Positions 1-64,000 of a DNA stretch of 64,000 nucleotides are shown here, in pieces (the stretch's first letter is position 1; every line of letters begins with the position of its first letter). Made by a program: the position numbers and the translations under genes. The stretch comes from Cutibacterium sp. (GTDB taxonomy: Bacteria; Actinomycetota; Actinomycetes; Propionibacteriales; Propionibacteriaceae): the NCBI RefSeq assembly GCF_030525615.1, contig NZ_JAUNEJ010000002.1, positions 1-64,000 of the forward strand, read 5' to 3'. The notes beneath the pieces were generated by a model. That model worked only from the letters and a program-made list of their open reading frames with translations. It was not told where the DNA came from and did no database searches.

Positions 1-2
1 GG

Positions 3-1391
3 TCCGGCAAAACCCCCACAGGAACACCCTCCTGCAAAACCACCCCAACAACCCCTAACCCTCAACGCACACTGGTGAAGATCACTGTGCTGGGCGATTC
101 GTATTCGGCAGGCAACGGCACGCTGAAAGATGGGTATCCGGCTGATGGGTCGTATCGCAGCCCCAAGAATTATGGCTCGGTGTTGACCAAGCAGTTGAAT
201 CAAGAGTTTGGGCCGGATACGACGGTTCAGACGGATGTACGTGCGTGGAGTGGTGCCCACATCATTGACGGAGACCACAACCTCGTCAGCCAGGCTGATT
301 CCATGGATCCACACACCGGAGTGATACTCATGACAGCAGGAGGCAACGACCTCGACTTCGCTGACGTCATCATGAAGTGCTTCCTAGAAAGGGTTTGGGC
401 ATCAACTAAGTGCGACGACTCTGTTGACGCAGCACGCACGAAGCTTGATGCCACAATGGCCGACACGGTGACATTGTTGTCGCATATCCAACATCGGCTG
501 ACGGATCCAGCTCATACCCGTGTTGTCCTGATCGGCTACCCCTACCTTGTCCCCGCAGACCGTGACGTCCTGGGAAGTGACGTACCTTCCACTCAGGTAC
601 GCGCCGCCGAGGATGAATTCCGCGCCAGGCAGGCTGCCACGATCAAGGCCTGGAACACATCTCATGTTCTCCAGGTGACCTACGCCCCTACTACCAGCTT
701 GTTTAACACTCATGAACCTTACCCATTTATTACTTCGCACCAGAACCCGTATCGGTGGATCAACGGCGTTTTCGAAACGGCAGGAAAACGCGGAGACGAC
801 GGGAAAACTTATGCAGATAAAGTATCGGCTTCTTCAGAGTACCGTCCGAATTTTTACCATCCAAATGTGATTGGCCATGAACAGATTGCGGAGATGGTTC
901 ACAATGTGATCCTGTCAGCCAGAGCCGCGACACGAAGCGTGGGCGCGGTGGCTGGTAGTGGGGTTCCCCTCGACCAGTTGGAGACGGTGCCTGGGGTGCG
1001 GATGCGCCCTGACGTAATTGGGCAAAACCTGGTGCGTGCAGGTGAACCCCTCGAGTTAGACGCCTCCTCGTCCTACACCTCGATCGGACGCATTCAGCGT
1101 TGGCAGTGGGACCTTGACGGTGATGAACACTACGAGATTGATAGTGCCACACCTGGAATCACCCGCACCTTAAAGCAGCTGGGAAAGTATCGGGCACACC
1201 TACGCATCACCGATAGCACGGGTAGCAGTGACACTCTCACCTTCCCCATCGAGGTGACCCGTGATGGTGATGGTGTCCCCGATGCCCGGGATAATTGCCC
1301 CACCATCGCTAACCCGGAGCAAGTTGACTCCGACCATAATGGCGTAGGAGACGCCTGCGACACCCACACCACCACGAAGGCACCGAGATGA
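3..1391 (+). CDS. Secreted SGNH/GDSL-type esterase with PKD and thrombospondin type 3 repeat, 5' partial
   Basis: The reading frame is open to the window edge, so the true start and any signal peptide lie upstream. A GTG at 75 gives 438 codons but begins directly at the first catalytic block. Counting from that GTG, the SGNH blocks are GDSYSAGNG (Ser9), GGND (Asn91) and HPNVIGH (His262), which predict a serine esterase or lipase. A PKD-like beta domain follows at about 305-397, then an Asp-rich [13 protein letters not shown] segment and a second [12 protein letters not shown] element, the calcium-binding thrombospondin type 3 pattern. The stretch before the GTG is rich in Thr and Pro, like a linker. 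No LPXTG motif or C-terminal membrane segment is present, so release or non-covalent wall binding is inferred. The stop overlaps the next start as ATGA. The substrate cannot be told. Confidence 0.8.
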
Positions 1392-1945
1392 CCACCCACA
1401 ACAGCACAACCAGGAAGCAGTACCGTCGCGCACCCCTCAACGGCCTCATCATCGGTGCCATCGTCGGATTTGTCTGGCCTACGGTATTCGCGATACTTCA
1501 TGTGCGTGAAACGCAGGTTATCCCTTCCGAGGAGTACCCCGCCATATTCACCATGTCGTTCATTTTCCCTCTAATTGGGTGGCTCACAGGCTTATGGGAA
1601 CAGAAGACGTACGCGTGCGATGACCCGAAGAAACGGATACTCAAAACCCAAATCATAGGTGTTGTCATGGCGACTTTTGCTAACATTCTCATGTTCTCGA
1701 CTAAATTGATTTTTGAACGCCAGGACATTCTCTTATACATAAAGGCAGCAGTACACCCGTTTTCGTTATTAGTGTTTCCTTGTGCCGGGCTGATCCTCAG
1801 TGATATCGGAATCAGACTCAAGAACAGTAAAGCCCCTTTCATTCTTAGTATGAGCATTGCTTCAGTGGTCATACTTTTCATAGCCGCGGTGGTATGGTAT
1901 GACGTTTTCTTGACTGTGGCAATGTTCTTATCCTTTCATTCTTGA
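1388..1945 (+). CDS. Small multi-pass membrane protein, tandem paralogue copy 1
   Basis: This is a 185-residue protein with a basic, polar N-terminus ([14 protein letters not shown]) followed by about five hydrophobic segments, near residues 20-38, 50-66, 84-105, 118-140 and 152-178. It is probably an integral inner-membrane protein. I do not recognise the family. The start codon overlaps the esterase stop (ATGA), so it is translated with that gene. The next gene is clearly a paralogue: the first 25 codons are almost identical at DNA level and the rest is diverged but has the same hydrophobic pattern. The gene looks more AT-rich than the housekeeping genes further on, which fits an accessory island. 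Function unknown. Confidence 0.65.
1393..1463 (+). repeat. 71-bp perfect direct repeat, copy A (paralogue 5' ends)
   Basis: The 71 bases are identical to 2143-2213. They cover codons 2-25 of the two membrane paralogues, while the rest of the two genes has diverged widely. This suggests a recent duplication or gene conversion limited to the 5' end. Confidence 0.85.
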
Positions 1946-2134
1946 TCCTCTACACTGTTTCGGTGAGATGTGTCGGTGGATGCGGCCTCGCGGGTAAGAT
2001 TCTTAACGGCGACACTAGTTTCAGGGAGTTCTTCTTGCCACAGTGACCACAGTGCTCCTATTACCAGACATCCGCTCAGTAAGCAGCGAGATCCAGACCA
2101 AGACTTAACACCGCCAGCCCCTCTAGGAAAGACA

Positions 2135-2716
2135 ATGATGGTCACCCACAACAGCACAACCAGGAAGCAGTACCGTCGCGCACCCCTCAACGGCCTCATC
2201 ATCGGTGCCATCGCTGGCGTGCTCTGGACGATTGAGTTTTTACTACCTTTCTTGTTTCCGATGGGCGGGTATTCGCGGAACATCAAGATGGCTTTTATTG
2301 CCCTGACGCTACCTGGACTTGGATGGATAACCGGCTTATGGGGCAGAACAGCCTACGTCTGCACAACTCCAGAGAAAAAGAAACGCAAAGTCAAGACGGT
2401 CGGCATTGTCATGGCAACCACGTTCGGGGTACTTATGTCAGTCACTTATTATACTCTTGTTGCGGACACCCGGACTTTTGCCATACCACATAATGACGCC
2501 CTTAGCGGCAAGGCTTTTGTTATGCTTATAGCCCCTCTATTCGTGTTTCCCATTACCGGATGGTCGCTCAGTATTGCTAGGCTCAATACTCCGAGTGATC
2601 GTCACTCGGTAATCCCAAAAATGAGTGCCTGGATCGCTCTCGGTCTGTACCTTTCCACAGCAGCCTGGTTCGCGGTTAGCTGGTTTTTAAGTATATTATT
2701 CTATTTCGAGTTTTAA
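2135..2716 (+). CDS. Small multi-pass membrane protein, tandem paralogue copy 2
   Basis: The frame can be extended up to 1970, but an AGGAAAG ribosome binding site just before tandem ATG codons at 2135 and 2138, and the match to the N-terminus of copy 1, fix the start here (about 193 residues). The protein begins [17 protein letters not shown] and has about five predicted membrane segments. Its C-terminal part (IPHNDALSGKAF, then SVIPKMSAW) aligns with the protein at 3052-3315, showing a family of at least three members. The 190-bp spacer from copy 1 gives it its own leader. No recognised family; the role is unknown. Confidence 0.65.
   Translation: MMVTHNSTTRKQYRRAPLNGLIIGAIAGVLWTIEFLLPFLFPMGGYSRNIKMAFIALTLPGLGWITGLWGRTAYVCTTPEKKKRKVKTVGIVMATTFGVLMSVTYYTLVADTRTFAIPHNDALSGKAFVMLIAPLFVFPITGWSLSIARLNTPSDRHSVIPKMSAWIALGLYLSTAAWFAVSWFLSILFYFEF
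2143..2213 (+). repeat. 71-bp perfect direct repeat, copy B
   Basis: Identical to 1393-1463. A degraded version of part of the same segment is visible at about 2810-2850, encoding QYRHAPRNSLII against [12 protein letters not shown]. Confidence 0.85.
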
Positions 2717-2788
2717 AGAAACCCTCGAAATGCGCTAGTTTTCCAACGCCAAGACACACCAAATCCCAACAATGCGGAGAACGGATAC

Positions 2789-3315
2789 ACCGCCCATGCA
2801 ACACCTTCTCAGTACCGTCACGCACCTCGTAACAGCCTCATCATCGAGGTTGTCTGGGTGCTCGCGTTCCTGCTGCTCGGCTGCTCGGCATGATGATGAC
2901 GACTGACTTTCCACAATGGGGAAGGATGACCTTCATCGGATTGTTGTTTTCCCTCGGTGGATAGCTTGATAGCCTGTGTAAATCTGCGATCGACTCGCAC
3001 AGGCCGCTGTCAACACAACAACGTGACATCAAGGTGCTTTAGGCTGCCACAATGACACTGGATTGGATCACCACAGAAATCCTTTTATACCTTTTCATGG
3101 CAACCCAAGGCGCCATGAAGATACCTGATGACGAAGCGTTCAGCGTCAAGGCACGTTTTCTGTACCTATTATTCCTGATCCCGTTCCTCCTCTTTGGCTG
3201 GGCCATCGGTGCCATACGAGCGAACAGTGACGACACAAACCACAGAATCATCCCAGTTATGACCGCCATGACAATCATCCTAATGTCTCTATTCATAGGT
3301 TTTGGTTTTTCCTGA
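2789..3315 (+). pseudogene. Broken third copy of the membrane paralogue
   Basis: Pieces of a third family member lie in order but in different frames. QYRHAPRNSLIIEVVW starts at about 2810 and runs into a stop at about 2891. MTFIGLLFSLGG at about 2927 corresponds to MAFIALTLPGLGW of copy 2 and is followed by stops. The C-terminal third, from IPDDEAFSVKAR to FIGFGFS, is intact inside 3052-3315. The total span of about 525 bp is close to the 580 bp of copy 2, so this reads as a gene decayed by small indels and stops. The flanks of the decayed part hold no other gene. Confidence 0.6.
3052..3315 (+). CDS. Small membrane protein, C-terminal remnant of the third paralogue
   Basis: An 87-codon open frame encoding two hydrophobic segments (residues about 34-54 and 69-86). 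From residue 23 on it lines up with the C-terminal third of the preceding paralogue (IPDDEAF with IPHNDAL, HRIIPVMTA with HSVIPKMSA). The upstream parts of that paralogue are present only as frameshifted fragments, so this is probably the surviving end of a pseudogene and not an independent gene. The ribosome binding site is weak (TTTAGG). It could still be translated as a short membrane protein. Function unknown. Confidence 0.4.
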   Translation: MTLDWITTEILLYLFMATQGAMKIPDDEAFSVKARFLYLLFLIPFLLFGWAIGAIRANSDDTNHRIIPVMTAMTIILMSLFIGFGFS

Positions 3316-3667
3316 GCTTGTATCTTCATACGTTGCTTTTCTTGGCCACCAAAAGCGCACCTGCAGACTAGTAACAGCGAGGAATCACCATCGGACCCAC
3401 GGGGAGCAATCTCGCCCAGCCCCGACGACGCAACTCTTCGGATGGGACCCCGCTAACCGAGAGAACCGGTCTGCAGGGCCGGCGAAGTACGACTCCTTGA
3501 CAGCAACGAATCCCGTCGGGCATATTGAGTCCGCTGACTTTTCAGGCTGTCGAAAGACCAATCTATGAGGATCAGTTGCATGAAGAATCGAACGCTTATA
3601 GGCATAGCACTGACGCTCGTGTGCCTTGTTACCACACCTCCCCTCGTTGGGTGAATCGAAAATCCAG
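3316..3667 (+). other. Intergenic stretch before ABC operon
   Basis: About 350 bases with no convincing long gene. The only item I can point to is the 29-codon hydrophobic open frame at 3565-3654. Longer open frames here, on either strand, have no recognisable domain. Confidence 0.5.
3565..3654 (+). CDS. Possible small secreted or hydrophobic peptide, 29 aa
   Basis: The short frame reads MRISCMKNRTLIGIALTLVC and then nine more residues ending in PPLVG. It has a basic N-terminus and a hydrophobic core typical of a signal peptide, but stops straight after it. It lies directly upstream of an ABC exporter operon. It may be a short exported peptide or the surviving start of a broken secreted protein. 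The ribosome binding site is weak, so the call is tentative. Confidence 0.25.
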   Translation: MRISCMKNRTLIGIALTLVCLVTTPPLVG

Positions 3668-4432
3668 ATGGTAACGCGAATATCCACATCTCCGATGGTG
3701 AACCAGACCCTGAACCTGAGGGGAATTCGTTTCTCCTATTCTCGACGAAACCCCCCGCTTTTTACCGGATTAGATCTGACCCTGGGAAATACCGAAGGCC
3801 CTACCGTCCTCTTAGGACTCAACGGTGCAGGAAAGACCACCTTGCTGCGACTGTGCGCGGGTGAGCTCAAGCCCTCGGCGGGGTCAATCACTGTGGACAC
3901 AGGGGTCGCCCCGCGGTCTGCCGTGTCCTTGATGCCACAGCAGATCACGCCAATTCCTGGTTTCAGGGTCGTTGAGCAGGTGGCATATTCAGCCTGGCTT
4001 GCCGGATGCAGCTCCTCCGAGAGCGAGAAACGAGCGATTACAGCATTGAAGGCGGTCCAGCTAGACGATCACCTGACAGATACGCCCCATCGACTCTCCG
4101 GTGGGCAATTACGCCGAGTTGGTTTAGCCCAAGCTTTGGCGGGCAATCAGCCAATCGTCATGCTCGATGAGCCAACGGCCGGTCTAGACCCGGCACAAAG
4201 GCACGTCTTCCGGGATTTGCTCACTCGCCTCAGCAGTACTCGGAATCTTGTCGTGTCAACTCACGACACTTTTGAGATCGACTCTATGTACACCAGAGTC
4301 GTTGTTCTCGATAGGGGACGCATCGTCTACGATGGCACCACTCATGATTTCCTCGAGCGTGGCGGAAACTCTCCACACGCGGCCGAGGAAGCATTCCTTG
4401 AGGTCGTGGGACGAGCGGGGATGTCGCGATGA
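3668..4432 (+). CDS. ABC transporter ATP-binding protein
   Basis: A single nucleotide-binding domain of about 254 residues. The Walker A motif GLNGAGKTT, the signature LSGGQLRRV and the Walker B motif PIVMLDEPTAG followed by the H-loop STHD are all present, so it should hydrolyse ATP. It energises the two membrane proteins encoded next. The domain begins soon after ATG 3695, which is an alternative start; neither ATG has a strong ribosome binding site. The stop overlaps the next start (ATGA). Resembles ABC-2 export ATPases; the substrate is unknown. Confidence 0.85.
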   Translation: MVTRISTSPMVNQTLNLRGIRFSYSRRNPPLFTGLDLTLGNTEGPTVLLGLNGAGKTTLLRLCAGELKPSAGSITVDTGVAPRSAVSLMPQQITPIPGFRVVEQVAYSAWLAGCSSSESEKRAITALKAVQLDDHLTDTPHRLSGGQLRRVGLAQALAGNQPIVMLDEPTAGLDPAQRHVFRDLLTRLSSTRNLVVSTHDTFEIDSMYTRVVVLDRGRIVYDGTTHDFLERGGNSPHAAEEAFLEVVGRAGMSR

Positions 4433-5640
4433 CGTGGAAACTTCTTCTCCGACGCTCCTATGGCCTTCGCCTGTTACCCCTCATGATTTTGCTGTGGTGC
4501 TACGGGATCTCAGCTTTTCCTTATTTCTCGGTGACGTCTGGCATCGGCCAGTCGGCGATTGTGCTTCACGCATTCATGATGGTGGCAGGGCCTGTGGCTC
4601 TCAGCGCTTGTTTAGAACTTCGAAGGTTCACCGACGGTCAGGTCCTGGCTAAACCGACCGGAAGGTCTCGACTGTGGATCATCCTCCCCTGGTGGTCCTT
4701 AGCTGTCCTTCCATCAGCCCTGGCCGTGGGAGTTTCGGTTCTCATCCCTGCATCTGGAGACCAAGTCATACGCATGGCAGTCATCGGCATCATCTGGATG
4801 CTCGCATGGGGTGTCTTCGGTGCGGTCATCGGGATGTCGTGGCCCCTGGCGTTGTCGGCACCAACCGCGCTCATTCTCCCCTTCATACTCGTCGTGTATG
4901 GCCCAGCGGTTCCCGTGTTGGAACTGAGGTATCTATTTGGCGACTACACCGACTGCTGCAATGTGGGCGAGATGTTGAACCCGAGAGTCCTCACCGCCGG
5001 AATAGCGATGGCGGTCGGGATCCTCATCGTCTCAGTTGTGGCCGGTATTGTCAGAAGCTTTCTCTCACGGAGCATCGTGACCTTGACCTTAATTATTGGA
5101 TTGGTCGCGTCTGCTCTCCTCAGTTTCAACATCGTCAAAGGAGTGGGTCCGTTTCCCGCGGTTCCTCGCACCGGACCGCAAATCTGCCTGAGCGACAAAG
5201 CTCCAACCGTGTGTGCGTGGGAATCACACGATCTTGAGCTGTTCGCCCCCATGATACGAGATGCCGACACGGCATGGCGATCCGCCGGTATTCAGGTTCC
5301 CAAGGAATATAGGCAGGGAACGGGGACGTCAACTCGAGACACTGTGTGGTGGTCGACATCTGAAACAACACTTCCTCACTTGCGCTCCGACACGGTTCTA
5401 AGTGTTGCTTCGGGCTTGGCCGTCGCCCCCTGCCAAGATGGCAATGACGACGTTGACGTCTGGGTTCTCGACATTCAGGAGCGTGTCGTTGCCTGGCTCA
5501 CGAAACACTCGGGCATCGCAATGACGGGTCTTGATTTTTCCCCTGAAACTCACAAATGGCTGACGTCTATGGATCGACTGTCCATTGAGGATCAGGTCAC
5601 CATAGTCGAAGATTATCGATTGCGACTCCGGAAATGCTGA
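4429..5640 (+). CDS. ABC transporter membrane protein with extracytoplasmic C-terminal domain
   Basis: A 403-residue protein with about seven membrane segments in the first 232 residues, then a soluble domain of about 170 residues. The positive loop VRSFLSRS before the last membrane segment puts that loop inside, which by the positive-inside rule places the C-terminal domain outside. That domain has several cysteines. It is coupled by a 4-bp overlap to the ATPase and by overlap to the next membrane gene, so it is the likely permease of this transporter. The outside domain is unusual for a simple ABC-2 permease and may bind the substrate or a partner. I do not recognise the family. Confidence 0.65.
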   Translation: MTWKLLLRRSYGLRLLPLMILLWCYGISAFPYFSVTSGIGQSAIVLHAFMMVAGPVALSACLELRRFTDGQVLAKPTGRSRLWIILPWWSLAVLPSALAVGVSVLIPASGDQVIRMAVIGIIWMLAWGVFGAVIGMSWPLALSAPTALILPFILVVYGPAVPVLELRYLFGDYTDCCNVGEMLNPRVLTAGIAMAVGILIVSVVAGIVRSFLSRSIVTLTLIIGLVASALLSFNIVKGVGPFPAVPRTGPQICLSDKAPTVCAWESHDLELFAPMIRDADTAWRSAGIQVPKEYRQGTGTSTRDTVWWSTSETTLPHLRSDTVLSVASGLAVAPCQDGNDDVDVWVLDIQERVVAWLTKHSGIAMTGLDFSPETHKWLTSMDRLSIEDQVTIVEDYRLRLRKC

Positions 5641-6233
5641 AGGAACATATAGCGCTGGGGTGGAGAGCCTGGGCGCGGAACCGATCGCTGGGGACTCTTT
5701 TTGCAATCACCGCCGTTTGTTGCATCCTCATTGCGTTTACATCAGACATCATGATTTCCCTTCCTCCACTGCTGTCATGGAAAGGCGTTGAAGTTTCCAA
5801 TGCTGCTGTGATACCGCTTTTGGTGGTCGTTGTACAAGGTTGGTGTCTCTCGCGTCGCGACCCAAGAGCAGAACTCGGGTCTGTACGTCGGATCGCATAC
5901 GCAGATTGCCTCCTATCCATGACGCCTGCGGTGCTTTTCGCAGTCTTATCCTGGTCGGCGAATCTTCCGCTAGGGATGATTTCAACTCGCAACATCATTG
6001 GATTGGCTGGACTCACCCTCCTTTCGCACGCCATCGGAATTAAGAAGTTGTCTGCTATCCCTGCAGTCACCTGGGTTCTAGCGAGCCTTTTGCTAGGACG
6101 AACGGAAAGCTATACAGCACGGTGGTCATGGCCAATCAAAGACCGAACGGACGCACTATCGGCAATCATGGCAGGGACTCTCTGTCTTCTCGGAATCTTC
6201 CTCTCGCTCGCCAGGGCACGTCGGGCGATGTAA
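5634..6233 (+). CDS. Second membrane protein of the ABC operon
   Basis: A 199-residue hydrophobic protein with about six predicted membrane segments and a basic cytoplasmic N-terminus (WRAWARNRS). The start lies inside the end of the preceding permease gene, so the three genes form a tightly coupled operon with ATPase, permease 1 and permease 2. It most likely forms the other half of the channel, giving a heteromeric transporter. No specific family recognised. Confidence 0.6.
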   Translation: MLKEHIALGWRAWARNRSLGTLFAITAVCCILIAFTSDIMISLPPLLSWKGVEVSNAAVIPLLVVVVQGWCLSRRDPRAELGSVRRIAYADCLLSMTPAVLFAVLSWSANLPLGMISTRNIIGLAGLTLLSHAIGIKKLSAIPAVTWVLASLLLGRTESYTARWSWPIKDRTDALSAIMAGTLCLLGIFLSLARARRAM

Positions 6234-6252
6234 CCCCGGCTAGCCTGGGGTC

Positions 6253-8232
6253 ATGACGTCAATCTCGCTTTTCAGTGGCCTCGACCCGGAGACCCCCGCC
6301 TGCCAGGACTTCTACCGGCACGTGAACGGCACGTGGATCGCCCAAGCCGTCATCCCCGAAGACAGACCCGCCGACGGGCCGTTCTACCACCTCGATGACG
6401 AGTCCCGAAAAGCCGTCCACCAGATCCTTGAAGACCTGGCCTCCGGCAAGGGAGACGACATTCGCGAGGAAGCCACCGAGCACGAGGTGGAGGTCGCCGT
6501 GGAGCTCTACCGTCGCTATATGGATGTCGATGCTGTCGAGAAGGCCGGGGCCGAGCCGCTGCGTCCCCTTTTTGCCGAGATCGACGCCATCTCCAGCATC
6601 GCCGATCTCATGGCTTTCCTCGGCAAAGCCGCGAGACGTGGCATTTCTGGGCTTTTTGAGACCGAGGATGAATCCGACCCTGGCGACCCGACCCGCAAGC
6701 TGCTGTGGATCGGCCAGGGCGGCATCGGGCTTTCAGACGAGTCCTATTACCGAGACGAGGACAAGGCCAAGATTCGCGATGGCTATGTCCGTCACATTCA
6801 AGCCTCCTTCGAGCTGGCCGGTATTCCTGACGCCGCGCAGGCCGCTCGAACCGTCATGGACCTGGAGACCGAAATCGCCTCGCACCACTGGGACCGGGTC
6901 CGCTGCCGTGATCTGCAAGCCGCCTACAACCCCGTCACCTTCACCGATGTCGACAAAGCCCACCCTGGCCTCCACCTGGACACCTGGCGTAGCAACGCCA
7001 ATATCCCCATGAAGGTCGTTGCGACCCTCAATATCGCCCAACCGTCCTTCTTCGACGGCGTGGAGACCCTGCTGGCTGACGAGCGCATTGAGCAGTGGCG
7101 TATCTGGGCCACGTGGCAGGTCATTCGCTCCTACTCACAATTCCTCAGTTCTGACTTCGTGGAACGCAACTTTGACTTTTATGGCCGCACCCTTAACGGC
7201 ACTGTGACGCTGCGCCCGCGCTGGAAACGAGCTGTTGATTTCGTCCAGTCGGCCATGGGTGAAGCCATCGGCAAGATGTACGTCGCCCGTCACTTCCCGC
7301 CTGCCTCCAAACAGCGGATGGACGAGCTCGTCGCCAATATCCTGGCAGCCTATCGGGAGTCCATCAGCCAGCTGGAATGGATGGGTGAGGACACCCGCAA
7401 GGAGGCTTTGAAGAAACTCGCGAACTTCCGTCCGAAGATCGGGTACCCGGATTCTTGGCGTGACTTCTCCGGTCTACAGGTGGGTGAGGGCAACCTCGTC
7501 GACGCGGTACAGGACGTCTCCTCCTTCATCGTCGACTACACCATCGAGAAACTCGGTAAGCCGGTTGATCCGGACGAGTGGATGATGTTCCCGCAGACGG
7601 TTAACGCCTACTATCACCCGCTGCGCAACGAGATCGTTTTCCCGGCCGCAATCTTGCAGCCGCCATTTTTCGACCCGGACGTCGACGACGCCGTCAACTA
7701 CGGTGGGATCGGTACCGTCATCGGCCACGAAATCGGTCATGGTTTCGACGACCAGGGGTCCACCTGTGACGGCAAGGGCCTGCTGCGTGATTGGTGGACT
7801 GCCGAGGATCGTACCGCCTTCGAGGAGCGCACCAAGGGCCTTATCGCCCAATACAACGAGTTGATTCCTCTCCAGCTCGGCCCTGACGGCCCACACGTCA
7901 ATGGAGAACTGACGATCGGGGAGAACATCGGCGACCTTGGCGGAGCGGGAATCGCCTTCAAAGCCCTTCAGATCTCCTTCAACGGCAACGAACCTGAGCC
8001 GGTCGACGGCTTGACCTGGCAACAACGCTTCTTCCTGTCCTACGCGTCGATCTGGCGCGGCGTCATGCGGGATGAGGCTGCTCGTCGCCTGATCGTCATC
8101 GACCCGCACTCCCCCAACGAGTTCCGCTGCAACCAGATCGTCCGCAATATTGACGCATTCCATGACGCGTTTGGTATCACCGAGGACGACCCCATGTGGT
8201 TAGCTCCCGAGAAGCGAGTCACCATCTGGTGA
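6253..8232 (+). CDS. pepO: M13 family zinc metallopeptidase (PepO/neprilysin type)
   Basis: A 659-residue oligopeptidase. The zinc motif HEIGH is at residues 492-496, and the third ligand Glu557 lies in GENIGDLGG, the diagnostic M13 spacing. NAYYHP before the zinc site is the substrate-binding NAYY/F motif, and the protein ends in the typical VxIW tail. The N-terminal M13 domain begins at DPETPACQDFYRHVNG. There is no signal peptide or membrane anchor, so like bacterial PepO it is predicted to be cytoplasmic and to cut small peptides. It is preceded by GGGGTC near the ATG and is transcribed alone. A short inverted repeat (GTCACC/GGTGAC) covers the stop codon. Confidence 0.93.
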   Translation: MTSISLFSGLDPETPACQDFYRHVNGTWIAQAVIPEDRPADGPFYHLDDESRKAVHQILEDLASGKGDDIREEATEHEVEVAVELYRRYMDVDAVEKAGAEPLRPLFAEIDAISSIADLMAFLGKAARRGISGLFETEDESDPGDPTRKLLWIGQGGIGLSDESYYRDEDKAKIRDGYVRHIQASFELAGIPDAAQAARTVMDLETEIASHHWDRVRCRDLQAAYNPVTFTDVDKAHPGLHLDTWRSNANIPMKVVATLNIAQPSFFDGVETLLADERIEQWRIWATWQVIRSYSQFLSSDFVERNFDFYGRTLNGTVTLRPRWKRAVDFVQSAMGEAIGKMYVARHFPPASKQRMDELVANILAAYRESISQLEWMGEDTRKEALKKLANFRPKIGYPDSWRDFSGLQVGEGNLVDAVQDVSSFIVDYTIEKLGKPVDPDEWMMFPQTVNAYYHPLRNEIVFPAAILQPPFFDPDVDDAVNYGGIGTVIGHEIGHGFDDQGSTCDGKGLLRDWWTAEDRTAFEERTKGLIAQYNELIPLQLGPDGPHVNGELTIGENIGDLGGAGIAFKALQISFNGNEPEPVDGLTWQQRFFLSYASIWRGVMRDEAARRLIVIDPHSPNEFRCNQIVRNIDAFHDAFGITEDDPMWLAPEKRVTIW

Positions 8233-8385
8233 CGGTCTTACAAGGCAGTTTGCACCACACCACATCGCTACCAGACTCTCGTGAGCTTAATTGTATGAGG
8301 AGCACTCCGGACGAACGTTGCACAACGTTTTTCTGCAACTCGTGACAGCCGGTACGTGGCTCTCCCCGGCGCAGTGGTCGTGATA

Positions 8386-8417
8386 AGACGGTGGAAACTG
8401 ACGACCTTCCACCGTCT
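8386..8417. repeat. Perfect inverted repeat, 11-bp arms
   Basis: The arm AGACGGTGGAA at 8386-8396 is the exact reverse complement of TTCCACCGTCT at 8407-8417, with a 10-base loop. There is no T-run on either side, so it is not a standard terminator. It could be a protein-binding site or an RNA hairpin in the adhesin leader or the pepO 3' end. Confidence 0.55.
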
Positions 8418-8685
8418 GACCGGCCTCGGCTTGCAGGTAGCGGCAGCCTTGGTGCCGACACGCACGTCCAAACCGACTATGCGATCCGCCTTGCACCCGT
8501 GCGCCCAGGAGAAACTGCGGCGACAGCCCGCTCGGCAAAAATAAACGATCACGACAGCCATAATCGTAGCACTTTTAGAGAACACAGCCAGATATAATTG
8601 CGACTTGCTCAAAATGCCTCGCGTACATAACAGCTTTACGTCATTCGCACCCGCCATACGCGCATTGCGCCAGCTTCAATAACTA

Positions 8686-8694
8686 CCCCCCCCC
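8686..8694. promoter_or_regulatory. Poly-C tract (9 C), candidate phase-variation site
   Basis: Nine consecutive C residues lie 108 bp before the start codon of the LPXTG adhesin. Homopolymer tracts of this kind are prone to slipped-strand length changes. In a promoter or leader this can alter spacing and expression. Such G/C tracts near surface-protein genes are described in Cutibacterium acnes. The effect here is inference. Confidence 0.5.
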
Positions 8695-8802
8695 GAGCCT
8701 CCCCGAAACGCGTCACCTAAGCTATGCGAACGAAAGGAAGAATCACGGTCCAACCGGACCCAATACCCGAGACCACTCCAGAGACATCAGGCGGTACTTA
8801 CT

Positions 8803-11800
8803 ATGGGTTCTAAGGGTGACTTTTTTAGAGCATCCAACATAAAGATAAGACACTATGGAGGGGGTGAAAACTCCCGAAAGATACATCCCGCACGTGGCAT
8901 AGCTGCCATTGCAGCACTCACATTGACATTCAGTTCCGGCATATACGGTATTTCTCAAATCGCGTACGCCGATGTGACGATTACGTCTTCCAGCGACTCG
9001 TGGAAAGCAGCCGCTGATGGCAATCCTGCGACTAATCTAAAAGACGACAAAGTGGCACCTGTTGAGGGTGTAACCAAAGGCACAATACAAAATGACTATG
9101 TGCCGAAAGCTAACACGGCGGTTGCTGAGGTGAAGTGGGACTCATCGAATGTCAAAACTGATCCGAACCCGTTCCAATTCGACATCGCCGTTCTCGTTTC
9201 TCAAGCCTTTGGCAATGGCGATCCAACAGCGAAGATCGACGGCTGGCAGAATGGTCATACCTTCGATACCGGAGACATTCCTGGACTGTTTGACGGTATT
9301 AAGTTCCGCTACGAGTTCGAAAACAGCCAGGCTACCTACTACTACGAAGGTGTCGACTACACCAAGATGTCGCCGCTGGCTACTGGTGTATCGGAACCCA
9401 CCGTCACCATGGGTGATCTTGGGACATGGAGCTTACCGACCACGCTTCAACGGAGTAGCGACCCCCTGTCGCCCGGAATGGAGATCGAGTTTACCTCGAC
9501 GTTCACCCCCAAGGCTGACTACATCGGCCCCACTCCGCCGCTCCCGCTGAATGTCACTGCTAATAAAAAAACCAGTATTATTTCCTTGGCGACAAAAGCA
9601 GCAGAGAAAGCTTACCCTAGTACCTACCATTCCGAGGGTTATCTCGGTGCGGACCAGCAGAATCCAACCAAAGGACCATCGCTGTTTCGACTGCAAAAAA
9701 ATAACGGATCTACCGTCACTTTAAACTATAAGTACGGTATTACGGACCCGAGCGGCGATCCAGACGCAACAGCTGTCCAAGAGCTGAAGAAGGACCATGG
9801 CACCTACAAGATAAATCAGGATACCGGCCAGGTCACCTTTACTCCAGACAAAGACTTCCCCCAAGACAGTTACGGCCAACAGCTGGAAGGCGTACGCATC
9901 GTCAACACAGCGTCAATGGCGCAAGATATCTCTGACGGGGAAATGGGATTTACCCCAGAAATCGAGGCCTACAAGCTTCCGGAAAAAGATGCGCGGCGCA
10001 GTTGGGTAGAGGCATTCTACAAACCCACAGTGAAGGCATTGCATCCTGAGGTGCCCAACCTTGAAGCGTTTGGCAAAATGGGTGGCCCCATCACTCAGAT
10101 CCCTAACCTTTCCCAAGATGGCGGGGACCCAGCGATTGATGTCAGCACTCTCAGCTTCGTGGATGGTGAGAACTCTGAGTACCCCGCGACCCCCGTCACC
10201 ACGAAGAAAGTGGCTGGGGAAGGAACCTGGACGATCGATTCCCGAACAGGTGCCATTACGTTCACCCCAGATAAGGGTTTTGCAGGGCATCCCACGCCGG
10301 TGTGGTACAAAGCCAAAAATGAAGCTGGCGTCGTCACCACAGACGATGGCGATGATGATGACGCCAAATATGGCACCGGAAAGGTGACCTACACCTATTC
10401 TGACGCGTCAGGATTGTATGCGAACACCACAGGCCCCCAAGGGAAGCCGCAGAGTTCGTTCGACAAAGACGCCGATGATGCCGGTTTCGCTAACACAAAG
10501 GCGATGTTCCGCAATATCCCAGACGACTGGTACGGTGGTTTCACCTACAAGCTCCGAGGCGCAGATAAGCAGGGCAAAGTCGTTGTCGACGGCCAGGGAA
10601 CATACACCATTGACCCCAAAACCGGCAAAGTGACGTTCACCCCTGAAGCGACTTTCTATGGAACCGCGAAGAGCGTATATATCGAAATTGCTTCTGGGTA
10701 CACCAACAAAAATAATCAAACCGGTTCTCCCATCGCCATCTATACACCGACCGTGACCAAATCTTCTGTGGTCGTGCGCCCTGAGTTTGCAGCTGGCGCT
10801 TTGGGGAAAGCGATACATTTGACCCCTGATTATGACCAGCCGGACGGTTTGGAGGCGCTGGATATCACGTCGGTCACCTTCTTGAATGACGACGGTTCCC
10901 TGCCGACACAGCCTCTCAAGAAACGTGAAGTCAAGGGGCAAGGCACGTGGACCATTGACGACACCGGTACGTTCACCTTTACGCCCGTTCCGGGATTTGC
11001 TGGAGATCCCGACCCGCAGCTGTACACCGCCAAGAACAAGAGCGGCACCTATGCCTCGGCTGCTGAGGTGGGAGTAGTTTACGGTGGCTTGGTGGCCGTT
11101 CCCTCTACTACGGTTGGCCCTCAAAACACGGTCCAGCACTCGGATGATTCCGGTGCTTCCGACAACGGTGCAACTCGCGATGAGATGTTCCCAGATCTCG
11201 ATCCGGCATGGTTTACGAACAACGGCGGGCCGCTCCAGGTTAAGCTGCTCGACGCCCAAGGTAAACCTACTGATTCAGTGACGGTGGACAAGCAAGGTAC
11301 CTACACGATTGATACCAAGACGGGTCGCGTCACCTTTACGCCGGAATCCAACTATTACGGCAAGGCAAATCCGGTGACTCTTTCCGTCACTGGTTTGAAA
11401 GATGAAAACGGTAAAGAGGTCTCGGTAACCACCACCTATACACCCTTCATCACCAAAGATGGCGGCGTATTGCCTAACGCGTTCCATCAGGCGAAGAAGG
11501 TGGGCGATCCGGATTCCGTTACGCCCAGCTATCAGGATAACGGCTACAATATTGACCCCGCGTCTGCAACCTTCCCAGATGGCAGTCGTACCAAGAAGGT
11601 GGCTGGTGAAGGAACGTGGGAGATTAACCCACAAACGGGTGAGTTTACCTTTACCCCAGAGGTTGGATTCAACCAATCACCCACACCGGTGTCATACGAT
11701 GGTAAGAACAAGGAGACAGGCCTGACAGTCACAGGCGGACAAGTGACGATTGCCTATCCGCAACCGACCGCTATTCCTGCCACCACCTCGGCTGAGCAAG

Positions 11801-14241
11801 GTCTTACTCAGTACTCCACCGATGACGACACGCAAGACGCGGGTCTCGAGCCGCACGAAATGTTCCCCACCGTGCCAGATAAGTGGTATGGCAAGGCAGA
11901 TTCACCGGTGAAGTTCTATCTTCTGGATGGAGACAAACAGGTAGAAACTCTTACTGTGCGTGGCCACGACCAAGATGGCAACGAAATGGAGGCCGGTACC
12001 TATACGATCGATCCCGTATCGGGTATTGTGACTTTCAAGCCAAATCCAGAGTTCTTGGGTACAGCCCCCACTGCTGTTATTACCACAGATGGTCTCAGCT
12101 CTGAGTTGCGCACCCAGTACACGCCATTCTATTTCCCGGCACGCATAGAGCTGCCAAGCGATCGCCAGGTTCAAGATACGCTCGGCGCACCCACCTCATC
12201 GAAGTTTGAGCTCGATGAGTGGAAGACGGAACACTTCACGGTTGACAAAGAAAGCGTGAAGCTTCTGCCAAGCACGAAGACGATCCTGCAGAATGGCAAA
12301 GAAACACCGGTACCAGGAACCGTCTCCGCAGATGGCAAGACGCTCACCGTGCCCGGTGAAGGTACATGGAGAGTAGAGCTGAAAGGCCAAGCTCCGGCCG
12401 CAGGTACTGAGGATACCCGCGAGGTGGTGTTCACATTCACACCGGAGAAAGGCTTCGTGGGGCAGCCCACCGAGCTGAACTATCTGGCGAAGAACAGCAA
12501 CGGTATTGAGGCGAGTATTCCCGGACAGGTTGTGTTTGTGTACCCGAGTGTGGCTACTCAAGACGCTCTAACTACCTCTACACAGGGTGCGGTGCAAAAA
12601 TCATCCGATAAGGATGCGGGAGATTACGGCTTGAGTATTGAGGAAATGTTCCCGAACATCTCCAAGGTTCCTCAAGAATGGAAGCTCGGATTTGAACTCG
12701 ATGGCGCTAAAGACGGCACATTGACGGTGGCTGGCGAAGGAACATACGTTATTGACCCAGCTACCGGTGAGGTGACGTTTACCCCTGAACCTGAATTCGT
12801 GGGCACGGCAAAACCGGTAACGGTGTGGGCAACCTTCGATGGCAAGCGCAGCGATGTCAGTGCCACGTACACTCCCGTGGTGCAAACCTTTGGTACGCCA
12901 AGCTACAAGCAAATTGTGGTTGAGACAGGTGCTACCCAAAAGTCCACCGTCACTGTTCCCAAAGACGCACCTGCGGGGGGCGTGACCTACGCAATTGATG
13001 CGGACTGGCTTAAAAACGAGGCTCCTGAAGGCTGGACGATTACGATCGACAAGGCTACCGGTGAAGTGACTGCTGTCGCGCCGAAAGACGCCGAGAAGAT
13101 GATCGCTTTCGAAGTACCGGTAACGGCTACTTATCAAGGCGGGGCTCAGCGTACTACCAAGGCACCATTTAGCCCGCTCTCCGACACACAGTTTATCGAC
13201 TACAATGTGGAGATCGAATACGATGACACGTTACCTCCAGGCTCTATTGAGACCGATCAAGACGGCGAGATCGGGGAAAAGGTAAAAGTTGATGGCAAGT
13301 GGCAGATAACAAAAGAACCCAAGCCACATAAGATTCGGGTCTCTTCGCAGATCACACCAGGAGATCAAGAATATAGTTGGACGAAGCCCATTCCGTATGA
13401 GGCTGAATACCGCTACAACCCGGATCTCAAACCAGGCGAGGTCAGAGTAGTTCAAAAGGGTCAGCCCGGCGAGGAAGCCTATAACGTCACCATAACTGTT
13501 GACGAGCATGGCAAGATTTCACTTTCTGAGCCTGAGCATAAAACTACACGGCAAGCCGTCAAGGAGATTTTTGAGGTCGGCCCCGATGTTGAATCGACCA
13601 AACAATCTACCAAGCGTCTCGACATTCCTTACTCCACGAAGATCATCTTTGATCCGGCTCTTCGCCCTGGCCAAATAGTGGTCGACCAAGAAGGTCAGGA
13701 TGGCTTGCGTGAGGTAAGCACGAGCGTCACATACAAAGACGGCACTTTAAGTGATCCCGACATCACCGAAAAGGTACTCAAAGAACCTGTGGAACGCATT
13801 GTACGTGTGGGCGGTGAGCGTCCGCTAAACGATGAAGTGAAGGTCGAAGCTTTCACCACTCGTTTTGTGTACGATGAAAGCCTTGACCCAGGCGAAACCC
13901 GCATCGATCAGCAGGGTAAAGATACCGTGATGCAGTTCGTGGGCAACAAAGACGGTGGCGGCAAATGGGTAACCCTCGTCAAAGGGAACGATCAGGTTGT
14001 ACGCGTGGGCACTAAGGAAAAGCCGTGCATATGCGATCACCCTGGCAGCTCCGATACGCACGATGGCGGCGTTCCTGCCGGTAGGACAAATCCTGCCGGA
14101 AACGCGGGTTCTGGCAGTTCAGATGTACCTCAAGCATTGCCACGTACAGGTTCCAGTCAAGCACGCGGGTTCGGCATATTTGCAGTCTCGCTTATTGGGC
14201 TAGGAGGATTGCTCATGCTATGGCACCGCAAGGATGCCTGA
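8803..14241 (+). CDS. Very large LPXTG-anchored fibrillar adhesin (CshA-type repeats, Rib-like and G5 domains)
   Basis: An 1812-residue surface protein. The signal peptide has a long N-region and ends near YA/D (cleavage after about Ala56). A unique N-terminal region of about 270 residues follows. From about 330 to 1345 come nine CshA-type fibril repeats of the form GTYTID..TG.VTFTP, alternating between a GTW..GF.G.P..Y.AKN form and a GTY..F.GTA form. A Rib/YPDG-like domain lies at about 1365-1456 (GWTITIDKATGEV). Four G5-type domains follow at about 1460-1740 (motifs such as LKPGEV, then QPGE). LPRTG is at 1779-1783, then a hydrophobic stretch and WHRKDA tail for sortase anchoring. It is expected to form a stalk on the cell wall for adhesion or biofilm. 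The ribosome binding site is modest (AGGCGG). The mRNA ends at a strong terminator, so it is monocistronic. Confidence 0.92.
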   Translation: MGSKGDFFRASNIKIRHYGGGENSRKIHPARGIAAIAALTLTFSSGIYGISQIAYADVTITSSSDSWKAAADGNPATNLKDDKVAPVEGVTKGTIQNDYVPKANTAVAEVKWDSSNVKTDPNPFQFDIAVLVSQAFGNGDPTAKIDGWQNGHTFDTGDIPGLFDGIKFRYEFENSQATYYYEGVDYTKMSPLATGVSEPTVTMGDLGTWSLPTTLQRSSDPLSPGMEIEFTSTFTPKADYIGPTPPLPLNVTANKKTSIISLATKAAEKAYPSTYHSEGYLGADQQNPTKGPSLFRLQKNNGSTVTLNYKYGITDPSGDPDATAVQELKKDHGTYKINQDTGQVTFTPDKDFPQDSYGQQLEGVRIVNTASMAQDISDGEMGFTPEIEAYKLPEKDARRSWVEAFYKPTVKALHPEVPNLEAFGKMGGPITQIPNLSQDGGDPAIDVSTLSFVDGENSEYPATPVTTKKVAGEGTWTIDSRTGAITFTPDKGFAGHPTPVWYKAKNEAGVVTTDDGDDDDAKYGTGKVTYTYSDASGLYANTTGPQGKPQSSFDKDADDAGFANTKAMFRNIPDDWYGGFTYKLRGADKQGKVVVDGQGTYTIDPKTGKVTFTPEATFYGTAKSVYIEIASGYTNKNNQTGSPIAIYTPTVTKSSVVVRPEFAAGALGKAIHLTPDYDQPDGLEALDITSVTFLNDDGSLPTQPLKKREVKGQGTWTIDDTGTFTFTPVPGFAGDPDPQLYTAKNKSGTYASAAEVGVVYGGLVAVPSTTVGPQNTVQHSDDSGASDNGATRDEMFPDLDPAWFTNNGGPLQVKLLDAQGKPTDSVTVDKQGTYTIDTKTGRVTFTPESNYYGKANPVTLSVTGLKDENGKEVSVTTTYTPFITKDGGVLPNAFHQAKKVGDPDSVTPSYQDNGYNIDPASATFPDGSRTKKVAGEGTWEINPQTGEFTFTPEVGFNQSPTPVSYDGKNKETGLTVTGGQVTIAYPQPTAIPATTSAEQGLTQYSTDDDTQDAGLEPHEMFPTVPDKWYGKADSPVKFYLLDGDKQVETLTVRGHDQDGNEMEAGTYTIDPVSGIVTFKPNPEFLGTAPTAVITTDGLSSELRTQYTPFYFPARIELPSDRQVQDTLGAPTSSKFELDEWKTEHFTVDKESVKLLPSTKTILQNGKETPVPGTVSADGKTLTVPGEGTWRVELKGQAPAAGTEDTREVVFTFTPEKGFVGQPTELNYLAKNSNGIEASIPGQVVFVYPSVATQDALTTSTQGAVQKSSDKDAGDYGLSIEEMFPNISKVPQEWKLGFELDGAKDGTLTVAGEGTYVIDPATGEVTFTPEPEFVGTAKPVTVWATFDGKRSDVSATYTPVVQTFGTPSYKQIVVETGATQKSTVTVPKDAPAGGVTYAIDADWLKNEAPEGWTITIDKATGEVTAVAPKDAEKMIAFEVPVTATYQGGAQRTTKAPFSPLSDTQFIDYNVEIEYDDTLPPGSIETDQDGEIGEKVKVDGKWQITKEPKPHKIRVSSQITPGDQEYSWTKPIPYEAEYRYNPDLKPGEVRVVQKGQPGEEAYNVTITVDEHGKISLSEPEHKTTRQAVKEIFEVGPDVESTKQSTKRLDIPYSTKIIFDPALRPGQIVVDQEGQDGLREVSTSVTYKDGTLSDPDITEKVLKEPVERIVRVGGERPLNDEVKVEAFTTRFVYDESLDPGETRIDQQGKDTVMQFVGNKDGGGKWVTLVKGNDQVVRVGTKEKPCICDHPGSSDTHDGGVPAGRTNPAGNAGSGSSDVPQALPRTGSSQARGFGIFAVSLIGLGGLLMLWHRKDA

Positions 14242-14303
14242 CATACATTCCCAGGGAATAATCAGGCATGAGGTAAAGGCATAACCTCACTTAATGTCTG
14301 TTG

Positions 14304-14355
14304 ACGGTGGCCGGAAGTTTGCATCGACATGCATTCTCCCGGCCACCGTTTCTTG
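14304..14355 (+). terminator. Rho-independent terminator of the adhesin gene
   Basis: ACGGTGGCCGG at 14304-14314 pairs perfectly with CCGGCCACCGT at 14339-14349, and TTTCTTGTT follows. The loop contains a small inner dyad (GCAT...ATGC). Confidence 0.8.
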
Positions 14356-14595
14356 TTGCTCATCGCAAACGATGGGCGTAGATGGGGCGTGAATCAGTCG
14401 GTTTCCGGCAGCGACCCTGACGTCATGCGCAGCTACACCTGTAGCCGGTCGGCACAACCTCAACCACTACCTCAACGCCGCCACGCCATCAACAACCCAC
14501 CCGCTCAACTGCGAAGGCTCGGTTAACCCCTCACTTTCAAAAATCGGATTATTTTGCGAATAATGAACTATTCCTATTCTTTTTTAGCACCGAAT

Positions 14596-14625
14596 ATGAC
14601 CCTCACGTAGGTTACGGTGTAAACG
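14596..14625 (+). promoter_or_regulatory. Possible promoter of the peptide-ABC cassette
   Basis: ATGACC (14596-14601) and TAAACG (14620-14625) are separated by 18 bases that contain an imperfect dyad, CCTCACGT against ACGGTG. Long spacers with a dyad between the boxes are typical of MerR-family regulated promoters. Neither box is a strong match, so this is tentative. Confidence 0.25.
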
Positions 14626-14674
14626 TCCGTGGCCACGGCAGCACCTGATAATCCGTTTTCACATAAGGAAAGAG

Positions 14675-14926
14675 ATGTTACATATGTCCGAATCACACGT
14701 CCTCGCCTTACAGTCCACATCTGAGATCCTCAAGAACAAGTTCGATTCTGCTCTCGTGCGCCACGACGCATGGTTTGTTGTCTTCGTCGCTGTGATAATT
14801 GGGCTGGGAGCAACCCTCCTTGCCGGAATGGCCCTCTGGTGCGTCGCCTACCAGCACGGGAAGTTCACCGGTCACTGGAAGTGGGTGAAATACGGGGTTT
14901 CGGTATCCATGGAGTGTGTGCGCTGA
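14675..14926 (+). CDS. Small single-span membrane peptide, possible bacteriocin-like precursor or transporter partner
   Basis: An 83-residue protein. A good AAGGA ribosome binding site sits five bases before the ATG at 14675; a second ATG at 14684 is too far. Residues 1-31 are polar and mixed-charge, leader-like. Residues about 33-58 are one hydrophobic span with Gly and Ala (IIGLGATLLAGMALW). The tail is short, aromatic and basic (HWKWVKYG), with Cys56 and Cys81. The stop overlaps the ABC ATPase start as TGATG. Small leader-plus-hydrophobic peptides next to a dedicated ABC exporter and a membrane peptidase suggest an exported peptide. It could equally be a small transporter subunit. No family was recognised. 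Confidence 0.55.
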   Translation: MLHMSESHVLALQSTSEILKNKFDSALVRHDAWFVVFVAVIIGLGATLLAGMALWCVAYQHGKFTGHWKWVKYGVSVSMECVR

Positions 14927-15762
14927 TGGCTTCATTCCACAAAGCCGACCGGCTCCCCTCCTCGCGAGGGGGGCCGGCACCCGCGACCACAGCGCTGTCC
15001 ACGGGGCAGTGTGACCGGCGTGAGACCGTCATTGATGTCAAGAACCTGGATTTTCAGTACGCCGATCGACCTATCCTTAACCATCTCGACATCTCGGTGC
15101 CCCGCAGCTCCTGTCTTGCGGTCATCGGACCGAATGGATCGGGGAAATCCACTTTGTGCAAGATTCTGCAGGGAATCCTTACAGCCCCGAGGACCGCGAC
15201 AACCCGTGTTCTGGGGCACCCGTGCGGCTCCCGGGAAGCGTGCCGCGCGATCTCTTACTGCGCCGACAACGACCACCTGCCGCAATTCCTCACCGGGGCG
15301 GAGTTCATCTCGTACGCCCTGTCCCTGAGGTCCCCGTCTCCCCTGGACAACGGGCGGCTGCGAGAAACGATCGCTGACATTTTTGAGCGTCTGGGAATGG
15401 CAGGTCGTCATGTCGACCTCATGGAGAGCTACTCGCACGGAATGCTCAAGAAGACCCAGATCGCCGCAGCCCTCCTCGCACGCACCCCTGTCATCATCAT
15501 CGACGAGTCCCTCAACGGCATCGACATCGAAGCCCAGATGACGATTGAACGTGCGCTATCCGACCACATCAAGCAGGGGGGAAGCCAGATCATCTGCAGC
15601 CACGACTTCGCCATGCTGGACCGCTGCGCAACCCATGTCGCCATGCTCGACTACGGTAACCTCGTCGAGTTCTCCAGCGTCGAGCAGTTACGTGCCCGCC
15701 ATGCGACGATCCGCGATCTCATCGTCGGATACATGGGCCTGGAAGATCATGACGATGCCTAA
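14926..15762 (+). CDS. ABC transporter ATP-binding protein
   Basis: A 278-residue ATPase. The frame is open further upstream, but the ATG at 14926 overlaps the stop of the small peptide gene and gives a sensible N-terminus. Walker A is GPNGSGKST, the signature is the YSHGMLKKTQ form typical of ABC-2/NatA- and BcrA-like exporters, and Walker B is PVIIIDESLNG followed by SHD. An N-terminal extension of about 35 polar residues precedes the domain. It is translationally coupled to both neighbours and should power the 504-residue permease encoded next. Confidence 0.85.
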   Translation: MASFHKADRLPSSRGGPAPATTALSTGQCDRRETVIDVKNLDFQYADRPILNHLDISVPRSSCLAVIGPNGSGKSTLCKILQGILTAPRTATTRVLGHPCGSREACRAISYCADNDHLPQFLTGAEFISYALSLRSPSPLDNGRLRETIADIFERLGMAGRHVDLMESYSHGMLKKTQIAAALLARTPVIIIDESLNGIDIEAQMTIERALSDHIKQGGSQIICSHDFAMLDRCATHVAMLDYGNLVEFSSVEQLRARHATIRDLIVGYMGLEDHDDA

Positions 15763-17263
15763 CACCCAGATAGCTGGGTCGCAGGGCAACCTGCCCACCC
15801 ACCACCGACTACAGACAAGTCCTGGCACCGTCGGGCCGAAAGATGTCTGCAGAAACCTCACGCGGACCTTGACCATCGTACGTCTCATGGGCGACTACCT
15901 AGTGCGGGTCGTGGTAGGAAAAGGGGTCCTCAAGTCACGCGCAGCTCGTCTCGGCGTCCTCGTATGCGTCATCCTGTTCCTCATCACCACGACTGCTCTG
16001 GCCACCTTTCTTACGCACGGCTTCGGCGGTGACGAATCCGTCCTGGACCTCGTCGTGACAGTCAACTCGTTGTCGTCGGTGTTGTGGACCGCAGTTGCCT
16101 TCCTCATCGTCAAGGTACTTATGGCTGACGCCGGCACCATGATGGCCATCACACACAACTTTCCCGTCACGAACCGGGAGCGCCAGCGTGCCGTGAGCGT
16201 CCTCGACGCAGCGACCACCCTGCTCCTCGTCGTCATCGGAATGTTCGCCACCAGCACCTCTACCCTGGTGAACTTCGGTGTTTCCGTCTTGCCCGGATTC
16301 ATGACGTGCGTGGTCATGCCGGCGATGGCGACATACACGGTCCTTGAATACGCCCAGCGGTGCTGCGATCTGGCCCTCGCGCACACCCCGTTACGCCATG
16401 CCAGACAGCCGCTTCTCGCCGTGGTGGTGTTTTTTGTCGTGCTTGCCTTGTGGCGCGCAACGCCCTCGCTGCTGTCCGCGATCACCTCTTCACCACAGCC
16501 GTTCGCGGTCTGGACCCTTCTTTTTCATGACATTCATCTTCGGTGCGGCACTGCGGCGACGATAGGCTCCTTCGCCTTTCTACTCATACTGAGTCTGTTG
16601 CCAATCACGGTGCTGCCGACATCACCGCTAGAGGTCCGGCGTCGATTTGTGAAGCTCTCAGTTGTCGACCTCAGCCATCGCTTCAATCGTTTGGCACCTC
16701 AGTTCCGCGCCCTGTTTCGCAGCCGCTACAGCGTCCAGGCGGCCATCCTTTCGCTGGGATTCGTCGTGCTGTTGGCGACTCGTGTCGCCGGTCCGTCATC
16801 GGTGTGGGGCGTGGAGCCCATGACCATTGGAGGCTTCTTCCAGTACGCCACCCTCGCCCCGACGTTTCGCGCTCTTGAGCCGCGTCTTTCTGCCTCCCGC
16901 TTCTACCTCAGACTGATCGTGGCACTGGGCTTCTTCATGTTCCCCATGCTTGTGGTGGCCGTGGTGATCGACGTGATCGCCGGCCAGCCACTCGTATCGA
17001 CGGTAATCGCCGCTGCCGGGGTGTGCGGATCGGCTCTGGTCACGACGGGTGTTGGGATCTTCGTCCCAGCACGCGACGACAATCCGCTGTCGATCCTGCT
17101 CGGGGGTGCGATCGTCCTCATTATCGCGACGGTGCTCATCGTCTTCTGCGGGATTCTCCGTCTCCCCAACGCGATAACCATCGTGCTGGGCATTCTCACC
17201 GCAATTCTCCTCATTATCCACAGCATTCTCACCATTGCCGATCATCGAAAGGCTGCCCGATGA
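15749..17263 (+). CDS. Large ABC-type permease
   Basis: A protein of about 504 residues with roughly twelve predicted membrane segments after a polar N-terminus of about 50 residues. The open frame extends further upstream but lies inside the ATPase gene. The ATG at 15749 (or 15755) gives a short overlap with that gene. The basic loops and paired hydrophobic segments fit an ABC-2 export permease with two fused halves. It overlaps the following membrane gene by ATGA. The substrate is unknown; the neighbouring small peptide is a candidate. Confidence 0.65.
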   Translation: MTMPNTQIAGSQGNLPTHHRLQTSPGTVGPKDVCRNLTRTLTIVRLMGDYLVRVVVGKGVLKSRAARLGVLVCVILFLITTTALATFLTHGFGGDESVLDLVVTVNSLSSVLWTAVAFLIVKVLMADAGTMMAITHNFPVTNRERQRAVSVLDAATTLLLVVIGMFATSTSTLVNFGVSVLPGFMTCVVMPAMATYTVLEYAQRCCDLALAHTPLRHARQPLLAVVVFFVVLALWRATPSLLSAITSSPQPFAVWTLLFHDIHLRCGTAATIGSFAFLLILSLLPITVLPTSPLEVRRRFVKLSVVDLSHRFNRLAPQFRALFRSRYSVQAAILSLGFVVLLATRVAGPSSVWGVEPMTIGGFFQYATLAPTFRALEPRLSASRFYLRLIVALGFFMFPMLVVAVVIDVIAGQPLVSTVIAAAGVCGSALVTTGVGIFVPARDDNPLSILLGGAIVLIIATVLIVFCGILRLPNAITIVLGILTAILLIIHSILTIADHRKAAR

Positions 17264-17565
17264 AAAACCTCAAGGTGTACCTGACAAGTCTCGTCATTTC
17301 GATCATTGCGACACTGGCCTTAGCGGTCGGCACCATCCTCGTCCTCATGTTCTCGGTGCATGAGGAGTCGGCCTACCGCACCGGCCTGTTTGGCTCGGTG
17401 TACTTCCGAGCTTCCCCCAATGCACAGGGAAACGTTGATGCGACGATGGGTGTAGCTTCCCTACCCAGGCTGGGCATTGTCACAGCCGTGATCTTCGTCT
17501 TCACCCTCGTCGTCTCATTCATCTACCTGCGTCTCAAGGCCTATCGTGCGACACTCATCCAGTGA
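17260..17565 (+). CDS. Small two-span membrane protein of the cassette
   Basis: A 101-residue protein with two hydrophobic segments (about residues 8-31 and 70-92) joined by a polar outer loop. The start overlaps the permease stop (ATGA), and the next gene begins before its stop, so it belongs to the operon. Small membrane proteins in such clusters often serve as immunity or accessory export proteins; that is inference only. No family recognised. Confidence 0.6.
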   Translation: MKNLKVYLTSLVISIIATLALAVGTILVLMFSVHEESAYRTGLFGSVYFRASPNAQGNVDATMGVASLPRLGIVTAVIFVFTLVVSFIYLRLKAYRATLIQ

Positions 17566-18085
17566 GTCTGCGTGGTGGTGCGCTCCTCGACACCTGAGTC
17601 TGCGGCCACTACTGAACCACGTCGTTATCACTGGATGTGTCCCGGCAGCCATCCTCGTCCTCGGATGGGCTGTCTGCGCGGCCAGCGGTTCCGACACATC
17701 ACTGTTCGTGAAACTACTGGCAATTTTGGTGTTGGGAGGCATGGGTTCCTACTTCCTCCATGAGTTCTGCCATTGGCTGTCGCTGCGTGCGACGAGTCCC
17801 GGCACCTTGGTGCGCTGGGAGATGACGCCATTGCGCATCTCCCTACTCGTCCGCAACACCCCAAGCCCTCGCGCGGCGGCACTCAACGCGGCTGCGGGTC
17901 CGCTGGGTCCGGCTGTTGTGGGTTGCGTCGTCCTACTGATCCGGCCTCTTCTCCCTGCCGCTATGAGCGGTACCGTGCAGGCGATTGGGTGGCTGTGCCT
18001 TGGCCACATCCTCTTCCTCATACCGCCCTCTACTGATGGCCTGACCGTACTGTTCGAATTGACGAAACGAGGTCAGTTGAGCTGA
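17546..18085 (+). CDS. Site-2-protease-like (M50-type) membrane metallopeptidase
   Basis: A 179-residue integral membrane protein. HEFCH at residues 72-76 is an HExxH zinc motif within a hydrophobic segment. AAGPLGP at 116-122 and FLIPPSTDG at 157-165 match the second and third conserved blocks of M50/S2P proteases (aaGPlaN and NLlP..DG), which supply the third zinc ligand. The only suitable start in frame is GTG 17546, which overlaps the previous gene by 20 bp. It closes a five-gene cassette and may cleave the cassette's small peptide within the membrane. Similar proteases occur in yydFGHIJ-type peptide clusters. The substrate is inference. Confidence 0.65.
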   Translation: MRHSSSESAWWCAPRHLSLRPLLNHVVITGCVPAAILVLGWAVCAASGSDTSLFVKLLAILVLGGMGSYFLHEFCHWLSLRATSPGTLVRWEMTPLRISLLVRNTPSPRAAALNAAAGPLGPAVVGCVVLLIRPLLPAAMSGTVQAIGWLCLGHILFLIPPSTDGLTVLFELTKRGQLS

Positions 18086-18258
18086 GGCTCCCGCGCGCGA
18101 GCCACCCCGCGAGCCGCTCTCCCGAAGTGTTTCAGTTGCACCATCTATTGTGACGTGCGCCGAGTTCGTGCAGTTGCGTCACGATGTCGCAGATCACAGC
18201 TCTGCACGCCGGGCGAGTCTGGCCCCAACATACGTGGGAGTGCCTGTCGGGTCTCGGC

Positions 18259-18825
18259 TCACGACGACCACGGAAACCCCGGCTGCTGCTTGGCTCTCAT
18301 CAGGTCGAACCCGATCAATGCGCCAATAATCGCAGCGCGATACTCAGGCGCGGCACCCGGTGTAAAACTCAGCGCGTAAAGATCCCGTTCGATGAACATG
18401 TCCATCACCGAGCCGAAATGCCGCGACGCGGTAGCGAGACCGCCGGCCTCTCCTGCAACCGTGAAGTCTCGCTCCCACAGGTTCCCACGCAGCACCAAGC
18501 TCTCCCCCGAGGCCATGTGTATCGAAACCTTGGGCTTGAATAACGTGATTTCCTGAACCAGCTCGGCGATCTCGGAGCCGTCGGGGCCAACAATCGACAT
18601 TCGGTCGCGTCCCATAGTGACACGATCCACAACCTTGAGCACCAAAGCGCCGTCCAACTCGCAGACATCGAGTTCCCGATTACCCATCACCAGGCGTTTG
18701 AGCAGGTGCCCTACGGTCTTGACCTGTCCTACTGGCTGCCCGTCCGGCCCGAGTATCGAAAAATCGTTGGCAAGGACGGACGCCACCTGCCGCATCAAGA
18801 GTGTGTCGTAGGTAAGCAGCCCCAT
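18259..18825 (-). CDS. LURP-one-related / scramblase-like protein
   Basis: A 188-residue soluble protein whose pattern of short beta strands with FSILGPDGQPVGQV, MSIVGPDGSEIAEL and VAGEAGGLATASR fits the LURP-one-related (tubby-like barrel) family. Bacterial members have no established biochemical role. It ends with a single hydrophobic helix (AAIIGALIGFDLM), common in the family. It is convergent with the preceding cassette and is not in an obvious operon. Confidence 0.7.
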   Translation of the reverse strand: MGLLTYDTLLMRQVASVLANDFSILGPDGQPVGQVKTVGHLLKRLVMGNRELDVCELDGALVLKVVDRVTMGRDRMSIVGPDGSEIAELVQEITLFKPKVSIHMASGESLVLRGNLWERDFTVAGEAGGLATASRHFGSVMDMFIERDLYALSFTPGAAPEYRAAIIGALIGFDLMRAKQQPGFPWSS

Positions 18826-18875
18826 GGGCTACATGGTACGGGAGCATGACGCAATAACTGTCCCACGACTACCAA

Positions 18876-19742
18876 TCACCCGCGTGCCTCGATCGCCTCG
18901 GCCATAGCCAGCGCACGGCGTGCGGTGTCAACATGGAGATTCTCGATCATCCGGCCCTGGTACGTGACGACCCCCGAACCGTTCCCGTTCTCCCATGCGT
19001 CGATAATTCCGCGAGCCTCCTCGACCTCGGCAGCGTCAGGCGCAAAAACCTCATTGGCCGGGGCTACCTGACCCGGATGGATGAGGGTTTTACCGTCGAA
19101 CCCCATGATCTGAGCTTCCCGACACTGAGCGGTGAACCCCTCGACGTCTCGCACGTCGTTGTATACCCCGTCCAGAATGACGACCCCAGCGGCGCGAGCG
19201 GCCAGAATGCACATCTGGAGGGCAGTCGTCACCGGAGCTCGACCGGGGACGTGGGAAGCGCGTAACTCCTTGGTGAGGTCATTGGTGCCCATAATGAGCA
19301 CGCTCAGACGGTCGGAGGCCTCAGCAATCCCCACGCAGTCAATCACCGCGCGCGGCGTCTCGATCATGGCCCACAACATCATGTCTTCCCCAGCGCCCGC
19401 AGCCTCCATGTCCGCGACAATGGCCCGCACCTGCTTAGCAGAGCCGACCTTGGGGACGGCAATGGCGTCGGGACCGGCAGCGACGGCAGCCCTGATGTCC
19501 TCGTGGTACCACTCGGTATCCATTCCGTTAACGCGGATAGCGACCTCCCGGTATCCGTACGGATGCGCCTTGACGACACCAGCGGCACGCTCCCGAGCCT
19601 CGACCTTGAGGTCGGGTGCCACAGCGTCCTCTAGATCAATGATGATGCCGTCGCAGTCGATACTGCGAGCTTTTTCCAACGCCCTAGCATTGGCACCGGG
19701 CATGAACAGAACGGAACGACGGGGACGCAATGAACTATCCAT
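18876..19742 (-). CDS. CitE/HpcH-type C-C lyase (citrate lyase beta-like)
   Basis: A 288-residue TIM-barrel lyase of the HpcH/HpaI and CitE family. The start is ATG 19742, with AGGA seven bases before it; an upstream GTG at 19760 is less likely. Visible family motifs are IIIDLEDAV, IRVNGMDT, PKVGSA (active-site loop), MIETPRAV (metal ligand Glu) and GKTLIHPGQV. No citD or citF is nearby, so it is a stand-alone CitE-like enzyme acting on a CoA thioester such as citramalyl- or malyl-CoA, not part of a citrate lyase complex. The exact substrate cannot be read from sequence. Confidence 0.8.
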   Translation of the reverse strand: MDSSLRPRRSVLFMPGANARALEKARSIDCDGIIIDLEDAVAPDLKVEARERAAGVVKAHPYGYREVAIRVNGMDTEWYHEDIRAAVAAGPDAIAVPKVGSAKQVRAIVADMEAAGAGEDMMLWAMIETPRAVIDCVGIAEASDRLSVLIMGTNDLTKELRASHVPGRAPVTTALQMCILAARAAGVVILDGVYNDVRDVEGFTAQCREAQIMGFDGKTLIHPGQVAPANEVFAPDAAEVEEARGIIDAWENGNGSGVVTYQGRMIENLHVDTARRALAMAEAIEARG

Positions 19743-19814
19743 GTGCCCATCCTGCCGCACACTCGACAGATTTCGCGCGTCGGCGCGACAATCCTCACCC
19801 GAGCTAGTACCCGC

Positions 19815-20591
19815 TCAGCGGCGGCGCAGCAAGTAGGTGTCGAAAACCCACCCCAGACGTTTCTCAGCGTCAGCGCGGGCGGCAAGAATCTCGTCTCGGA
19901 CCTCCGCCAGGTCACCACTGATGAGAATCTCATCGGGGGTGCCGATATAGGCAGCCCAGTAGATGTCAATGCCGGTGGGATCGATCAGACTGAAGGTTTG
20001 GCGTCCATCCAACATGACAATCACGTCGTCAACTCCCTCCGGCATACCGTCGGCCAGCAGGCGGGCCGGGGAGATCTGCAGCGGGCGACCCTGACGATTC
20101 AGCGGAATCTGGTGGCGCGAGGCCAGCGACAGGGAGCTTGAGATTCCAGGAATGACGGTGAGTTCAATGGGCACTCCCCCATCGGCGTCAACAGCGGCGA
20201 TGAGTTTCTTGACGATGGCCAGGGTCGACTCGAACAGGCCCGGGTCACCCCACACCAGGAATCCACCACGCTGACCCTCAGAAAGATTGTCCGCAACGGC
20301 ATGGGTCCACTGATCGAGACGCTGACGACGCCACCGGGCGACGGCTTCCGGATAATTCTTGGCGCTCTTCCAGGGGCGCGGCGGGTCCTGCAGCTCAACG
20401 ATCCGCAACCCATCGGTGTGTGGACGGTATCGCCGAAGCACCTCACGGCGAAACTCCACGAGGTCGTCCACATCATGTTCTTTGAGGACGACGAAGAGCA
20501 CGTCAAGGTGCTGTATGGCATCGACGGCAGCCAGAGTCAACCAGTCCGGGTTTCCGGGTCCGATACCGATGAGGTCGAGATAGCGAGACAC
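19815..20591 (-). CDS. cobF: Precorrin-6A synthase (deacetylating)
   Basis: A 258-residue SAM-dependent tetrapyrrole methylase. The GTG start has a strong AGGAGG site. The motifs LIGIGPGNPDWLT at the N-terminus, LVWGDPGLFES and VIPGISSS are the tetrapyrrole-methylase blocks, and the overall pattern (PWKSAKNYPEAVARW) matches CobF. CobF methylates C-1 of precorrin-5 and releases acetate in the aerobic cobalamin route. No other cobalamin gene lies in the window, so the gene is separate from any main cob cluster. It lies 26 bp downstream of the polyprenyl synthase gene and may be co-transcribed with it. Confidence 0.85.
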   Translation of the reverse strand: MSRYLDLIGIGPGNPDWLTLAAVDAIQHLDVLFVVLKEHDVDDLVEFRREVLRRYRPHTDGLRIVELQDPPRPWKSAKNYPEAVARWRRQRLDQWTHAVADNLSEGQRGGFLVWGDPGLFESTLAIVKKLIAAVDADGGVPIELTVIPGISSSLSLASRHQIPLNRQGRPLQISPARLLADGMPEGVDDVIVMLDGRQTFSLIDPTGIDIYWAAYIGTPDEILISGDLAEVRDEILAARADAEKRLGWVFDTYLLRRR

Positions 20592-20617
20592 CTGTCCTCC
20601 TGATGGTGATTTCGGCC

Positions 20618-21592
20618 CTAGGACGAGCGAGACACAACCTCGTCACACAGGGCCATGAGAGCCTGTTTGGCGTCCCCATCGGGCAGGGGGGCAACGTCGT
20701 CCCGGGCGCGATCGGCGCGACGCTGAATCTCGGCGCGTGCCTCCGCTATGACGTGGTTGGTGCGCAGCTTCGCGAGCACATCAGCCAGCAGTGCGTCGTC
20801 GGACAGATCAGCGTCGAGCATTGTCTTGAGCTCGCTGTCGGCTGGGTCCTTGGAGGCACGCAGCATGAGAGTCGGCAACGTCGGAACTCTCTCGCGCAAA
20901 TCCGTGCCCGGGGTCTTGCCAGTTTGCGTCGACGTGATGTCGATGAGGTCGTCAGCGAGCTGAAAAACCTCCCCAATGTCCTCGCCAAATCTCTCCAGCG
21001 CAGCCACGATCTCCGGGGACGCGTGGGAGACCATCGCGCCAAAAACTGCGGAGGCCGCTATCAGGGACCCCGTTTTGTCGGCCACGACCTTGAGGTAGTG
21101 AGCAAGTGGGTCCTCTCCCTCAGAGGGTCCGCGAGTCTCGGCGATCTGGCCCTGCACTAGGCGCGAGAAGGTATGAGCCTGCAATCGCACAAAGTCAACG
21201 CCCAGCTCGGCCACTGCCAAGGAGGCGCGCGAAAAAAGGTAGTCGCCGACCATGATGGCCACCGAGTTTCCCCAGCGCAGGTTGGCCGAGGGAGCGCCGC
21301 GACGCTTGGCGGCCTCGTCCATGACGTCATCGTGGTAAAGGGACGCGACGTGAGTCAGCTCCATGACAACCGCAGCACGCACCAGGTCGGCGTCGTCAAC
21401 GTCGTCACCGAATTGGGAGCACAACACCACCAAAAGTGGCCGGAATCGCTTGCCGCCAGCAGAAATGATGTGGTTTGCTGCTTCGGTGACGAACGGTGTG
21501 TCGGCGCCGGCTTGACGACCCAGCTCGTCCTCGACGAGGGCAAGTTTGGCGCTCACCAGATCGGTGAACTCACTGCTGGCGCTGTACGACAC
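20618..21592 (-). CDS. Polyprenyl diphosphate synthase (menaquinone side-chain synthase)
   Basis: A trans-prenyltransferase of about 324 residues. The start is set at GTG 21592 because an AGAGGAG site lies five bases before it and the family alignment begins there; the frame can be extended to 21706. The first Asp-rich motif is YHDDVMDEA and the second is DDLIDI, which bind Mg and the allylic diphosphate; GGKRFRP binds isopentenyl diphosphate. It probably makes the long (C40-C45) chain used by MenA. It lies directly downstream of the nuo operon on the same strand, 188 bp after nuoN. Confidence 0.87.
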   Translation of the reverse strand: MSYSASSEFTDLVSAKLALVEDELGRQAGADTPFVTEAANHIISAGGKRFRPLLVVLCSQFGDDVDDADLVRAAVVMELTHVASLYHDDVMDEAAKRRGAPSANLRWGNSVAIMVGDYLFSRASLAVAELGVDFVRLQAHTFSRLVQGQIAETRGPSEGEDPLAHYLKVVADKTGSLIAASAVFGAMVSHASPEIVAALERFGEDIGEVFQLADDLIDITSTQTGKTPGTDLRERVPTLPTLMLRASKDPADSELKTMLDADLSDDALLADVLAKLRTNHVIAEARAEIQRRADRARDDVAPLPDGDAKQALMALCDEVVSRSS

Positions 21593-21780
21593 GGTTCTCC
21601 TCTTCCGCCCGAGCGTGTACTCGGTGCTCGTCGGGCCGCCATCTGGACACGACACGGTCATATTCCACATTACTGGTTGGGCGGGCCTCTCGTCTTGCCG
21701 GGACATGGTTGTCGCACTCGAAACGTGGACGAAGCCGGGACCGCGACCTCTCGGACAACGGCCCCGGCCTCATGAACGAC

Positions 21781-23397
21781 TCAGCGCAGGAAAGTACTTG
21801 CCTGGTTGAACAGGTCGAGAACGGGCTGCGGAGCAACACCCAGGACAACGGTCAGGACCGCGCAGATGATGAGGGTGATCCATCCCGCAATGGACGGCTC
21901 GGCAATCTCGACGGGATCGTCCTCCTCCTTCGGGTTACGGAAGAAGACCACGACGATGACACGCAGGTAGAAAGCCGCTGCCACGAGGGAGAACAACACC
22001 CCCACCAGTACCAGCCAGGCGTATCCGCCACGCCATCCGGCCAAGAAGACCACCAGCTTGCCGGTGAATCCAGCCGTCAGCGGGATACCTGCGAAGCTCA
22101 GCACGAAGATGACGACGAGAACACCAAACCACGGGTGCTTGCGCCCCAGACCTGCCCAGGAGTCGATTTCCGTCGACTCGCCGCCTGCCCGGCGCACCAT
22201 GAGGATGAGCAGCCAGAAACCAATCGAAGACAGACCGTAGGCTGTCATGTAGACCAGCACCGAGGACACCGAACCCGTCTGGTCTGGGGTCATCCCGGTC
22301 TGTATCGTCCAGGCACCGATGACTCCCACCAGCACGAACCCGGCGTGCGCGATCGCGGAGTACGCCAGCAGACGCTTCATGTCGGTCTGAACCAAACCAA
22401 CAACGGCACCAAGTGCCATCGAGGCTACGGAGACCACTGCGAGGATGATCTGCCAATCCCACCTCATAGCACCCAAGCCGACGTACAGCACGCGCATGAG
22501 ACCAATGAGGGCGACAAGCTTGGTGGCGACTGCCATCCAGCCGCTGACGGGAGTCGGGGCACCGGTGTAGACGTCAGGAGTCCAGGAGGCGAACGGAACC
22601 GCACCCACTTTGAACAACAGTCCGACGGCAACCAGCACCATGCCGGCAACGATGAGCCGCGATGAACCCACCTGAGTGACACCCGCTGTTGCGATGGCAC
22701 CCAGTTTGAAACTTCCTGCGCAGCCGTACAGCAGGACAATGCCATAGAGGAACAAGGCCGACGACAACGCGCCAAGCAGGAAGTACTTCAGTGCGGCTTC
22801 CTGAGACAGCAGCCGACGGCGACGAGACATCCCCGACAGCAGGTAAAGCGGCAGGGAGAAGATCTCCAGGGCTACGAACATCATGATGAGGTCGTCAGAC
22901 GCGGCGAAGCACATCATGCCCAGCACCGCGAACATCAGCAGCGGGTAAACCTCAGTGTGCTCACGATGTTCTTGATCGGCCTTGGCCTCCAGCGGAGAAC
23001 CAGGCACCGACGAGGCACTCGCCACGAACGCTGTCTGGGTGCCGCCAACTCGCTCTGCGAAAAGCACGACGGCTCCCAGGCTCGTCACCAGCAGAACCAC
23101 CCAGGTGGCCAGAGTCGGGCCGTCGAGGGCCAAGGTTCCCTGACCGGCGACGATCCGGGTTCCCTTGACCAGGGTGGTCACCGTCGAGGCGATGGCCACC
23201 GCGAGGGCGACGACCGTCAGGACGATCTGGGTGACGCGGCGACCTGAGCGGGGCACAAAAGCCTCCACGAGGACCGCCAAACACGCACCAGCCATCAGAG
23301 CGAACACCGGCGTCAGCGGGCCGTACTCGATGTACGGAGCCGCAATGTCAAGGGGTGCGAAAGACCCGAGCGCGGAAATCAACAGGACGGGATTCAC
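21781..23397 (-). CDS. nuoN: NADH-quinone oxidoreductase subunit N
   Basis: A 538-residue antiporter-like membrane subunit of complex I with about 14 membrane segments. GVLFKVGAVPFASW-type sequence in the middle, with the conserved Lys (LLFKVGAVPF), and MALGAVVGLVQTDMKRLLAYSAI are the family hallmarks of the proton channel and its broken helix. It is the last gene of the operon and overlaps the nuoM stop by 4 bp. It is somewhat longer than the E. coli protein because of an inserted loop after about residue 130. Confidence 0.95.
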   Translation of the reverse strand: MNPVLLISALGSFAPLDIAAPYIEYGPLTPVFALMAGACLAVLVEAFVPRSGRRVTQIVLTVVALAVAIASTVTTLVKGTRIVAGQGTLALDGPTLATWVVLLVTSLGAVVLFAERVGGTQTAFVASASSVPGSPLEAKADQEHREHTEVYPLLMFAVLGMMCFAASDDLIMMFVALEIFSLPLYLLSGMSRRRRLLSQEAALKYFLLGALSSALFLYGIVLLYGCAGSFKLGAIATAGVTQVGSSRLIVAGMVLVAVGLLFKVGAVPFASWTPDVYTGAPTPVSGWMAVATKLVALIGLMRVLYVGLGAMRWDWQIILAVVSVASMALGAVVGLVQTDMKRLLAYSAIAHAGFVLVGVIGAWTIQTGMTPDQTGSVSSVLVYMTAYGLSSIGFWLLILMVRRAGGESTEIDSWAGLGRKHPWFGVLVVIFVLSFAGIPLTAGFTGKLVVFLAGWRGGYAWLVLVGVLFSLVAAAFYLRVIVVVFFRNPKEEDDPVEIAEPSIAGWITLIICAVLTVVLGVAPQPVLDLFNQASTFLR

Positions 23398-24887
23398 TTG
23401 AGGCCCTCCTTGACAACGGGTGCCGGATCGGTGGCGTGAACCTGAGTCATGGTTGCAGTGGCCGCCGGTTCAATGGCGTGCAACATCGGCCTTGGGAAGA
23501 AGCCGAACACCAGCAACAAAATGATGAGCGGGGCGAGTACCAGCTTCTCCCGGCCATTGAGGTCGCCTACCTTCTCGGAAGCTCCCTGCACCGGGCCGGT
23601 CATGGTTCGTCGGTAGGTCACCAGGACGTAAACCGCAGCCAGCACCATGCCGATGGTGGAGATGGCGACGTAGATCGGATGACGCGACCAGGCACCAGCC
23701 AGAGCCATGAACTCGCTGACGAAGTTTCCGGTGCCCGGCAGCGAGAGGGTCGCCAACCCGGAGAACAGGAAGATTCCGGCAAGCACCGGAGCGACCTTCT
23801 GAACACCGCCGTAAGCGTCGACCTTCGCCGTCCCACCACGGCGCACCAGGAATCCCAGCACCAGGAACAGTGCGGCAGTGGAGAAGCCGTGGTTGAACAT
23901 ATAGAAGATGGAACCGGTGATCGACGTTGTCGTCAGGGCAAAGATACCGATAACCATGAAACCGAAGTGGCTCACCGAGGTGTAGGAGACGAACCTCATG
24001 AGGTCGCTCGACGTGGCGGCCATCATGGCACCCCACAGTACCGAGATAAGCGCCAGCGTGAGCACGAACGGGGTGGCCCAATCAGAGGCGGCCGGGAAAA
24101 GTCCCAAGCACAGCCTCAACATTCCGAAGGTGCCAATCTTGTCAAGCAGACCAACGAGCAGAGATGACGTCCCTGCGGTGGCCTGTTCGGCGGTGTCAGG
24201 CAGCCAGGTATGTACCGGGACCATCGGGGCCTTGATCGCAAAGGCGATGAAGAATCCGACGAACAGCTGCTTGCCAATCGCCCCGGAAAAGTCCACCTTG
24301 GCAAGATCGCTCAGCAGGAAGGAGCCACCGTGGACACCGACGCCGATGACGGCGAACAGCATGACCAGACCACCGGCCAGCGAGTACAGCAGGAACTTCA
24401 TGGCGGCGCGACCGCGTCGTGGACCTCCCCACCCGGCGATGAGGAAGTACATCGGGATGAGGGTGGCCTCGAACATGAGGTAAAACAGCAGCACGTCGGT
24501 GGCGGCGAAGCAGAAAATCGCCAGCCCCTCAAGCATGAGGGCCAAGCCGAAGAACGCTCCAGTTGACCAGCGAGCCGTTTCGTCCTCGCCCACGTGCCAC
24601 TCAGCGAGCAGCACGACCGGAACGAGGATGACGACCAGCAGGATCATCGTCAAGGACAGGCCATCGCCACCCAAGGCATACCACGCACCGATGGCGCGAA
24701 TCCAGCGATGGGTCTCAGACAGATCAGTGCCGTTGACTCCGATGATGAAGGCGTAAACGCCCAGCACCAGGGTCACCAGGGAGAACACCATACCGGTGAC
24801 TCGAGCCGCAGCCCCACGCACCATCATGGTGATGATGCCGCCGACGATCGGCAGCAGGGCGATCACGGTGAGGATCGGGAAAGACAT
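23394..24887 (-). CDS. nuoM: NADH-quinone oxidoreductase subunit M
   Basis: A 497-residue proton-pumping subunit. The channel residues are in FFIAFAIKAPMVPVHTWLPD, where Lys and the HTWLPDAH-like region are conserved, and in DLMRFVSYTSVSHFGFM. Glu in MFEATLIPMYFLI corresponds to the essential TM5 glutamate. The start has an AGGAGGAG-type site 17 bp after nuoL. It ends in an ATGA overlap with nuoN. Confidence 0.96.
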   Translation of the reverse strand: MSFPILTVIALLPIVGGIITMMVRGAAARVTGMVFSLVTLVLGVYAFIIGVNGTDLSETHRWIRAIGAWYALGGDGLSLTMILLVVILVPVVLLAEWHVGEDETARWSTGAFFGLALMLEGLAIFCFAATDVLLFYLMFEATLIPMYFLIAGWGGPRRGRAAMKFLLYSLAGGLVMLFAVIGVGVHGGSFLLSDLAKVDFSGAIGKQLFVGFFIAFAIKAPMVPVHTWLPDTAEQATAGTSSLLVGLLDKIGTFGMLRLCLGLFPAASDWATPFVLTLALISVLWGAMMAATSSDLMRFVSYTSVSHFGFMVIGIFALTTTSITGSIFYMFNHGFSTAALFLVLGFLVRRGGTAKVDAYGGVQKVAPVLAGIFLFSGLATLSLPGTGNFVSEFMALAGAWSRHPIYVAISTIGMVLAAVYVLVTYRRTMTGPVQGASEKVGDLNGREKLVLAPLIILLLVFGFFPRPMLHAIEPAATATMTQVHATDPAPVVKEGLK

Positions 24888-24904
24888 GTCAGCTCCTCCT
24901 GCCC

Positions 24905-26791
24905 TCAGGCCATCCGGCCCAGGACGACGACGAGTCCGACGACCAGCACGCCAACAACCATCATGAGGCCGTAGCTACGCACATAACCGTTTTGGACCTT
25001 GCGGATGATCTGGGAACAGGCCGTGGTGACCGAACCCGAACCGTTGACCAGACCGTCAACGACTGCGCGGTCGAAGCCCCCAACTCCACCGGCCAGCCAG
25101 CGTCCGGGCTTCACAACGACCACGTCGTTGAAAGCGTCCCCGTAGACATCGTGACGACCAGCGATCAGCAACGGATTTCGAGTGGCGGGCTCCTCGCTCG
25201 GCACATCGTGACGGTTGAGCAACCAGCCGGCCAAGATACCGATAACGACAACGACAAGGGTGATGATTCCGATCGGACCCATGTGCAACAGACCGACGTG
25301 CTCGACCTCGGCACCGGTCGCCGGTGCCAACCAGTCGCCGATCCAATTGTTCATGAAGGCACCTGCGAAGATCGACAGGATGGCGAGCACGATCAACGGG
25401 ATCGTCATGACCGCCGGGGACTCGTGCGGATGAACGTCCTCACGCCACCGCTTGGACCCCAGGAAGGTCAAGACCATCAGGCGCGTCATGTAGTAGGCGG
25501 TAATGCCAGCACCAATAAGGGCCAGCACCCCGAAGACCGCACCCTTGTCGAAGGCGGCTTCAATGATGTGATCCTTGGAGAAGTACCCCGAGGTGCCGGG
25601 GATACCAATGATGGCCAGGTAACCGCAGGCGAAAGTCCAGAAGGTGACGGGCATGACCTTTCGCAGCGCACCGAAGTGGTACATATCGGTGTCGTCGTCG
25701 GTGCCATGCATGACCGATCCAGCTCCCAGGAACATATTGGCCTTGAAGAACCCGTGGGTGAGCAGGTGGAAGATCGCCAAGGCAGCACCGGCTGGGCCGA
25801 GACCTGCGGCCAACATCATGTAGCCGATCTGGCTCATCGTCGATCCGGCGAGGACCTTCTTGATGTCCTTCTTCGCCGAACCGATCCACGCACCGAACAG
25901 CAGAGTGACGGTACCGACGATGGCGACGGCCAGGGAGGCTGCACCCGTCTCGGCATAGATGGCATGGGACCGCACCACCAAGTAGACACCGGCGGTAACC
26001 ATCGTGGCGGCGTGGATGAGGGCCGAAACTGGGGTTGGGCCTTCCATGGCGTCGAGCAACCACGCTTGCAATGGCACCTGGGCCGACTTACCACAGGCGG
26101 CCAGCAACAGCATGAAGCCGAGCAGGGTAGCCCAGGTTGGCGTCAGCCCCGAGGCCTTAGCCGATACGTCGTCGAAACGCACGCTGCCGAACTGGGCAAG
26201 CATGGTGAAGATCGCCATCGTCAAACCGAGATCACCGATCCGGTTCATGATGAAGGCCTTGTTGCCCGCGCGGGCAGCGGTCGGGCGACCGAACCAGAAG
26301 CCAATAAGCAGGTACGACGCCAAGCCGACGCCTTCCCACCCGACGAACAGAATGAAGTAGTTGTCAGCCAGCACCAGCGTCAACATCGCTGCGATGAAGA
26401 GGTTGAGGTAGGCGAAGAAACGACGCCGGTCGGTGTCGTGGGCCATGTACCCGATCGCATAGATGTGAATCAGGGAACCCACAAAGGTAATCAGCAGAAC
26501 AAACAGAATGGACAGCTGATCGACCAGCAGGCCGACACGCAAATCCCACGATCCGACATCAATGAACTGGTAGACCCCCACCTCAACAGCGCGCGACGCG
26601 GCATCGCGGCCAAGCAGGTCGATGAAGAGGATCAACCCGATGACGAAGGAGACAATCGGGGCCACAGTGGCCAACAGATGCCCCCAGGCGTCGCTGCGGC
26701 GCCCAAGCACCAGCAGCAGTGCGGAGACGACCAGCGGCACCGCGATCATGAGCCAGGCCATGTTGAACAGGCCGGTTTCCAGGACAGTCAC
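24905..26791 (-). CDS. nuoL: NADH-quinone oxidoreductase subunit L
   Basis: A 628-residue subunit with about 15-16 membrane segments and the long C-terminal lateral helix that braces the membrane arm. WEGVGLASYLLIGFW carries the TM5 glutamate, QVPLQAWLLDAMEGPTPVSA the TM7 region, and KKDIKKVLAGSTMSQIG the broken-helix lysines. It is 10 bp downstream of nuoK, whose stop precedes an AAGGAGG-type site. Confidence 0.96.
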   Translation of the reverse strand: MTVLETGLFNMAWLMIAVPLVVSALLLVLGRRSDAWGHLLATVAPIVSFVIGLILFIDLLGRDAASRAVEVGVYQFIDVGSWDLRVGLLVDQLSILFVLLITFVGSLIHIYAIGYMAHDTDRRRFFAYLNLFIAAMLTLVLADNYFILFVGWEGVGLASYLLIGFWFGRPTAARAGNKAFIMNRIGDLGLTMAIFTMLAQFGSVRFDDVSAKASGLTPTWATLLGFMLLLAACGKSAQVPLQAWLLDAMEGPTPVSALIHAATMVTAGVYLVVRSHAIYAETGAASLAVAIVGTVTLLFGAWIGSAKKDIKKVLAGSTMSQIGYMMLAAGLGPAGAALAIFHLLTHGFFKANMFLGAGSVMHGTDDDTDMYHFGALRKVMPVTFWTFACGYLAIIGIPGTSGYFSKDHIIEAAFDKGAVFGVLALIGAGITAYYMTRLMVLTFLGSKRWREDVHPHESPAVMTIPLIVLAILSIFAGAFMNNWIGDWLAPATGAEVEHVGLLHMGPIGIITLVVVVIGILAGWLLNRHDVPSEEPATRNPLLIAGRHDVYGDAFNDVVVVKPGRWLAGGVGGFDRAVVDGLVNGSGSVTTACSQIIRKVQNGYVRSYGLMMVVGVLVVGLVVVLGRMA

Positions 26792-26801
26792 GGTACCTCC
26801 T

Positions 26802-27101
26802 TCAGAACTTCAGCAGGTTGGTGTCGTCCACCGAAGTGGTGCGACGGGAACGGAAAATGGTGACGATGATCGCCAGCCCGACAACCACCTCGGCAGCCGC
26901 CACGATCATCACGAAGAAGGCCCCGACCTGTCCATCGAGTGAGCCGTACACGTGTGAGAAGGTCACCAGCGCAAGGTTTGCGGCATTGAGCATCAACTCC
27001 ACGGACATGAAAGCCACCAGGGCGTTACGCCTCGTCAGGAAGCCCAAAATGCCGATGGCGAACAGAATCGCCGAGAGCACCAGGTAGTCGTTCGGATTCA
27101 T
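26802..27101 (-). CDS. nuoK: NADH-quinone oxidoreductase subunit K
   Basis: A 99-residue, three-span membrane subunit of the usual length. [14 protein letters not shown] contains the first conserved membrane glutamate and [11 protein letters not shown] the second, both part of the E-channel. It begins in an ATGA overlap with nuoJ. Confidence 0.96.
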
Positions 27102-27952
27102 TCAAGTTCTCCTTGTGCCTCGTGACGGGCGGCACTGATCGAAGCGAAGGCCCGATGGGTCGGAGCTTTCAACTCGCCGGCGTCGATAATGGCACCGCGA
27201 GTGGCCAACGTCCCCGAGATCGAGTCTTGGGCGACTGTGCCATCAGGCAGCAAGGCCGGAGCACCGATCTGGTTGGTGCGGGCGTAGACACCGGAGTTGG
27301 GACGAGCGCCGGGGTGGGTACCGTGCTCGGCATAAGCCGTCATACGGTCGGTGATCCTCTCACGCTGGGACTTCTTCTTGTCGGCCTCGCCGTGGGCCAG
27401 CACCATGGTGCCGACGGCCGCAGTGATGAGCAGGGCCGACGTGGCTTCGAAGACGATCACGTACTTCGTGAAGATCAACTCGGCTATCGACTTGACGTTG
27501 TCACCGCCAGCCGCATTCGCCTCGCTCAGACCTATCGGCTGGTCAGTGCCAATGACGCCGGTGGTCACGGCATTGCCGACAGCAAAGATCAGCAGCGCCA
27601 CGAATGCCAGCGCGGCGATGATCGCCGCAACCTTGTGGCCCTTGAGAGTCTCCTTGAGAGAGTCAGTCGAGTCGACACCAACGAGCATGACGACGAAGAG
27701 GAAGAGCATCAGGATGGCGCCGGTGTAGACGATGATCTGCACCACAAACAGGAAAGGCGCCTCTTGGCTGGCGTATTGAACGGCCAGACAGATCATGACG
27801 ATGGCCAGGGACAGGGCCGAGTGAACGGGCTTCTTGGCGAAGACCATCACCAAGGCGGCCAACACCATGATCGGGGCAAGCAGCCAGAAGGCCCATTGAG
27901 ACGCCGTCACCATCGGGACGAGTGCGCTCATGGGAAGCAGGGACGCAGTCAT
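27098..27952 (-). CDS. nuoJ: NADH-quinone oxidoreductase subunit J
   Basis: A 284-residue subunit. Five membrane segments lie in the first about 195 residues, with the conserved [16 protein letters not shown] segment that includes the pi-bulge helix TM3. A hydrophilic C-terminal tail of about 90 residues (from KKKSQRERI) makes it much longer than the E. coli subunit, as is common in actinobacteria. The start overlaps the nuoI stop by one base. Confidence 0.95.
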
Positions 27953-28521
27953 CAGGCTGCCCCCTTGTCCTTGTGCTCGTCAGCTCCGGTGGCCGGACCG
28001 GTTCGCACATCGTCCTGGCCAGAAGGAGGCAGGCCATTGAAGTAGTCGTCCTCGTCGTCTCCCAGACGGCGCGGGTGCGGCGGCTGCTCCATACCCTCCT
28101 TGAGCGGAGCGAGCAGCTCATCTTTGGTCCAGATGTGCTTGGCACGAGTGGTGTCGGCCAACTTGAAATCGTTGGTCATCGTCAAAGCACGAGTCGGGCA
28201 AGCCTCGATACACATTCCACACAGAATGCAGCGCAGGTAGTTGATCTCGTAGACACGACCGTAACGCTCACCGGGTGAGTAACGCTCCTCATCGGTGTTG
28301 TCGGCGCCCTCGACGTAGATAGCGTCTGCCGGGCACGCCCAGGCGCACAGCTCACATCCCACGCACTTCTCAAGCCCATCGGGCCAGCGATTGAGCTGGT
28401 GACGGCCATGCATACGCGGCGGCATGGGCTTTTCTTTGCCCTTCTCCGGGTATCCCTGGGTGAAGGGCTTACGGAACATCGTTTCGAAGGTGATCCCGAA
28501 TCCTGTCCAGGCTCCCATCAC
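27952..28521 (-). CDS. nuoI: NADH-quinone oxidoreductase subunit I
   Basis: A 189-residue ferredoxin-type subunit that holds clusters N6a and N6b. The two motifs are [12 protein letters not shown] and [33 protein letters not shown] stretch at the N-terminus is the amphipathic membrane anchor. The C-terminal tail of about 60 residues is acidic and lineage-specific. The start overlaps nuoH. Confidence 0.96.
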
Positions 28522-29840
28522 AGACCTCCGTTCTCGTCGTGGTCTCGTCGCGCTACCGTCGTGGCCACTGCGGCCCCGGCCAACGGAGCCTCAACCTGAT
28601 GTGGCAATGGCGGCACCGGATAACCGCCTGCAAAGGCGTCAAAGGGTTCGTCAGTAGCCACCTCGGTCTTGGGTTCTTCCTTGTCTCCTGTGAACGCCCA
28701 GACGAGCAGGGCGGCCACGATAATCCCAACAACGATCATGAATATTGGGTTGCGGCCCCATCCCTCGTTGAGGACGGTGCGCCAGGCGGCGACCAGCAGA
28801 ACCCATCCCAACGACACCGGAATGAGGACCTTCCAGCCCAAATCCATGAAGTGGTCGTAGCGGAACCTCGGGATGGCCGCCCGTACCCACACGAAGAAGA
28901 AGATGACGAGCTGGGTCTTCAGGAAGAACCACAGCAGACCCCACCATCCGGAGTCGATGACACCGAAGTAGTTGAGCGGCCACGGGGCCCGGTAACCACC
29001 AAGGAACAAGGTGGTGCAGACAGCCGAGAGGGTGGCCATGTTGATGTACTCCGCCAGGAAGTACATGCCGTAGGGGAATCCGGAGTACTCCGTGATGTAA
29101 CCGCTGACAAGCTCCGACTCGCACTCTGGCAAGTCGAACGGTAGGCGGTTGGACTCACCGAACATCGTGATGACGTAAATGATGAAGCTCGGGATGAGCA
29201 GCAGCCAATAGTGCCCAGCTATGTGGGTGTCGAATCCTCCGATGGTCAGGTGACTGGCTTGGGACTCGACGATCTCGGACGTCGACATGGAACCCGAGAA
29301 GATAAACACCGTTACCAGGGACAGACCCATGGCGACCTCGTAGGAGATCATCTGGGCGCTGGAACGCAGCGATCCGAGCAAGGAGTAGGTGCCTGCCGAC
29401 GACCAGCCGGCCAGCACGACGCCGTAAATACCGATGGACGCCACCGCAAGAATGAACAACACGGCGACCGGAACGTCAGTGATCTGCAGCCTGGTGGTGT
29501 GACCGAAGATCGACACCTCGCCACCAAGCGGAATGACCGACCAGGACGCGAAGCAGGCGATACCCGCGATCACCGGCGCCAAGTTGAAGACAATCTTGTC
29601 GGCCCCCTTGGGGGTGACCATCTCTTTGAAGATGAGCTTCAAACCGTCACCGACAGCCTGGAACACACCACCGGCCCACGCCGAGTTCATGATCGGACCG
29701 ATACGGTTCTGCATCTTGGCCAGCACTCGGCGTTCAAACCACACATTGAAGATGGTCCACGCCAGCAGGATCACAAAGAGGACGACGACCTTGACGATTA
29801 TGAGCCACACCGGGTCAATGGTGGCCTCGAGGGGACTCAT
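28518..29840 (-). CDS. nuoH: NADH-quinone oxidoreductase subunit H
   Basis: A 440-residue membrane subunit that forms part of the quinone cavity. Conserved blocks are [18 protein letters not shown] (N-terminal loop), [20 protein letters not shown] (acidic loop at the quinone site) and [20 protein letters not shown] proline-rich hydrophilic tail of about 65 residues extends past the last membrane segment. ATGA overlaps join it to nuoG and nuoI. Confidence 0.96.
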
Positions 29841-32275
29841 GCCACACCTGCCTCTCGGGAAGTATCAGATTCAACGGCGCTCAGCGAGACATAGGTTCCG
29901 GGAGCGTCGGGGACTGTGGTGCGGCTTTGCGGGGAGAGAGAATGACCGCGCAAGGACGGCACCCACACCGCCTCGGCCGACATCGTTGCGTCGATCTTGA
30001 CCGGAAGTCGCAGATTGATGGGTCCGGAAACGTCGATCAGGTCTCCGTTGGCCACACCCAACTGATCGGCTGTCAGCGGATTGATAACCGCGACGGGGGC
30101 CGGGGCGGTTGCAACCAAGGAGTCGGCACCCGTCAGGCTCGCCGATCCCTCCAACAACTGCCGCCACGTCTCTAGCACGCGACCAACATTTCCTGGCTCG
30201 ACCATGGGGGCCTGCGGCACAACAGGAGTCGTGGACTCCATCTTGGGGTGGTTGCCCTGCCACTGCCCAAGGTCGCGCCAAGCCTTGTGGGCCTGGGCGA
30301 CGGTGGCCAGCCCGGACACCGAGCCAAGCTGCGAACTCAAGGCGTCGAGAACGCGGATCTCGTTCATCGGGGTGGCGGCCTGCTTGTTGACCACTCGCAC
30401 TCGACCGGGGCGGTGCTCCCAGTTGAGGAAAGTCCCTGAGGTCTCTTCGAGCAAGCAGACTGGCAACACCACGTCAGCCCGCTCCGCAACCTCGGAGAAC
30501 CGCTGTTCCAGCGACACCACGAACCCGCAGCTTTCAACAGCCTCACGGGCTCCGGTTGGGTCAGGCAGGTCAGCCAGCTCCACTCCGGACACGACCAATG
30601 CCGACAGTTTGCCGTCTCGGGCAGCAGAGAGCATTCCGGCGGTATCAAGACCAGGATCGCTGGGAAGGTTATCGACACCCCAGGCAGCCGCAATGTCCAC
30701 GCGAGCCTTGGCGTCGTCAACGAAACGTCCGCCCGGCAGCAGCTGCGGCAGCAAGCCAGCCTCGATCGCCCCGATCTCACCGGCACGGCGAGGCACCCAG
30801 GCGACGCGAACCGTCGAGTCGAGAGCAACAATGGCCGAGAGAGTTCCGGGTCGGGTGGCGGCCCTCTCCCCCACCAACACGATGGTTCCCTCACCGATCG
30901 TGCCGTCAGCGACCAGCTGCTTCACGACCTCGGGTTCCTGGCCAGGCAGGCAGCGAGCCAGCTCGGCCCCCATCTTTGCCGAACCATTGGACAGGTGGGT
31001 TCCGACTGCCGTAATGGCAACCCTCTTGCGTCGCCACGCCTTGCGCAGTCGAAGGAAGATCATCGGGCATTCGTCCTCAGGTTCGAGATCCACCAGGACG
31101 ACGCGCGACGCGTTTTCCAGATCGGCGTAGGTCACCGACTCTTCGAGGCTGCGCCCGGCGACTGTGGCTGCCAGGAACGACGCCTCCTCAGCGGAGTGCG
31201 GACGAGAACGGAAGTCAACGTTGTTGGTGCCGAGAACGACACGTGCGAACCGTGACCATGCCAGGCAAGTTTCGACCGGCAGACGTCCACCGGTGAGGAC
31301 GCCGACGTTGGTACCAGCTTTCTTGAGTCCGGCGGCTGCCGTCTGCAGGGCTTCAGCCCACGACGCCTTCTCCAAGACTCCGTTACGGCGAACCAACGGG
31401 GTGGTCACTCGATCATCGCCACGGCCATAGCGGAAGGCGAACCGGCCCTTGTCACAGTTCCATTCCTCATTGACCTCCGGCAGGTTGCCGGCGTTGCGGC
31501 GCTTGACTTCGTAGTGGCGGTGGTCGGTGCGCAGCTGACATCCAGCCGCACAGTGCTCGCAGGTCGTTACTGTCGAAACGAGATCGAACGGACGCGAACG
31601 GAAGCGGTATTCGGAGCTAGTGAGGGCACCCACCGGGCAAATCTGAATGACGTTGCCCGAGAAGTAGGAGTTGAAGTCGTCGCCCTGGTAGGCCCCAATC
31701 TGGGAAACGGCACCGCGCTCTTGCAGATTGATGAAAGGATCACCAGCAATCTGATCGGCGAACCTGGTGCAGCGCTGGCACAACACGCACCGTTCGCGAT
31801 CCAGCAACACCTGGGCCGAAATGTTGATCGGCTTGGGATAGGTGCGCTTGACCCCGCCGTAGCGGGACTCCCCGCGTCCGTTGGCCATCGCCTGGTTCTG
31901 CAGCGGGCATTCGCCGCCCTTGTCACAGATCGGGCAGTCCAACGGATGGTTGATGAGGAGAAACTCCAGCATCCCCTCCTGGGCCTTGCGAGCCATCTCG
32001 GAGCTGACCTGAGTCTTGACGATCATTCCCTCAGCTACCGGCATGGTGCATGACGGCTGCGGCTTGGGGAAACCACGCCCGTTGCCAGCGTCGGGAATCT
32101 CGACGAGACACTCACGACAGGCACCGGCTGGGTCGAGCAGCGGGTGGTCGCAGAACCTCGGAATAGCGGTGCCGATGGACTCGGCGGCACGAATGATGAG
32201 GGTTCCCTTGGGGACACTCACCTGCTGACCATCGATGGTGCAGGTGACAAGCTCGACGGGTTTGTTCTGGCTCAT
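29837..32275 (-). CDS. nuoG: NADH-quinone oxidoreductase subunit G
   Basis: An 812-residue peripheral-arm subunit. The N-terminus carries the [2Fe-2S] N1b ligands (CDHPLLDPAGACREC plus a later Cys), then HPLDCPICDKGGEC with the His ligand for N5, then CVLCQRC for N4. CEHCAAGC followed 27 residues later by Cys gives the extra N7 cluster, present in only some lineages. The rest is a molybdopterin-oxidoreductase-like domain that binds no cofactor in complex I. The C-terminal half is diverged compared with the Fe-S part. Confidence 0.95.
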   Translation of the reverse strand: MSQNKPVELVTCTIDGQQVSVPKGTLIIRAAESIGTAIPRFCDHPLLDPAGACRECLVEIPDAGNGRGFPKPQPSCTMPVAEGMIVKTQVSSEMARKAQEGMLEFLLINHPLDCPICDKGGECPLQNQAMANGRGESRYGGVKRTYPKPINISAQVLLDRERCVLCQRCTRFADQIAGDPFINLQERGAVSQIGAYQGDDFNSYFSGNVIQICPVGALTSSEYRFRSRPFDLVSTVTTCEHCAAGCQLRTDHRHYEVKRRNAGNLPEVNEEWNCDKGRFAFRYGRGDDRVTTPLVRRNGVLEKASWAEALQTAAAGLKKAGTNVGVLTGGRLPVETCLAWSRFARVVLGTNNVDFRSRPHSAEEASFLAATVAGRSLEESVTYADLENASRVVLVDLEPEDECPMIFLRLRKAWRRKRVAITAVGTHLSNGSAKMGAELARCLPGQEPEVVKQLVADGTIGEGTIVLVGERAATRPGTLSAIVALDSTVRVAWVPRRAGEIGAIEAGLLPQLLPGGRFVDDAKARVDIAAAWGVDNLPSDPGLDTAGMLSAARDGKLSALVVSGVELADLPDPTGAREAVESCGFVVSLEQRFSEVAERADVVLPVCLLEETSGTFLNWEHRPGRVRVVNKQAATPMNEIRVLDALSSQLGSVSGLATVAQAHKAWRDLGQWQGNHPKMESTTPVVPQAPMVEPGNVGRVLETWRQLLEGSASLTGADSLVATAPAPVAVINPLTADQLGVANGDLIDVSGPINLRLPVKIDATMSAEAVWVPSLRGHSLSPQSRTTVPDAPGTYVSLSAVESDTSREAGVA

Positions 32276-33606
32276 GCTCCAGCCCCTTCCAGGACTCGGC
32301 GGTCAGCGTCGGTGAAGATTGAGCTGCGCTCGTACGGCAGGTACTCCCACGCCGGAATACCACGGCACCCAGCTTCAAACTCGTCGCGGAAGTGACCGAC
32401 GGCTCCACGCACACAGCCCACAGCACCGTCAGCCAGCGCACAGAAGGAACGACCGCCGATGTTGTCGACGATATTGAGCAGCTTGTCGACGTCACCCTCC
32501 TGGCCTTCGCCCGCCTCAATGCGACGCAGCAGCTGGACAACCCACCAGGTGCCCTCACGACACGGGGTGCACTTTCCACAGGACTCGTGCTTGTAGAACT
32601 CCAGCCAGCGCAGCGTGACGCGAACCACCGAGGTCGTCTCGTCAAAGCACTGCAAGGCCTTGGTACCCAACATCGACTTGGCCCCCATCATCCCCTCGTA
32701 GTCGAGTGGGGTGTCCAAGTCATCTGGCGTCAGCAACGGCGTTGAGGAACCACCCGGGGTGAAGAACTTCAACTCGTGGCCCTCACGCATACCCCCGGAG
32801 ATGTCGAGCAGCTGACGCAAAGTCGTGCCCATCGGGGCCTCATACTGGCCCGGATGGGCCACATGGCCAGACAGCGAGTAAATGGTGAACCCGTCGGACT
32901 TCTCGGTGCCCATCGACTTAAACCATTCCTTGCCGTTACGCAAGATCGACGGCACCGTCGAGATCGACTCAACGTTGTTGATGACCGTCGGGCTGGCGTA
33001 CAGACCAGCAACAGCCGGGAACGGGGGACGCAGACGAGGCTGACCACGACGTCCCTCCAAGGAGTCAAGCAGGGCCGTCTCCTCACCACAGATGTAGGCG
33101 CCAGCGCCAGCATGAACAACGACATCAAGGTCATAGCCGGAACCGAGAATGTTCTTGCCGATATATCCAGCCGAGTAGGCCTCGCGCACTGCCTGCTGAA
33201 CACGTCGGATGACGTGCAGCACCTCGCCGCGAATGTAGATGAATGCCGCCTTCGCCTTAATAGCGTAGGCAGAAATGATGACTCCCTCGACGAGAGTGTG
33301 CGGGGAAGCCATCATGAGCGGCATGTCCTTGCAGGTGCCCGGCTCAGACTCATCACCGTTGACGACCAAGTAGGTCGGATTCGGGTTGTCCTTGGGCACG
33401 AAGGACCACTTCACACCGGTGGGGAATCCAGCACCGCCACGGCCACGCAAGTTGGCGTCCTTAACCAGCGAGACGACGTCATCGGGCTGCATCGTCAAAG
33501 CCTTACGAAGCCCGGTGTAGCCGCCCCGGCGCTCATAGTTGAGCAGCTTCCAGCTGCGCTCATCATCCCAGTTGGCCGACAGAACCGGGGTTAGTGGATC
33601 GGTCAC
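32272..33606 (-). CDS. nuoF: NADH-quinone oxidoreductase subunit F
   Basis: A 444-residue subunit that binds NADH and FMN and holds the N3 [4Fe-4S] cluster. LRGRGGAGFPTGVKW is the FMN/NADH loop, GAGAYICGEETALL the second nucleotide block, and ESCGKCTPCREG plus a later Cys the cluster ligands. It receives hydride from NADH. ATGA overlaps link it to nuoE and nuoG. Confidence 0.97.
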   Translation of the reverse strand: MTDPLTPVLSANWDDERSWKLLNYERRGGYTGLRKALTMQPDDVVSLVKDANLRGRGGAGFPTGVKWSFVPKDNPNPTYLVVNGDESEPGTCKDMPLMMASPHTLVEGVIISAYAIKAKAAFIYIRGEVLHVIRRVQQAVREAYSAGYIGKNILGSGYDLDVVVHAGAGAYICGEETALLDSLEGRRGQPRLRPPFPAVAGLYASPTVINNVESISTVPSILRNGKEWFKSMGTEKSDGFTIYSLSGHVAHPGQYEAPMGTTLRQLLDISGGMREGHELKFFTPGGSSTPLLTPDDLDTPLDYEGMMGAKSMLGTKALQCFDETTSVVRVTLRWLEFYKHESCGKCTPCREGTWWVVQLLRRIEAGEGQEGDVDKLLNIVDNIGGRSFCALADGAVGCVRGAVGHFRDEFEAGCRGIPAWEYLPYERSSIFTDADRRVLEGAGA

Positions 33607-34388
33607 TTCTTCTCCTCCTCCACAGGCTCAGCAGGAGCGGGCAGGTCGTTCGGATCTGGTGCCTTCCAGCCGTTCTGCTTGGCCAGTCGCACACCCCGCA
33701 GGGACGCCTCACCAGCGCTCGGACCCTCATCGGCGCGTCCATCGGGGAAACCGGCGAGAACGCGCTCTGCCTCGCGCCAACTGGTGATCTTCGCACCTCG
33801 GGTGGAGTGAACCTCTTCGTCGCGAGCCAGAGCGTCAAGGATTTCCTCGGCGCGTACCGGGGTCATATTGTCCATGTACTCCCAGTTCACCATCATGATC
33901 GGGGCGAAGTCGCAGGCGGCGTTGCACTCCAGACGTTCCAGGGAGAACTTGCCGTCAGGAGTTGTCTCGCCCTCCTTGATACCGAGCTTCTTCTCCACCC
34001 GGGCGAGCACCTCCTCGCCACCCATGACGGCGCACAGCGCGGTGGTACACACACCAATGTGGTGCTGGCCAGCCGGGTGCTTCTTGTACATGGTGTAGAA
34101 GGTCGCAACTCCGGAAACCTGAGCAGTCGTAATACCCAGCACCTCAGCCGCCGTCTCAACGCCTACCGGGGAAATCCGCCCATCCACCGACTGCACCAGG
34201 TGCAAGATCGGCAACAGAGCCGAGCGCGGATCGGGGTAGCGCGCGGCAATCTGGCGCATTTCCTCAATGGTGTGTTCGTCGATATTGGTCGAACGGTCGG
34301 ACTGATCGACTCCCCCGCTCCCCGAGAAGTCCGAGTGGAAGGACTCGACGTAGGGGTATCCCAAATTGACGGGTTCGCGATCGCTCAT
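33603..34388 (-). CDS. nuoE: NADH-quinone oxidoreductase subunit E
   Basis: A 261-residue thioredoxin-fold subunit with the N1a [2Fe-2S] cluster: CTTALC and CNAAC supply the four cysteines. ATG 34388 overlaps the nuoD stop (ATGA) and is chosen over the in-frame extension to 34463, which runs into nuoD. A C-terminal extension of about 80 residues, ending in PVEEEKK, is longer than in E. coli. Confidence 0.95.
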
Positions 34389-35686
34389 CGGTCGACTCCT
34401 CCCATGACGGGGTCCAGGGATGCCAAGGACGGCACCACGTCGGAAAGCATTCCACCCTCGCACAGGGCGGGCAGAGACTGCACATTGACGAATCCGGGGT
34501 CACGCAAGTGGGAGCGGTAGGGACGCACACCACCGTCCGAGACGAGGTGGCATCCGAGCTCACCGCCGGCACCCTCGATGGCCTGATAGACCTGGCCCGC
34601 AGGCACCCGGAACCCCTCAGTGACAATCTTGAAGTGGTGGATGAGGGCCTCCATCGACTCGCCCATGATGTGGCGAATATGCTCGTTGGAATTACCCTGA
34701 CCGTCCGGCCCCAGAGCCAGCTCCGCAGGCCAAGCAATGTGCGGGTCCTCCACCATGTGACGATCGCCCTGGGTGTCCTCGAGGCGCTTGAGACACTGCT
34801 TGAGGATACGCACCGACTGGTCCATCTCCTCCAGGCGAATACGGAACCGTCCGTAACAGTCGCAGGTATCCCAGGTCGCGACGTCAAAGTCGTAGGTCTC
34901 GTAGCCGCAGTAGGGCTGTGTCTTGCGCAGATCCCACGGCAGGCCGGTAGCGCGCAGGGCCGGACCTGTGACGCCCAAGGCCATGCATGTGGACAGGTCG
35001 GCGTAACCGATGTCCTTGGTACGGGCCTTGAAGATCGGGTTCTCGTTGCAGAACAGACCGATCTCGGGAAGGTACTTCTCCATACGCTTGATGAGGTCGC
35101 GCAGCTGGTCCAACCCGGTCTCAGGCAAATCGCTAGCGACGCCACCCGGACGAATCCAGGCGTTGTTCATCCGCAGACCGGTGACGGCCTGGTTGAACTC
35201 CAGGATGATCTCGCGCTCCCTCAAACCAACCTCGGCCACCGAGGAGGCCCCGAGTTCCAGACCGCCAGTACCCACTGCAATGAGGTGAGAAGAAATGCGG
35301 TTGAGTTCGGTAATCATCACGCGCAGGACCTTCGCGCGCTCCGGGATGTCGTCGGTAATACCCAACAGCTTCTCGACAGCAAGGCAGTACACCAGCTCGT
35401 TGAAGAAGTTCGCGACGTAGTTACATCGCGTCATGAAAGCCACACCCTGGGTCCAGGTGCGGAACTCCATATTCTTCTCGATACCGGTGTGAAGGAAGCC
35501 GATACCAACACGCAAGTCGGTCACCGACTCGCCATCCAGCTCAATAATGAGCCTCATGACGCCGTGAGTGGATGGGTGAGACGGCCCAAAGTTGACGACG
35601 ACGGTCTCGTCGCCACGCTCGGCAGCCTCGTCGACGATCTGGGCCCAGTCGCCGCCCTGGGACAAGTACTCGTGGTTCTCGCTCAT
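34385..35686 (-). CDS. nuoD: NADH-quinone oxidoreductase subunit D
   Basis: A 433-residue 49-kDa-type subunit at the quinone site. [14 protein letters not shown] is the conserved N-terminal loop with the quinone-contacting His, and DPVMGGVDR at the C-terminus is the family ending. It does not carry a cluster. It is fused to neither nuoC nor nuoB. One-base overlap with nuoC. Confidence 0.97.
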
Positions 35687-36516
35687 CAGTTGTAGCTCCT
35701 GCGCTGGTCCGGCGGTGGTACGACAGCACCCTTGTACTCGATCGGGATACCACCGAGCGGATAGTCCTTACGCTGCGGGTGACCGACCCAATCGTCGGGC
35801 ATCAGGATGCGAGTAAGAGCCGGGTGACCGTCGAAGATGACTCCGAACATGTCCCAAGCCTCACGCTCCTGGAAGTCCACGTGCGGGTAGACCGACACAA
35901 TGCTGGGGACGTGTGGCAGCGAGTCAACGTCACTGCGACCGGTACGTACCACGTCCTCCTGTCCCGGATCGGCCAGCGCAACTTCGAGACGGATACGACG
36001 GTTATGGGTCATCGACAGCAGGTCGTAGACGACATGCATTTCACGACCCTTCATGTGCGGGTAGTGCACACACGTCAGACAAGAACAGCTCTCAAATCGC
36101 AAGGCCTCGTCATCACGCAGCACTTTGACCAGATCCAGCAGCTTCTCGGGACGGACAAAAAACGTGATTTCGCCGCGATCGACAAGGGTCAACCCATCAG
36201 AGAAGTCTGGGACCAGCTCCTCCATCCGGTCAGCCACTTCGTCAAACCAGCCGCCGTAAGGACGTTCCGAGCTGCCGGGAATCTCGACGGTGCGGACGAT
36301 ACCGCCATAGCCAGAGGTATCGCCGGGACCGGAGGTTGCCCCCCACATACCCTTACGGGTGTCGATCCGACGATCCTCCTGGGTCCACCGCCTCCCCTTG
36401 GCCGGGGTGTGAGCCTGGTCTGGATGGCTGGCGTCGAGGAAATTGCGGCCGTCGGGGATACGGTCCCCGGAGTCCGAGCCGCCGGCGGCACCGCGCGGAG
36501 TCGGCTTGTCACTCAT
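35686..36516 (-). CDS. nuoC: NADH-quinone oxidoreductase subunit C
   Basis: A 276-residue 30-kDa-type subunit. ERE-type signature is seen as [18 protein letters not shown], followed by the tail [19 protein letters not shown]. The N-terminal 70 residues are a hydrophilic, lineage-specific extension. It starts in the nuoB stop (ATGA). Confidence 0.96.
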
Positions 36517-37070
36517 CGCATGAGCCCCTTCTGCTCGAGGGTGGTCGGGGTCTCGAGGGCCCGCTTCTCCTTGGCAGCCTCAACTTCGGACATATGGCCC
36601 ATCAGCGGCCAGTGCTGAATCTGCTCACGAATCTTGAAGATGGCGTCGATGAGCATGTCCGGGGTGGGCGGGCAGCCTGGCAGGTAGACGTCCACCGGGA
36701 CGATGTGGTCACAACCCTGAATGACGGCATAGTTGTTGAAGATACCGCCCGACGACGCGCATGCGCCCATCGAGATAACCCACTTAGGCTCAGGCATTTG
36801 GTCGTAGAGCTGGCGGACCACCGGAGCCATCTTCTGACTCACGCGACCCGAAACAATCATGAGATCAGCCTGACGGGGGGAGGCACGGAACACCTCATGG
36901 CCCCAGCGGGCGGCGTCGGCACGCGGGCCGCCGTAGGAGATCATCTCGATGGCGCAGCAGGCCAGGCCCATCGTCAGGGGCCAGAACGAGGTCTTGCGCA
37001 GCCACCCGACAATGGCCTCCATCGAGGTCATCACGATTCCAGCTGGGACATCGGCGTCGTACTCAGCCAT
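36513..37070 (-). CDS. nuoB: NADH-quinone oxidoreductase subunit B
   Basis: A 185-residue subunit that binds terminal cluster N2. The ligands are the tandem cysteines in LACCAIEM and the later cysteines in MGACASSGG and LPGCPP. It passes electrons to menaquinone together with NuoD. It follows nuoA after a 90-bp gap. Confidence 0.97.
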
Positions 37071-37160
37071 CTGGTGCGTCCTTCCTTTCAGACGTTGACT
37101 GACGCGGCAGCGGGCCGCTCGAACGTTAGTTCAACGCGGCCTGCAAGCCGCAGCGGTAGA

Positions 37161-37520
37161 TCAGGTCCAATCCAGGCCGCCACGGCGGCGGATGTAGAGG
37201 TAAGGGATGAACACCATCGCGACGAACAGCACCATCTCCACCAGGGCAAAGACACCGAGATGGTCGAAATCGACGGCCCACGGGTACAGGAACATGATGT
37301 CGATATCGAAGACAATGTAGAGCATTGCGACGACGAAGAACTTGACGGGGAACTTCCCGCCACCAGCTGGCTGTGGCGTCGGCTCAATGCCGCATTCGTA
37401 GATTTCGTGCTTGGCGCGGTTGGGTCGCTTCACTGCAAGAAGGACGTTGACTGTGATAGTCGCGAGCACGAAGACCGCACCCAGGATGATCATCCCCACC
37501 AGGGGGGCGTATCCGTTCAT
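37161..37520 (-). CDS. nuoA: NADH-quinone oxidoreductase subunit A
   Basis: A 119-residue, three-span subunit. ATG 37520 (MNGYAPLVG) is preceded by GGTGGTGAG and gives the usual length; the extension to 37544 is unlikely. The conserved loop YECGIEP holds the Cys that is exposed in the active/deactive transition in other species. It is the first gene of the nuoA-nuoN operon, so the operon promoter should lie in 37521-37640, though I could not assign clear boxes. Confidence 0.95.
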   Translation of the reverse strand: MNGYAPLVGMIILGAVFVLATITVNVLLAVKRPNRAKHEIYECGIEPTPQPAGGGKFPVKFFVVAMLYIVFDIDIMFLYPWAVDFDHLGVFALVEMVLFVAMVFIPYLYIRRRGGLDWT

Positions 37521-37640
37521 CTCACCACCTTTGGTCTGCACCATTCGCTCTGACCTTACGACTCACACTTACATTCGGGTACTTTGGGTGACCTAAGTTG
37601 CGATAATGCGTCGTCAGGTGGCAGGCGAGGGTGATTGGAC

Positions 37641-38903
37641 TCACACCGACGGGGCAATCCTCGTCAGGGTCCTGATAATACGATCATCCAGGTCTCCGCC
37701 CTTGGAATCTGTGAGATTTGCCAACAATTTGTTGACGAACCGCATGAGTCGACGACGCGGAAGGCCGTAGGTCGTGCAGATCTTCATGACTCGGGGATCG
37801 CCGATGAGTCGGACGAAGATCGTCCCGAGACGGTAGTAGCCACCGAAGTGCTGCTGAAGCGCGCGTGGGTATCCTTGCAGCGCCTTCTCTGCGGCCGGAG
37901 TGCCGTGACCTCGGTAATGGGCCTCCGCGATGGCGTCAGCGGCCATCTCGCCGGCTTCCAGGGCGTAATCGATCCCCTCCCCGTTGAAGGGGTTGACCAT
38001 ACCGCCGGAGTCCCCTACCAACAACAAGCCATTGAGATAGTGCGGTTGACGGTTGAATGCCATCGGCAGCGCAGCTCCTCGGATCGGCCCTTCCCGGTGC
38101 TCCTCGTCAAGGGTCCACTCGGCTGGCATGTGGAACAGCCAGCGCTTCATGAGAGAGCGGTAATCGGTGTGGCCGAATGCGGCAGAAGAATTGAGCATCC
38201 CCAAACCGATGTTGACTGTTCCATCGCCCTCGGGGAAGGCCCAACCGTATCCAGGCAGCAGGTCGGACTGGTGCGCGGCGCCATCCCACAGCTCCAGCCA
38301 ACTCTCCAGATGGGGTGCCTCAGACAGCGGGGAGCGGTAGTAGGCACGCACCGCCACGCCCATGGGACGGTCATCGCGCTTGTGAAGTCCCATCGCCAAG
38401 CCGAGGCGAGACGAGTTACCGTCAGCCGCAACAACGACCGGCGCGCAGTACACCCGGTCATCGGAAGTCCGAACGCCCCGGATACGGCCGCGAGGGCCAA
38501 GGATAGGTTCGGTGACGTTGGCCCCTTCGACCAAGGTGACGCCTTGGGACTCGGCATGACGGGCCAGACGCTCGTCTAGGATCGTACGTCGGCACACCAT
38601 GCCGAAATTCGGGTAATCGGCCAGCTCAGGCCAGGGAAGAACGAACGGAGCGATACGTCCGCCGTGGATTCGCAGTCCCTCGGTGTGCTTCCAGCCAGCT
38701 TCCTCGGAGACGTCAATACCCAGCCGGATAAGCTGCTTCACCGCACGAGGAGTAAGTCCGTCACCACAAACCTTGTCACGGGGAAAGGTCGCCTTCTCCA
38801 ACAAGGTGACGTGCAGCCCCCTGCGAGCAAGGTGCGTAGCGGCGGCTGAGCCACCAGGCCCAGCACCGACCACGACGACGTCGGACTCGATCTGGCTCGT
38901 CAC
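37641..38903 (-). CDS. Geranylgeranyl reductase family FAD enzyme (menaquinone chain reductase)
   Basis: A flavoprotein of 420 residues. The start is GTG 38903, with AGGAGGGG just before it; the open frame runs to 39290 but has no better site. VVVGAGPGGSAAATHLA is the FAD Rossmann motif, CGDGLTPRAV is a family block, and GDSGGMVNPFNGEGIDYAL is the second FAD/GD motif. Family members saturate isoprenoid double bonds; in actinobacteria MenJ does so on the menaquinone side chain. Its place between nuo and men genes supports that substrate. It is divergent from the menF-like gene. Confidence 0.88.
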   Translation of the reverse strand: MTSQIESDVVVVGAGPGGSAAATHLARRGLHVTLLEKATFPRDKVCGDGLTPRAVKQLIRLGIDVSEEAGWKHTEGLRIHGGRIAPFVLPWPELADYPNFGMVCRRTILDERLARHAESQGVTLVEGANVTEPILGPRGRIRGVRTSDDRVYCAPVVVAADGNSSRLGLAMGLHKRDDRPMGVAVRAYYRSPLSEAPHLESWLELWDGAAHQSDLLPGYGWAFPEGDGTVNIGLGMLNSSAAFGHTDYRSLMKRWLFHMPAEWTLDEEHREGPIRGAALPMAFNRQPHYLNGLLLVGDSGGMVNPFNGEGIDYALEAGEMAADAIAEAHYRGHGTPAAEKALQGYPRALQQHFGGYYRLGTIFVRLIGDPRVMKICTTYGLPRRRLMRFVNKLLANLTDSKGGDLDDRIIRTLTRIAPSV

Positions 38904-39074
38904 GTAGGCCCCTCCTATAGCAGGAAATGACGCCGGGATCTCGGCGATATGCATGGGCGAGTCTAGACGGTGGGGTTGGCGACAGAAGTCAGTCCCTGGC
39001 CGGGGAGAGCAATACACCTCGACCCGCCGTGGACAGCACCTACTGCATAACACCCCCTCGGTTATCCTGCAAAG

Positions 39075-40340
39075 GTGATCCTCAATCCAGGCTCCTCGCG
39101 CCTGCGCGCCCGCACCGTCTCGATTCCGGACCCCGGACCACTCGAGAACTACATGACGCCCAACAATTCGGTGTGCTTCCTGCACCACGATTACGGCATG
39201 GTCGGTCTGGGGGAACTCACCCGTTTCGAGACCGACTCCCCTACTGCCGCCGACGTTTGGTGGGAGGCGCTGTGCGACGATCTTGAACACGAGACCGAGA
39301 TGCCGGGAGCAGAGGCCACCGGACCCGTCGCTTTTGGATCCTTCGCCTTTGATCCCGACCGCTCGTCGTCACGCTCGGTCATGATCCTTCCCACGACGAT
39401 CATCGGCCGCTGGCCCGGCTACTCCTGGCTAACGCAGCTGTCCTGGGGGTCCATCGATGACGATCCACCCCGTCAACAGAGCGTGCCCCGACCCCCCAGC
39501 GCGATCACGATACAAGACGGCGTCGTCACTGCGGATAACTGGCGTCACATCGCCCGGCAGGTCCAAGACATCATGGGTCCTGACAGCCTTGAACAGATCG
39601 TTCTCATGCGCGACGTCGAGGCCAAGGCAACATCTCCGGTAGATCCGCGTTGGATTGTCGAGACACTTCATCGCCAGTTCCCCAACGCGTACACCTATCT
39701 CGTCGCAGGATCTATCGGCATCACCTCGAAGCTCACTGTGGGGGTCAGTAAGAACTTGGTGAGTTCTCGAGTCCTGACCCACTCTCCCGCTGTCGACGAG
39801 AACCACGAGGCTCTGCTGGCTGCAATGCAGAATAGGGGTCCGTTGGCTACTTACCATGCCGAAATCGTGGAACGCACTTGCGAGCGCCTGAGACAGTTCT
39901 GTGACACCCTCCACGTCCCCGACTGCCCGGGGGCTGTATTCAGCGAGATCTCCAACTACCTCGTCACCGATGTCACCGGAGTCCACAGCCCTGGCCAAGG
40001 ATCATGCCTGACCCTCGTCGACGCTTTGTGCCCGCCAGCGTTTGTCACCGGCCTTCCGCTGCGCCAGGCACAATGCGTCCTCGCTGAGATTGAACATCTT
40101 GATCGTGGTCGCGTCTCTGGGCCGACCGGATGGGTTGACTCCTTGGGTAATGGCCAGTGGGTCACCGATTGTCGAGGTGGTCAGATCGACGGCACCGACC
40201 CCTCCCTGGTCCACATCTTCTCCGGGCACCCCATCGGTTACGACGACGACGCTGACATCTTGTCATCCGAAGCCGAGGAGCGCCTCAAAACCCTCCTCGA
40301 CGTCTTCCCGATCGAGACGAACAGCCCGTCACAATCCTGA
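39075..40340 (+). CDS. Isochorismate synthase (MenF)-like protein with altered active site
   Basis: A 421-residue protein of the chorismate-binding fold. Structural landmarks remain: MVGLGELTRFE at the N-terminus, PNAYTYL, EIEHLDRGRVSGPTGWVD and NGQWVTDCRGG. Catalytic landmarks do not. The family KVVLAR appears as QIVLMR (base Lys to Gln), GxSPE as GITSK (acid Glu to Lys), the AGT block as LTHSPA, the metal-binding EH as YH, and HPTPAV as CPPAFV. It may be a non-catalytic relative or use a changed chemistry. GTG 39075 has no clear ribosome binding site; ATG 39153-39155 in frame is an alternative. Context is menaquinone synthesis, so a pathway role is inferred, not shown. Confidence 0.6.
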   Translation: MILNPGSSRLRARTVSIPDPGPLENYMTPNNSVCFLHHDYGMVGLGELTRFETDSPTAADVWWEALCDDLEHETEMPGAEATGPVAFGSFAFDPDRSSSRSVMILPTTIIGRWPGYSWLTQLSWGSIDDDPPRQQSVPRPPSAITIQDGVVTADNWRHIARQVQDIMGPDSLEQIVLMRDVEAKATSPVDPRWIVETLHRQFPNAYTYLVAGSIGITSKLTVGVSKNLVSSRVLTHSPAVDENHEALLAAMQNRGPLATYHAEIVERTCERLRQFCDTLHVPDCPGAVFSEISNYLVTDVTGVHSPGQGSCLTLVDALCPPAFVTGLPLRQAQCVLAEIEHLDRGRVSGPTGWVDSLGNGQWVTDCRGGQIDGTDPSLVHIFSGHPIGYDDDADILSSEAEERLKTLLDVFPIETNSPSQS

Positions 40341-40467
40341 GACCTAAAGCCTGCCCCTTTCGTCACCCCGGCAGCGTCAACACCCTCATGAACCGCAACA
40401 TCTAGGGCCGCACACAGCACTTCTCCAGCACTGATGTACCCCCCGGCTTCGCAGCGTGTGTCTTTCT

Positions 40468-42189
40468 CTAACGACGCTTGCGCTCGATGACCTTCTTCTC
40501 GACCTTGCCACCGCGAGCCTGCTGGCGGGCCTCGGCCAACTGACGCTGCGACTCCTCACGCATCTCCGCCAGATCCTGCTGGTTCATACCTCCCATACGC
40601 AAGAATCCGAAGACGACGATGGCAATGGTCACCGAAATCCACGGCGACCATCCGAGCACCACCGGAAAGGTGACGAGGGCAACCATGTCGAAGCCACGAA
40701 TAAGGTTGAACAACAGCCCCGGTGGCATAGCACCAGCCTGGGTAGCAACCATCGGCGAGGAGTAATCAGCCGGTTTGGCGCTGACCCAGCGAATGGCACC
40801 GGCCAGACCGGCGGCAGCCGTCACCAGGCCGTACATAATCGCCTGCCCCCATGGCCTCGACGTCGCCGAACCGACGCCATGGAAAGCCGGGATGACCGCA
40901 ATCGCCCAGATCGCCGCCGCCACAGCGGGCACCACCGAAGCCGCCGTGATGACCTGGCTCGTTGTGAAGGGCAGGCAGCGCACCAACCCCTTGGTGCGTG
41001 TCAGCACGCGCAGGCTGGTAAAGAGCGGAACCAGGGCCGCCACAAGCACCAGAGCCGAAACTGGAACAGTCAGCGCCCCAAACCCCAAGGCCGATACGGC
41101 GTACGGCACCACAGCCGTCACGATGAGAATGAGCACCGGTTTGGGGAAACGCATGAGCCGCTGCACGTCGCGCCACACCAGTGCGCTCAGCCCTTTGCCA
41201 CGCCCACGAGTGGCCCGCACCTGACCGCGTTCAACGGCCTCACGCTCCTGCAGGATGTCGCGAATAAGCGCGAAATCCAGAGCAAAGGCGGCGCCCTGCA
41301 TACCGGATGCCAGAGAACCTCCGGCCATAAGACGAGCTCGTCGGATCCGATTGAGACGGAGCCTGGCAATGATGTAAGAAATGACCAGAAGCACCGCCCC
41401 ACCACCGGCGACAGCCCAGGCGGAGGCCAGGTTGGCGTCACTCGACATCGGTACCGCATACCAGCCCGACGCGGTAGCAATGACTCCCAGCAAAACCGCC
41501 ACACCGGCCACTGCAGCCAGCGCCTCAACCACCTTGACCGGAGCAGTACGTTCCGCTCCCTGTTCGGCGGCTGCGAAAGAGACGACACCTGCCGCCCCCA
41601 ACGCGGTCGCGAGAGTCCAAGCAATGATGGCCGTACCAGACGCGCCAGTCAGGGCAGCCACCAACGCACCCAAGACAGCACCTGCAACGACGGCGACGAG
41701 GACCGCCGCCCCCAGACGTTTGGTCAGGAACCGGGCCCGGTTGATCGGCGCATCCATCAGCCAGAAACCCTCAGCTGCAGAGGCAAGCACCGGGCCAAAA
41801 ACCCGGGCAGTGGCCAGAGCAAAGGCCAGCACACCTGCCAGCGCGGCCCAAGGCAACAGACCTCGAGCCGTCTGACATCCAGTCGAGGTACATCCAGACG
41901 CCTGGCCCTGGGCCTGCACGATGAGGCTGATAATCATCGCGAGCACGACGACCAGGGAAAAGATGAGTACGTAGGCGTCGCCAATGGCCTGCCAGATGTT
42001 CCTTGTCGTTCGGCCCTTACGCCAGTCACCCATGAGGAGGGAAAGCTGACGCTCATCAGCCTGGCCTGCGAAAAACTCGTCGGGACGATGGGTAATGACC
42101 AGCTCCGGGTCAGGGACGACCACCGTCGTCTCAACCGGTTTTGGATGCTTGGGACGAGGCTTGGAGTGTTTGCTGGTACGTCGGCTCAT
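40468..42189 (-). CDS. Multi-pass membrane protein of an ABC transporter (DUF6297-like)
   Basis: A 573-residue protein with a basic N-terminus (RRTSKHSKPRPKHPKP), about twelve membrane segments and a charged C-terminal coil (LAEMREESQRQLAEARQQA). It overlaps the upstream ATPase gene by 4 bp (42186-42189), so the two form a transporter. The pattern resembles actinobacterial permeases of the DUF6297 type, though I can only assign it by general character. It lies between the menF-like gene and menG, but a link to quinones is not evident. Substrate unknown. Confidence 0.7.
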   Translation of the reverse strand: MSRRTSKHSKPRPKHPKPVETTVVVPDPELVITHRPDEFFAGQADERQLSLLMGDWRKGRTTRNIWQAIGDAYVLIFSLVVVLAMIISLIVQAQGQASGCTSTGCQTARGLLPWAALAGVLAFALATARVFGPVLASAAEGFWLMDAPINRARFLTKRLGAAVLVAVVAGAVLGALVAALTGASGTAIIAWTLATALGAAGVVSFAAAEQGAERTAPVKVVEALAAVAGVAVLLGVIATASGWYAVPMSSDANLASAWAVAGGGAVLLVISYIIARLRLNRIRRARLMAGGSLASGMQGAAFALDFALIRDILQEREAVERGQVRATRGRGKGLSALVWRDVQRLMRFPKPVLILIVTAVVPYAVSALGFGALTVPVSALVLVAALVPLFTSLRVLTRTKGLVRCLPFTTSQVITAASVVPAVAAAIWAIAVIPAFHGVGSATSRPWGQAIMYGLVTAAAGLAGAIRWVSAKPADYSSPMVATQAGAMPPGLLFNLIRGFDMVALVTFPVVLGWSPWISVTIAIVVFGFLRMGGMNQQDLAEMREESQRQLAEARQQARGGKVEKKVIERKRR

Positions 42190-42830
42190 CCGCGCGGGCC
42201 TCCCAGCTCCACAACGCGAGCGCCGAGAGCCTCGACGAGGGCCGGCTCGTGGCTGGCCATGACAATCGCCAGACCATGATTCATCTCCTCGCGCAGCCTC
42301 TTGCCAAGCCAGGCGACACCTTCGACGTCGAGCCGGGCCTCCGGCTCGTCGAGAACCAGGAGCTTGCGCGGACGCACCAAGGCTGTGGCAAGGCCGAGAC
42401 GGCGCCGCTGGCCAGAGGACAAGGTGCCGGGCAGCTGGCCAGACTGCGGAACGAGCTGAACCTCCTCGAGCACTTCGTCAACGAGAGCGTCGGCGTCAAC
42501 GAGCCCATGAGCACGAGCCAGCAAATCAAGGTGCTCAACCACCGACAGATCGGGGAAGAAGTCAAGGTCGTCGATGACCGTGGCAACGTTGCGGCGAAAC
42601 TCGGGATCCGTCTCGGAGACTCTCTTGCCGAGCACTTCAACTGTGCCAGAGCTGGGACGATCCGCCCCCACCAACATTCTCAATACCGTCGACTTGCCAG
42701 CACCGTTGCGACCGGTGAGCGCGACGGCCTCTTTCTCGTGAACGGTCAGGGACAGATGGTCGACGATGGTGCGATCACCATAAGATTTCGAAATGTCCTT
42801 GGCCACAAGGACGGTGGAGCGGGATGCCAT
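42186..42830 (-). CDS. ABC transporter ATP-binding protein
   Basis: A 214-residue nucleotide-binding domain. Walker A is [11 protein letters not shown], the signature is the degenerate [12 protein letters not shown] (SSGQ), and Walker B is [12 protein letters not shown] with Glu present; the switch region is MASHEP. Coupled by overlap with the 573-residue membrane protein. It starts close to and divergent from menG. Confidence 0.88.
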
Positions 42831-42888
42831 GGTTCATATTCTCCCGCACCGTCAAGGCCGACCCCAAACCGTGTGGAAGACTGGGCGC

Positions 42889-43608
42889 GTGTTGACGACC
42901 CGAGCCACCCTTGACAAGCACCGCGCCGATGTCGCTTCCATGTTCGACGCAGTGGCGAAGCGCTATGACGTCATGAACCAAATCATGACGTTGGGGGCGG
43001 TCGACACCTGGCGCGACCTCGTCGTCGAGGCAGTAGAGCCTGAGCCCGGCCAGGTCATCCTCGACCTGGCAGCAGGAACGGGCACGTCGTCGGCGACGTT
43101 CGCTGCCCACGGAGCGCAGGTCTACCCCACTGATATCTCCACCGGAATGCTGGCCGTCGGAAAACAACGTCAGCCCCATCTGCACTTTGTCGCCGGAGAC
43201 GCCACCTGCCTGCCCTATGCTGACGACTCCTTCGACGCCGTGACGATTTCTTACGGTTTGCGTAACGTCGAAGACCCGCACCAGGCACTGCGCGAGATGC
43301 TGCGCGTCACAAAACCGGGCGGACGGATCGTCGTCTGCGAGTTCTCGTACCCCACGTGGGCACCATTCCGCCATGTCTACACCAAGTATCTGTTGGCAGC
43401 GATTCCAGCTATGGCAAAGCTGGCCTCCTCGAATCGTGATGCCTACGACTACTTGGCCGAGTCAATTCTTGCCTGGCCCGACCAGCCTCACCTCGCCGAC
43501 ATGATGGCTGCGGCTGGCTGGCAGGCCATCGCGTGGCGCAATATCTGTGGCGGAGTCGTCGCCCTGCACCGGGGCTGGAAAGGCAGCGACGGGAAGGAGA
43601 TGGCCTGA
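42889..43608 (+). CDS. menG: Demethylmenaquinone methyltransferase
   Basis: A 239-residue class I SAM methyltransferase of the UbiE/MenG family; it performs the last step of menaquinone synthesis. GTG 42889 is chosen because the family starts with TLDKxxxxVASMFD, here [15 protein letters not shown]; the extension to 42793 overlaps the neighbouring gene. [12 protein letters not shown], the SAM motif [10 protein letters not shown] and [19 protein letters not shown] are family blocks. One base separates its stop from the next start. Confidence 0.93.
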
Positions 43609-43609
43609 G

Positions 43610-45364
43610 GTGAGGGGTCCTTCTTCTCCAGTCCTCCTCGACGCTTGGGCAGCTAGCAGCTGTCCGGTAAAGACCCAGAACGCCTTCGACCCAGCCCTTG
43701 CTGAGCCCGTCGGAAACCCGCGTGACGACGAGTTCTTCGCGGGAGCCGAAGCTCACCTGATGACCATCTGTGACGCCCTGGCCGCCGTCCGCGAGGCCGT
43801 CGATCTACGTTCGGCGACATCCAGTGCGACCGCCCGCCGGGCCGCCACCCGCCGAGCCATGGACGCAGGCGCACCCGTTATCGTGTGCCCCCAACTACCG
43901 TCGTCTCCCCAAGGTCACCGCACCGGCTCCCCTGACGCCTTGGTGCTGGCCGGTAAGCGTGCCGACGGCGGACCTGGCTATCTGCCGGTCATCGTCAAGG
44001 ATTACCTGGTGTTGGAAAGCCACCACACTCTGGCAGAGTTCACGTGGGTGTCCCCACTCGACGACCCGGACCCTCGTCACGCCCGGATGTCTCTGGACCA
44101 GACCTTCCGTGCCAGCCAGGAGCGTGCCCTCATCCAGACTGCTCATTACTGGCGGCTCTTGGAGGATCTAGGAGTGGTCGCCACCCCTGACGAGTGCCCG
44201 AACCATCGTCGCCTCGTGGGTCTGGTCGGCCATGATGAAATCGGGATCTTGAATGGTGACCTGGCCGTCTCGTGGCTCGATCTCGACCACAAATTCATTC
44301 GCACCTTCTCGCGCTCGGCAGCCTCGCGATGGCGTCGGCGTAGCGTGTTGGACCGCTACGACCACGAGCACACCTTCCGGGTATCGGTAGCCGAGCATTC
44401 CAAGGCTGGCGGCGAACCCATGGTCACCCCGATCGTGGTCCATGAGTGCGAATCGTGTCAATGGTGGTCGGTTTGCGAACCACGTCTTGACGACGACGAC
44501 CTGTCACTGCGTATTTCCAAGGCTCCCCTGGACGTCCGGGAGATTTCGACGTTACGTCGGCTCGGCGTGGCCACCGTCGATGATCTGGCTGACGCAGACC
44601 TGACGGAGTTACTGCCGATCTACCTGCCCGAAGTCCAGCACCGCCCACGTCCTGAGCAGAGGCTCCGAGCCGCCGCCCGGCGCGCTCGCCTGATTCGCGA
44701 GGGAGTGCTGCTGGAACGCAACGACGAAGGACCCATCGACGTGCCTTCCTCCCGGCTGGAGATCGACTTCGACATTGAAACCTCCGCGCATGACCAGGTG
44801 TACCTGTGGGGTTTTGAGGTCAGCGATCCTGAGCACCTGCTCGATTCGACGACCGGAGACGAGCCCTATTACGTCGCCTTCAGCGAGTTCTCCGACATGG
44901 ATGACGATGACGAGAACAAGCTGGCCAGTCGGGCTATCAGGTGGCTCGACAAGATCGTGTCTGCCCACCCGGAGACGATCGTCGTCCACTACTCGGAATA
45001 CGAGATCGCCCACCTGCGCCACTTCGGCCGCGTTTGCTCTGACGAACAAACCCGAAACGCGGTGCGTCGTCTGCTGGACTCGGGGTGCTTCGTCGACCTC
45101 TTCACCACTGTCAAAGCCCATTTCTTTGGCGTCAAGGGGATCGGTCTCAAGGTCGTCGCCACCGCTGGCGCCGGGTTCTCCTGGCGAGACCCGGACCCAG
45201 GCGGCCTCAACTCCCAAACCTGGTGGGATATGGCTGTCCATGACCCTGACCCGCAGGTTCGCCAGTCTTCCAAGACTCGAGTCCTGGAGTACAACGAGGA
45301 CGATGTGAAAGCCACCTTGGCTGTTCGCCGTTGGATCGCCGAGGAGTTCTCCGGGCAAGCCTGA
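43610..45364 (+). CDS. TM0106-family RecB-like nuclease with RNase H-like domain
   Basis: A protein of about 584 residues starting at GTG 43610, directly after menG, with AAGGAG upstream inside menG. The N-terminal third has the RecB-like nuclease pattern (PDALVL, then YLPVIVKDYLV) followed by a Cys cluster (CESCQWWSVC) that resembles the Fe-S anchor of such nucleases. The C-terminal part is an RNase H-like exonuclease domain: DFDIET, HYSEYE and YNEDDVKAT give the acidic residues. This fused arrangement is that of the TM0106 family. The role in nucleic-acid processing is inferred from the domains; no link to menaquinone is expected. Confidence 0.8.
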   Translation: MRGPSSPVLLDAWAASSCPVKTQNAFDPALAEPVGNPRDDEFFAGAEAHLMTICDALAAVREAVDLRSATSSATARRAATRRAMDAGAPVIVCPQLPSSPQGHRTGSPDALVLAGKRADGGPGYLPVIVKDYLVLESHHTLAEFTWVSPLDDPDPRHARMSLDQTFRASQERALIQTAHYWRLLEDLGVVATPDECPNHRRLVGLVGHDEIGILNGDLAVSWLDLDHKFIRTFSRSAASRWRRRSVLDRYDHEHTFRVSVAEHSKAGGEPMVTPIVVHECESCQWWSVCEPRLDDDDLSLRISKAPLDVREISTLRRLGVATVDDLADADLTELLPIYLPEVQHRPRPEQRLRAAARRARLIREGVLLERNDEGPIDVPSSRLEIDFDIETSAHDQVYLWGFEVSDPEHLLDSTTGDEPYYVAFSEFSDMDDDDENKLASRAIRWLDKIVSAHPETIVVHYSEYEIAHLRHFGRVCSDEQTRNAVRRLLDSGCFVDLFTTVKAHFFGVKGIGLKVVATAGAGFSWRDPDPGGLNSQTWWDMAVHDPDPQVRQSSKTRVLEYNEDDVKATLAVRRWIAEEFSGQA

Positions 45365-45641
45365 CCCGCTGCCTCGCTCCAGATGTCTTGGCATAGCGGA
45401 ATTGCGTCACGGTATGACGAAATTACGTCTCGGCACGGGGCTGCTGCCGTCCGCGTTAGCTCAGACAAAAGATGATCCTGCCGAGGTAAAGGGATACCGT
45501 TTTGTTGACACGTCGCTGGGCGGGTCGACGAAATCGGGACCCCAGCCGAGCTGGCGGTATCCGGCGGAATCTACGCTGAGCTACTGGCTTTGCAGGCCTC
45601 AAGTTCGAAGGCCGACCACAAGAGATTGGAACGGTTCGGTA

Positions 45642-46523
45642 TCAATGTGAGATGAGGACCCCCACCAAGAGCCCGATCGAGCACACTAACTCGGCCAGAC
45701 CAGTGTTCTTGAGGGCCGGCACCAATGCCATTCCGGTAGCTTTGCTGACCATGGCTCTGACCGGCGAGACGAGCATTATCGCCATGATGAGGCCGAGCAA
45801 GACCCACCATGTCGTCAACGCCGCAACGACGATGACGCCAGCGCACGCCAGGGCCACCAACACGAGGTAGAGAATTCGCGTCCCCTGATGACCAAGTTTG
45901 GTGGCCAGAGTGTGCTTGCCGCTCACACGGTCGCCGTCGATGTCGCGCAGATTGTTGGCCACCAGCACTGCGCAGGCCATCGCACCAATGAGGCAGGCCG
46001 TCACCCAGCCAGCAACACCGACATGGTCCGTCTGGACGTACACCGTGCCGCCGACGGCCACCAGCCCGAAGAAGATGAAGACGAAGATCTCCCCCAGCCC
46101 GGCGTAGCCGTAGGGATGGGACCCACCGGTGTAGAACCAGGCCGCAAGAATGCAGGCCAGACCCACGATGATGAACCACCAGTGCCCGGTGATGATAGTG
46201 ATGACGAGACCGGCCACCGCCGAAACACCGAAACACCCGAAAGCTGCAGCCTTGACGTGGGAGGGCTCAGCGACCCCGGACCCGACCAGCCGCAGCGGAC
46301 CAACCCGGTCCTGACCATCGGAGCCACGGATACCGTCAGAGTAGTCATTGGCGAAGTTCACCCCAATAACCAGCCCGAGGGCCACCACCAGGCACAGCAA
46401 CGCCAGTCCCCAGCGCACCGTGCCGGTAGCGATGGCGATTGCGGTTCCGGCCAGCACCGGTGCAATCGCAGTGGGGAGGGTGCGAGGGCGCGCGCCCTCA
46501 AGCCATTCGGCTGCTGTGGCCAT
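45642..46523 (-). CDS. menA: 1,4-dihydroxy-2-naphthoate polyprenyltransferase
   Basis: A 293-residue UbiA-family membrane prenyltransferase that joins the polyprenyl chain to dihydroxynaphthoate. ATG 46523 is preceded by CAGGAG; the extension to 46601 is rejected. NFANDYSDGIRG carries the first Asp-rich motif for the diphosphate, and NNLRDIDGDRVSGKHTLA the second. EGARPRTLPTA is the typical MenA N-terminus. About eight to nine membrane segments. The chain would come from the synthase at 20618. Confidence 0.93.
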   Translation of the reverse strand: MATAAEWLEGARPRTLPTAIAPVLAGTAIAIATGTVRWGLALLCLVVALGLVIGVNFANDYSDGIRGSDGQDRVGPLRLVGSGVAEPSHVKAAAFGCFGVSAVAGLVITIITGHWWFIIVGLACILAAWFYTGGSHPYGYAGLGEIFVFIFFGLVAVGGTVYVQTDHVGVAGWVTACLIGAMACAVLVANNLRDIDGDRVSGKHTLATKLGHQGTRILYLVLVALACAGVIVVAALTTWWVLLGLIMAIMLVSPVRAMVSKATGMALVPALKNTGLAELVCSIGLLVGVLISH

Positions 46524-46729
46524 GGACAACTCCTGGGGTTGACGGTGAAGAGGGGTGCTGACCTGTGTCGGTCGCACCACCCCATGTCGGTTATGCACCA
46601 CAAGCGACCATATCGCCCTCGTGGATAGTCACCCCCTGCACAGTCAACCCCACATCTGCACAACCGGCGGGAAAGGTAGATAATCGCAAGTGGCCCGCAC
46701 CACCGTCCACCTTGATAGGAGTTCTATCC

Positions 46730-48016
46730 GTGAGAACCATGTTCGCCAGCCTGGCAGTTCCGAACTATCGGATTTACTTCTCGGGCACCATCATGACGAA
46801 CATGGGCCAGTGGATGGCCCGCACCGCTCAATCATGGCTCGTGCTCATGATTCTCACCAACGGGAATGCGGCCGTGCTGGGCTGGCTGATGGCCGTGAAC
46901 TTCGCCCCCATGTTCATCATCACCCCGTGGGCCGGGGCACTGGCTGACCGGGTATCCAAGCGCCGAATCATGGTGACCGCACAGATCATCCTGGCCATCG
47001 ACGCGACGATCCTGTCGACCCTCGTTCTGACCGGGGCCGTTCAGCTGTGGATGGTCTTCGTTATCTCGGCCATTGATGGCACTGCCAGTGCCTTCTACAG
47101 CCCAGCAACCCAGGCCTTCGTCTCGGAACTCGTCCCGCAGAAGAACCTGCCCAACGCAGTCAGCCTCAACTCAGCCTCCTTCAACGGAGCACGCCTGCTC
47201 GGACCTGGACTCGGTGGGCTGCTCATCGCCGCTGTTGGCGTCGGCTGGGTGATGGCGATCAACGTCGTCTGCTTCATCGGGTTCATCACCACCCTGCTCC
47301 TTCTCAAGGCTGAGCGGCTTTACACATCCCCACGGCCCGCAGAGAAGACCCGAGTACGCGACGGTCTCCGTTACGTCAAGCGTCGTCCAGATCTCGTCAT
47401 CTTGTTGACGATCGGGTTCATGATGGGCACCTTCGGCGTCAACTTCAACATTTCTGACGCCGTGATGGCGACCCAGGCCTTCGGGAAGGGGCCTGGTGAG
47501 TACGGTCTGCTTGGTTCTCTCATGGGCGTCGGTTCGATGACTGCCGCTCTGGGGGCCGCTCGACGCAAGCCTCGGCTGCGCTGGGTCGAGCTGGCCATGC
47601 TGGTCTACGCCGTCAGCATGACGATATCTGCCCTGGCCCCGAACTACGGTGTCTTCGCCGTGTTCAAGATCTTTGTGGGATGGGGAACCATCTCGACCCT
47701 CATCACCGCCAACGCCATGGTGCAAACCTCAGTTACCCCGCAAATGCGCGGACGTGTCATGAGCCTGTGGGCGACCCTGGTGATGGGCGGCACCCCGTTC
47801 GTCTCCCCCATCGTCGGATGGATCGGCAACGTCATCGGACCGCGCGCCACGGTCGCTTTCGGAGCCATCAGCCTCGGCATCACCTTCGTCGTCATCACCG
47901 CCGTCATCATGCACAATGACAAGATCCGGGTGGTATTCGATCCCTCCAAGCGCGCGCCGTGGCTCCGCCAGGTGCGTGGCAAAGTGACGATCGACTACGT
48001 CCAGCAGACAAAGTGA
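46730..48016 (+). CDS. MFS transporter, EntS/MFS_3-like
   Basis: A 428-residue permease with 12 predicted membrane segments. GTG 46730 has AGGAG eight bases upstream; the frame extends to 46565 without a better site. Blocks NYRIYFSGTIMTNMGQWM at the N-terminus and the DRVSKRRIMV loop between segments 2 and 3 are typical of the MFS_3 drug/siderophore exporter group. It is divergent from menA. The substrate is not predictable. Confidence 0.8.
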   Translation: MRTMFASLAVPNYRIYFSGTIMTNMGQWMARTAQSWLVLMILTNGNAAVLGWLMAVNFAPMFIITPWAGALADRVSKRRIMVTAQIILAIDATILSTLVLTGAVQLWMVFVISAIDGTASAFYSPATQAFVSELVPQKNLPNAVSLNSASFNGARLLGPGLGGLLIAAVGVGWVMAINVVCFIGFITTLLLLKAERLYTSPRPAEKTRVRDGLRYVKRRPDLVILLTIGFMMGTFGVNFNISDAVMATQAFGKGPGEYGLLGSLMGVGSMTAALGAARRKPRLRWVELAMLVYAVSMTISALAPNYGVFAVFKIFVGWGTISTLITANAMVQTSVTPQMRGRVMSLWATLVMGGTPFVSPIVGWIGNVIGPRATVAFGAISLGITFVVITAVIMHNDKIRVVFDPSKRAPWLRQVRGKVTIDYVQQTK

Positions 48017-48089
48017 GTCAGCCATAGCACCAGCGCCATTTAGCCGACCCGCTCTGGATATTCGGACCCAGGATGGTTCACTTGGTGCT

Positions 48090-49091
48090 ATGAAGAAACT
48101 CATCAATGCTGTTGAGGATGTCGTCGTTGACTCCCTGCGTGGCGTGGCGGCCGCCCACCTAAATTCTCTCAAAGTTGATCTTGACCATCGGATTGTGCTG
48201 CGAGCCAGTGGCCCGGTGCCCGGGAAGGTTGGGCTGGTCTCCGGTGGCGGATCGGGCCACGAACCGCTGCACTCCGGCTACGTTGGTCGCGGGATGCTGG
48301 ACGCTGCCTGCTGCGGCGAGGTATTCACCTCACCGGTCCCCGACCAGATCACCGAAGCCACCAAAGCCGTCGACGCCGGTGCCGGCGTGCTCCACATCGT
48401 CAAGAACTACACCGGTGACGTCATGAACTTCGATATGGCCGCTGAGATGGCCTCGATGGATACTGGCACCCGCGTGGAGTCAGTCGTCATTGCTGACGAT
48501 GTCGCTGTCAATGACTCCCTGTACACCGCAGGCCGCCGCGGTGTGGGCCTGACGGTTCTGGCTGAGAAAATCCTCGGTGCCGCCGCCGAGGAAAAGCGCG
48601 ACCTGGACGCCCTCCTTGAGCTCGCCAAGCGTGTCAACGACGGTGGCCGCTCGTTTGGCGTGGCGCTGACATCCTGCACCGTCCCGGCTGCCGGCAAACC
48701 CACCTTCGACCTCGGCGAGGATGAGATGGAATCCGGTGTCGGTATCCACGGCGAACCCGGTCGAGAGACCATCAAGCTGGGGACGGCTGCTGAGGTCGCT
48801 GGACAGATCGTCGAGCCGATCCTGGCCGACCGCGACTTCACCACAGCCCCCGTTATCGCAATGCTCAACGGTATGGGCGGAACACCTCTCATCGAGCAGT
48901 ACCTAGTGTGGGGAGAGGTGGCAAAAATCCTCGCTGGCAAGGGAGTTAAAGTCGCCCGTACCCTGGTCGGTAACCACATCACAAGCCTAGAGATGGCAGG
49001 ATGTTCTTTGACCTTGCTCTCTGCTGACGACGATCTCCTGACGCTGTGGGATGCCCCAGTGGAGACTCCCGGACTTCGATGGGGATGCTGA
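48090..49091 (+). CDS. dhaK: Dihydroxyacetone kinase subunit DhaK
   Basis: A 333-residue substrate-binding subunit of PTS-dependent dihydroxyacetone kinase. LVSGGGSGHEPLHSGYVG is the N-terminal glycine-rich block, and GIHGEPG contains His220, the residue that forms a covalent hemiaminal with dihydroxyacetone in E. coli DhaK (His218). It is the first gene of dhaKLM; the stop overlaps the dhaL start (TGATG). No dhaR or glycerol dehydrogenase is adjacent. Confidence 0.95.
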   Translation: MKKLINAVEDVVVDSLRGVAAAHLNSLKVDLDHRIVLRASGPVPGKVGLVSGGGSGHEPLHSGYVGRGMLDAACCGEVFTSPVPDQITEATKAVDAGAGVLHIVKNYTGDVMNFDMAAEMASMDTGTRVESVVIADDVAVNDSLYTAGRRGVGLTVLAEKILGAAAEEKRDLDALLELAKRVNDGGRSFGVALTSCTVPAAGKPTFDLGEDEMESGVGIHGEPGRETIKLGTAAEVAGQIVEPILADRDFTTAPVIAMLNGMGGTPLIEQYLVWGEVAKILAGKGVKVARTLVGNHITSLEMAGCSLTLLSADDDLLTLWDAPVETPGLRWGC

Positions 49092-49729
49092 TGTCTGAAA
49101 TTTCTGCCGCGACCGTTTCCGAATGGCTCAAGGACTACTCGGCGGTCATCTCGGAACACGCGAACGAACTCACTGACTTGGACCGCCAGATCGGCGACGC
49201 AGACCACGGATCGAATATGGCGCGCGGAATGACCGCAGTTGCCGCACTCGACCCAGGGTCCTTCGGCTCTGCCGCCGAATTACTCAAGAAGGCGGGGATG
49301 ACACTGGTCAGCACCGTCGGTGGTGCTTCTGGCCCCCTATATGGCACCTTCTTCCTGCGTCTCTCGACGGTCATCAAAACTGACGGCGAACTCACTGCTC
49401 AGCTGGTCGCTGACGCCCTTGACGCCGGTCTGGCTGGCATTGTGGCGCGCGGTAAGGCTGAGGTCGGCGACAAGACTATGGTCGACGCGCTGTCCCCTGC
49501 CGTCGACGCCGCCAAGAAGGTTGCCGCCGACAGTGGTTCTGCCGCCGACGCCCTTGCCAAGGCAACCGAGGCTGCCAATCAAGGCCGCGACGCAACTATT
49601 GAGCTGGTGGCCCGACGTGGCAGGGCGTCCTATCTGGGCGAAAGAAGCAGGGGCCACCAGGACCCGGGAGCCACCTCGATGGCCCTGCTGGTGGAATCCG
49701 CCGCACGCTGCCTGTCGAAAGCACGATGA
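49091..49729 (+). CDS. dhaL: Dihydroxyacetone kinase subunit DhaL
   Basis: A 212-residue ADP-binding subunit that passes the phosphate to dihydroxyacetone. LTDLDRQIGDADHGSNMARG supplies the Asp residues that hold the two Mg ions with ADP; GGASGPLYGTFF is the second nucleotide block. ATG 49091 overlaps the dhaK stop; ATG 49085 is a possible alternative. Overlaps dhaM by ATGA. Confidence 0.94.
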   Translation: MSEISAATVSEWLKDYSAVISEHANELTDLDRQIGDADHGSNMARGMTAVAALDPGSFGSAAELLKKAGMTLVSTVGGASGPLYGTFFLRLSTVIKTDGELTAQLVADALDAGLAGIVARGKAEVGDKTMVDALSPAVDAAKKVAADSGSAADALAKATEAANQGRDATIELVARRGRASYLGERSRGHQDPGATSMALLVESAARCLSKAR

Positions 49730-50154
49730 TGGGCGAGCCGAATCAGGGAATCGTCATCGTCTCCCACAGCCGATCGCTGGGACAAGCTGCGGCAGAGCTG
49801 GCTTCCCAAATGCTGCCCGGCCCAGATACTCCACGCATTGAGGTTGCCGCCGGTCTCGATGACACCACCTTGGGAACCGACGCAGCTGCGGTAAGCGCCG
49901 CCATCGAGAAAATGAGTGGTTGTGACGGAATCCTGGTGCTGGTCGATTTGGGGTCGGCAATTCTGTCAGCCGAGATGGCCCTGGAATTCCTCGATCCTCA
50001 GATTGCCAGCAAGGTGAAGATTTCCACCGCCCCACTGGTCGAGGGAGCTGTTGTCGCAGCCATTATGGCGTCAACGGGAGCCGACCTGGAGACCGTCGCC
50101 GCCGAAGCGGAGAGGGCTCTCGAGCCGAAGATCTCCCAGCTTTCCAGCGACTGA
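49726..50154 (+). CDS. dhaM: Dihydroxyacetone kinase phosphotransfer subunit DhaM (EIIA-type)
   Basis: A 142-residue protein with a single EIIA-mannose-like domain. The phospho-acceptor His is in IVSHSRSLG, and GTDAAAVSAAI and LVDLGSAILSAEMAL are family blocks. It lacks the HPr and EI-like domains of the E. coli version and so must be phosphorylated by the general PTS protein HPr, as in lactococci. Last gene of the operon. Confidence 0.93.
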   Translation: MMGEPNQGIVIVSHSRSLGQAAAELASQMLPGPDTPRIEVAAGLDDTTLGTDAAAVSAAIEKMSGCDGILVLVDLGSAILSAEMALEFLDPQIASKVKISTAPLVEGAVVAAIMASTGADLETVAAEAERALEPKISQLSSD

Positions 50155-50307
50155 ATTGTTCTGACGGTGGCCTCCGTCTCCACCGGGCACCGCTGTGTGG
50201 TGCTCACGTCAGTGCTGTGTGACATCGCGCGAGCGTGCCTGGGACGCCAGCTCGTGGGCGCAGCCCGAAGACCGTAACCCGAAGACCATCTGCATGTGAC
50301 CGCGCCG

Positions 50308-50766
50308 TCACAACTCCCAGTCGACCAAACCGTTTTGGTTGAGTTCACCATCAGGCCACACCGCCCGCACCACTCCCGCAGCCGCGAGCGCTTTTCGACA
50401 TCCTGGGCACGGTTTGTCGGTGACATAGGCCGTCGCGCCGGGGGTGTCACGAGTGGCGAAGAGCAGGGCATTCACCTCGGCATGAATAGCGATGCAGAAT
50501 CCCGGGGAGCCGGGAACATCGTAGTCAGAGAAGGCCGGCACCTCCCCGTACCCCAACCGACCGCGCGGGCAGGCTCCCTCCAGACAGTCTGGACGTCCGG
50601 GAGCGGCACCGTTGTAGCCGGTGGCGATGATCCGGTGTTCATGGACGAGGAGGGCACCCACGCGACGCCGGGTGCATTTGGCTCGGGCCGCGACGGCCTC
50701 AGCTATGCCCAGGAAGTACTCGTCCCAATCGGGCACCGTCACAACCTTGCCGTTAACCTCGGCCAT
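50308..50766 (-). CDS. Deoxycytidylate (dCMP) deaminase
   Basis: A 152-residue zinc deaminase. ATG 50766 has AAAGGAG seven bases before it. HAEVNALL gives the first zinc ligand and the catalytic Glu, and PCPGC the two cysteines. GYNGAAPGRPDC is the dCMP deaminase block, and the intervening Cys- and His-containing insertion (CLEGACPRG) fits the family's extra zinc site. It would make dUMP for thymidylate synthesis. Convergent with dhaM. Confidence 0.88.
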   Translation of the reverse strand: MAEVNGKVVTVPDWDEYFLGIAEAVAARAKCTRRRVGALLVHEHRIIATGYNGAAPGRPDCLEGACPRGRLGYGEVPAFSDYDVPGSPGFCIAIHAEVNALLFATRDTPGATAYVTDKPCPGCRKALAAAGVVRAVWPDGELNQNGLVDWEL

Positions 50767-50877
50767 GTCAGGCTCCTTTCTCTCGGTTACCATCCGGCTT
50801 CTGCCATCGTGCGCGGACATACACCATCGCGTGCGGACCTACATGACCGACCCTAGTCATGGCCTACCACAGCGGAG

Positions 50878-51813
50878 TCAGACGTCCATGTCCTCATAGG
50901 ACCGAGGATCCTCGATCGGTTCCAGGTGAGCGGTGACCCGCATTTCAGGCCATTCCCCGAGGATCTCGTCAATAAGATCCTCCATGGCGTCATGGCCTTG
51001 TTTGACCGTCCATGACCCCGGCACGAGCATGTGGAACTCAAGAAAGCGTCGGTACCCGGCTTCCCGAGTACGCACCGCATGGAATCTGATGTGGTCGTTG
51101 GAATGGGCGTCCAAAAAAGCCCGAATTGCCTGGTTGTCCTCCTGAGGCAAGGACACGTCGAGCAGAGCCGTGCCGGATTGTCCGACCAGCTTGGCCCCGG
51201 TAACGAGGACGTTCACGCCTACTGCGAAAGCAACGATCGGGTCGAGACGCTGCCAACCGGTCAGCCACACCAGCCCAACCCCCGCCAGGACTCCGACCGA
51301 GGTCCATACATCGGTCAGCAGGTGTTTTCCATCGGCGATGAGGGTCATGGAGCGACGCCGACGACCATTCTTGAGCAGCACCCACGAGACCAGGCCGTTG
51401 ACGACCGAGGCCAGCACTGAGACCAGCAAGCCAATCCCCACTGATTCGATGGGACGTGGAGTGAGGAATCGCTGAATCGCGGTGTAGATGATGACGGCAG
51501 CTGCGATGAAAATCATCATGCCCTCGGCGCCAGCGGAAAAATACTCTGCCTTCGAGTGTCCGAAGTGATGATTTTTGTCCGGCGGGCGAATCGAGACCTT
51601 GAGGGCGACCAACGCGAGGATCGCGGCGACGAGATTGACGAGGGATTCCGCAGCGTCTGACAGCAGCCCGACTGACCCGGTGATACGCCAAGCGAGAGTT
51701 TTCAACAAGATTGTGACGGTGGCAGCGGCGATCGACAGCCATGCGAAACGACTGAGATCTTCCGGTGGCTGGTGCCGAGGCGGCACCTGGGAAATGTCAG
51801 AAATTGTCGTCAC
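50878..51813 (-). CDS. Cation diffusion facilitator family transporter
   Basis: A 311-residue antiporter for divalent metal. GTG 51813 is taken as start since the upstream extension has no membrane or family content; a ribosome binding site is weak. Six membrane segments lie in the first about 200 residues; metal ligands are expected in LLSDAAES of segment 2 and DGKHLLTDVWTS of segment 5. A His-rich DKNHHFGHSKAE loop and a C-terminal cytoplasmic ferredoxin-like domain follow the family plan. Metal (Zn, Fe, Mn or Co) not decidable. Divergent from the patatin gene. Confidence 0.87.
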   Translation of the reverse strand: MTTISDISQVPPRHQPPEDLSRFAWLSIAAATVTILLKTLAWRITGSVGLLSDAAESLVNLVAAILALVALKVSIRPPDKNHHFGHSKAEYFSAGAEGMMIFIAAAVIIYTAIQRFLTPRPIESVGIGLLVSVLASVVNGLVSWVLLKNGRRRRSMTLIADGKHLLTDVWTSVGVLAGVGLVWLTGWQRLDPIVAFAVGVNVLVTGAKLVGQSGTALLDVSLPQEDNQAIRAFLDAHSNDHIRFHAVRTREAGYRRFLEFHMLVPGSWTVKQGHDAMEDLIDEILGEWPEMRVTAHLEPIEDPRSYEDMDV

Positions 51814-51884
51814 TGAACCATTGTCCCAGCTTGTCGGCGACAGTTCGAACCGTAGCGGCTGGCTGCCACCCTTAGGATCGAGGC

Positions 51885-53387
51885 ATGGAACTTCCCTCAT
51901 GGCTCGGCATTCCCACCCTCGCATTCGGACTCGGAAGCCGAACCCCTCGGCAGGGTCTTGTCCTTGCTGGCGGCGGGTCGAAGGCCTCCTTTCAGATGGG
52001 GGCACTGCGGCACCTCTACGACGTCGTTGGTATCGCACCCACCGCAATGGCAGCCACCTCAGCCGGATCGATCGTGGCCTGTACCCTGGCCCAGTGGGCC
52101 GACCCGGCCAAGCAGGCGGTCGCATTGCGCCAGTTGGAGACAATGTGGCTGGCGATGACCGACCAGTCCGATATGTTCACACCCCGGGCGTGGTTTGCCA
52201 GATTGTTGGAGAAGGGCCCGGAATGGATGTCCCTGCTCAATCGGGAGGCAACCAAGTCGAAGAGCTCGCGTCCGTGGCTGAGCCTGCCCTTCCACCGAGG
52301 TGAAGAACAGACGAAGGTCCCCGACCCCACAGAACCAGTTGCTGGCCGTGACGACGACCGTCTCACCGGCCAGGCGCGGACCTTGGAGATCGCCACCCGC
52401 GACGACCCCATTTCCACCGATTCCTGGACGCCAGGGGTCGTCCTGCAATTGTTGTCTGCCTTGTCTCGGCTAAGTCTGGATGGTGGGGACATTTCCACCA
52501 TCGTGCGGGGGGCCGAGACGTCAGCGTCAACCTACCGGGCTGGCCCCATCCTGGCGAAACTGCTCGATCGAGACTTCTTCAAGTCCGAATTGCTGGCGAC
52601 CTCCGGGGTTTCGGTCCGGATTGCCACGGTTGCGCTGGAATCCGGGGAATTGCGCTACATGACTGAATCCGGCGAGCTCGTCGACCGGGACAATAACCCC
52701 ATTGGTTCCTCGACCTTCGATGTCTCCCGTGGAGTACTCGCGTCGTGCTCAATTCCAGGGGTGTTCCGGCCGGTCGACCTTGACGGGGAGCACTACGTTG
52801 ACGGCGGCCTGCGGGAAAACGTGCCCGCTGAGATGGCGATTGGTCATCTCGGCGTCACGAACCCGTATGTCATCACCTGTTCGCCACAGGGAGCGAGCAG
52901 AAAGTCTGATTTCGGCTCGCGCAACATGCTTGACCTGGTGACCAGATCGGTGTCGATTCTGACCGACGAGACCGAGCGAGACGAGGTGGCCTATGCCCTC
53001 AATGCCGGTGCGGTCGTCATTGGCCCGGAAATCTCCGTTCACGACTCCATGACCGTTGATCCTGGCTTGCTGCGCATTAACCGCGATTACGGCTGGATGT
53101 GCTCGGCCGAGAAGCACGTCAAGGCCAGTTCTGACGACCACGAGCTCATCAAGGACGCGGTTCGCACCCGGATGCGCGGTTGGGAGTTGGAGCAGGCGTG
53201 GCTCAAACAGGAGGCCACCCGCGACGAGATGGACGAAATGCAGCAGGTCAAAGATCATCTGCGTGACGTCGCGGCTCGGATGTCCGATGACCTAGCTCCC
53301 GAGGGTATTGAAAGGTGGGGACGGGTGTTGGAGGGCCATGGGCACCCGGCAGCTCCCGAGAACGTCGTCATCCCCTGGCAGGTGTAA
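51885..53387 (+). CDS. Patatin-like phospholipase
   Basis: A 500-residue protein. LVLAGGGSKASFQMGAL is the oxyanion-hole block. The nucleophile Ser59 lies in ATSAGS, where Ala takes the first Gly of the usual GxSxG. Asp306 in DGGLRENVP completes the catalytic dyad. The 247-residue separation is longer than usual because of a polar insertion at about residues 95-170. The C-terminal 120 residues are charged and predicted helical. No signal peptide, so probably cytoplasmic. The role may be lipid turnover. Confidence 0.85.
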   Translation: MELPSWLGIPTLAFGLGSRTPRQGLVLAGGGSKASFQMGALRHLYDVVGIAPTAMAATSAGSIVACTLAQWADPAKQAVALRQLETMWLAMTDQSDMFTPRAWFARLLEKGPEWMSLLNREATKSKSSRPWLSLPFHRGEEQTKVPDPTEPVAGRDDDRLTGQARTLEIATRDDPISTDSWTPGVVLQLLSALSRLSLDGGDISTIVRGAETSASTYRAGPILAKLLDRDFFKSELLATSGVSVRIATVALESGELRYMTESGELVDRDNNPIGSSTFDVSRGVLASCSIPGVFRPVDLDGEHYVDGGLRENVPAEMAIGHLGVTNPYVITCSPQGASRKSDFGSRNMLDLVTRSVSILTDETERDEVAYALNAGAVVIGPEISVHDSMTVDPGLLRINRDYGWMCSAEKHVKASSDDHELIKDAVRTRMRGWELEQAWLKQEATRDEMDEMQQVKDHLRDVAARMSDDLAPEGIERWGRVLEGHGHPAAPENVVIPWQV

Positions 53388-53429
53388 ATCCCGGCGGCGA
53401 AGGGTTTACCGCCGTCGCGGCGTCAGATC

Positions 53430-54209
53430 TCACAGAAGATCGCGAAGGTCCGCCACCGAATCGAGAATAATGTTCGGACGGTAGGGGTACTGGTTGACGT
53501 CCTCACGCTTGGTAATACCCGAAAGCACTAGAACAGTCAGCAGGCCAGCCTCCATACCGGCAACCATGTCGGTATCCATTCGATCACCGATCATGGCGGT
53601 CGTCTCGGAATGAGCCTCAATGCGGTTCAACGCGGAACGAAACATCATCGGGTTCGGCTTTCCGACGATGTACGGCTTGTGTTTCGAGGCAGCCTCGATC
53701 ATCGACGCGACAGCACCCGTCGCGGGCAGCGGCCCCTCCTTGCTCGGACCAGTGGCATCGGGGTTGGTGCAGATGAAGCGTGCCCCGTCAACAATGAATC
53801 GGACGGCCTTGGTGATGGCCTCGAAGGAGTAGGTACGAGTCTCACCGAGGACGACGTAATCAGGGTCGGTGTCGGTGAGGATGAATCCGGCCTCGTGCAG
53901 GGCCGTCGTCAAACCGGCTTCACCAATGACGTAGAGACGTGCGCCGGGTTGCTGGTCAGCCAGGAAATGCGCGGTTGCAAGAGCGGAGGTCCAGATGTTG
54001 TCCTCGGGCACCGTCAAGCCGGAGGTCTGCATCCGGGCGGCAAGGTCACGCGGGGTGAAGATCGAGTTGTTGGTCAGGACCAGGAACCGCTTCGAGGTGT
54101 CGACCCATCGATTAATGAGATCGCTGGCACCAGGCACCTCATGGTTCTCGTGGACGAGCACGCCGTCCATGTCGGTCAGCCAGCACTCGATGTCTGCGGG
54201 ATCTCTCAT
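53430..54209 (-). CDS. HAD-IIA family phosphatase (NagD-like)
   Basis: A 259-residue haloacid dehalogenase-type phosphatase. DMDGVLVHEN is motif I with the nucleophilic Asp, LTNNS is motif II with Thr-Asn-Asn typical of subfamily IIA, KPNPMMF contains the motif III Lys, and MIGDRMDTDMV is motif IV. The C2 cap lies in between. It is likely a phosphatase for small phosphosugars or nucleotides. Convergent with the patatin gene. Confidence 0.88.
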   Translation of the reverse strand: MRDPADIECWLTDMDGVLVHENHEVPGASDLINRWVDTSKRFLVLTNNSIFTPRDLAARMQTSGLTVPEDNIWTSALATAHFLADQQPGARLYVIGEAGLTTALHEAGFILTDTDPDYVVLGETRTYSFEAITKAVRFIVDGARFICTNPDATGPSKEGPLPATGAVASMIEAASKHKPYIVGKPNPMMFRSALNRIEAHSETTAMIGDRMDTDMVAGMEAGLLTVLVLSGITKREDVNQYPYRPNIILDSVADLRDLL

Positions 54210-54356
54210 ACGACCAAGACTATCTTTGCCTAAGCCTACGCGAGGTCAGCCTTGGGCAAAGAGAACCTCTGTGCACTCGAAATCCACCAGTGCGGCACGA
54301 TATCCACCGGCAATCCACCGGCAATCCATCGGCATCTCGCCGGTTTCGTAACCAAG

Positions 54357-54430
54357 TGCCCCCACTGGGACTCGAACCCAGGACCCGCGGATTAAAAGTC
54401 CGCTGCTCTAACCACCTGAGCTACGGGGGC
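54357..54430 (-). tRNA. tRNA-Lys (anticodon TTT)
   Basis: A 74-base cloverleaf on the minus strand. The acceptor stem is GCCCCCG paired with TGGGGGC (one G-T pair), the anticodon loop is CTTTTAA, the T-loop is TTCGAGT, and the discriminator is A. CCA is not encoded. Confidence 0.95.
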
Positions 54431-54888
54431 CCCTTCAGTGTAGCGAAGCACTCATGACAGTGCGACATCGAGCGAGCAACCGCGACATCCACTTCTGTCC
54501 AACACCGTTTCTACGACGATGGCTGCTCCAAACGTCAACCACTACTTCAGAGTTGGCAAAAAACTCTCAGACTCCTCTTCGAGACGACGCCAACCTCCCA
54601 GACCTCATTCAATACCAATGGAATCATACCTAGCCAAAGCCGTTTAGGGTGGCATTAGTAATCTTTTTGAATACCAAATAACAACTTTGAGATTCTCAGC
54701 CTTTTGTCGGCGTGTCGCATTGACGTTGACAACGCAAACAGTCCGCGCGAGTGGACTAAGACGATTTCACCGCCTTGAATTGCCCTTGTCACGAGAGGAG
54801 TTCCTAGTTGGGTCGGTGGACGGATCCGGGGAAGAGCTAGGAGTTCCTCGTACCGAGGCGGGTCCACACGCCGGAAGGAGTCAGTTCC
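54431..54888 (+). other. 458-bp intergenic region with structured leader of the SH3b protein
   Basis: No gene is supported. The left part (54431-54700) is AT-rich and must contain the promoter of the SH3b gene, though no clear boxes were assigned. The right part forms strong secondary structure and is listed separately. Confidence 0.5.
54740..54849 (+). promoter_or_regulatory. Structured 5' leader RNA of the SH3b wall protein, possible riboswitch
   Basis: A hairpin AGTCC/GGACT lies at 54740-54756. A 13-bp helix is formed by GAGGAGTTCCTAG (54795-54807) and CTAGGAGTTCCTC (54837-54849); all 13 pairs form in RNA, two of them as G-U wobbles. The helix closes about 40 bases before the start codon. 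Actinobacterial wall-hydrolase genes are often controlled by c-di-AMP riboswitches, so that class is the first to test, but I cannot match its conserved core here. Confidence 0.4.
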
Positions 54889-56295
54889 ATGGGTGTAGTG
54901 CGCCCACTTCGAGCCGGGGTCGCGACCTTGGCCACCGCTGGTCTCGCCATCGGCGGAAGTCAAATGTTCATCTCCCAGGCACAAGCCTCCCAGAATTCAG
55001 TAACCGCTCGGGTGTCTGCTCGCACCGCTGTCAACATCAGGGCGCAGGCAAAACCGGGTTCCACGATCCTCGGCGTCCTCGATAGGGGTCAGCAACTCAA
55101 TCAGATTGGCCTTCCGGTTAACGGCTGGGTGCCCGTCTCCTACCGTGGAAAGACCGGCTACATCGACCGCCACTACCTGTCCTCAGTGGTGTTGCGCTCT
55201 TCGGCGTCGAGTTCCTCTTCGTCCTCGGCGTCACAGTCGTCGGTCGGTATCGCTCAGGCGACGACCTACGTCAACGTGCGAGCCGGGCACTCGGTCAACT
55301 CCGCCAAAGTGGGCCTACTCAGCCCTGGTCAGAAGGTCAGCCTCACTGGCCAGACCTCCCAGGGATTCAGTCAGGTGGTCTACAACGGCGCGCACCGCTG
55401 GGTAGCGTCCCGCTACCTCAGCACCTCCGGCGGCACGACCAGCGCCAAGAAGACCCAAACCAAGACCGTCTACACCACCGCCAACCTCAACCTACGCAAA
55501 GGCTCCTCAACCAGCGCCGCCATCTACACCACCGCCCCCAAAGGCACAGCCCTCACAACCACCGGACGCACCACCTCCGGATGGACCCAAATCACCTACA
55601 AAGGCCACACCCTGTGGGCCTCCAACCAATACCTCAGCACCTCCAAGGCCACCAGCAGCGCCAAGAAGACCCACACCAAGACCGTCTACACCACCGCCAA
55701 CCTCAACCTACGCAAAGGCTCCTCAACCAGCGCCGCCATCTACACCACCGCCCCCAAAGGCACAGCCCTCACAACCACCGGACGCACCACCTCCGGATGG
55801 ACCCAAATCACCTACAAAGGCCACACCCTGTGGGCCTCCAACCAATACCTGAGCACCTCCAAGGCCAGAAGCAACACGGCGTCCACCGGCTCTCTTAAGT
55901 CGATCCCTAATTCATGGAGCCGCCTCATTAAGGGCGATTCCCAAGGTCTCATCGGCCTTCGGCCCAGCTCGGTGCGCATCGTCAACGACGTCGTGCGGCA
56001 CTTCCCACAGATCTCGACGATCTACGGTGTGCGCTCAGATCCCTACCCGGACCATCCGTCCGGCCACGCCGTCGACCTCATGCTCCCGCACTACAAGAGC
56101 AACCAGGACCTCGGCTACAAGATCGCCAACTACTACAAAGCCCACGCCGATGAGCTTGGCGTGCAGTACATCATCTTCCACCAGAAGATCTGGAACGTGT
56201 CCCGTGACAGCGAGGGATGGCGGCCCATGGAGGATCGTGGCGGCGACACTGCCAACCACATGGATCACGTCCACATCACCTCGATATCGGACTGA
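54889..56295 (+). CDS. Secreted SH3b-repeat protein with C-terminal peptidase-like domain
   Basis: A 468-residue exported protein. ATG 54889 has CGGAAGGAG upstream. The signal peptide ends near AQAS (residue about 34). Four SH3b domains follow (about 40-100, 115-178, 190-255, 262-327), each with the pattern LNLRKGSSTSAA...G..L...GR..GW.QI...G; they usually bind cell wall. Domains 3 and 4 are almost identical. The C-terminal 140 residues carry HPSGHAVDLM and HMDHVHI, likely metal ligands as in VanY/ARB-07466-like domains. It could be a wall-cleaving or wall-binding enzyme. A good terminator follows. Confidence 0.82.
   Translation: MGVVRPLRAGVATLATAGLAIGGSQMFISQAQASQNSVTARVSARTAVNIRAQAKPGSTILGVLDRGQQLNQIGLPVNGWVPVSYRGKTGYIDRHYLSSVVLRSSASSSSSSSASQSSVGIAQATTYVNVRAGHSVNSAKVGLLSPGQKVSLTGQTSQGFSQVVYNGAHRWVASRYLSTSGGTTSAKKTQTKTVYTTANLNLRKGSSTSAAIYTTAPKGTALTTTGRTTSGWTQITYKGHTLWASNQYLSTSKATSSAKKTHTKTVYTTANLNLRKGSSTSAAIYTTAPKGTALTTTGRTTSGWTQITYKGHTLWASNQYLSTSKARSNTASTGSLKSIPNSWSRLIKGDSQGLIGLRPSSVRIVNDVVRHFPQISTIYGVRSDPYPDHPSGHAVDLMLPHYKSNQDLGYKIANYYKAHADELGVQYIIFHQKIWNVSRDSEGWRPMEDRGGDTANHMDHVHITSISD
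55441..55656 (+). repeat. 216-bp tandem repeat in SH3b gene, unit 1
   Basis: The unit encodes one 72-residue SH3b domain and its linker. Over about 200 bases it differs from the next unit at only two positions that I could find, plus the last few bases. Flanking SH3b domains 1 and 2 are much more diverged. Confidence 0.85.
55657..55872 (+). repeat. 216-bp tandem repeat in SH3b gene, unit 2
   Basis: Second unit; exact offset 216 bases, so reading frame is kept whatever the copy number. The differences seen are one A/C change near the start and one C/G change near the end; the last bases diverge into the C-terminal domain linker. Confidence 0.85.
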
Positions 56296-56320
56296 TGAGC
56301 CGATAATTCCTTGACGTGAC

Positions 56321-56362
56321 GATCGGGCGGGAGCGAGCAGGTTCCCGCCCGATCTCCTCCTC
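56321..56362 (+). terminator. Terminator of the SH3b gene
   Basis: GATCGGGCGGGA (56321-56332) pairs perfectly with TCCCGCCCGATC (56343-56354) across a 10-base loop, followed by a pyrimidine tract TCCTCCTCT. The T-run is weak but the stem is very stable. Confidence 0.65.
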
Positions 56363-56490
56363 TACCCCCAAAATCCGCCGCTACAAGGCCGCTCCGAGCC
56401 ACCTGAACCCCCAGGATTTCCTGCGAACGGCACCACCCGGATATGATGGCCCAGTTCGACTGATCGCCATCACTGATGTGCCTTCGTCGA

Positions 56491-56563
56491 GTCCCGGTCG
56501 TCCAGAGGCCTAGGACACCGCCCTTTCAAGGCGGCAACGCGGGTTCGAATCCCGTCCGGGATA
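56491..56563 (+). tRNA. tRNA-Glu (anticodon TTC)
   Basis: A 73-base cloverleaf. The acceptor is GTCCCGG with CCGGGAT (G-T at the first pair), the anticodon loop CTTTCAA, T-loop TTCGAAT, discriminator A. CCA is not encoded. Confidence 0.95.
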
Positions 56564-56570
56564 CGTCACG

Positions 56571-56604
56571 AAGATCCCGTACCCAGTCCGGTACGGGATC
56601 TTTT
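56571..56604 (+). terminator. Terminator of tRNA-Glu
   Basis: AAGATCCCGTACC (56571-56583) and GGTACGGGATCTT (56590-56602) form a perfect 13-bp stem with a 6-base loop, ending in TTTTC. This is a classic rho-independent terminator. Confidence 0.88.
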
Positions 56605-56827
56605 CATGTCCTGCGGCGGCTATTTCGCGTGAGACCCTCGCCACCATCCGTACCCTGTTCGCTTGAGGTGAACACAAGAGTCTGCCACCCAGCGTCTTCA
56701 AAAAAGCTAAACTCCCTAGTCAGCAGGTCTTTGAATGCCAAGCCTGGACTCGATTTCCCTTACACCCCAAAACCTTGCTATATTTTTCGAGCTGCCTGAG
56801 GCAGCGGTCAAAGCTCGAAAGAGCCAA

Positions 56828-56901
56828 GGCCCCGTAGCGCAGTTGGTTAGCGCGCCGCCCTGTCACGGCGGAGGTCGTGGGTTCAAGTCCCATCGGGGTC
56901 G
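56828..56901 (+). tRNA. tRNA-Asp (anticodon GTC)
   Basis: A 74-base cloverleaf. The acceptor is GGCCCCG with CGGGGTC, the anticodon loop CTGTCAC, T-loop TTCAAGT, discriminator G, as expected for tRNA-Asp. Confidence 0.95.
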
Positions 56902-56906
56902 CTGAG

Positions 56907-56932
56907 GCGGTGATGAGGGCATCACCGCTTTC
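56907..56932 (+). terminator. Terminator of tRNA-Asp
   Basis: GCGGTGAT and ATCACCGC form a perfect 8-bp stem with a 6-base loop, followed by TTTCG. Confidence 0.65.
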
Positions 56933-56962
56933 GTGTTCATGAGACCTTTACATGGACACGTT

Positions 56963-57036
56963 GGCCGGGTAGCTCAGCTGGTAGTAGCGTTCGCCTGAAA
57001 AGTGAAAGGTCACCGGTTCGACCCCGGTCCCGGCCA
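56963..57036 (+). tRNA. tRNA-Phe (anticodon GAA)
   Basis: A 74-base cloverleaf. The acceptor is GGCCGGG with CCCGGCC, the anticodon loop CTGAAAA, T-loop TTCGACC, discriminator A. The D-loop (AGCTGGTAGTAGC) is one base longer than usual. A GGGCC/GGCCC dyad around 57062-57075 may end the transcript. Confidence 0.93.
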
Positions 57037-57110
57037 CCTCAGAAATTCCTGCGATTCACCAGGGCCTGACGGCCCCGTCCTGATTCCTACTGCTATTTGC
57101 TAGATCTCTT

Positions 57111-57149
57111 GTACGGTTCACCTGTACAGCTCACCAGTACGGTTACCCC
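57111..57149. repeat. Degenerate 13-bp direct repeat, three units
   Basis: GTACGGTTCACCT, GTACAGCTCACCA and GTACGGTTACCCC follow each other at exact 13-base spacing between tRNA-Phe and the hydrolase gene. No function can be assigned. Confidence 0.4.
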
Positions 57150-57300
57150 TGGGACTTCACCGCCGCGTCGTAGGCAGCTCCAACCGCCTATCACGGCCTC
57201 AACTCGGCCTCACGGCTCTCAACCCTCGGTACGCCGCAGTAAAGCTACACCGGTCAGGACAGGAACGTGTCGTAACCGCCCCCAAAGCCGCGATGAGAGG

Positions 57301-58257
57301 TCACGCTAGATACGCGCCTACCCACCGCTCCATCTGTGCAAAAACGGTGGCACGCACTGACGGCGCAGACAGCACCAAATCGTGCAGTCCGCCCCGAATA
57401 CGGATCAGGGTGAGATGACTCCCCAGATTGACCGAGGCACGGGCCAGCCTCTCGACGTCGAGAACAGTGTCGGCGGACTTCATCGACGGCTTCCAGGTCG
57501 CAGAAAGATCGCTGCGGTCGGAAATGAGCACCAGCACCGGGACGTCGATGTGAAGCCCTTGAGCCACCTTCTGATGGCCGTCAAGGATGGCAGCCAACCA
57601 GCCGGCACGAGTGACGAATGGCGCCCATGACGGGTCCTTAACCTCAGGAACGTCCCATTCCCCACCGAACTCGCGACGGATGGAATGACCGAAGTTGTCG
57701 CGCGACGGAATCGGCAAAACCGTGGTGGGTTCCGCGATACGCACTGACCGAGCCAGCGGCCCAGCCAGCGCCCGCGTCAAGAATGACCCTTGCAGATCAA
57801 TCCACGGGGAGTTGAGAATCACCCCGTTGACCCGTCCTGGGTTACGTGACACCCACAACGGCGCCGTGAGCCCCCCGGTGGAGTGACCCATGATCGTCAC
57901 CGAATCGTGGTCAGCGCGCAGCAATGACACAGCTGCGCCAATTTCCTCGTCATACTCGGCAAGATCGCGCACCCAGCCAGCCATCTGGCCAGGGACAAGA
58001 TTTCGTCCGTACCGACGCAGATCGAGACCGAGGAAGTCATATCCCCAGCTCTCCACTGCCTCGGCAAGATGAGCCTGGAAGAAGCAGTCTGACCAACCGT
58101 GGACGTAGAGCATGGCACGGCGATGACGTGGCTCATGACGACGCACCACACTGGCAGTCAGGAGTCCGTCGGGGTCACCGGCGGCCTTGGCTGCATGTGG
58201 AAGACCAATCCGGGCGTATTCAAACCCGTCGATCAGAGGGTCGCTGAGCCACCTCAT
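57301..58257 (-). CDS. Alpha/beta hydrolase (serine aminopeptidase S33-like)
   Basis: A 318-residue hydrolase. YVHGWSDCFFQ is the oxyanion-hole region, GHSTGG contains the nucleophile Ser, and a His near the C-terminus (RGGLHDLVLS) completes the triad; LDLRRYGRN is the usual strand-4 block of lysophospholipase-like members. No signal peptide, so it is cytoplasmic. Fifteen bases downstream of DUF3073 on the same strand. The substrate is not predictable, possibly lipid esters. Confidence 0.8.
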   Translation of the reverse strand: MRWLSDPLIDGFEYARIGLPHAAKAAGDPDGLLTASVVRRHEPRHRRAMLYVHGWSDCFFQAHLAEAVESWGYDFLGLDLRRYGRNLVPGQMAGWVRDLAEYDEEIGAAVSLLRADHDSVTIMGHSTGGLTAPLWVSRNPGRVNGVILNSPWIDLQGSFLTRALAGPLARSVRIAEPTTVLPIPSRDNFGHSIRREFGGEWDVPEVKDPSWAPFVTRAGWLAAILDGHQKVAQGLHIDVPVLVLISDRSDLSATWKPSMKSADTVLDVERLARASVNLGSHLTLIRIRGGLHDLVLSAPSVRATVFAQMERWVGAYLA

Positions 58258-58272
58258 GGCCGCATTACCGGC

Positions 58273-58476
58273 TCATTCGTCCTCGCCGTAGTGGGCGTAC
58301 TTCTCGGCGATATCGGCGTACTCGTCAGACAGGCCATCCTCGCCATGAGAATCCTCCTGCTGACGCTTGCCACCTCTTAGCTCTCGCTCCAGTGACTCGA
58401 GATCCATGTTCACCGAGCGATACTTCAAATCGCGGGCAACCTTGGTCTGTTTCGCCTTTGCACGGCCGCGCCCCAT
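58273..58476 (-). CDS. DUF3073 domain protein
   Basis: A 67-residue protein, MGRGRAKAKQTKVARDLKY at its start, then an acidic tail that ends HYGEDE. This is the short conserved actinobacterial DUF3073 family of unknown function; the basic N-terminus could bind nucleic acid. ATG 58476 is preceded by GAGGGGG. The open frame extends upstream, but the extension has no family content. The position next to purM and purF is common in this group. Confidence 0.88.
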   Translation of the reverse strand: MGRGRAKAKQTKVARDLKYRSVNMDLESLERELRGGKRQQEDSHGEDGLSDEYADIAEKYAHYGEDE

Positions 58477-58601
58477 ATGGGTCGACCCCCTCGCTTCATC
58501 AGTAGCGGCTTTGCCGCCCAAAATCATCAACTGTCGTAAGACACAGGCTACCCGAGCGATGACCATGGTGCCAAAAAGTGAACCGGCACCGCCTCGTCGG
58601 C

Positions 58602-59669
58602 CTAGCGACAAGGATGGTTTGAAACCAGCACTGCCCCTGGGTCGTTGACCCCGCCACGATGGGAAACACAACCGCATTGCCATGCGGAAAGACCGCGCTG
58701 AGCTAGGACTTCGATCCCCTCGGAGATGTTCGCTTCTGGAATGACGACGACCATTCCGACACCCATGTTGAGGGTTGCCTCGATGTCACGTTGTGAGACA
58801 TCGCCCACCTGCTGGACGAGGTTAAAGATTGGGGCAGGAGTCCACGTCGAGCGGTCAACGGTGGCCACCAGATCGTCGGGAATGACGCGAGCGAGATTGT
58901 TGACCAATCCCCCGCCGGTGATATGGCTCATGGCGTGAACCTCGACCTGACGTACCAGGGCCAACAAATCGGAGGCGTAAACCGTGGTGGGTTCCAGCAA
59001 CTCCTCGCCGAGGGTGCGCCCCAGCTCGTCGATATGACGGTCGAGAGTCCAACCGGCGTCAGCCAGCAACACTTTGCGTACCAAGGAGTAACCGTTGGAA
59101 TGCAGGCCTGACGATGCAACTGCCAGCAGCGCGTCCCCCTCCTGAACCCGCTGGGGGCCGAGGATCTCGTCATACTCGACAGCCCCCGTCGTCGCTCCAG
59201 CCACGTCGTACTCGTCGTGGGCCAACAGACCAGGGTGCTCCGCCGTCTCACCCCCGAGAAGGGAGCAGCCCGCCTTGGCACAAGCAGCAGCAACGCCCTT
59301 GACCACATTGGCAATCCGGTCAGGATCCACGTGACCACATGCGATGTAGTCAGTGACAAACCATGGCTCCGCCCCCACCACCACGAGGTCGTCGACCAAC
59401 ATGCCGACCAGATCGAAACCGATGGTGTCGTGGACGTCCATGGCCTGCGCAATGGCGACCTTGGTACCAACACCGTCGGTGGAGGTAGCCAGCACCGGAT
59501 GACGGTATGCCCGCAGTGCTGAGGCGTCGAAGAAACCTGCGAAGCCGCCTAGCCCACCCAGAACCTCTGGTCGACGAGTGGCTGCCACGTGGGCTTTCAT
59601 GAGGTCGACGGCACGTTCACCGGCTTCAATATCGACCCCGGCGCGGGCGTATGCGGACTCGTTACTCAC
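58602..59669 (-). CDS. purM: Phosphoribosylformylglycinamidine cyclo-ligase
   Basis: A 355-residue AIR synthetase for the fifth step of purine synthesis. The conserved blocks are STDGVGTKVAIAQAM with the ATP/Mg residues, GFDLVGMLVDDLVVVGAEP, LLGGETAEHPG, ALLAVASSGLHSNGYSLVR and ITGGGLVNNL. The start overlaps the purF stop (ATGA), so the two are coupled. Confidence 0.96.
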   Translation of the reverse strand: MSNESAYARAGVDIEAGERAVDLMKAHVAATRRPEVLGGLGGFAGFFDASALRAYRHPVLATSTDGVGTKVAIAQAMDVHDTIGFDLVGMLVDDLVVVGAEPWFVTDYIACGHVDPDRIANVVKGVAAACAKAGCSLLGGETAEHPGLLAHDEYDVAGATTGAVEYDEILGPQRVQEGDALLAVASSGLHSNGYSLVRKVLLADAGWTLDRHIDELGRTLGEELLEPTTVYASDLLALVRQVEVHAMSHITGGGLVNNLARVIPDDLVATVDRSTWTPAPIFNLVQQVGDVSQRDIEATLNMGVGMVVVIPEANISEGIEVLAQRGLSAWQCGCVSHRGGVNDPGAVLVSNHPCR

Positions 59670-61153
59670 TGCTTCTCCTCATCGGGATCGGTATGGGTGG
59701 CGTCGGCGACAACGTCTCGGGCGGACGCTGGCACCTGCACCGGATAAACGCCGTCAAAACAAGCCCGGCAGAGATTGTCGGCCTCGACGTGAGTGGCTCG
59801 GATGAGACCATCCAAACTGACGTAGCCCAGAGAATCAGCGCCAATCGAACGGCAGATGTCCTCAACGTCCAGGCCGGGAGCGATGAGCTGGGCCCGGGTG
59901 GCAAAGTCAATGCCGTAGAAACAGGGCCATTCCACCGGCGGGGAGGAAATGCGCACGTGTACCTCGGCGGCACCAGCCTCTCGCAGCATTCGCACCAACT
60001 GACGCTGGGTGTTGCCACGCACGATGGAATCGTCGACGACGACAATGCGCCGTCCCTCGATGACGTCACGCAGCGGGTTGAGTTTGAGACGAATACCGAG
60101 GTTCCGCAGCGTTTGAGAGGGCTGGATGAAGGTTCTGCCCACGTATGAGTTCTTCACCAGCCCCATGCCGTAGGGAATACCGGATTCATCGGCATATCCG
60201 ATGGCAGCTGGAGTGCCCGATTCTGGCACCGGAATGACGAGATCGGCGTCGACGGGGTGTTCCTGGGCCAGAATCTTGCCGATTTTGACGCGGACATTGT
60301 GGATACGTCGTCCAGCAATGACGGTATCGGGGCGGGCCAAGTAAACGTACTCGAAGATACAACCCTTGGGACGTGCTTCGGCGAATCGACTGGTGCGAAG
60401 GCCAGCGTCGTCAATGGCGATCATCTCGCCAGGCTCGACCTCACGGACGAAGGTGCCCCCAACGATGTCGATGGCGGCGGTCTCTGAGGCGACCACCCAT
60501 CCGCTCGACAGCCTCCCCAGCACGAGCGGCCTGATACCTTGCGGGTCCCGGGCGGCACACAGGGTGTGGTCGTCCATGAAGACGAGACTGAAAGCCCCCT
60601 TCAGATGAGGCAGCACCTGGGCCGCGACCTCTTCAAGGGTGCCGTCGTAGGTCGCCATCAAGGCGGTCACCAGCGAAGTGTCGTTGCTGGAATCCATCCG
60701 GTCCTTGTGCGGAATATCGGCATTGGGGGCACGCTCGGCGATGAGGGCCTCAAGGGAGTCGGTATTCGTGAGGTTGCCGTTGTGTGCCAGAGCCAGACCA
60801 CCGCCGCCCTGACGGGAACGGAACGTCGGCTGAGCGTTGTCCCACACACTCGCCCCCGTCGTCGAATAACGCGTGTGGCCGACGGCCATGTGTCCCCGCA
60901 GGGAGTTGAGGGTGGCCTCGTCAAAGACCTGGGACACCAACCCCATGTCCTTGAAAACCATCATTCGGCGACCGTCTGACACCGCCATGCCAGCCGATTC
61001 CTGGCCTCGGTGTTGCAGGGCATACATACCGAAATAGGTGAGTTTGGACACCTCTTCACCGGGAGCGTAGATCCCGATGACGCCACAAGCGTCCTGGGGT
61101 CCGTGGTCCTGGGGGTTGAGGTCTGCAGTGAGCTTTCCGTCTGCGCGCGGCAC
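59666..61153 (-). CDS. purF: Amidophosphoribosyltransferase
   Basis: A 495-residue enzyme of the first committed step of purine synthesis. GTG 61153 (VPRADGKL) matches the family start; there is no clear ribosome binding site. Cys23 in DACGVIGIY becomes the N-terminal nucleophile after removal of a 22-residue propeptide. RIVVVDDSIVRGNT is the PRPP loop. Cysteines in GCIFEY, WPCFYGIDF and LCRACF show the B. subtilis-type enzyme with a [4Fe-4S] cluster. It overlaps purM by ATGA. Confidence 0.95.
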   Translation of the reverse strand: MPRADGKLTADLNPQDHGPQDACGVIGIYAPGEEVSKLTYFGMYALQHRGQESAGMAVSDGRRMMVFKDMGLVSQVFDEATLNSLRGHMAVGHTRYSTTGASVWDNAQPTFRSRQGGGGLALAHNGNLTNTDSLEALIAERAPNADIPHKDRMDSSNDTSLVTALMATYDGTLEEVAAQVLPHLKGAFSLVFMDDHTLCAARDPQGIRPLVLGRLSSGWVVASETAAIDIVGGTFVREVEPGEMIAIDDAGLRTSRFAEARPKGCIFEYVYLARPDTVIAGRRIHNVRVKIGKILAQEHPVDADLVIPVPESGTPAAIGYADESGIPYGMGLVKNSYVGRTFIQPSQTLRNLGIRLKLNPLRDVIEGRRIVVVDDSIVRGNTQRQLVRMLREAGAAEVHVRISSPPVEWPCFYGIDFATRAQLIAPGLDVEDICRSIGADSLGYVSLDGLIRATHVEADNLCRACFDGVYPVQVPASARDVVADATHTDPDEEKQ

Positions 61154-61208
61154 AAGCCAACGGTATCGCAGACCGGCCGAAGGCGCGTTTGGAACGGTGC
61201 GTGACGGT

Positions 61209-62438
61209 TCAGGCCGGAGTGACCTTTCGGGCCACCGAGAGGGCCAACATGGTTGCGGCCACGCCAACACCGAAGGTCACCGCGTATGCCGGGGTGGCAC
61301 CTCCCCAGTCGGCAAGACGTCCGGCCATCGTCGTCCCGAAGGCATATCCGAGGCTTGTCATCGCAGCCATGAGCGTCATCACGGTCCCGATTCGTCCGGC
61401 TGAAGCCGAGCGTTCCGCAACGCTGTAGAGGGTAATCATGTAGGGCGCAGCGGCCATACCGAGGACAATCAAGGCGGGAACCAGCGGCCCAAGATGATTG
61501 ACGACGAGCAGCGGGGTTGCGAATACTGCCAGTCCCACGGCGAAAAGCTTCCATCTCGACACCAGACCCAAACGACGCGCCAGTCTTGGCAAGGCCAGCC
61601 CGGCCGCCGCGCTGCCGACCGACAGCAGGGCGTGCAGCAGACCCGCCAGACCCGGTCGTCCTGCCTGTGTGGCAAGACTGGTCGTCCCCGTTTGGACCGA
61701 CCCGAAAACCATGCCCATCAAGATCATGCCGACACAGGTGGCCAACACCCCGGGGGTCAACAACGGGCCGGAATCCAGCCGCCCTGATGGTGTCCCGCGC
61801 TGATTCGTCCTATCCCGATGAGTCTCGACGAGCTTTGACGTCGGGTCCACCGCGAACCAGCTGCCCAGCACCAATAACATGACACCTGCCACGATGAGGC
61901 CTGGGACCGGACCAGCCAGCACCGCGAGGATTCCGACCAAGGCCGGTCCAATCGCAAAGGAGGCCTCGTCAATGGCCCCCTCCCAGGCGAAGGAGGTCTC
62001 GAGCACCCCCGCCTCGATCCCGGGATTCGCCGCCCCCATGGCTCGCCAGCGGACCCTTGCCATAGTGCCGATCTGAGGTAGGAAAAACCCCGCAATGCCA
62101 CCGATGACGGCCACCAGCGGCCATGCGGCTCCCACTGCAGCTGCCACTCCTTCGGCGATGAGGGCGATACCACCGACCAGGGACTGCACCAACAACACCG
62201 TGCGCTGACCGTGACGGTCGGTCAGGGCACCGAAGAAGGGAGACCCGACAGCGATGGCCAGTGCGACAATCCCGGCAGCCACCCCACCAGGCCCCAGACG
62301 CCCGGACACCTGTGGGCTGGAAACAAGCAGCAGAGTGCCCAGCTGGCTCATGGCCAGGGGTAACCGAGCCATGGCCGAGACGGTGACAAATGTGCCGCCT
62401 GGTAAGGAAAACAGCGTTCGATAGCTCACAGAGGACAT
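61209..62438 (-). CDS. MFS transporter
   Basis: A 409-residue permease with 12 membrane segments. ATG 62438 has GAGAGGT eight bases before it; the extension to 62570 is rejected. The loop ALTDRHGQRTVLL between segments 2 and 3 is the MFS motif A. Resembles drug or small-molecule exporters, without a more exact hint. Co-directional with purF, 55 bp upstream of it. Confidence 0.8.
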   Translation of the reverse strand: MSSVSYRTLFSLPGGTFVTVSAMARLPLAMSQLGTLLLVSSPQVSGRLGPGGVAAGIVALAIAVGSPFFGALTDRHGQRTVLLVQSLVGGIALIAEGVAAAVGAAWPLVAVIGGIAGFFLPQIGTMARVRWRAMGAANPGIEAGVLETSFAWEGAIDEASFAIGPALVGILAVLAGPVPGLIVAGVMLLVLGSWFAVDPTSKLVETHRDRTNQRGTPSGRLDSGPLLTPGVLATCVGMILMGMVFGSVQTGTTSLATQAGRPGLAGLLHALLSVGSAAAGLALPRLARRLGLVSRWKLFAVGLAVFATPLLVVNHLGPLVPALIVLGMAAAPYMITLYSVAERSASAGRIGTVMTLMAAMTSLGYAFGTTMAGRLADWGGATPAYAVTFGVGVAATMLALSVARKVTPA

Positions 62439-62605
62439 GGACAGACCTCTCGATGACGGGGACACGTACCTGTCCGCGTCTGCCCACCCTTCTGACGCGG
62501 GCCCCGGTGATCGTTCCTCGTACCAGACGTCCCGGACCCTGCCTACCGGAACAACCGGAGGCAGGATCACTCTACGCGGGAACGTCTTTCAGTGGAACTT
62601 GGGAC

Positions 62606-63949
62606 TCACTCGGCCAAGCCGGCAAGCATGAGAGCTTCGGTGAGGATAGCCCGACGGAAGTCTCCCAGGTGCAAGGACTCGTCAATGCCGTGCATACGTG
62701 ACTGCGGGTCAGTGACGGCTGTCACCAGGACAGTGGCCTGTGGGAAGGCATTCTGCAAGTCAGTCACCAGCGGGATGGCACCGCCGGTACCCATTTCCAC
62801 TGGCTCCCGCCCCCAAGCCAGCTTGAAGGCCTCGTTGGCGACCTCGGCCTTGTCACCGGTGAAGGGAACGATTCCGGGCTGACCAAGCTGGCCAGGAGTC
62901 ACTGTGATGTGGGCACCGAACTCGACATGAGACTCCAAATGTTTGACGAGGGCCTCCATGGCCTCACCGGCGTCTTGACCAGGGGCAACGCGCAAGCTGA
63001 TCTTGGCGCGGGCACTCGCAGGCAGGACATTGATGGCGTCCTTGACCGGAGTGGCGTCGATAGCAACGACGGTAACCGACGGCTTGGTCCACATCTTCTC
63101 GACGGCGCGTCCTTGACCAACCCACTGCACTCCATCGAGAACAGCCGTCTCCTCACGCAGTCGATCCTCCGGGTAGTCCAGCTGCGGTCCGGCAAACCCT
63201 TTCAGCCCGTCGACGGTCACCTCACCGGTCTCGTCGTGCAGTGTGGCAATGAGACGGCACAGCGTCGTCAAGGCGTCCGGGACGATTCCGCCGAACTGGC
63301 CGGAGTGCAGGGCATGGTCAAGGGTGGAAACCTCCACAACACAGTCAACGACACCGCGCAGGGTGGTTGTCAGGGAAGGCACCCCCTGGGTCCAGTTGAC
63401 AGAATCCGCGATAACGATGACGTCAGCGGACAATTCCTCCTTGTGATTGGCGATAATGGCTTCCATCGACGGAGAGCCAATCTCCTCCTCACCCTCAACG
63501 AACAGGGTGACGCCGACCGGAGGCTTGCCGTCGAAGGCACGAATTGCAGCCAGATGAGCTGCCACGCCGCCTTTGTCGTCTGCAGTGCCGCGACCGAAGA
63601 GACGCTCACCCTTAGTGGTGGCGACGAAGGGGTCAGTATGCCATTCGTCCAGGTTGCCGGTGGGCTGGACGTCGCCGTGGGAGTACAGCAGAACAGTAGG
63701 TTTGCCCTCGGGGGCCGGCCAATGGGCGATGACTGCAGGCAGGCCGTCGTTCTCAGTGATGACGTTGACCTCAGCCGCGCCAGCCTCCTTAGCGGCAGCC
63801 GCGACGAATTCGGCTCCGGACCTCACATCGTCGGGGTTTTGCGAACTGATCGACGGCACCGCGACGTGACGAGTCAGCTGCTCGACGGCACCGTCGAAAC
63901 CAGCATCCACTTTGGCGGACAGATCATGGAGAACACGCGAAAGATCCAT
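62606..63949 (-). CDS. M20 family dipeptidase
   Basis: A 447-residue metallopeptidase. SHGDVQP has the first zinc His and Asp, GRGTADDKGG the bridging Asp, and EGEEEIGS the catalytic Glu and ligand. ADSVNW and the dimerisation domain inserted at about 195-350 follow the M20 plan. Close to the dipeptidases of the M20A/PepV and CNDP group. The protein has no signal peptide, so intracellular peptide use is expected. Confidence 0.9.
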   Translation of the reverse strand: MDLSRVLHDLSAKVDAGFDGAVEQLTRHVAVPSISSQNPDDVRSGAEFVAAAAKEAGAAEVNVITENDGLPAVIAHWPAPEGKPTVLLYSHGDVQPTGNLDEWHTDPFVATTKGERLFGRGTADDKGGVAAHLAAIRAFDGKPPVGVTLFVEGEEEIGSPSMEAIIANHKEELSADVIVIADSVNWTQGVPSLTTTLRGVVDCVVEVSTLDHALHSGQFGGIVPDALTTLCRLIATLHDETGEVTVDGLKGFAGPQLDYPEDRLREETAVLDGVQWVGQGRAVEKMWTKPSVTVVAIDATPVKDAINVLPASARAKISLRVAPGQDAGEAMEALVKHLESHVEFGAHITVTPGQLGQPGIVPFTGDKAEVANEAFKLAWGREPVEMGTGGAIPLVTDLQNAFPQATVLVTAVTDPQSRMHGIDESLHLGDFRRAILTEALMLAGLAE

Positions 63950-64000
63950 ACTGAGAGTCTACGGCCCACAACCCGTCACGATCACGGTCAAGGGGTCACT

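Follow-up and report, generated by a model that had tools for sequence, protein, structure and literature searches.

A run of nine Cs (C9) at 8686-8694 on the + strand of the window, by which we mean the whole 64-kb stretch of DNA analysed, may be a simple-sequence contingency tract: it lies in noncoding DNA 5' of a fibrillar adhesin gene, itself probably gained by horizontal transfer, and slippage would alter the output of that gene. On the sequence, we give this reading about an even chance. Slippage would alter the length of C9 by one or two bases, the altered length would change promoter geometry or the leader RNA and thereby adhesin output, and the outcome would be graded differences in adhesin, not a coding on/off switch. 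We infer that the length of C9 is variable and that length is consequential for the adhesin. C9 is a tract of a known kind, and such tracts are already known in C. acnes. The most interesting part of the finding is that the adhesin's relatives carry a different tract.

C9 and the adhesin gene

The first-pass annotation of this DNA had described a nine-C homopolymer in a 570-bp leader, 108 bp before the start codon of a giant LPXTG adhesin, and the sequence bears this out in each respect. The nine Cs lie on the adhesin's sense strand, 108 nt separate the tract from the adhesin ATG at 8803, and the 570-bp leader runs from the stop codon of an M13 peptidase gene (8232) to that ATG. A Shine-Dalgarno-like AGGCGG (8789-8794, + strand) can be read 8 nt before the ATG. 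The gene (8803-14241, + strand) is a 1812-aa ORF encoding a CshA-type fibrillar LPXTG adhesin. Its CshA repeats are matched by Pfam (E 4e-94) and by NCBIfam TIGR04225 (E 1.5e-102), with the curated cut-off passed, and Pfam also finds two G5 stretches and a long Rib domain. By inspection, an N-terminal signal peptide is present and the C-terminus carries an LPRTG sorting signal, a hydrophobic stretch and an RKDA tail.

The leader, the adhesin gene and the downstream spacer together form an inserted segment (8233-14653, + strand) with no DNA counterpart in three aligned relatives. The flanks of all three align up to 8232; alignment restarts at 14654 or 14661 in two of them and at 18285 in the third. 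Across the genus, the DNA that separates the M13 peptidase gene from the ABC transporter genes varies, and in one genome (G002) some 2.75 kb of different sequence occupies this place.

The adhesin was probably horizontally acquired. Among nine genus genomes a full-length match was found only in the genome that holds the window, and six others match in the G5 region only. None of the other 197 genomes of the family has a full-length match (1 of 198 at E 1e-60, the window's own genome). None of five candidate stretches in viral contigs was confirmed as a relative, and plasmids gave two partial matches only, at 27.5% identity. A DNA search of the nine genus genomes with leader plus signal peptide found no second copy (1 of 9, the own genome) and only short matches in the other eight (best E 0.02). 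Capture of a native promoter of the genus was considered and rejected on this search.

Long C and G tracts in the genus

C9 is the sole C or G run of at least 7 in the window. An order-1 Markov model of the whole 64 kb expects 1.13 C or G runs of at least 9, so a run of this length is not by itself improbable; the improbable part is its position, C9 being present in only 0.5% of 4000 leaders simulated from an order-1 Markov model of the leader.

Exact pattern counts in the nine genus genomes gave 200 C or G runs of 7, 26 of 8 and 31 of at least 9; extrapolating the fall between lengths 7 and 8 gives an expectation of 3.9 for the longest class. Of the 31, four lie at contig ends, each of them in G006, and 27 are left when these are removed. 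Part of the excess could be attributable to mixed decay rates in coding and noncoding DNA. Runs of at least 9 are a separate excess class of tract in the genus. They range from 9 to 17 bases, with C9 at the short end, a point against a switch at C9. The window's own genome has 23 runs of 7, two of 8 and six of at least 9. C9 is a homopolymer longer than run-length decay predicts, one of the marks of a contingency locus.

All six long tracts of the own genome are near the start of a gene: three are coding and fall within roughly the first 40 codons, and the others lie 78, 108 and 164 nt upstream. These distances come from a crude gene caller, and their detailed use is limited to these six tracts; for the remaining 25 of the 31, gene positions were judged by eye, some tracts being without an assignable gene. 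The three coding tracts lie within the signal peptide of a solute-binding lipoprotein, in frame (L106), directly after the lipobox of another solute-binding lipoprotein (L107) and near the start of a FucP-like permease (L108). The upstream tracts precede a 229-aa protein without family match (L109, 78 nt), the adhesin (C9 at 8686-8694, entered as L110, 108 nt) and a secreted protein without family match (L111, 164 nt). C9 looks like a contingency locus because runs of at least 9 are in excess in the genus and the own genome's six are near gene starts.

L109 (2001-2011) is a clear promoter-spacer tract, reading TTGACA, 9 nt, G11 and TACCTT, and serves as a positive control from the own genome. 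Its counterpart in G001 (L085, 2001-2014) reads TGGACA, 8 nt, G14, A and TACCTT, so that a poly-G between -35 and -10 (11 versus 14) before a gene for the same protein of about 229 aa is kept across two species. Another TTGACA-poly-G promoter tract, of 14 in G001 (L086), breaks the G006 assembly, where contigs end with 15 and 17 bases of a tract of this type; the two ends (L100 and L113), which are among the four contig-end runs of G006, were judged to be halves of one tract because they match opposite sides of L086. Homopolymers also recur in signal-peptide codons of secreted proteins in the genus. In G005, the signal-peptide codons of two secreted proteins (L096 and L098) contain C12 and C13, with the remainder out of frame, and the L106 tract is in frame.

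How C9 could act

The first-pass annotation had proposed that slippage of the tract could make the adhesin vary in expression between cells. The run-length excess of such tracts speaks for this, as does a one-base, frame-changing homopolymer difference in the adhesin's relatives (see below); against it stand the lack of a recognisable -35/-10 spacer at C9 and the lack of translation from a standard start through C9.

A frameshift switch of the type seen at C. acnes DsA1 was rejected when all three frames were read upstream from C9, as no ATG, GTG or TTG follows the last stop in any of them. Slippage at C9 therefore cannot alter translation of the adhesin if this begins at a standard start codon. 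In favour of such a switch, the reading frame of the adhesin is open from 8683, immediately ahead of C9; against it, no upstream ATG, GTG or TTG exists in any frame open through the tract, and a good ribosome site precedes the ATG at 8803. We regard such a switch as highly improbable.

A promoter-spacer switch of the PPA1880 type was likewise rejected, because no -35/-10 elements flank C9, whereas L109 in the own genome has exactly this arrangement. No -35/-10 pair of the sigma-70 type was found in 8200-9000. Between 8233 and 8880 there are only three TANNNT hexamers (TATAAT at 8593, TAAGCT at 8718 and TACTAT at 8799), and a fair -35 match is absent for all three. TATAAT (8593-8598, + strand) is a candidate -10 and the sole TATAAT on the + strand of the window, and its chance of occurring in such a leader is P=0.037 under an order-1 Markov model. 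If it is the -10, C9 would lie in the 5' UTR, some 80 nt from the transcription start and immediately behind a 22-codon ORF. TAAGCT (8718-8723, + strand) is a weaker candidate, and its use as -10 would place C9 just upstream of the -35 position. In the Bordetella fim promoters poly-C lies near the -35, and C9 would have the same geometry if TAAGCT is the -10.

A distinctive fold of the leader RNA was also rejected, since shuffled sequences fold as strongly (z +0.71); the minimum-energy fold of the leader pairs the nine Cs with a run of five Gs in the coding start. A single Rfam match, below gathering score, was taken as chance.

Relatives of the adhesin in Coriobacteriia

A contig scan gave 19 matching stretches, which led to two relatives of the adhesin, L021 and L022, both in Coriobacteriia MAGs (titled Atopobiaceae and Coriobacteriaceae). 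They are the sole close relatives found, with 75-76% identity to the adhesin over most of the protein, and are 93% identical to each other over 5.6 kb. In overlapping genome samples of their group, a relative was present in 1 of 140, 1 of 65 and 2 of 396 genomes, these being L021 and L022 only.

Both carry poly-G in their signal-peptide codons. In L021 the tract is G9 (6084-6092), in frame, and the ORF is open for 1784 aa. In L022 it is G8 (5980-5987), and the frame of the ATG stops after 24 codons; the mature frame is open for 1751 codons from the signal-peptide junction, with no ATG, GTG or TTG before 6340. The pair shows the pattern of a frame switch caught in two states, although both sequences are metagenome assemblies and may contain an assembly error. 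At the signal-peptide site of this poly-G, no homopolymer is present in the window's adhesin.

One adhesin may have spread horizontally, with its switch in a different place in each host: in Coriobacteriia a coding, frame-changing poly-G with an all-or-none effect, and in this genus a noncoding leader poly-C with a graded one. The switch would then have been replaced, not inherited. We hold this tentatively and think it somewhat improbable; were it so, variability of the adhesin itself would be the conserved trait.

Alternative explanations

C9 might instead be a passenger, a chance run in a C-rich, noncoding and foreign leader with no regulatory role, and we take this to be a serious if doubtful possibility. 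Order-1 models do expect about one C or G run of at least 9 per 64 kb, such runs are tolerated in noncoding DNA and removed from coding DNA, and neither promoter nor RNA structure is tied to C9. It is less easily reconciled with the rarity of C9 among simulated leaders, with runs of at least 9 being a distinct excess in the genus and with the placement of the own genome's six at gene starts.

Leader control of the Rho type would also give C9 a role. Transcription would start near 8605 from the TATAAT at 8593, a 22-codon leader peptide would be made, Rho would bind a C-rich stretch, and the length of C9 would tune premature termination. A 22-codon ORF is indeed present (8614-8682, + strand), ending 3 nt before C9, but short ORFs are frequent by chance and this one may be no exception. 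The C-rich, G-poor stretch that includes C9 (8641-8718, + strand), a possible Rho-binding leader, has an excess of C over G of 25 in 78 nt, a value that 0.3% of positions in the window reach; with C9 left out, the excess falls to 16, which 2.7% of positions reach. Each element is a weak pattern, and we consider this explanation unlikely. Hardly to be expected is a promoter-spacer switch on the minus strand, where the tract reads as G9-TAGTTATTG and would face a 129-aa ORF at 8268-8657. The G run is followed directly by TA, like the arrangement at L109, but by eye no -35 stands at a usable distance, and the ORF has neither a Pfam nor an NCBIfam match and only weak codon-position bias. The contingency tract in the noncoding leader is our best explanation, at the even chance given above.

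Implications

If C9 is a contingency tract of the adhesin, the known range of such tracts would grow beyond C. acnes to take in a relative, as well as a very large, foreign adhesin. The adhesin and its Coriobacteriia relatives would make a natural pair in which slippage switches of the coding and the noncoding kind could be compared on one surface protein. A warning on surface antigens would also follow: a single genome sequence may miss the expressed state.

Comparison with known systems

A search of the literature by titles and abstracts found no paper on this adhesin or on a tract in it. That surface-protein genes of the C. acnes group have such tracts, as the first-pass annotation had stated, is upheld for C. 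acnes itself by four papers, which describe homopolymers upstream of or within surface genes and tract-dependent promoter spacing (PMC3224659, PMC4746626, PMC6560440, PMC3772855). The literature on C. acnes also counts 54 tracts, two thirds of them upstream of genes; tract lengths there mostly follow clades, which speaks against a switch. A review describes tract changes in C. acnes as uncommon and the tracts as relatively stable, which argues against fast switching from cell to cell (PMC6560440).

C9 resembles the tract of C. acnes PPA1880 in being a homopolymer upstream of a surface-protein gene. Three strains carry 11, 13 and 15 Gs in the PPA1880 promoter, and secretion was seen in one of them (PMC3224659). 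Unlike this poly-G, which lies in the spacer of a putative promoter, C9 has no flanking -35/-10 and has C on the sense strand (PMC3224659). Like C9, the tract of DsA1/PPA2127 is a poly-C found at the 5' end of the gene for an adhesin, but it is inside the ORF and shifts the frame, whereas C9 is noncoding (PMC3224659, PMC6560440, PMC3772855). C9 also resembles HPT_26 and HPT_37 of C. acnes, which are likewise intergenic C tracts upstream of a gene and are tied to expression differences between strains; mapped transcription starts put them in the -10 or the spacer, whereas C9 is placed by sequence (PMC4746626). Outside this group, the Bordetella fim promoters have a poly-C upstream of an adhesin start codon, as C9 is here (PMC12952627).

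Follow-up and report, generated by a model that had tools for sequence, protein, structure and literature searches.

The window, the whole 64,000-nucleotide stretch of Cutibacterium sp. analysed here (GCF_030525615.1 NZ_JAUNEJ010000002.1:1-64000), contains a chromosomal cassette of five genes at 14675-18085 (Table 1). Successive genes overlap by 1, 8, 4 and 20 bases, which confirms the five overlapping genes described in the initial annotation. Also upheld is the reading of the cassette as a single operon in which the precursor of a secreted peptide is encoded together with its own ABC exporter, an accessory membrane protein and a protease of the site-2 type.

Table 1 Features of the window cassette and of related loci, with gene names as assigned in this work
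Feature	Position	Strand	Basis or remark
Inverted repeat and T-rich stretch, probable terminator of upstream gene	14305..14348	.	Read from sequence
tmcA, TMcin precursor, 83 aa (likelier 80 aa)	14675..14926	+	Homology to mature TMcin-G1905
Predicted leader	14675-14767	+	Homology to mature TMcin-G1905
Predicted mature peptide, residues 32-83, 52 aa, AWFVVF...MECVR	14768-14923	+	Homology to mature TMcin-G1905
tmcB, ABC transporter ATPase, 278 aa	14926..15762	+	PF00005 E 1.3e-18; adjoins peptide in nearly all loci
tmcC, membrane permease of exporter, 502 aa	15755..17263	+	Family-profile link to permeases beside tmcA
tmcE, two-helix escort protein, 101 aa	17260..17565	+	Position and length, with two hydrophobic spans, match TMcin clusters
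tmcP, site-2-type intramembrane metalloprotease, 179 aa	17546..18085	+	Invariant residues, 3b4r matches
PqqD-bearing TmcP examples	L054:9446-10354, L050:9545-10438 and other Bacillus/clostridial loci		Small protein after protease, not before
Divergent branch loci	L086:423-4072, L087:75-4098; broken copy in L088		

The gene directly upstream of the cassette (8803-14241) encodes an 1812-residue adhesin that contains nine stretches of CshA repeats as well as G5 domains and carries an LPRTG-type sorting signal at its C terminus. Between it and the cassette lies an inverted repeat with the arms CGGTGGCCGG (14305-14314) and CCGGCCACCG (14339-14348), followed by a T-rich stretch, which is probably the terminator of the adhesin gene; its 24-base loop is beyond the limits of the terminator scan, and the repeat is absent from the scan's list. 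Of the terminator and long AT-rich leader proposed earlier, the inverted repeat is readable, but the AT-richness of the leader is only modest (GC 0.46 versus about 0.60). No promoter above chance level was found upstream of the cassette, a promoter-like match at 14536-14564 being at chance level. The next gene on the 3' side (18259-18825, minus strand) encodes a 188-residue scramblase-domain protein (PF03803, E 4.9e-6) and sits between the cassette and a citE-like gene. A relative of this protein occupies the equivalent place in G003, a species without the cassette.

TMcins are a class of bacteriocins described in 2025, and TMcin-G1905 is a bactericidal, pore-forming peptide that was purified in its secreted form (PMC12328743). 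The roles of the genes were set by mutation in 2026: the leader is cleaved off by TmcP, a step that requires TmcE, and TmcBC secretes the peptide (PMC13252029). Residues 32-83 of the window peptide align with mature TMcin-G1905 of S. aureus without gaps over all 52 residues, 27/52 being identical (E 4e-20), in agreement with the earlier reading of the cassette as a peptide system. The system is not an undescribed one, as had been suggested, since TMcins were published in 2025-26 (PMC12328743, PMC13252029). Cys56 and Cys81 of the window precursor correspond to mature positions 25 and 50, as in TMcin-G1905, and both are invariant in an alignment of 39 sequences. TMcin-G1905 cannot kill without the disulfide that links its two conserved cysteines (PMC13252029). 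In addition, the window peptide keeps Lys32 and Glu49 of TMcin-G1905, which form a salt bridge between adjacent protomers in the pore model (PMC12328743). The pore structure itself has been modelled, with support from conductance and polymer-uptake measurements, CD and MD.

Among the peptide homologues, the leader is variable and the core is conserved. Homology places the predicted cleavage of the window precursor just before Ala32-Trp33. The 83-residue frame given by the initial annotation is present (14675-14926), but the likelier start is ATG 14684, with a product of 80 residues, because 4/4 congeners begin there (MPESQ or MLESQ). The AlphaFold2 model of the peptide (pLDDT 72) contains a leader helix, a helix at residues 32-59 and a hairpin at 63-82 formed by strands 63-71 and 74-82. 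The predicted model thus has the published TMcin architecture of an N-terminal transmembrane helix followed by a two-stranded beta hairpin. The peptide falls into no Pfam or NCBIfam family, has no match in phage and viral collections, and gave no meaningful match to a solved structure, by sequence or by fold.

The last protein carries the three M50 landmarks that had been noted in it, namely HEFCH at residues 72-76, GPLGP from residue 118 and IPPSTDG at 159-165. Residues H72, E73, H76, P160 and D164 are invariant among 38 protease sequences. Against solved structures, the protease profile matches the Methanocaldococcus site-2 protease 3b4r (E 5e-7), and the published TmcP matched the same structure (PMC13252029). 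The AlphaFold2 model of the protease (pLDDT 88) gives Z 10.6 to 3b4r and 10.3 to SpoIVFB, followed by the RseP structures, all above the unrelated rows. By predicted fold and zinc-site residues, TmcP is a site-2-type (M50/S2P) protease with HExxH and a distal Asp, although no Pfam or NCBIfam family matches it. Some relatives of the cassette proteins show weak M50, DUF3267, ABC2 or PqqD matches. In Bacillus and clostridial loci, TmcP bears a PqqD domain, of a peptide-binding kind, at its N terminus (E 4e-6 to 2.5e-14), suggesting that this domain recognises the leader. The PqqD match of the Marininema protease (E 7e-4) is below the curated cut-off, and the C. folliculivorans protease is without PqqD. 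The domain is not mentioned in the text of PMC12328743 or PMC13252029.

The permease is likewise without a Pfam or NCBIfam family, and no solved structure matches it by sequence. Its family profile ties window tmcC to permeases adjoining tmcA in two phyla, that of pHOB2 included, and a Bacillus homologue shows a weak ABC2_membrane_3 match. The tmcE profile has matches in 34 loci, and the window protein has two hydrophobic spans; its putative escort role is taken from PMC13252029.

Judged by sequence, the five window genes map one to one onto tmcA, tmcB, tmcC, tmcE and tmcP, the last four products being assigned via shared loci, motifs and gene order, not direct alignment to published sequences. 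The core operon genes tmcB, tmcC, tmcE and tmcP are all present and overlapping, and the same set occurs in most peptide loci. The TMcin-G1905 cluster on pCT545 of S. aureus has the same five core genes (PMC12328743, PMC13252029). Its mature peptide is also 52 residues long, has its cysteines at positions 25 and 50 and is 52% identical to that of the window, and its protease is of the same class, with HExxH and a distal Asp. The two clusters differ in several respects. tmcA is first in the window but last in the TMcin-G1905 cluster, the window cassette is chromosomal, and its leader has 31 (or 28) residues versus 45. Moreover, no tmcD oxidoreductase, regulator or regulatory gene pair, or separate immunity gene was found beside the window cassette, whereas the TMcin-G1905 cluster contains tmcD and the regulatory pair. 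The DsbA-type tmcD and the regulatory pair are reported mainly in staphylococcal clusters and are not defining elsewhere, and non-staphylococcal clusters have been reported without a local oxidoreductase (PMC13252029). The earlier statement that the cassette holds no modification enzyme is true locally, but the model TMcin does require a disulfide.

A second comparison is provided by plasmid pHOB2 of S. epidermidis 14.1.R1 (L007, NZ_CP018844.1), where positions 1-4654 carry tmcB-C-E-P-A, a thioredoxin-type CPDC protein and a helix-turn-helix gene pair, the full staphylococcal layout. The five core genes are recognised by the same profiles as those of the window, and the peptides share motifs. 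Unlike the window cassette, it is plasmid-borne, has tmcA last and includes the thioredoxin-type gene and the helix-turn-helix pair.

The YydFGHIJ epipeptide system of Bacillus subtilis combines a peptide, an M50 protease and an ABC exporter with the radical-SAM epimerase YydG. It resembles the window cassette in outline, and the initial annotation had drawn this analogy. It was rejected as an identity: TIGR04078 (YydG) has no match in the whole genome, and the conserved cysteine pair and hairpin of the window peptide are TMcin features.

A peptide-profile scan of 84,980 species genomes yielded 51 loci in Actinomycetota and Bacillota. Chance falls far short of explaining the gene set: in 53/60 loci from two phyla the peptide has the ATPase, the permease and the protease as neighbours, a count in which near-identical Bacillus loci are not independent. 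The exceptions are L057, L060 and L038, which are at contig ends, L009 and L019, which are truncated in the protease, L033, which is reduced to the peptide and the small protein, and L008 (Roseburia), with protease and small protein only. The peptide is conserved together with the M50 gene, as the initial annotation had proposed to check, and it is protease-less only in truncated-looking or contig-end loci (L009, L019, L033, L060), an outcome that favours the peptide system over a transporter subunit conserved without the protease. Three arrangements recur: in two of them the peptide leads, combined either with a short protease or with a long protease and a small protein at the end, and in the third the peptide comes last. 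They are consistent with the three reported in PMC12328743, and the window cassette has one of these recurrent orders.

When plasmids were searched in translation with just the peptide as query, similar gene sets appeared in S. epidermidis, Roseburia, Peribacillus and Paraclostridium; the Roseburia plasmid peptide has no ATPase or permease gene directly adjacent, and the Peribacillus copy is truncated. Thioredoxin-type neighbours are encoded in the peptide loci of Roseburia (Thioredoxin/DsbD-like, L008:7119-8627) and Paraclostridium (thioredoxin_4, L010:9678-10088). These proteins are possible makers of the peptide's disulfide, so that staphylococci may not be alone in having a local oxidoreductase. 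Within Propionibacteriaceae, 13/198 genomes match, a few of them weakly, and in an even sample of the phylum the window's own genome is the single match among 396. The cassette occurs in 24/44 species of the genus of B. paralicheniformis, and Metabacillus L042 has two tandem precursor copies.

Within the genus, peptide and protease matches co-occur in the same 5/9 congeneric species. In the other 4/9, the cassette is missing next to citE, and in one of them (G005) the flanking genes are about 70 bases apart. This presence in some congeners with cassette-free sites in the others is the pattern expected of a bacteriocin cassette. Peptide identity among congeners is 78-85%, with dN/dS of about 0.11; the values are 0.10-0.15 for the ATPase, 0.20-0.22 for the permease, 0.06-0.14 for the small protein and 0.23-0.25 for the protease, all to be read as a rough guide only, with synonymous sites nearly saturated. 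The cassette is under purifying selection. In congener G007 (L019:3800-6823), the protease match ends near residue 55, ahead of the zinc site, and tmcA, tmcB, tmcC and tmcE are kept; this natural tmcP-truncated variant could serve for questions of immunity or processing. Upstream of its cassette, congener G002 (L017:2407-2826) holds a piece of another permease copy, beside a masked stretch; this piece may be a remnant of a duplicated cassette or of a neighbouring degraded one.

Taken together, the cassette is very probably a gene cluster for TMcin biosynthesis, ordered tmcA-tmcB-tmcC-tmcE-tmcP, that works by the TMcin mechanism. The TmcA precursor would insert into the producer's membrane via its single helix, and a disulfide would join the cysteines at the ends of the C-terminal hairpin, the oxidant being encoded elsewhere or extracellular. 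TmcP, aided by the two-helix TmcE, would then cut off the leader, and the ABC exporter TmcBC would pull the 52-residue mature peptide out of the membrane. The mature peptide would enter the membranes of rival Gram-positive bacteria and form large beta-barrel pores ringed by its helices. These steps have been shown for TMcin-G1905 only; for the window cassette they are suggested by gene content, homology, conserved residues, selection and fold predictions. Weighing against the cluster reading are the missing tmcD, although TMcin-G1905 needs its disulfide, and the missing regulator and separate immunity gene.

It is unlikely that this TMcin cluster has stopped producing in the present strain and persists for immunity or by chance. 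Loss of the catalytic part of tmcP in G007, with the other four genes retained, and the missing local oxidoreductase would fit such a state, but the five open frames, the intact catalytic and cysteine residues and the purifying selection speak for a working cassette. Less probable still is that the peptide is made in the same way but acts as a signal or a self-directed membrane peptide (e.g. in cannibalism) instead of as a weapon against rivals. Its presence in 24/44 species of the B. paralicheniformis genus is unusually steady for a weapon, and the peptide is more conserved than its protease. However, TMcin-G1905 at 52% identity is bactericidal and pore-forming (PMC12328743), the distribution is patchy elsewhere (1/396 genomes of the phylum sample), and the staphylococcal cassette is on a plasmid.

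The small protein could also be imagined as a structural subunit of the ABC transporter, with the operon serving in membrane stress or detoxification, as the overlapping genes and the single transmembrane helix of the peptide would allow. The membrane-stress responder offered by the initial annotation found no support, and this reading is scarcely credible in view of the variable leader with a conserved core, the tandem precursors in Metabacillus L042, the PqqD domain on the Bacillota protease, the thioredoxin-type neighbours and the direct homology to a purified secreted bacteriocin.

The window cassette thus belongs to an already known class, to which it adds a chromosomal propionibacterial example; this young bacteriocin class (2025) is placed in a propionibacterial genus as a compact five-gene cassette. 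A more tentative proposal, which we hold to be possible but rather doubtful, is that the five genes alone suffice to make, release and survive a TMcin, and that skin cutibacteria with the cassette face staphylococci with TMcin plasmids such as pHOB2. The cassette contains no oxidoreductase, regulator or immunity gene, and self-protection would therefore have to be supplied by TmcE or TmcBC, which are core proteins. If true, this would answer the question of TMcin immunity, and the natural cassette-free sites and the tmcP-truncated variant are useful for locating self-protection. The pHOB2 link, the PqqD fusion, the twin-precursor branch described below and a cassette such as that of the window, lacking local oxidoreductase, regulator and separate immunity gene together, were not found in PMC12328743 or PMC13252029.

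Strain 14.1.R1 is active against P. acnes and one P. granulosum strain; the activity is proteinaceous, is lost when it adsorbs to tubes, appears on agar only and is destroyed at 60 deg C, and a type VII system was tentatively proposed as its source, without genetic proof (PMC4770681, PMC5347227). Neither PMC12328743 nor PMC13252029 calls the pHOB2 cassette a TMcin in its text, and among plasmid records a cassette of high identity was found only in pHOB2 itself. Its TMcin may be the agent of this unexplained activity against C. acnes and other cutibacteria, for which it is a good and concrete candidate. Against this link, 14.1.R1 inhibited cutibacteria only, while TMcin-G1905 acts on a broad range of Gram-positive bacteria.

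A divergent branch was observed in three Propionibacteriaceae genomes. Two of them encode a pair of tandem precursors and, after these, an ATPase, a small membrane protein, a permease and a protease bearing HExxH and SDG motifs; the G534 precursor is interrupted by stop codons. The permease and small protein are too divergent for a significant match. The precursors give weak but reciprocal matches with the TMcin profile (hhalign probability 97), and the branch is possibly a two-peptide TMcin.
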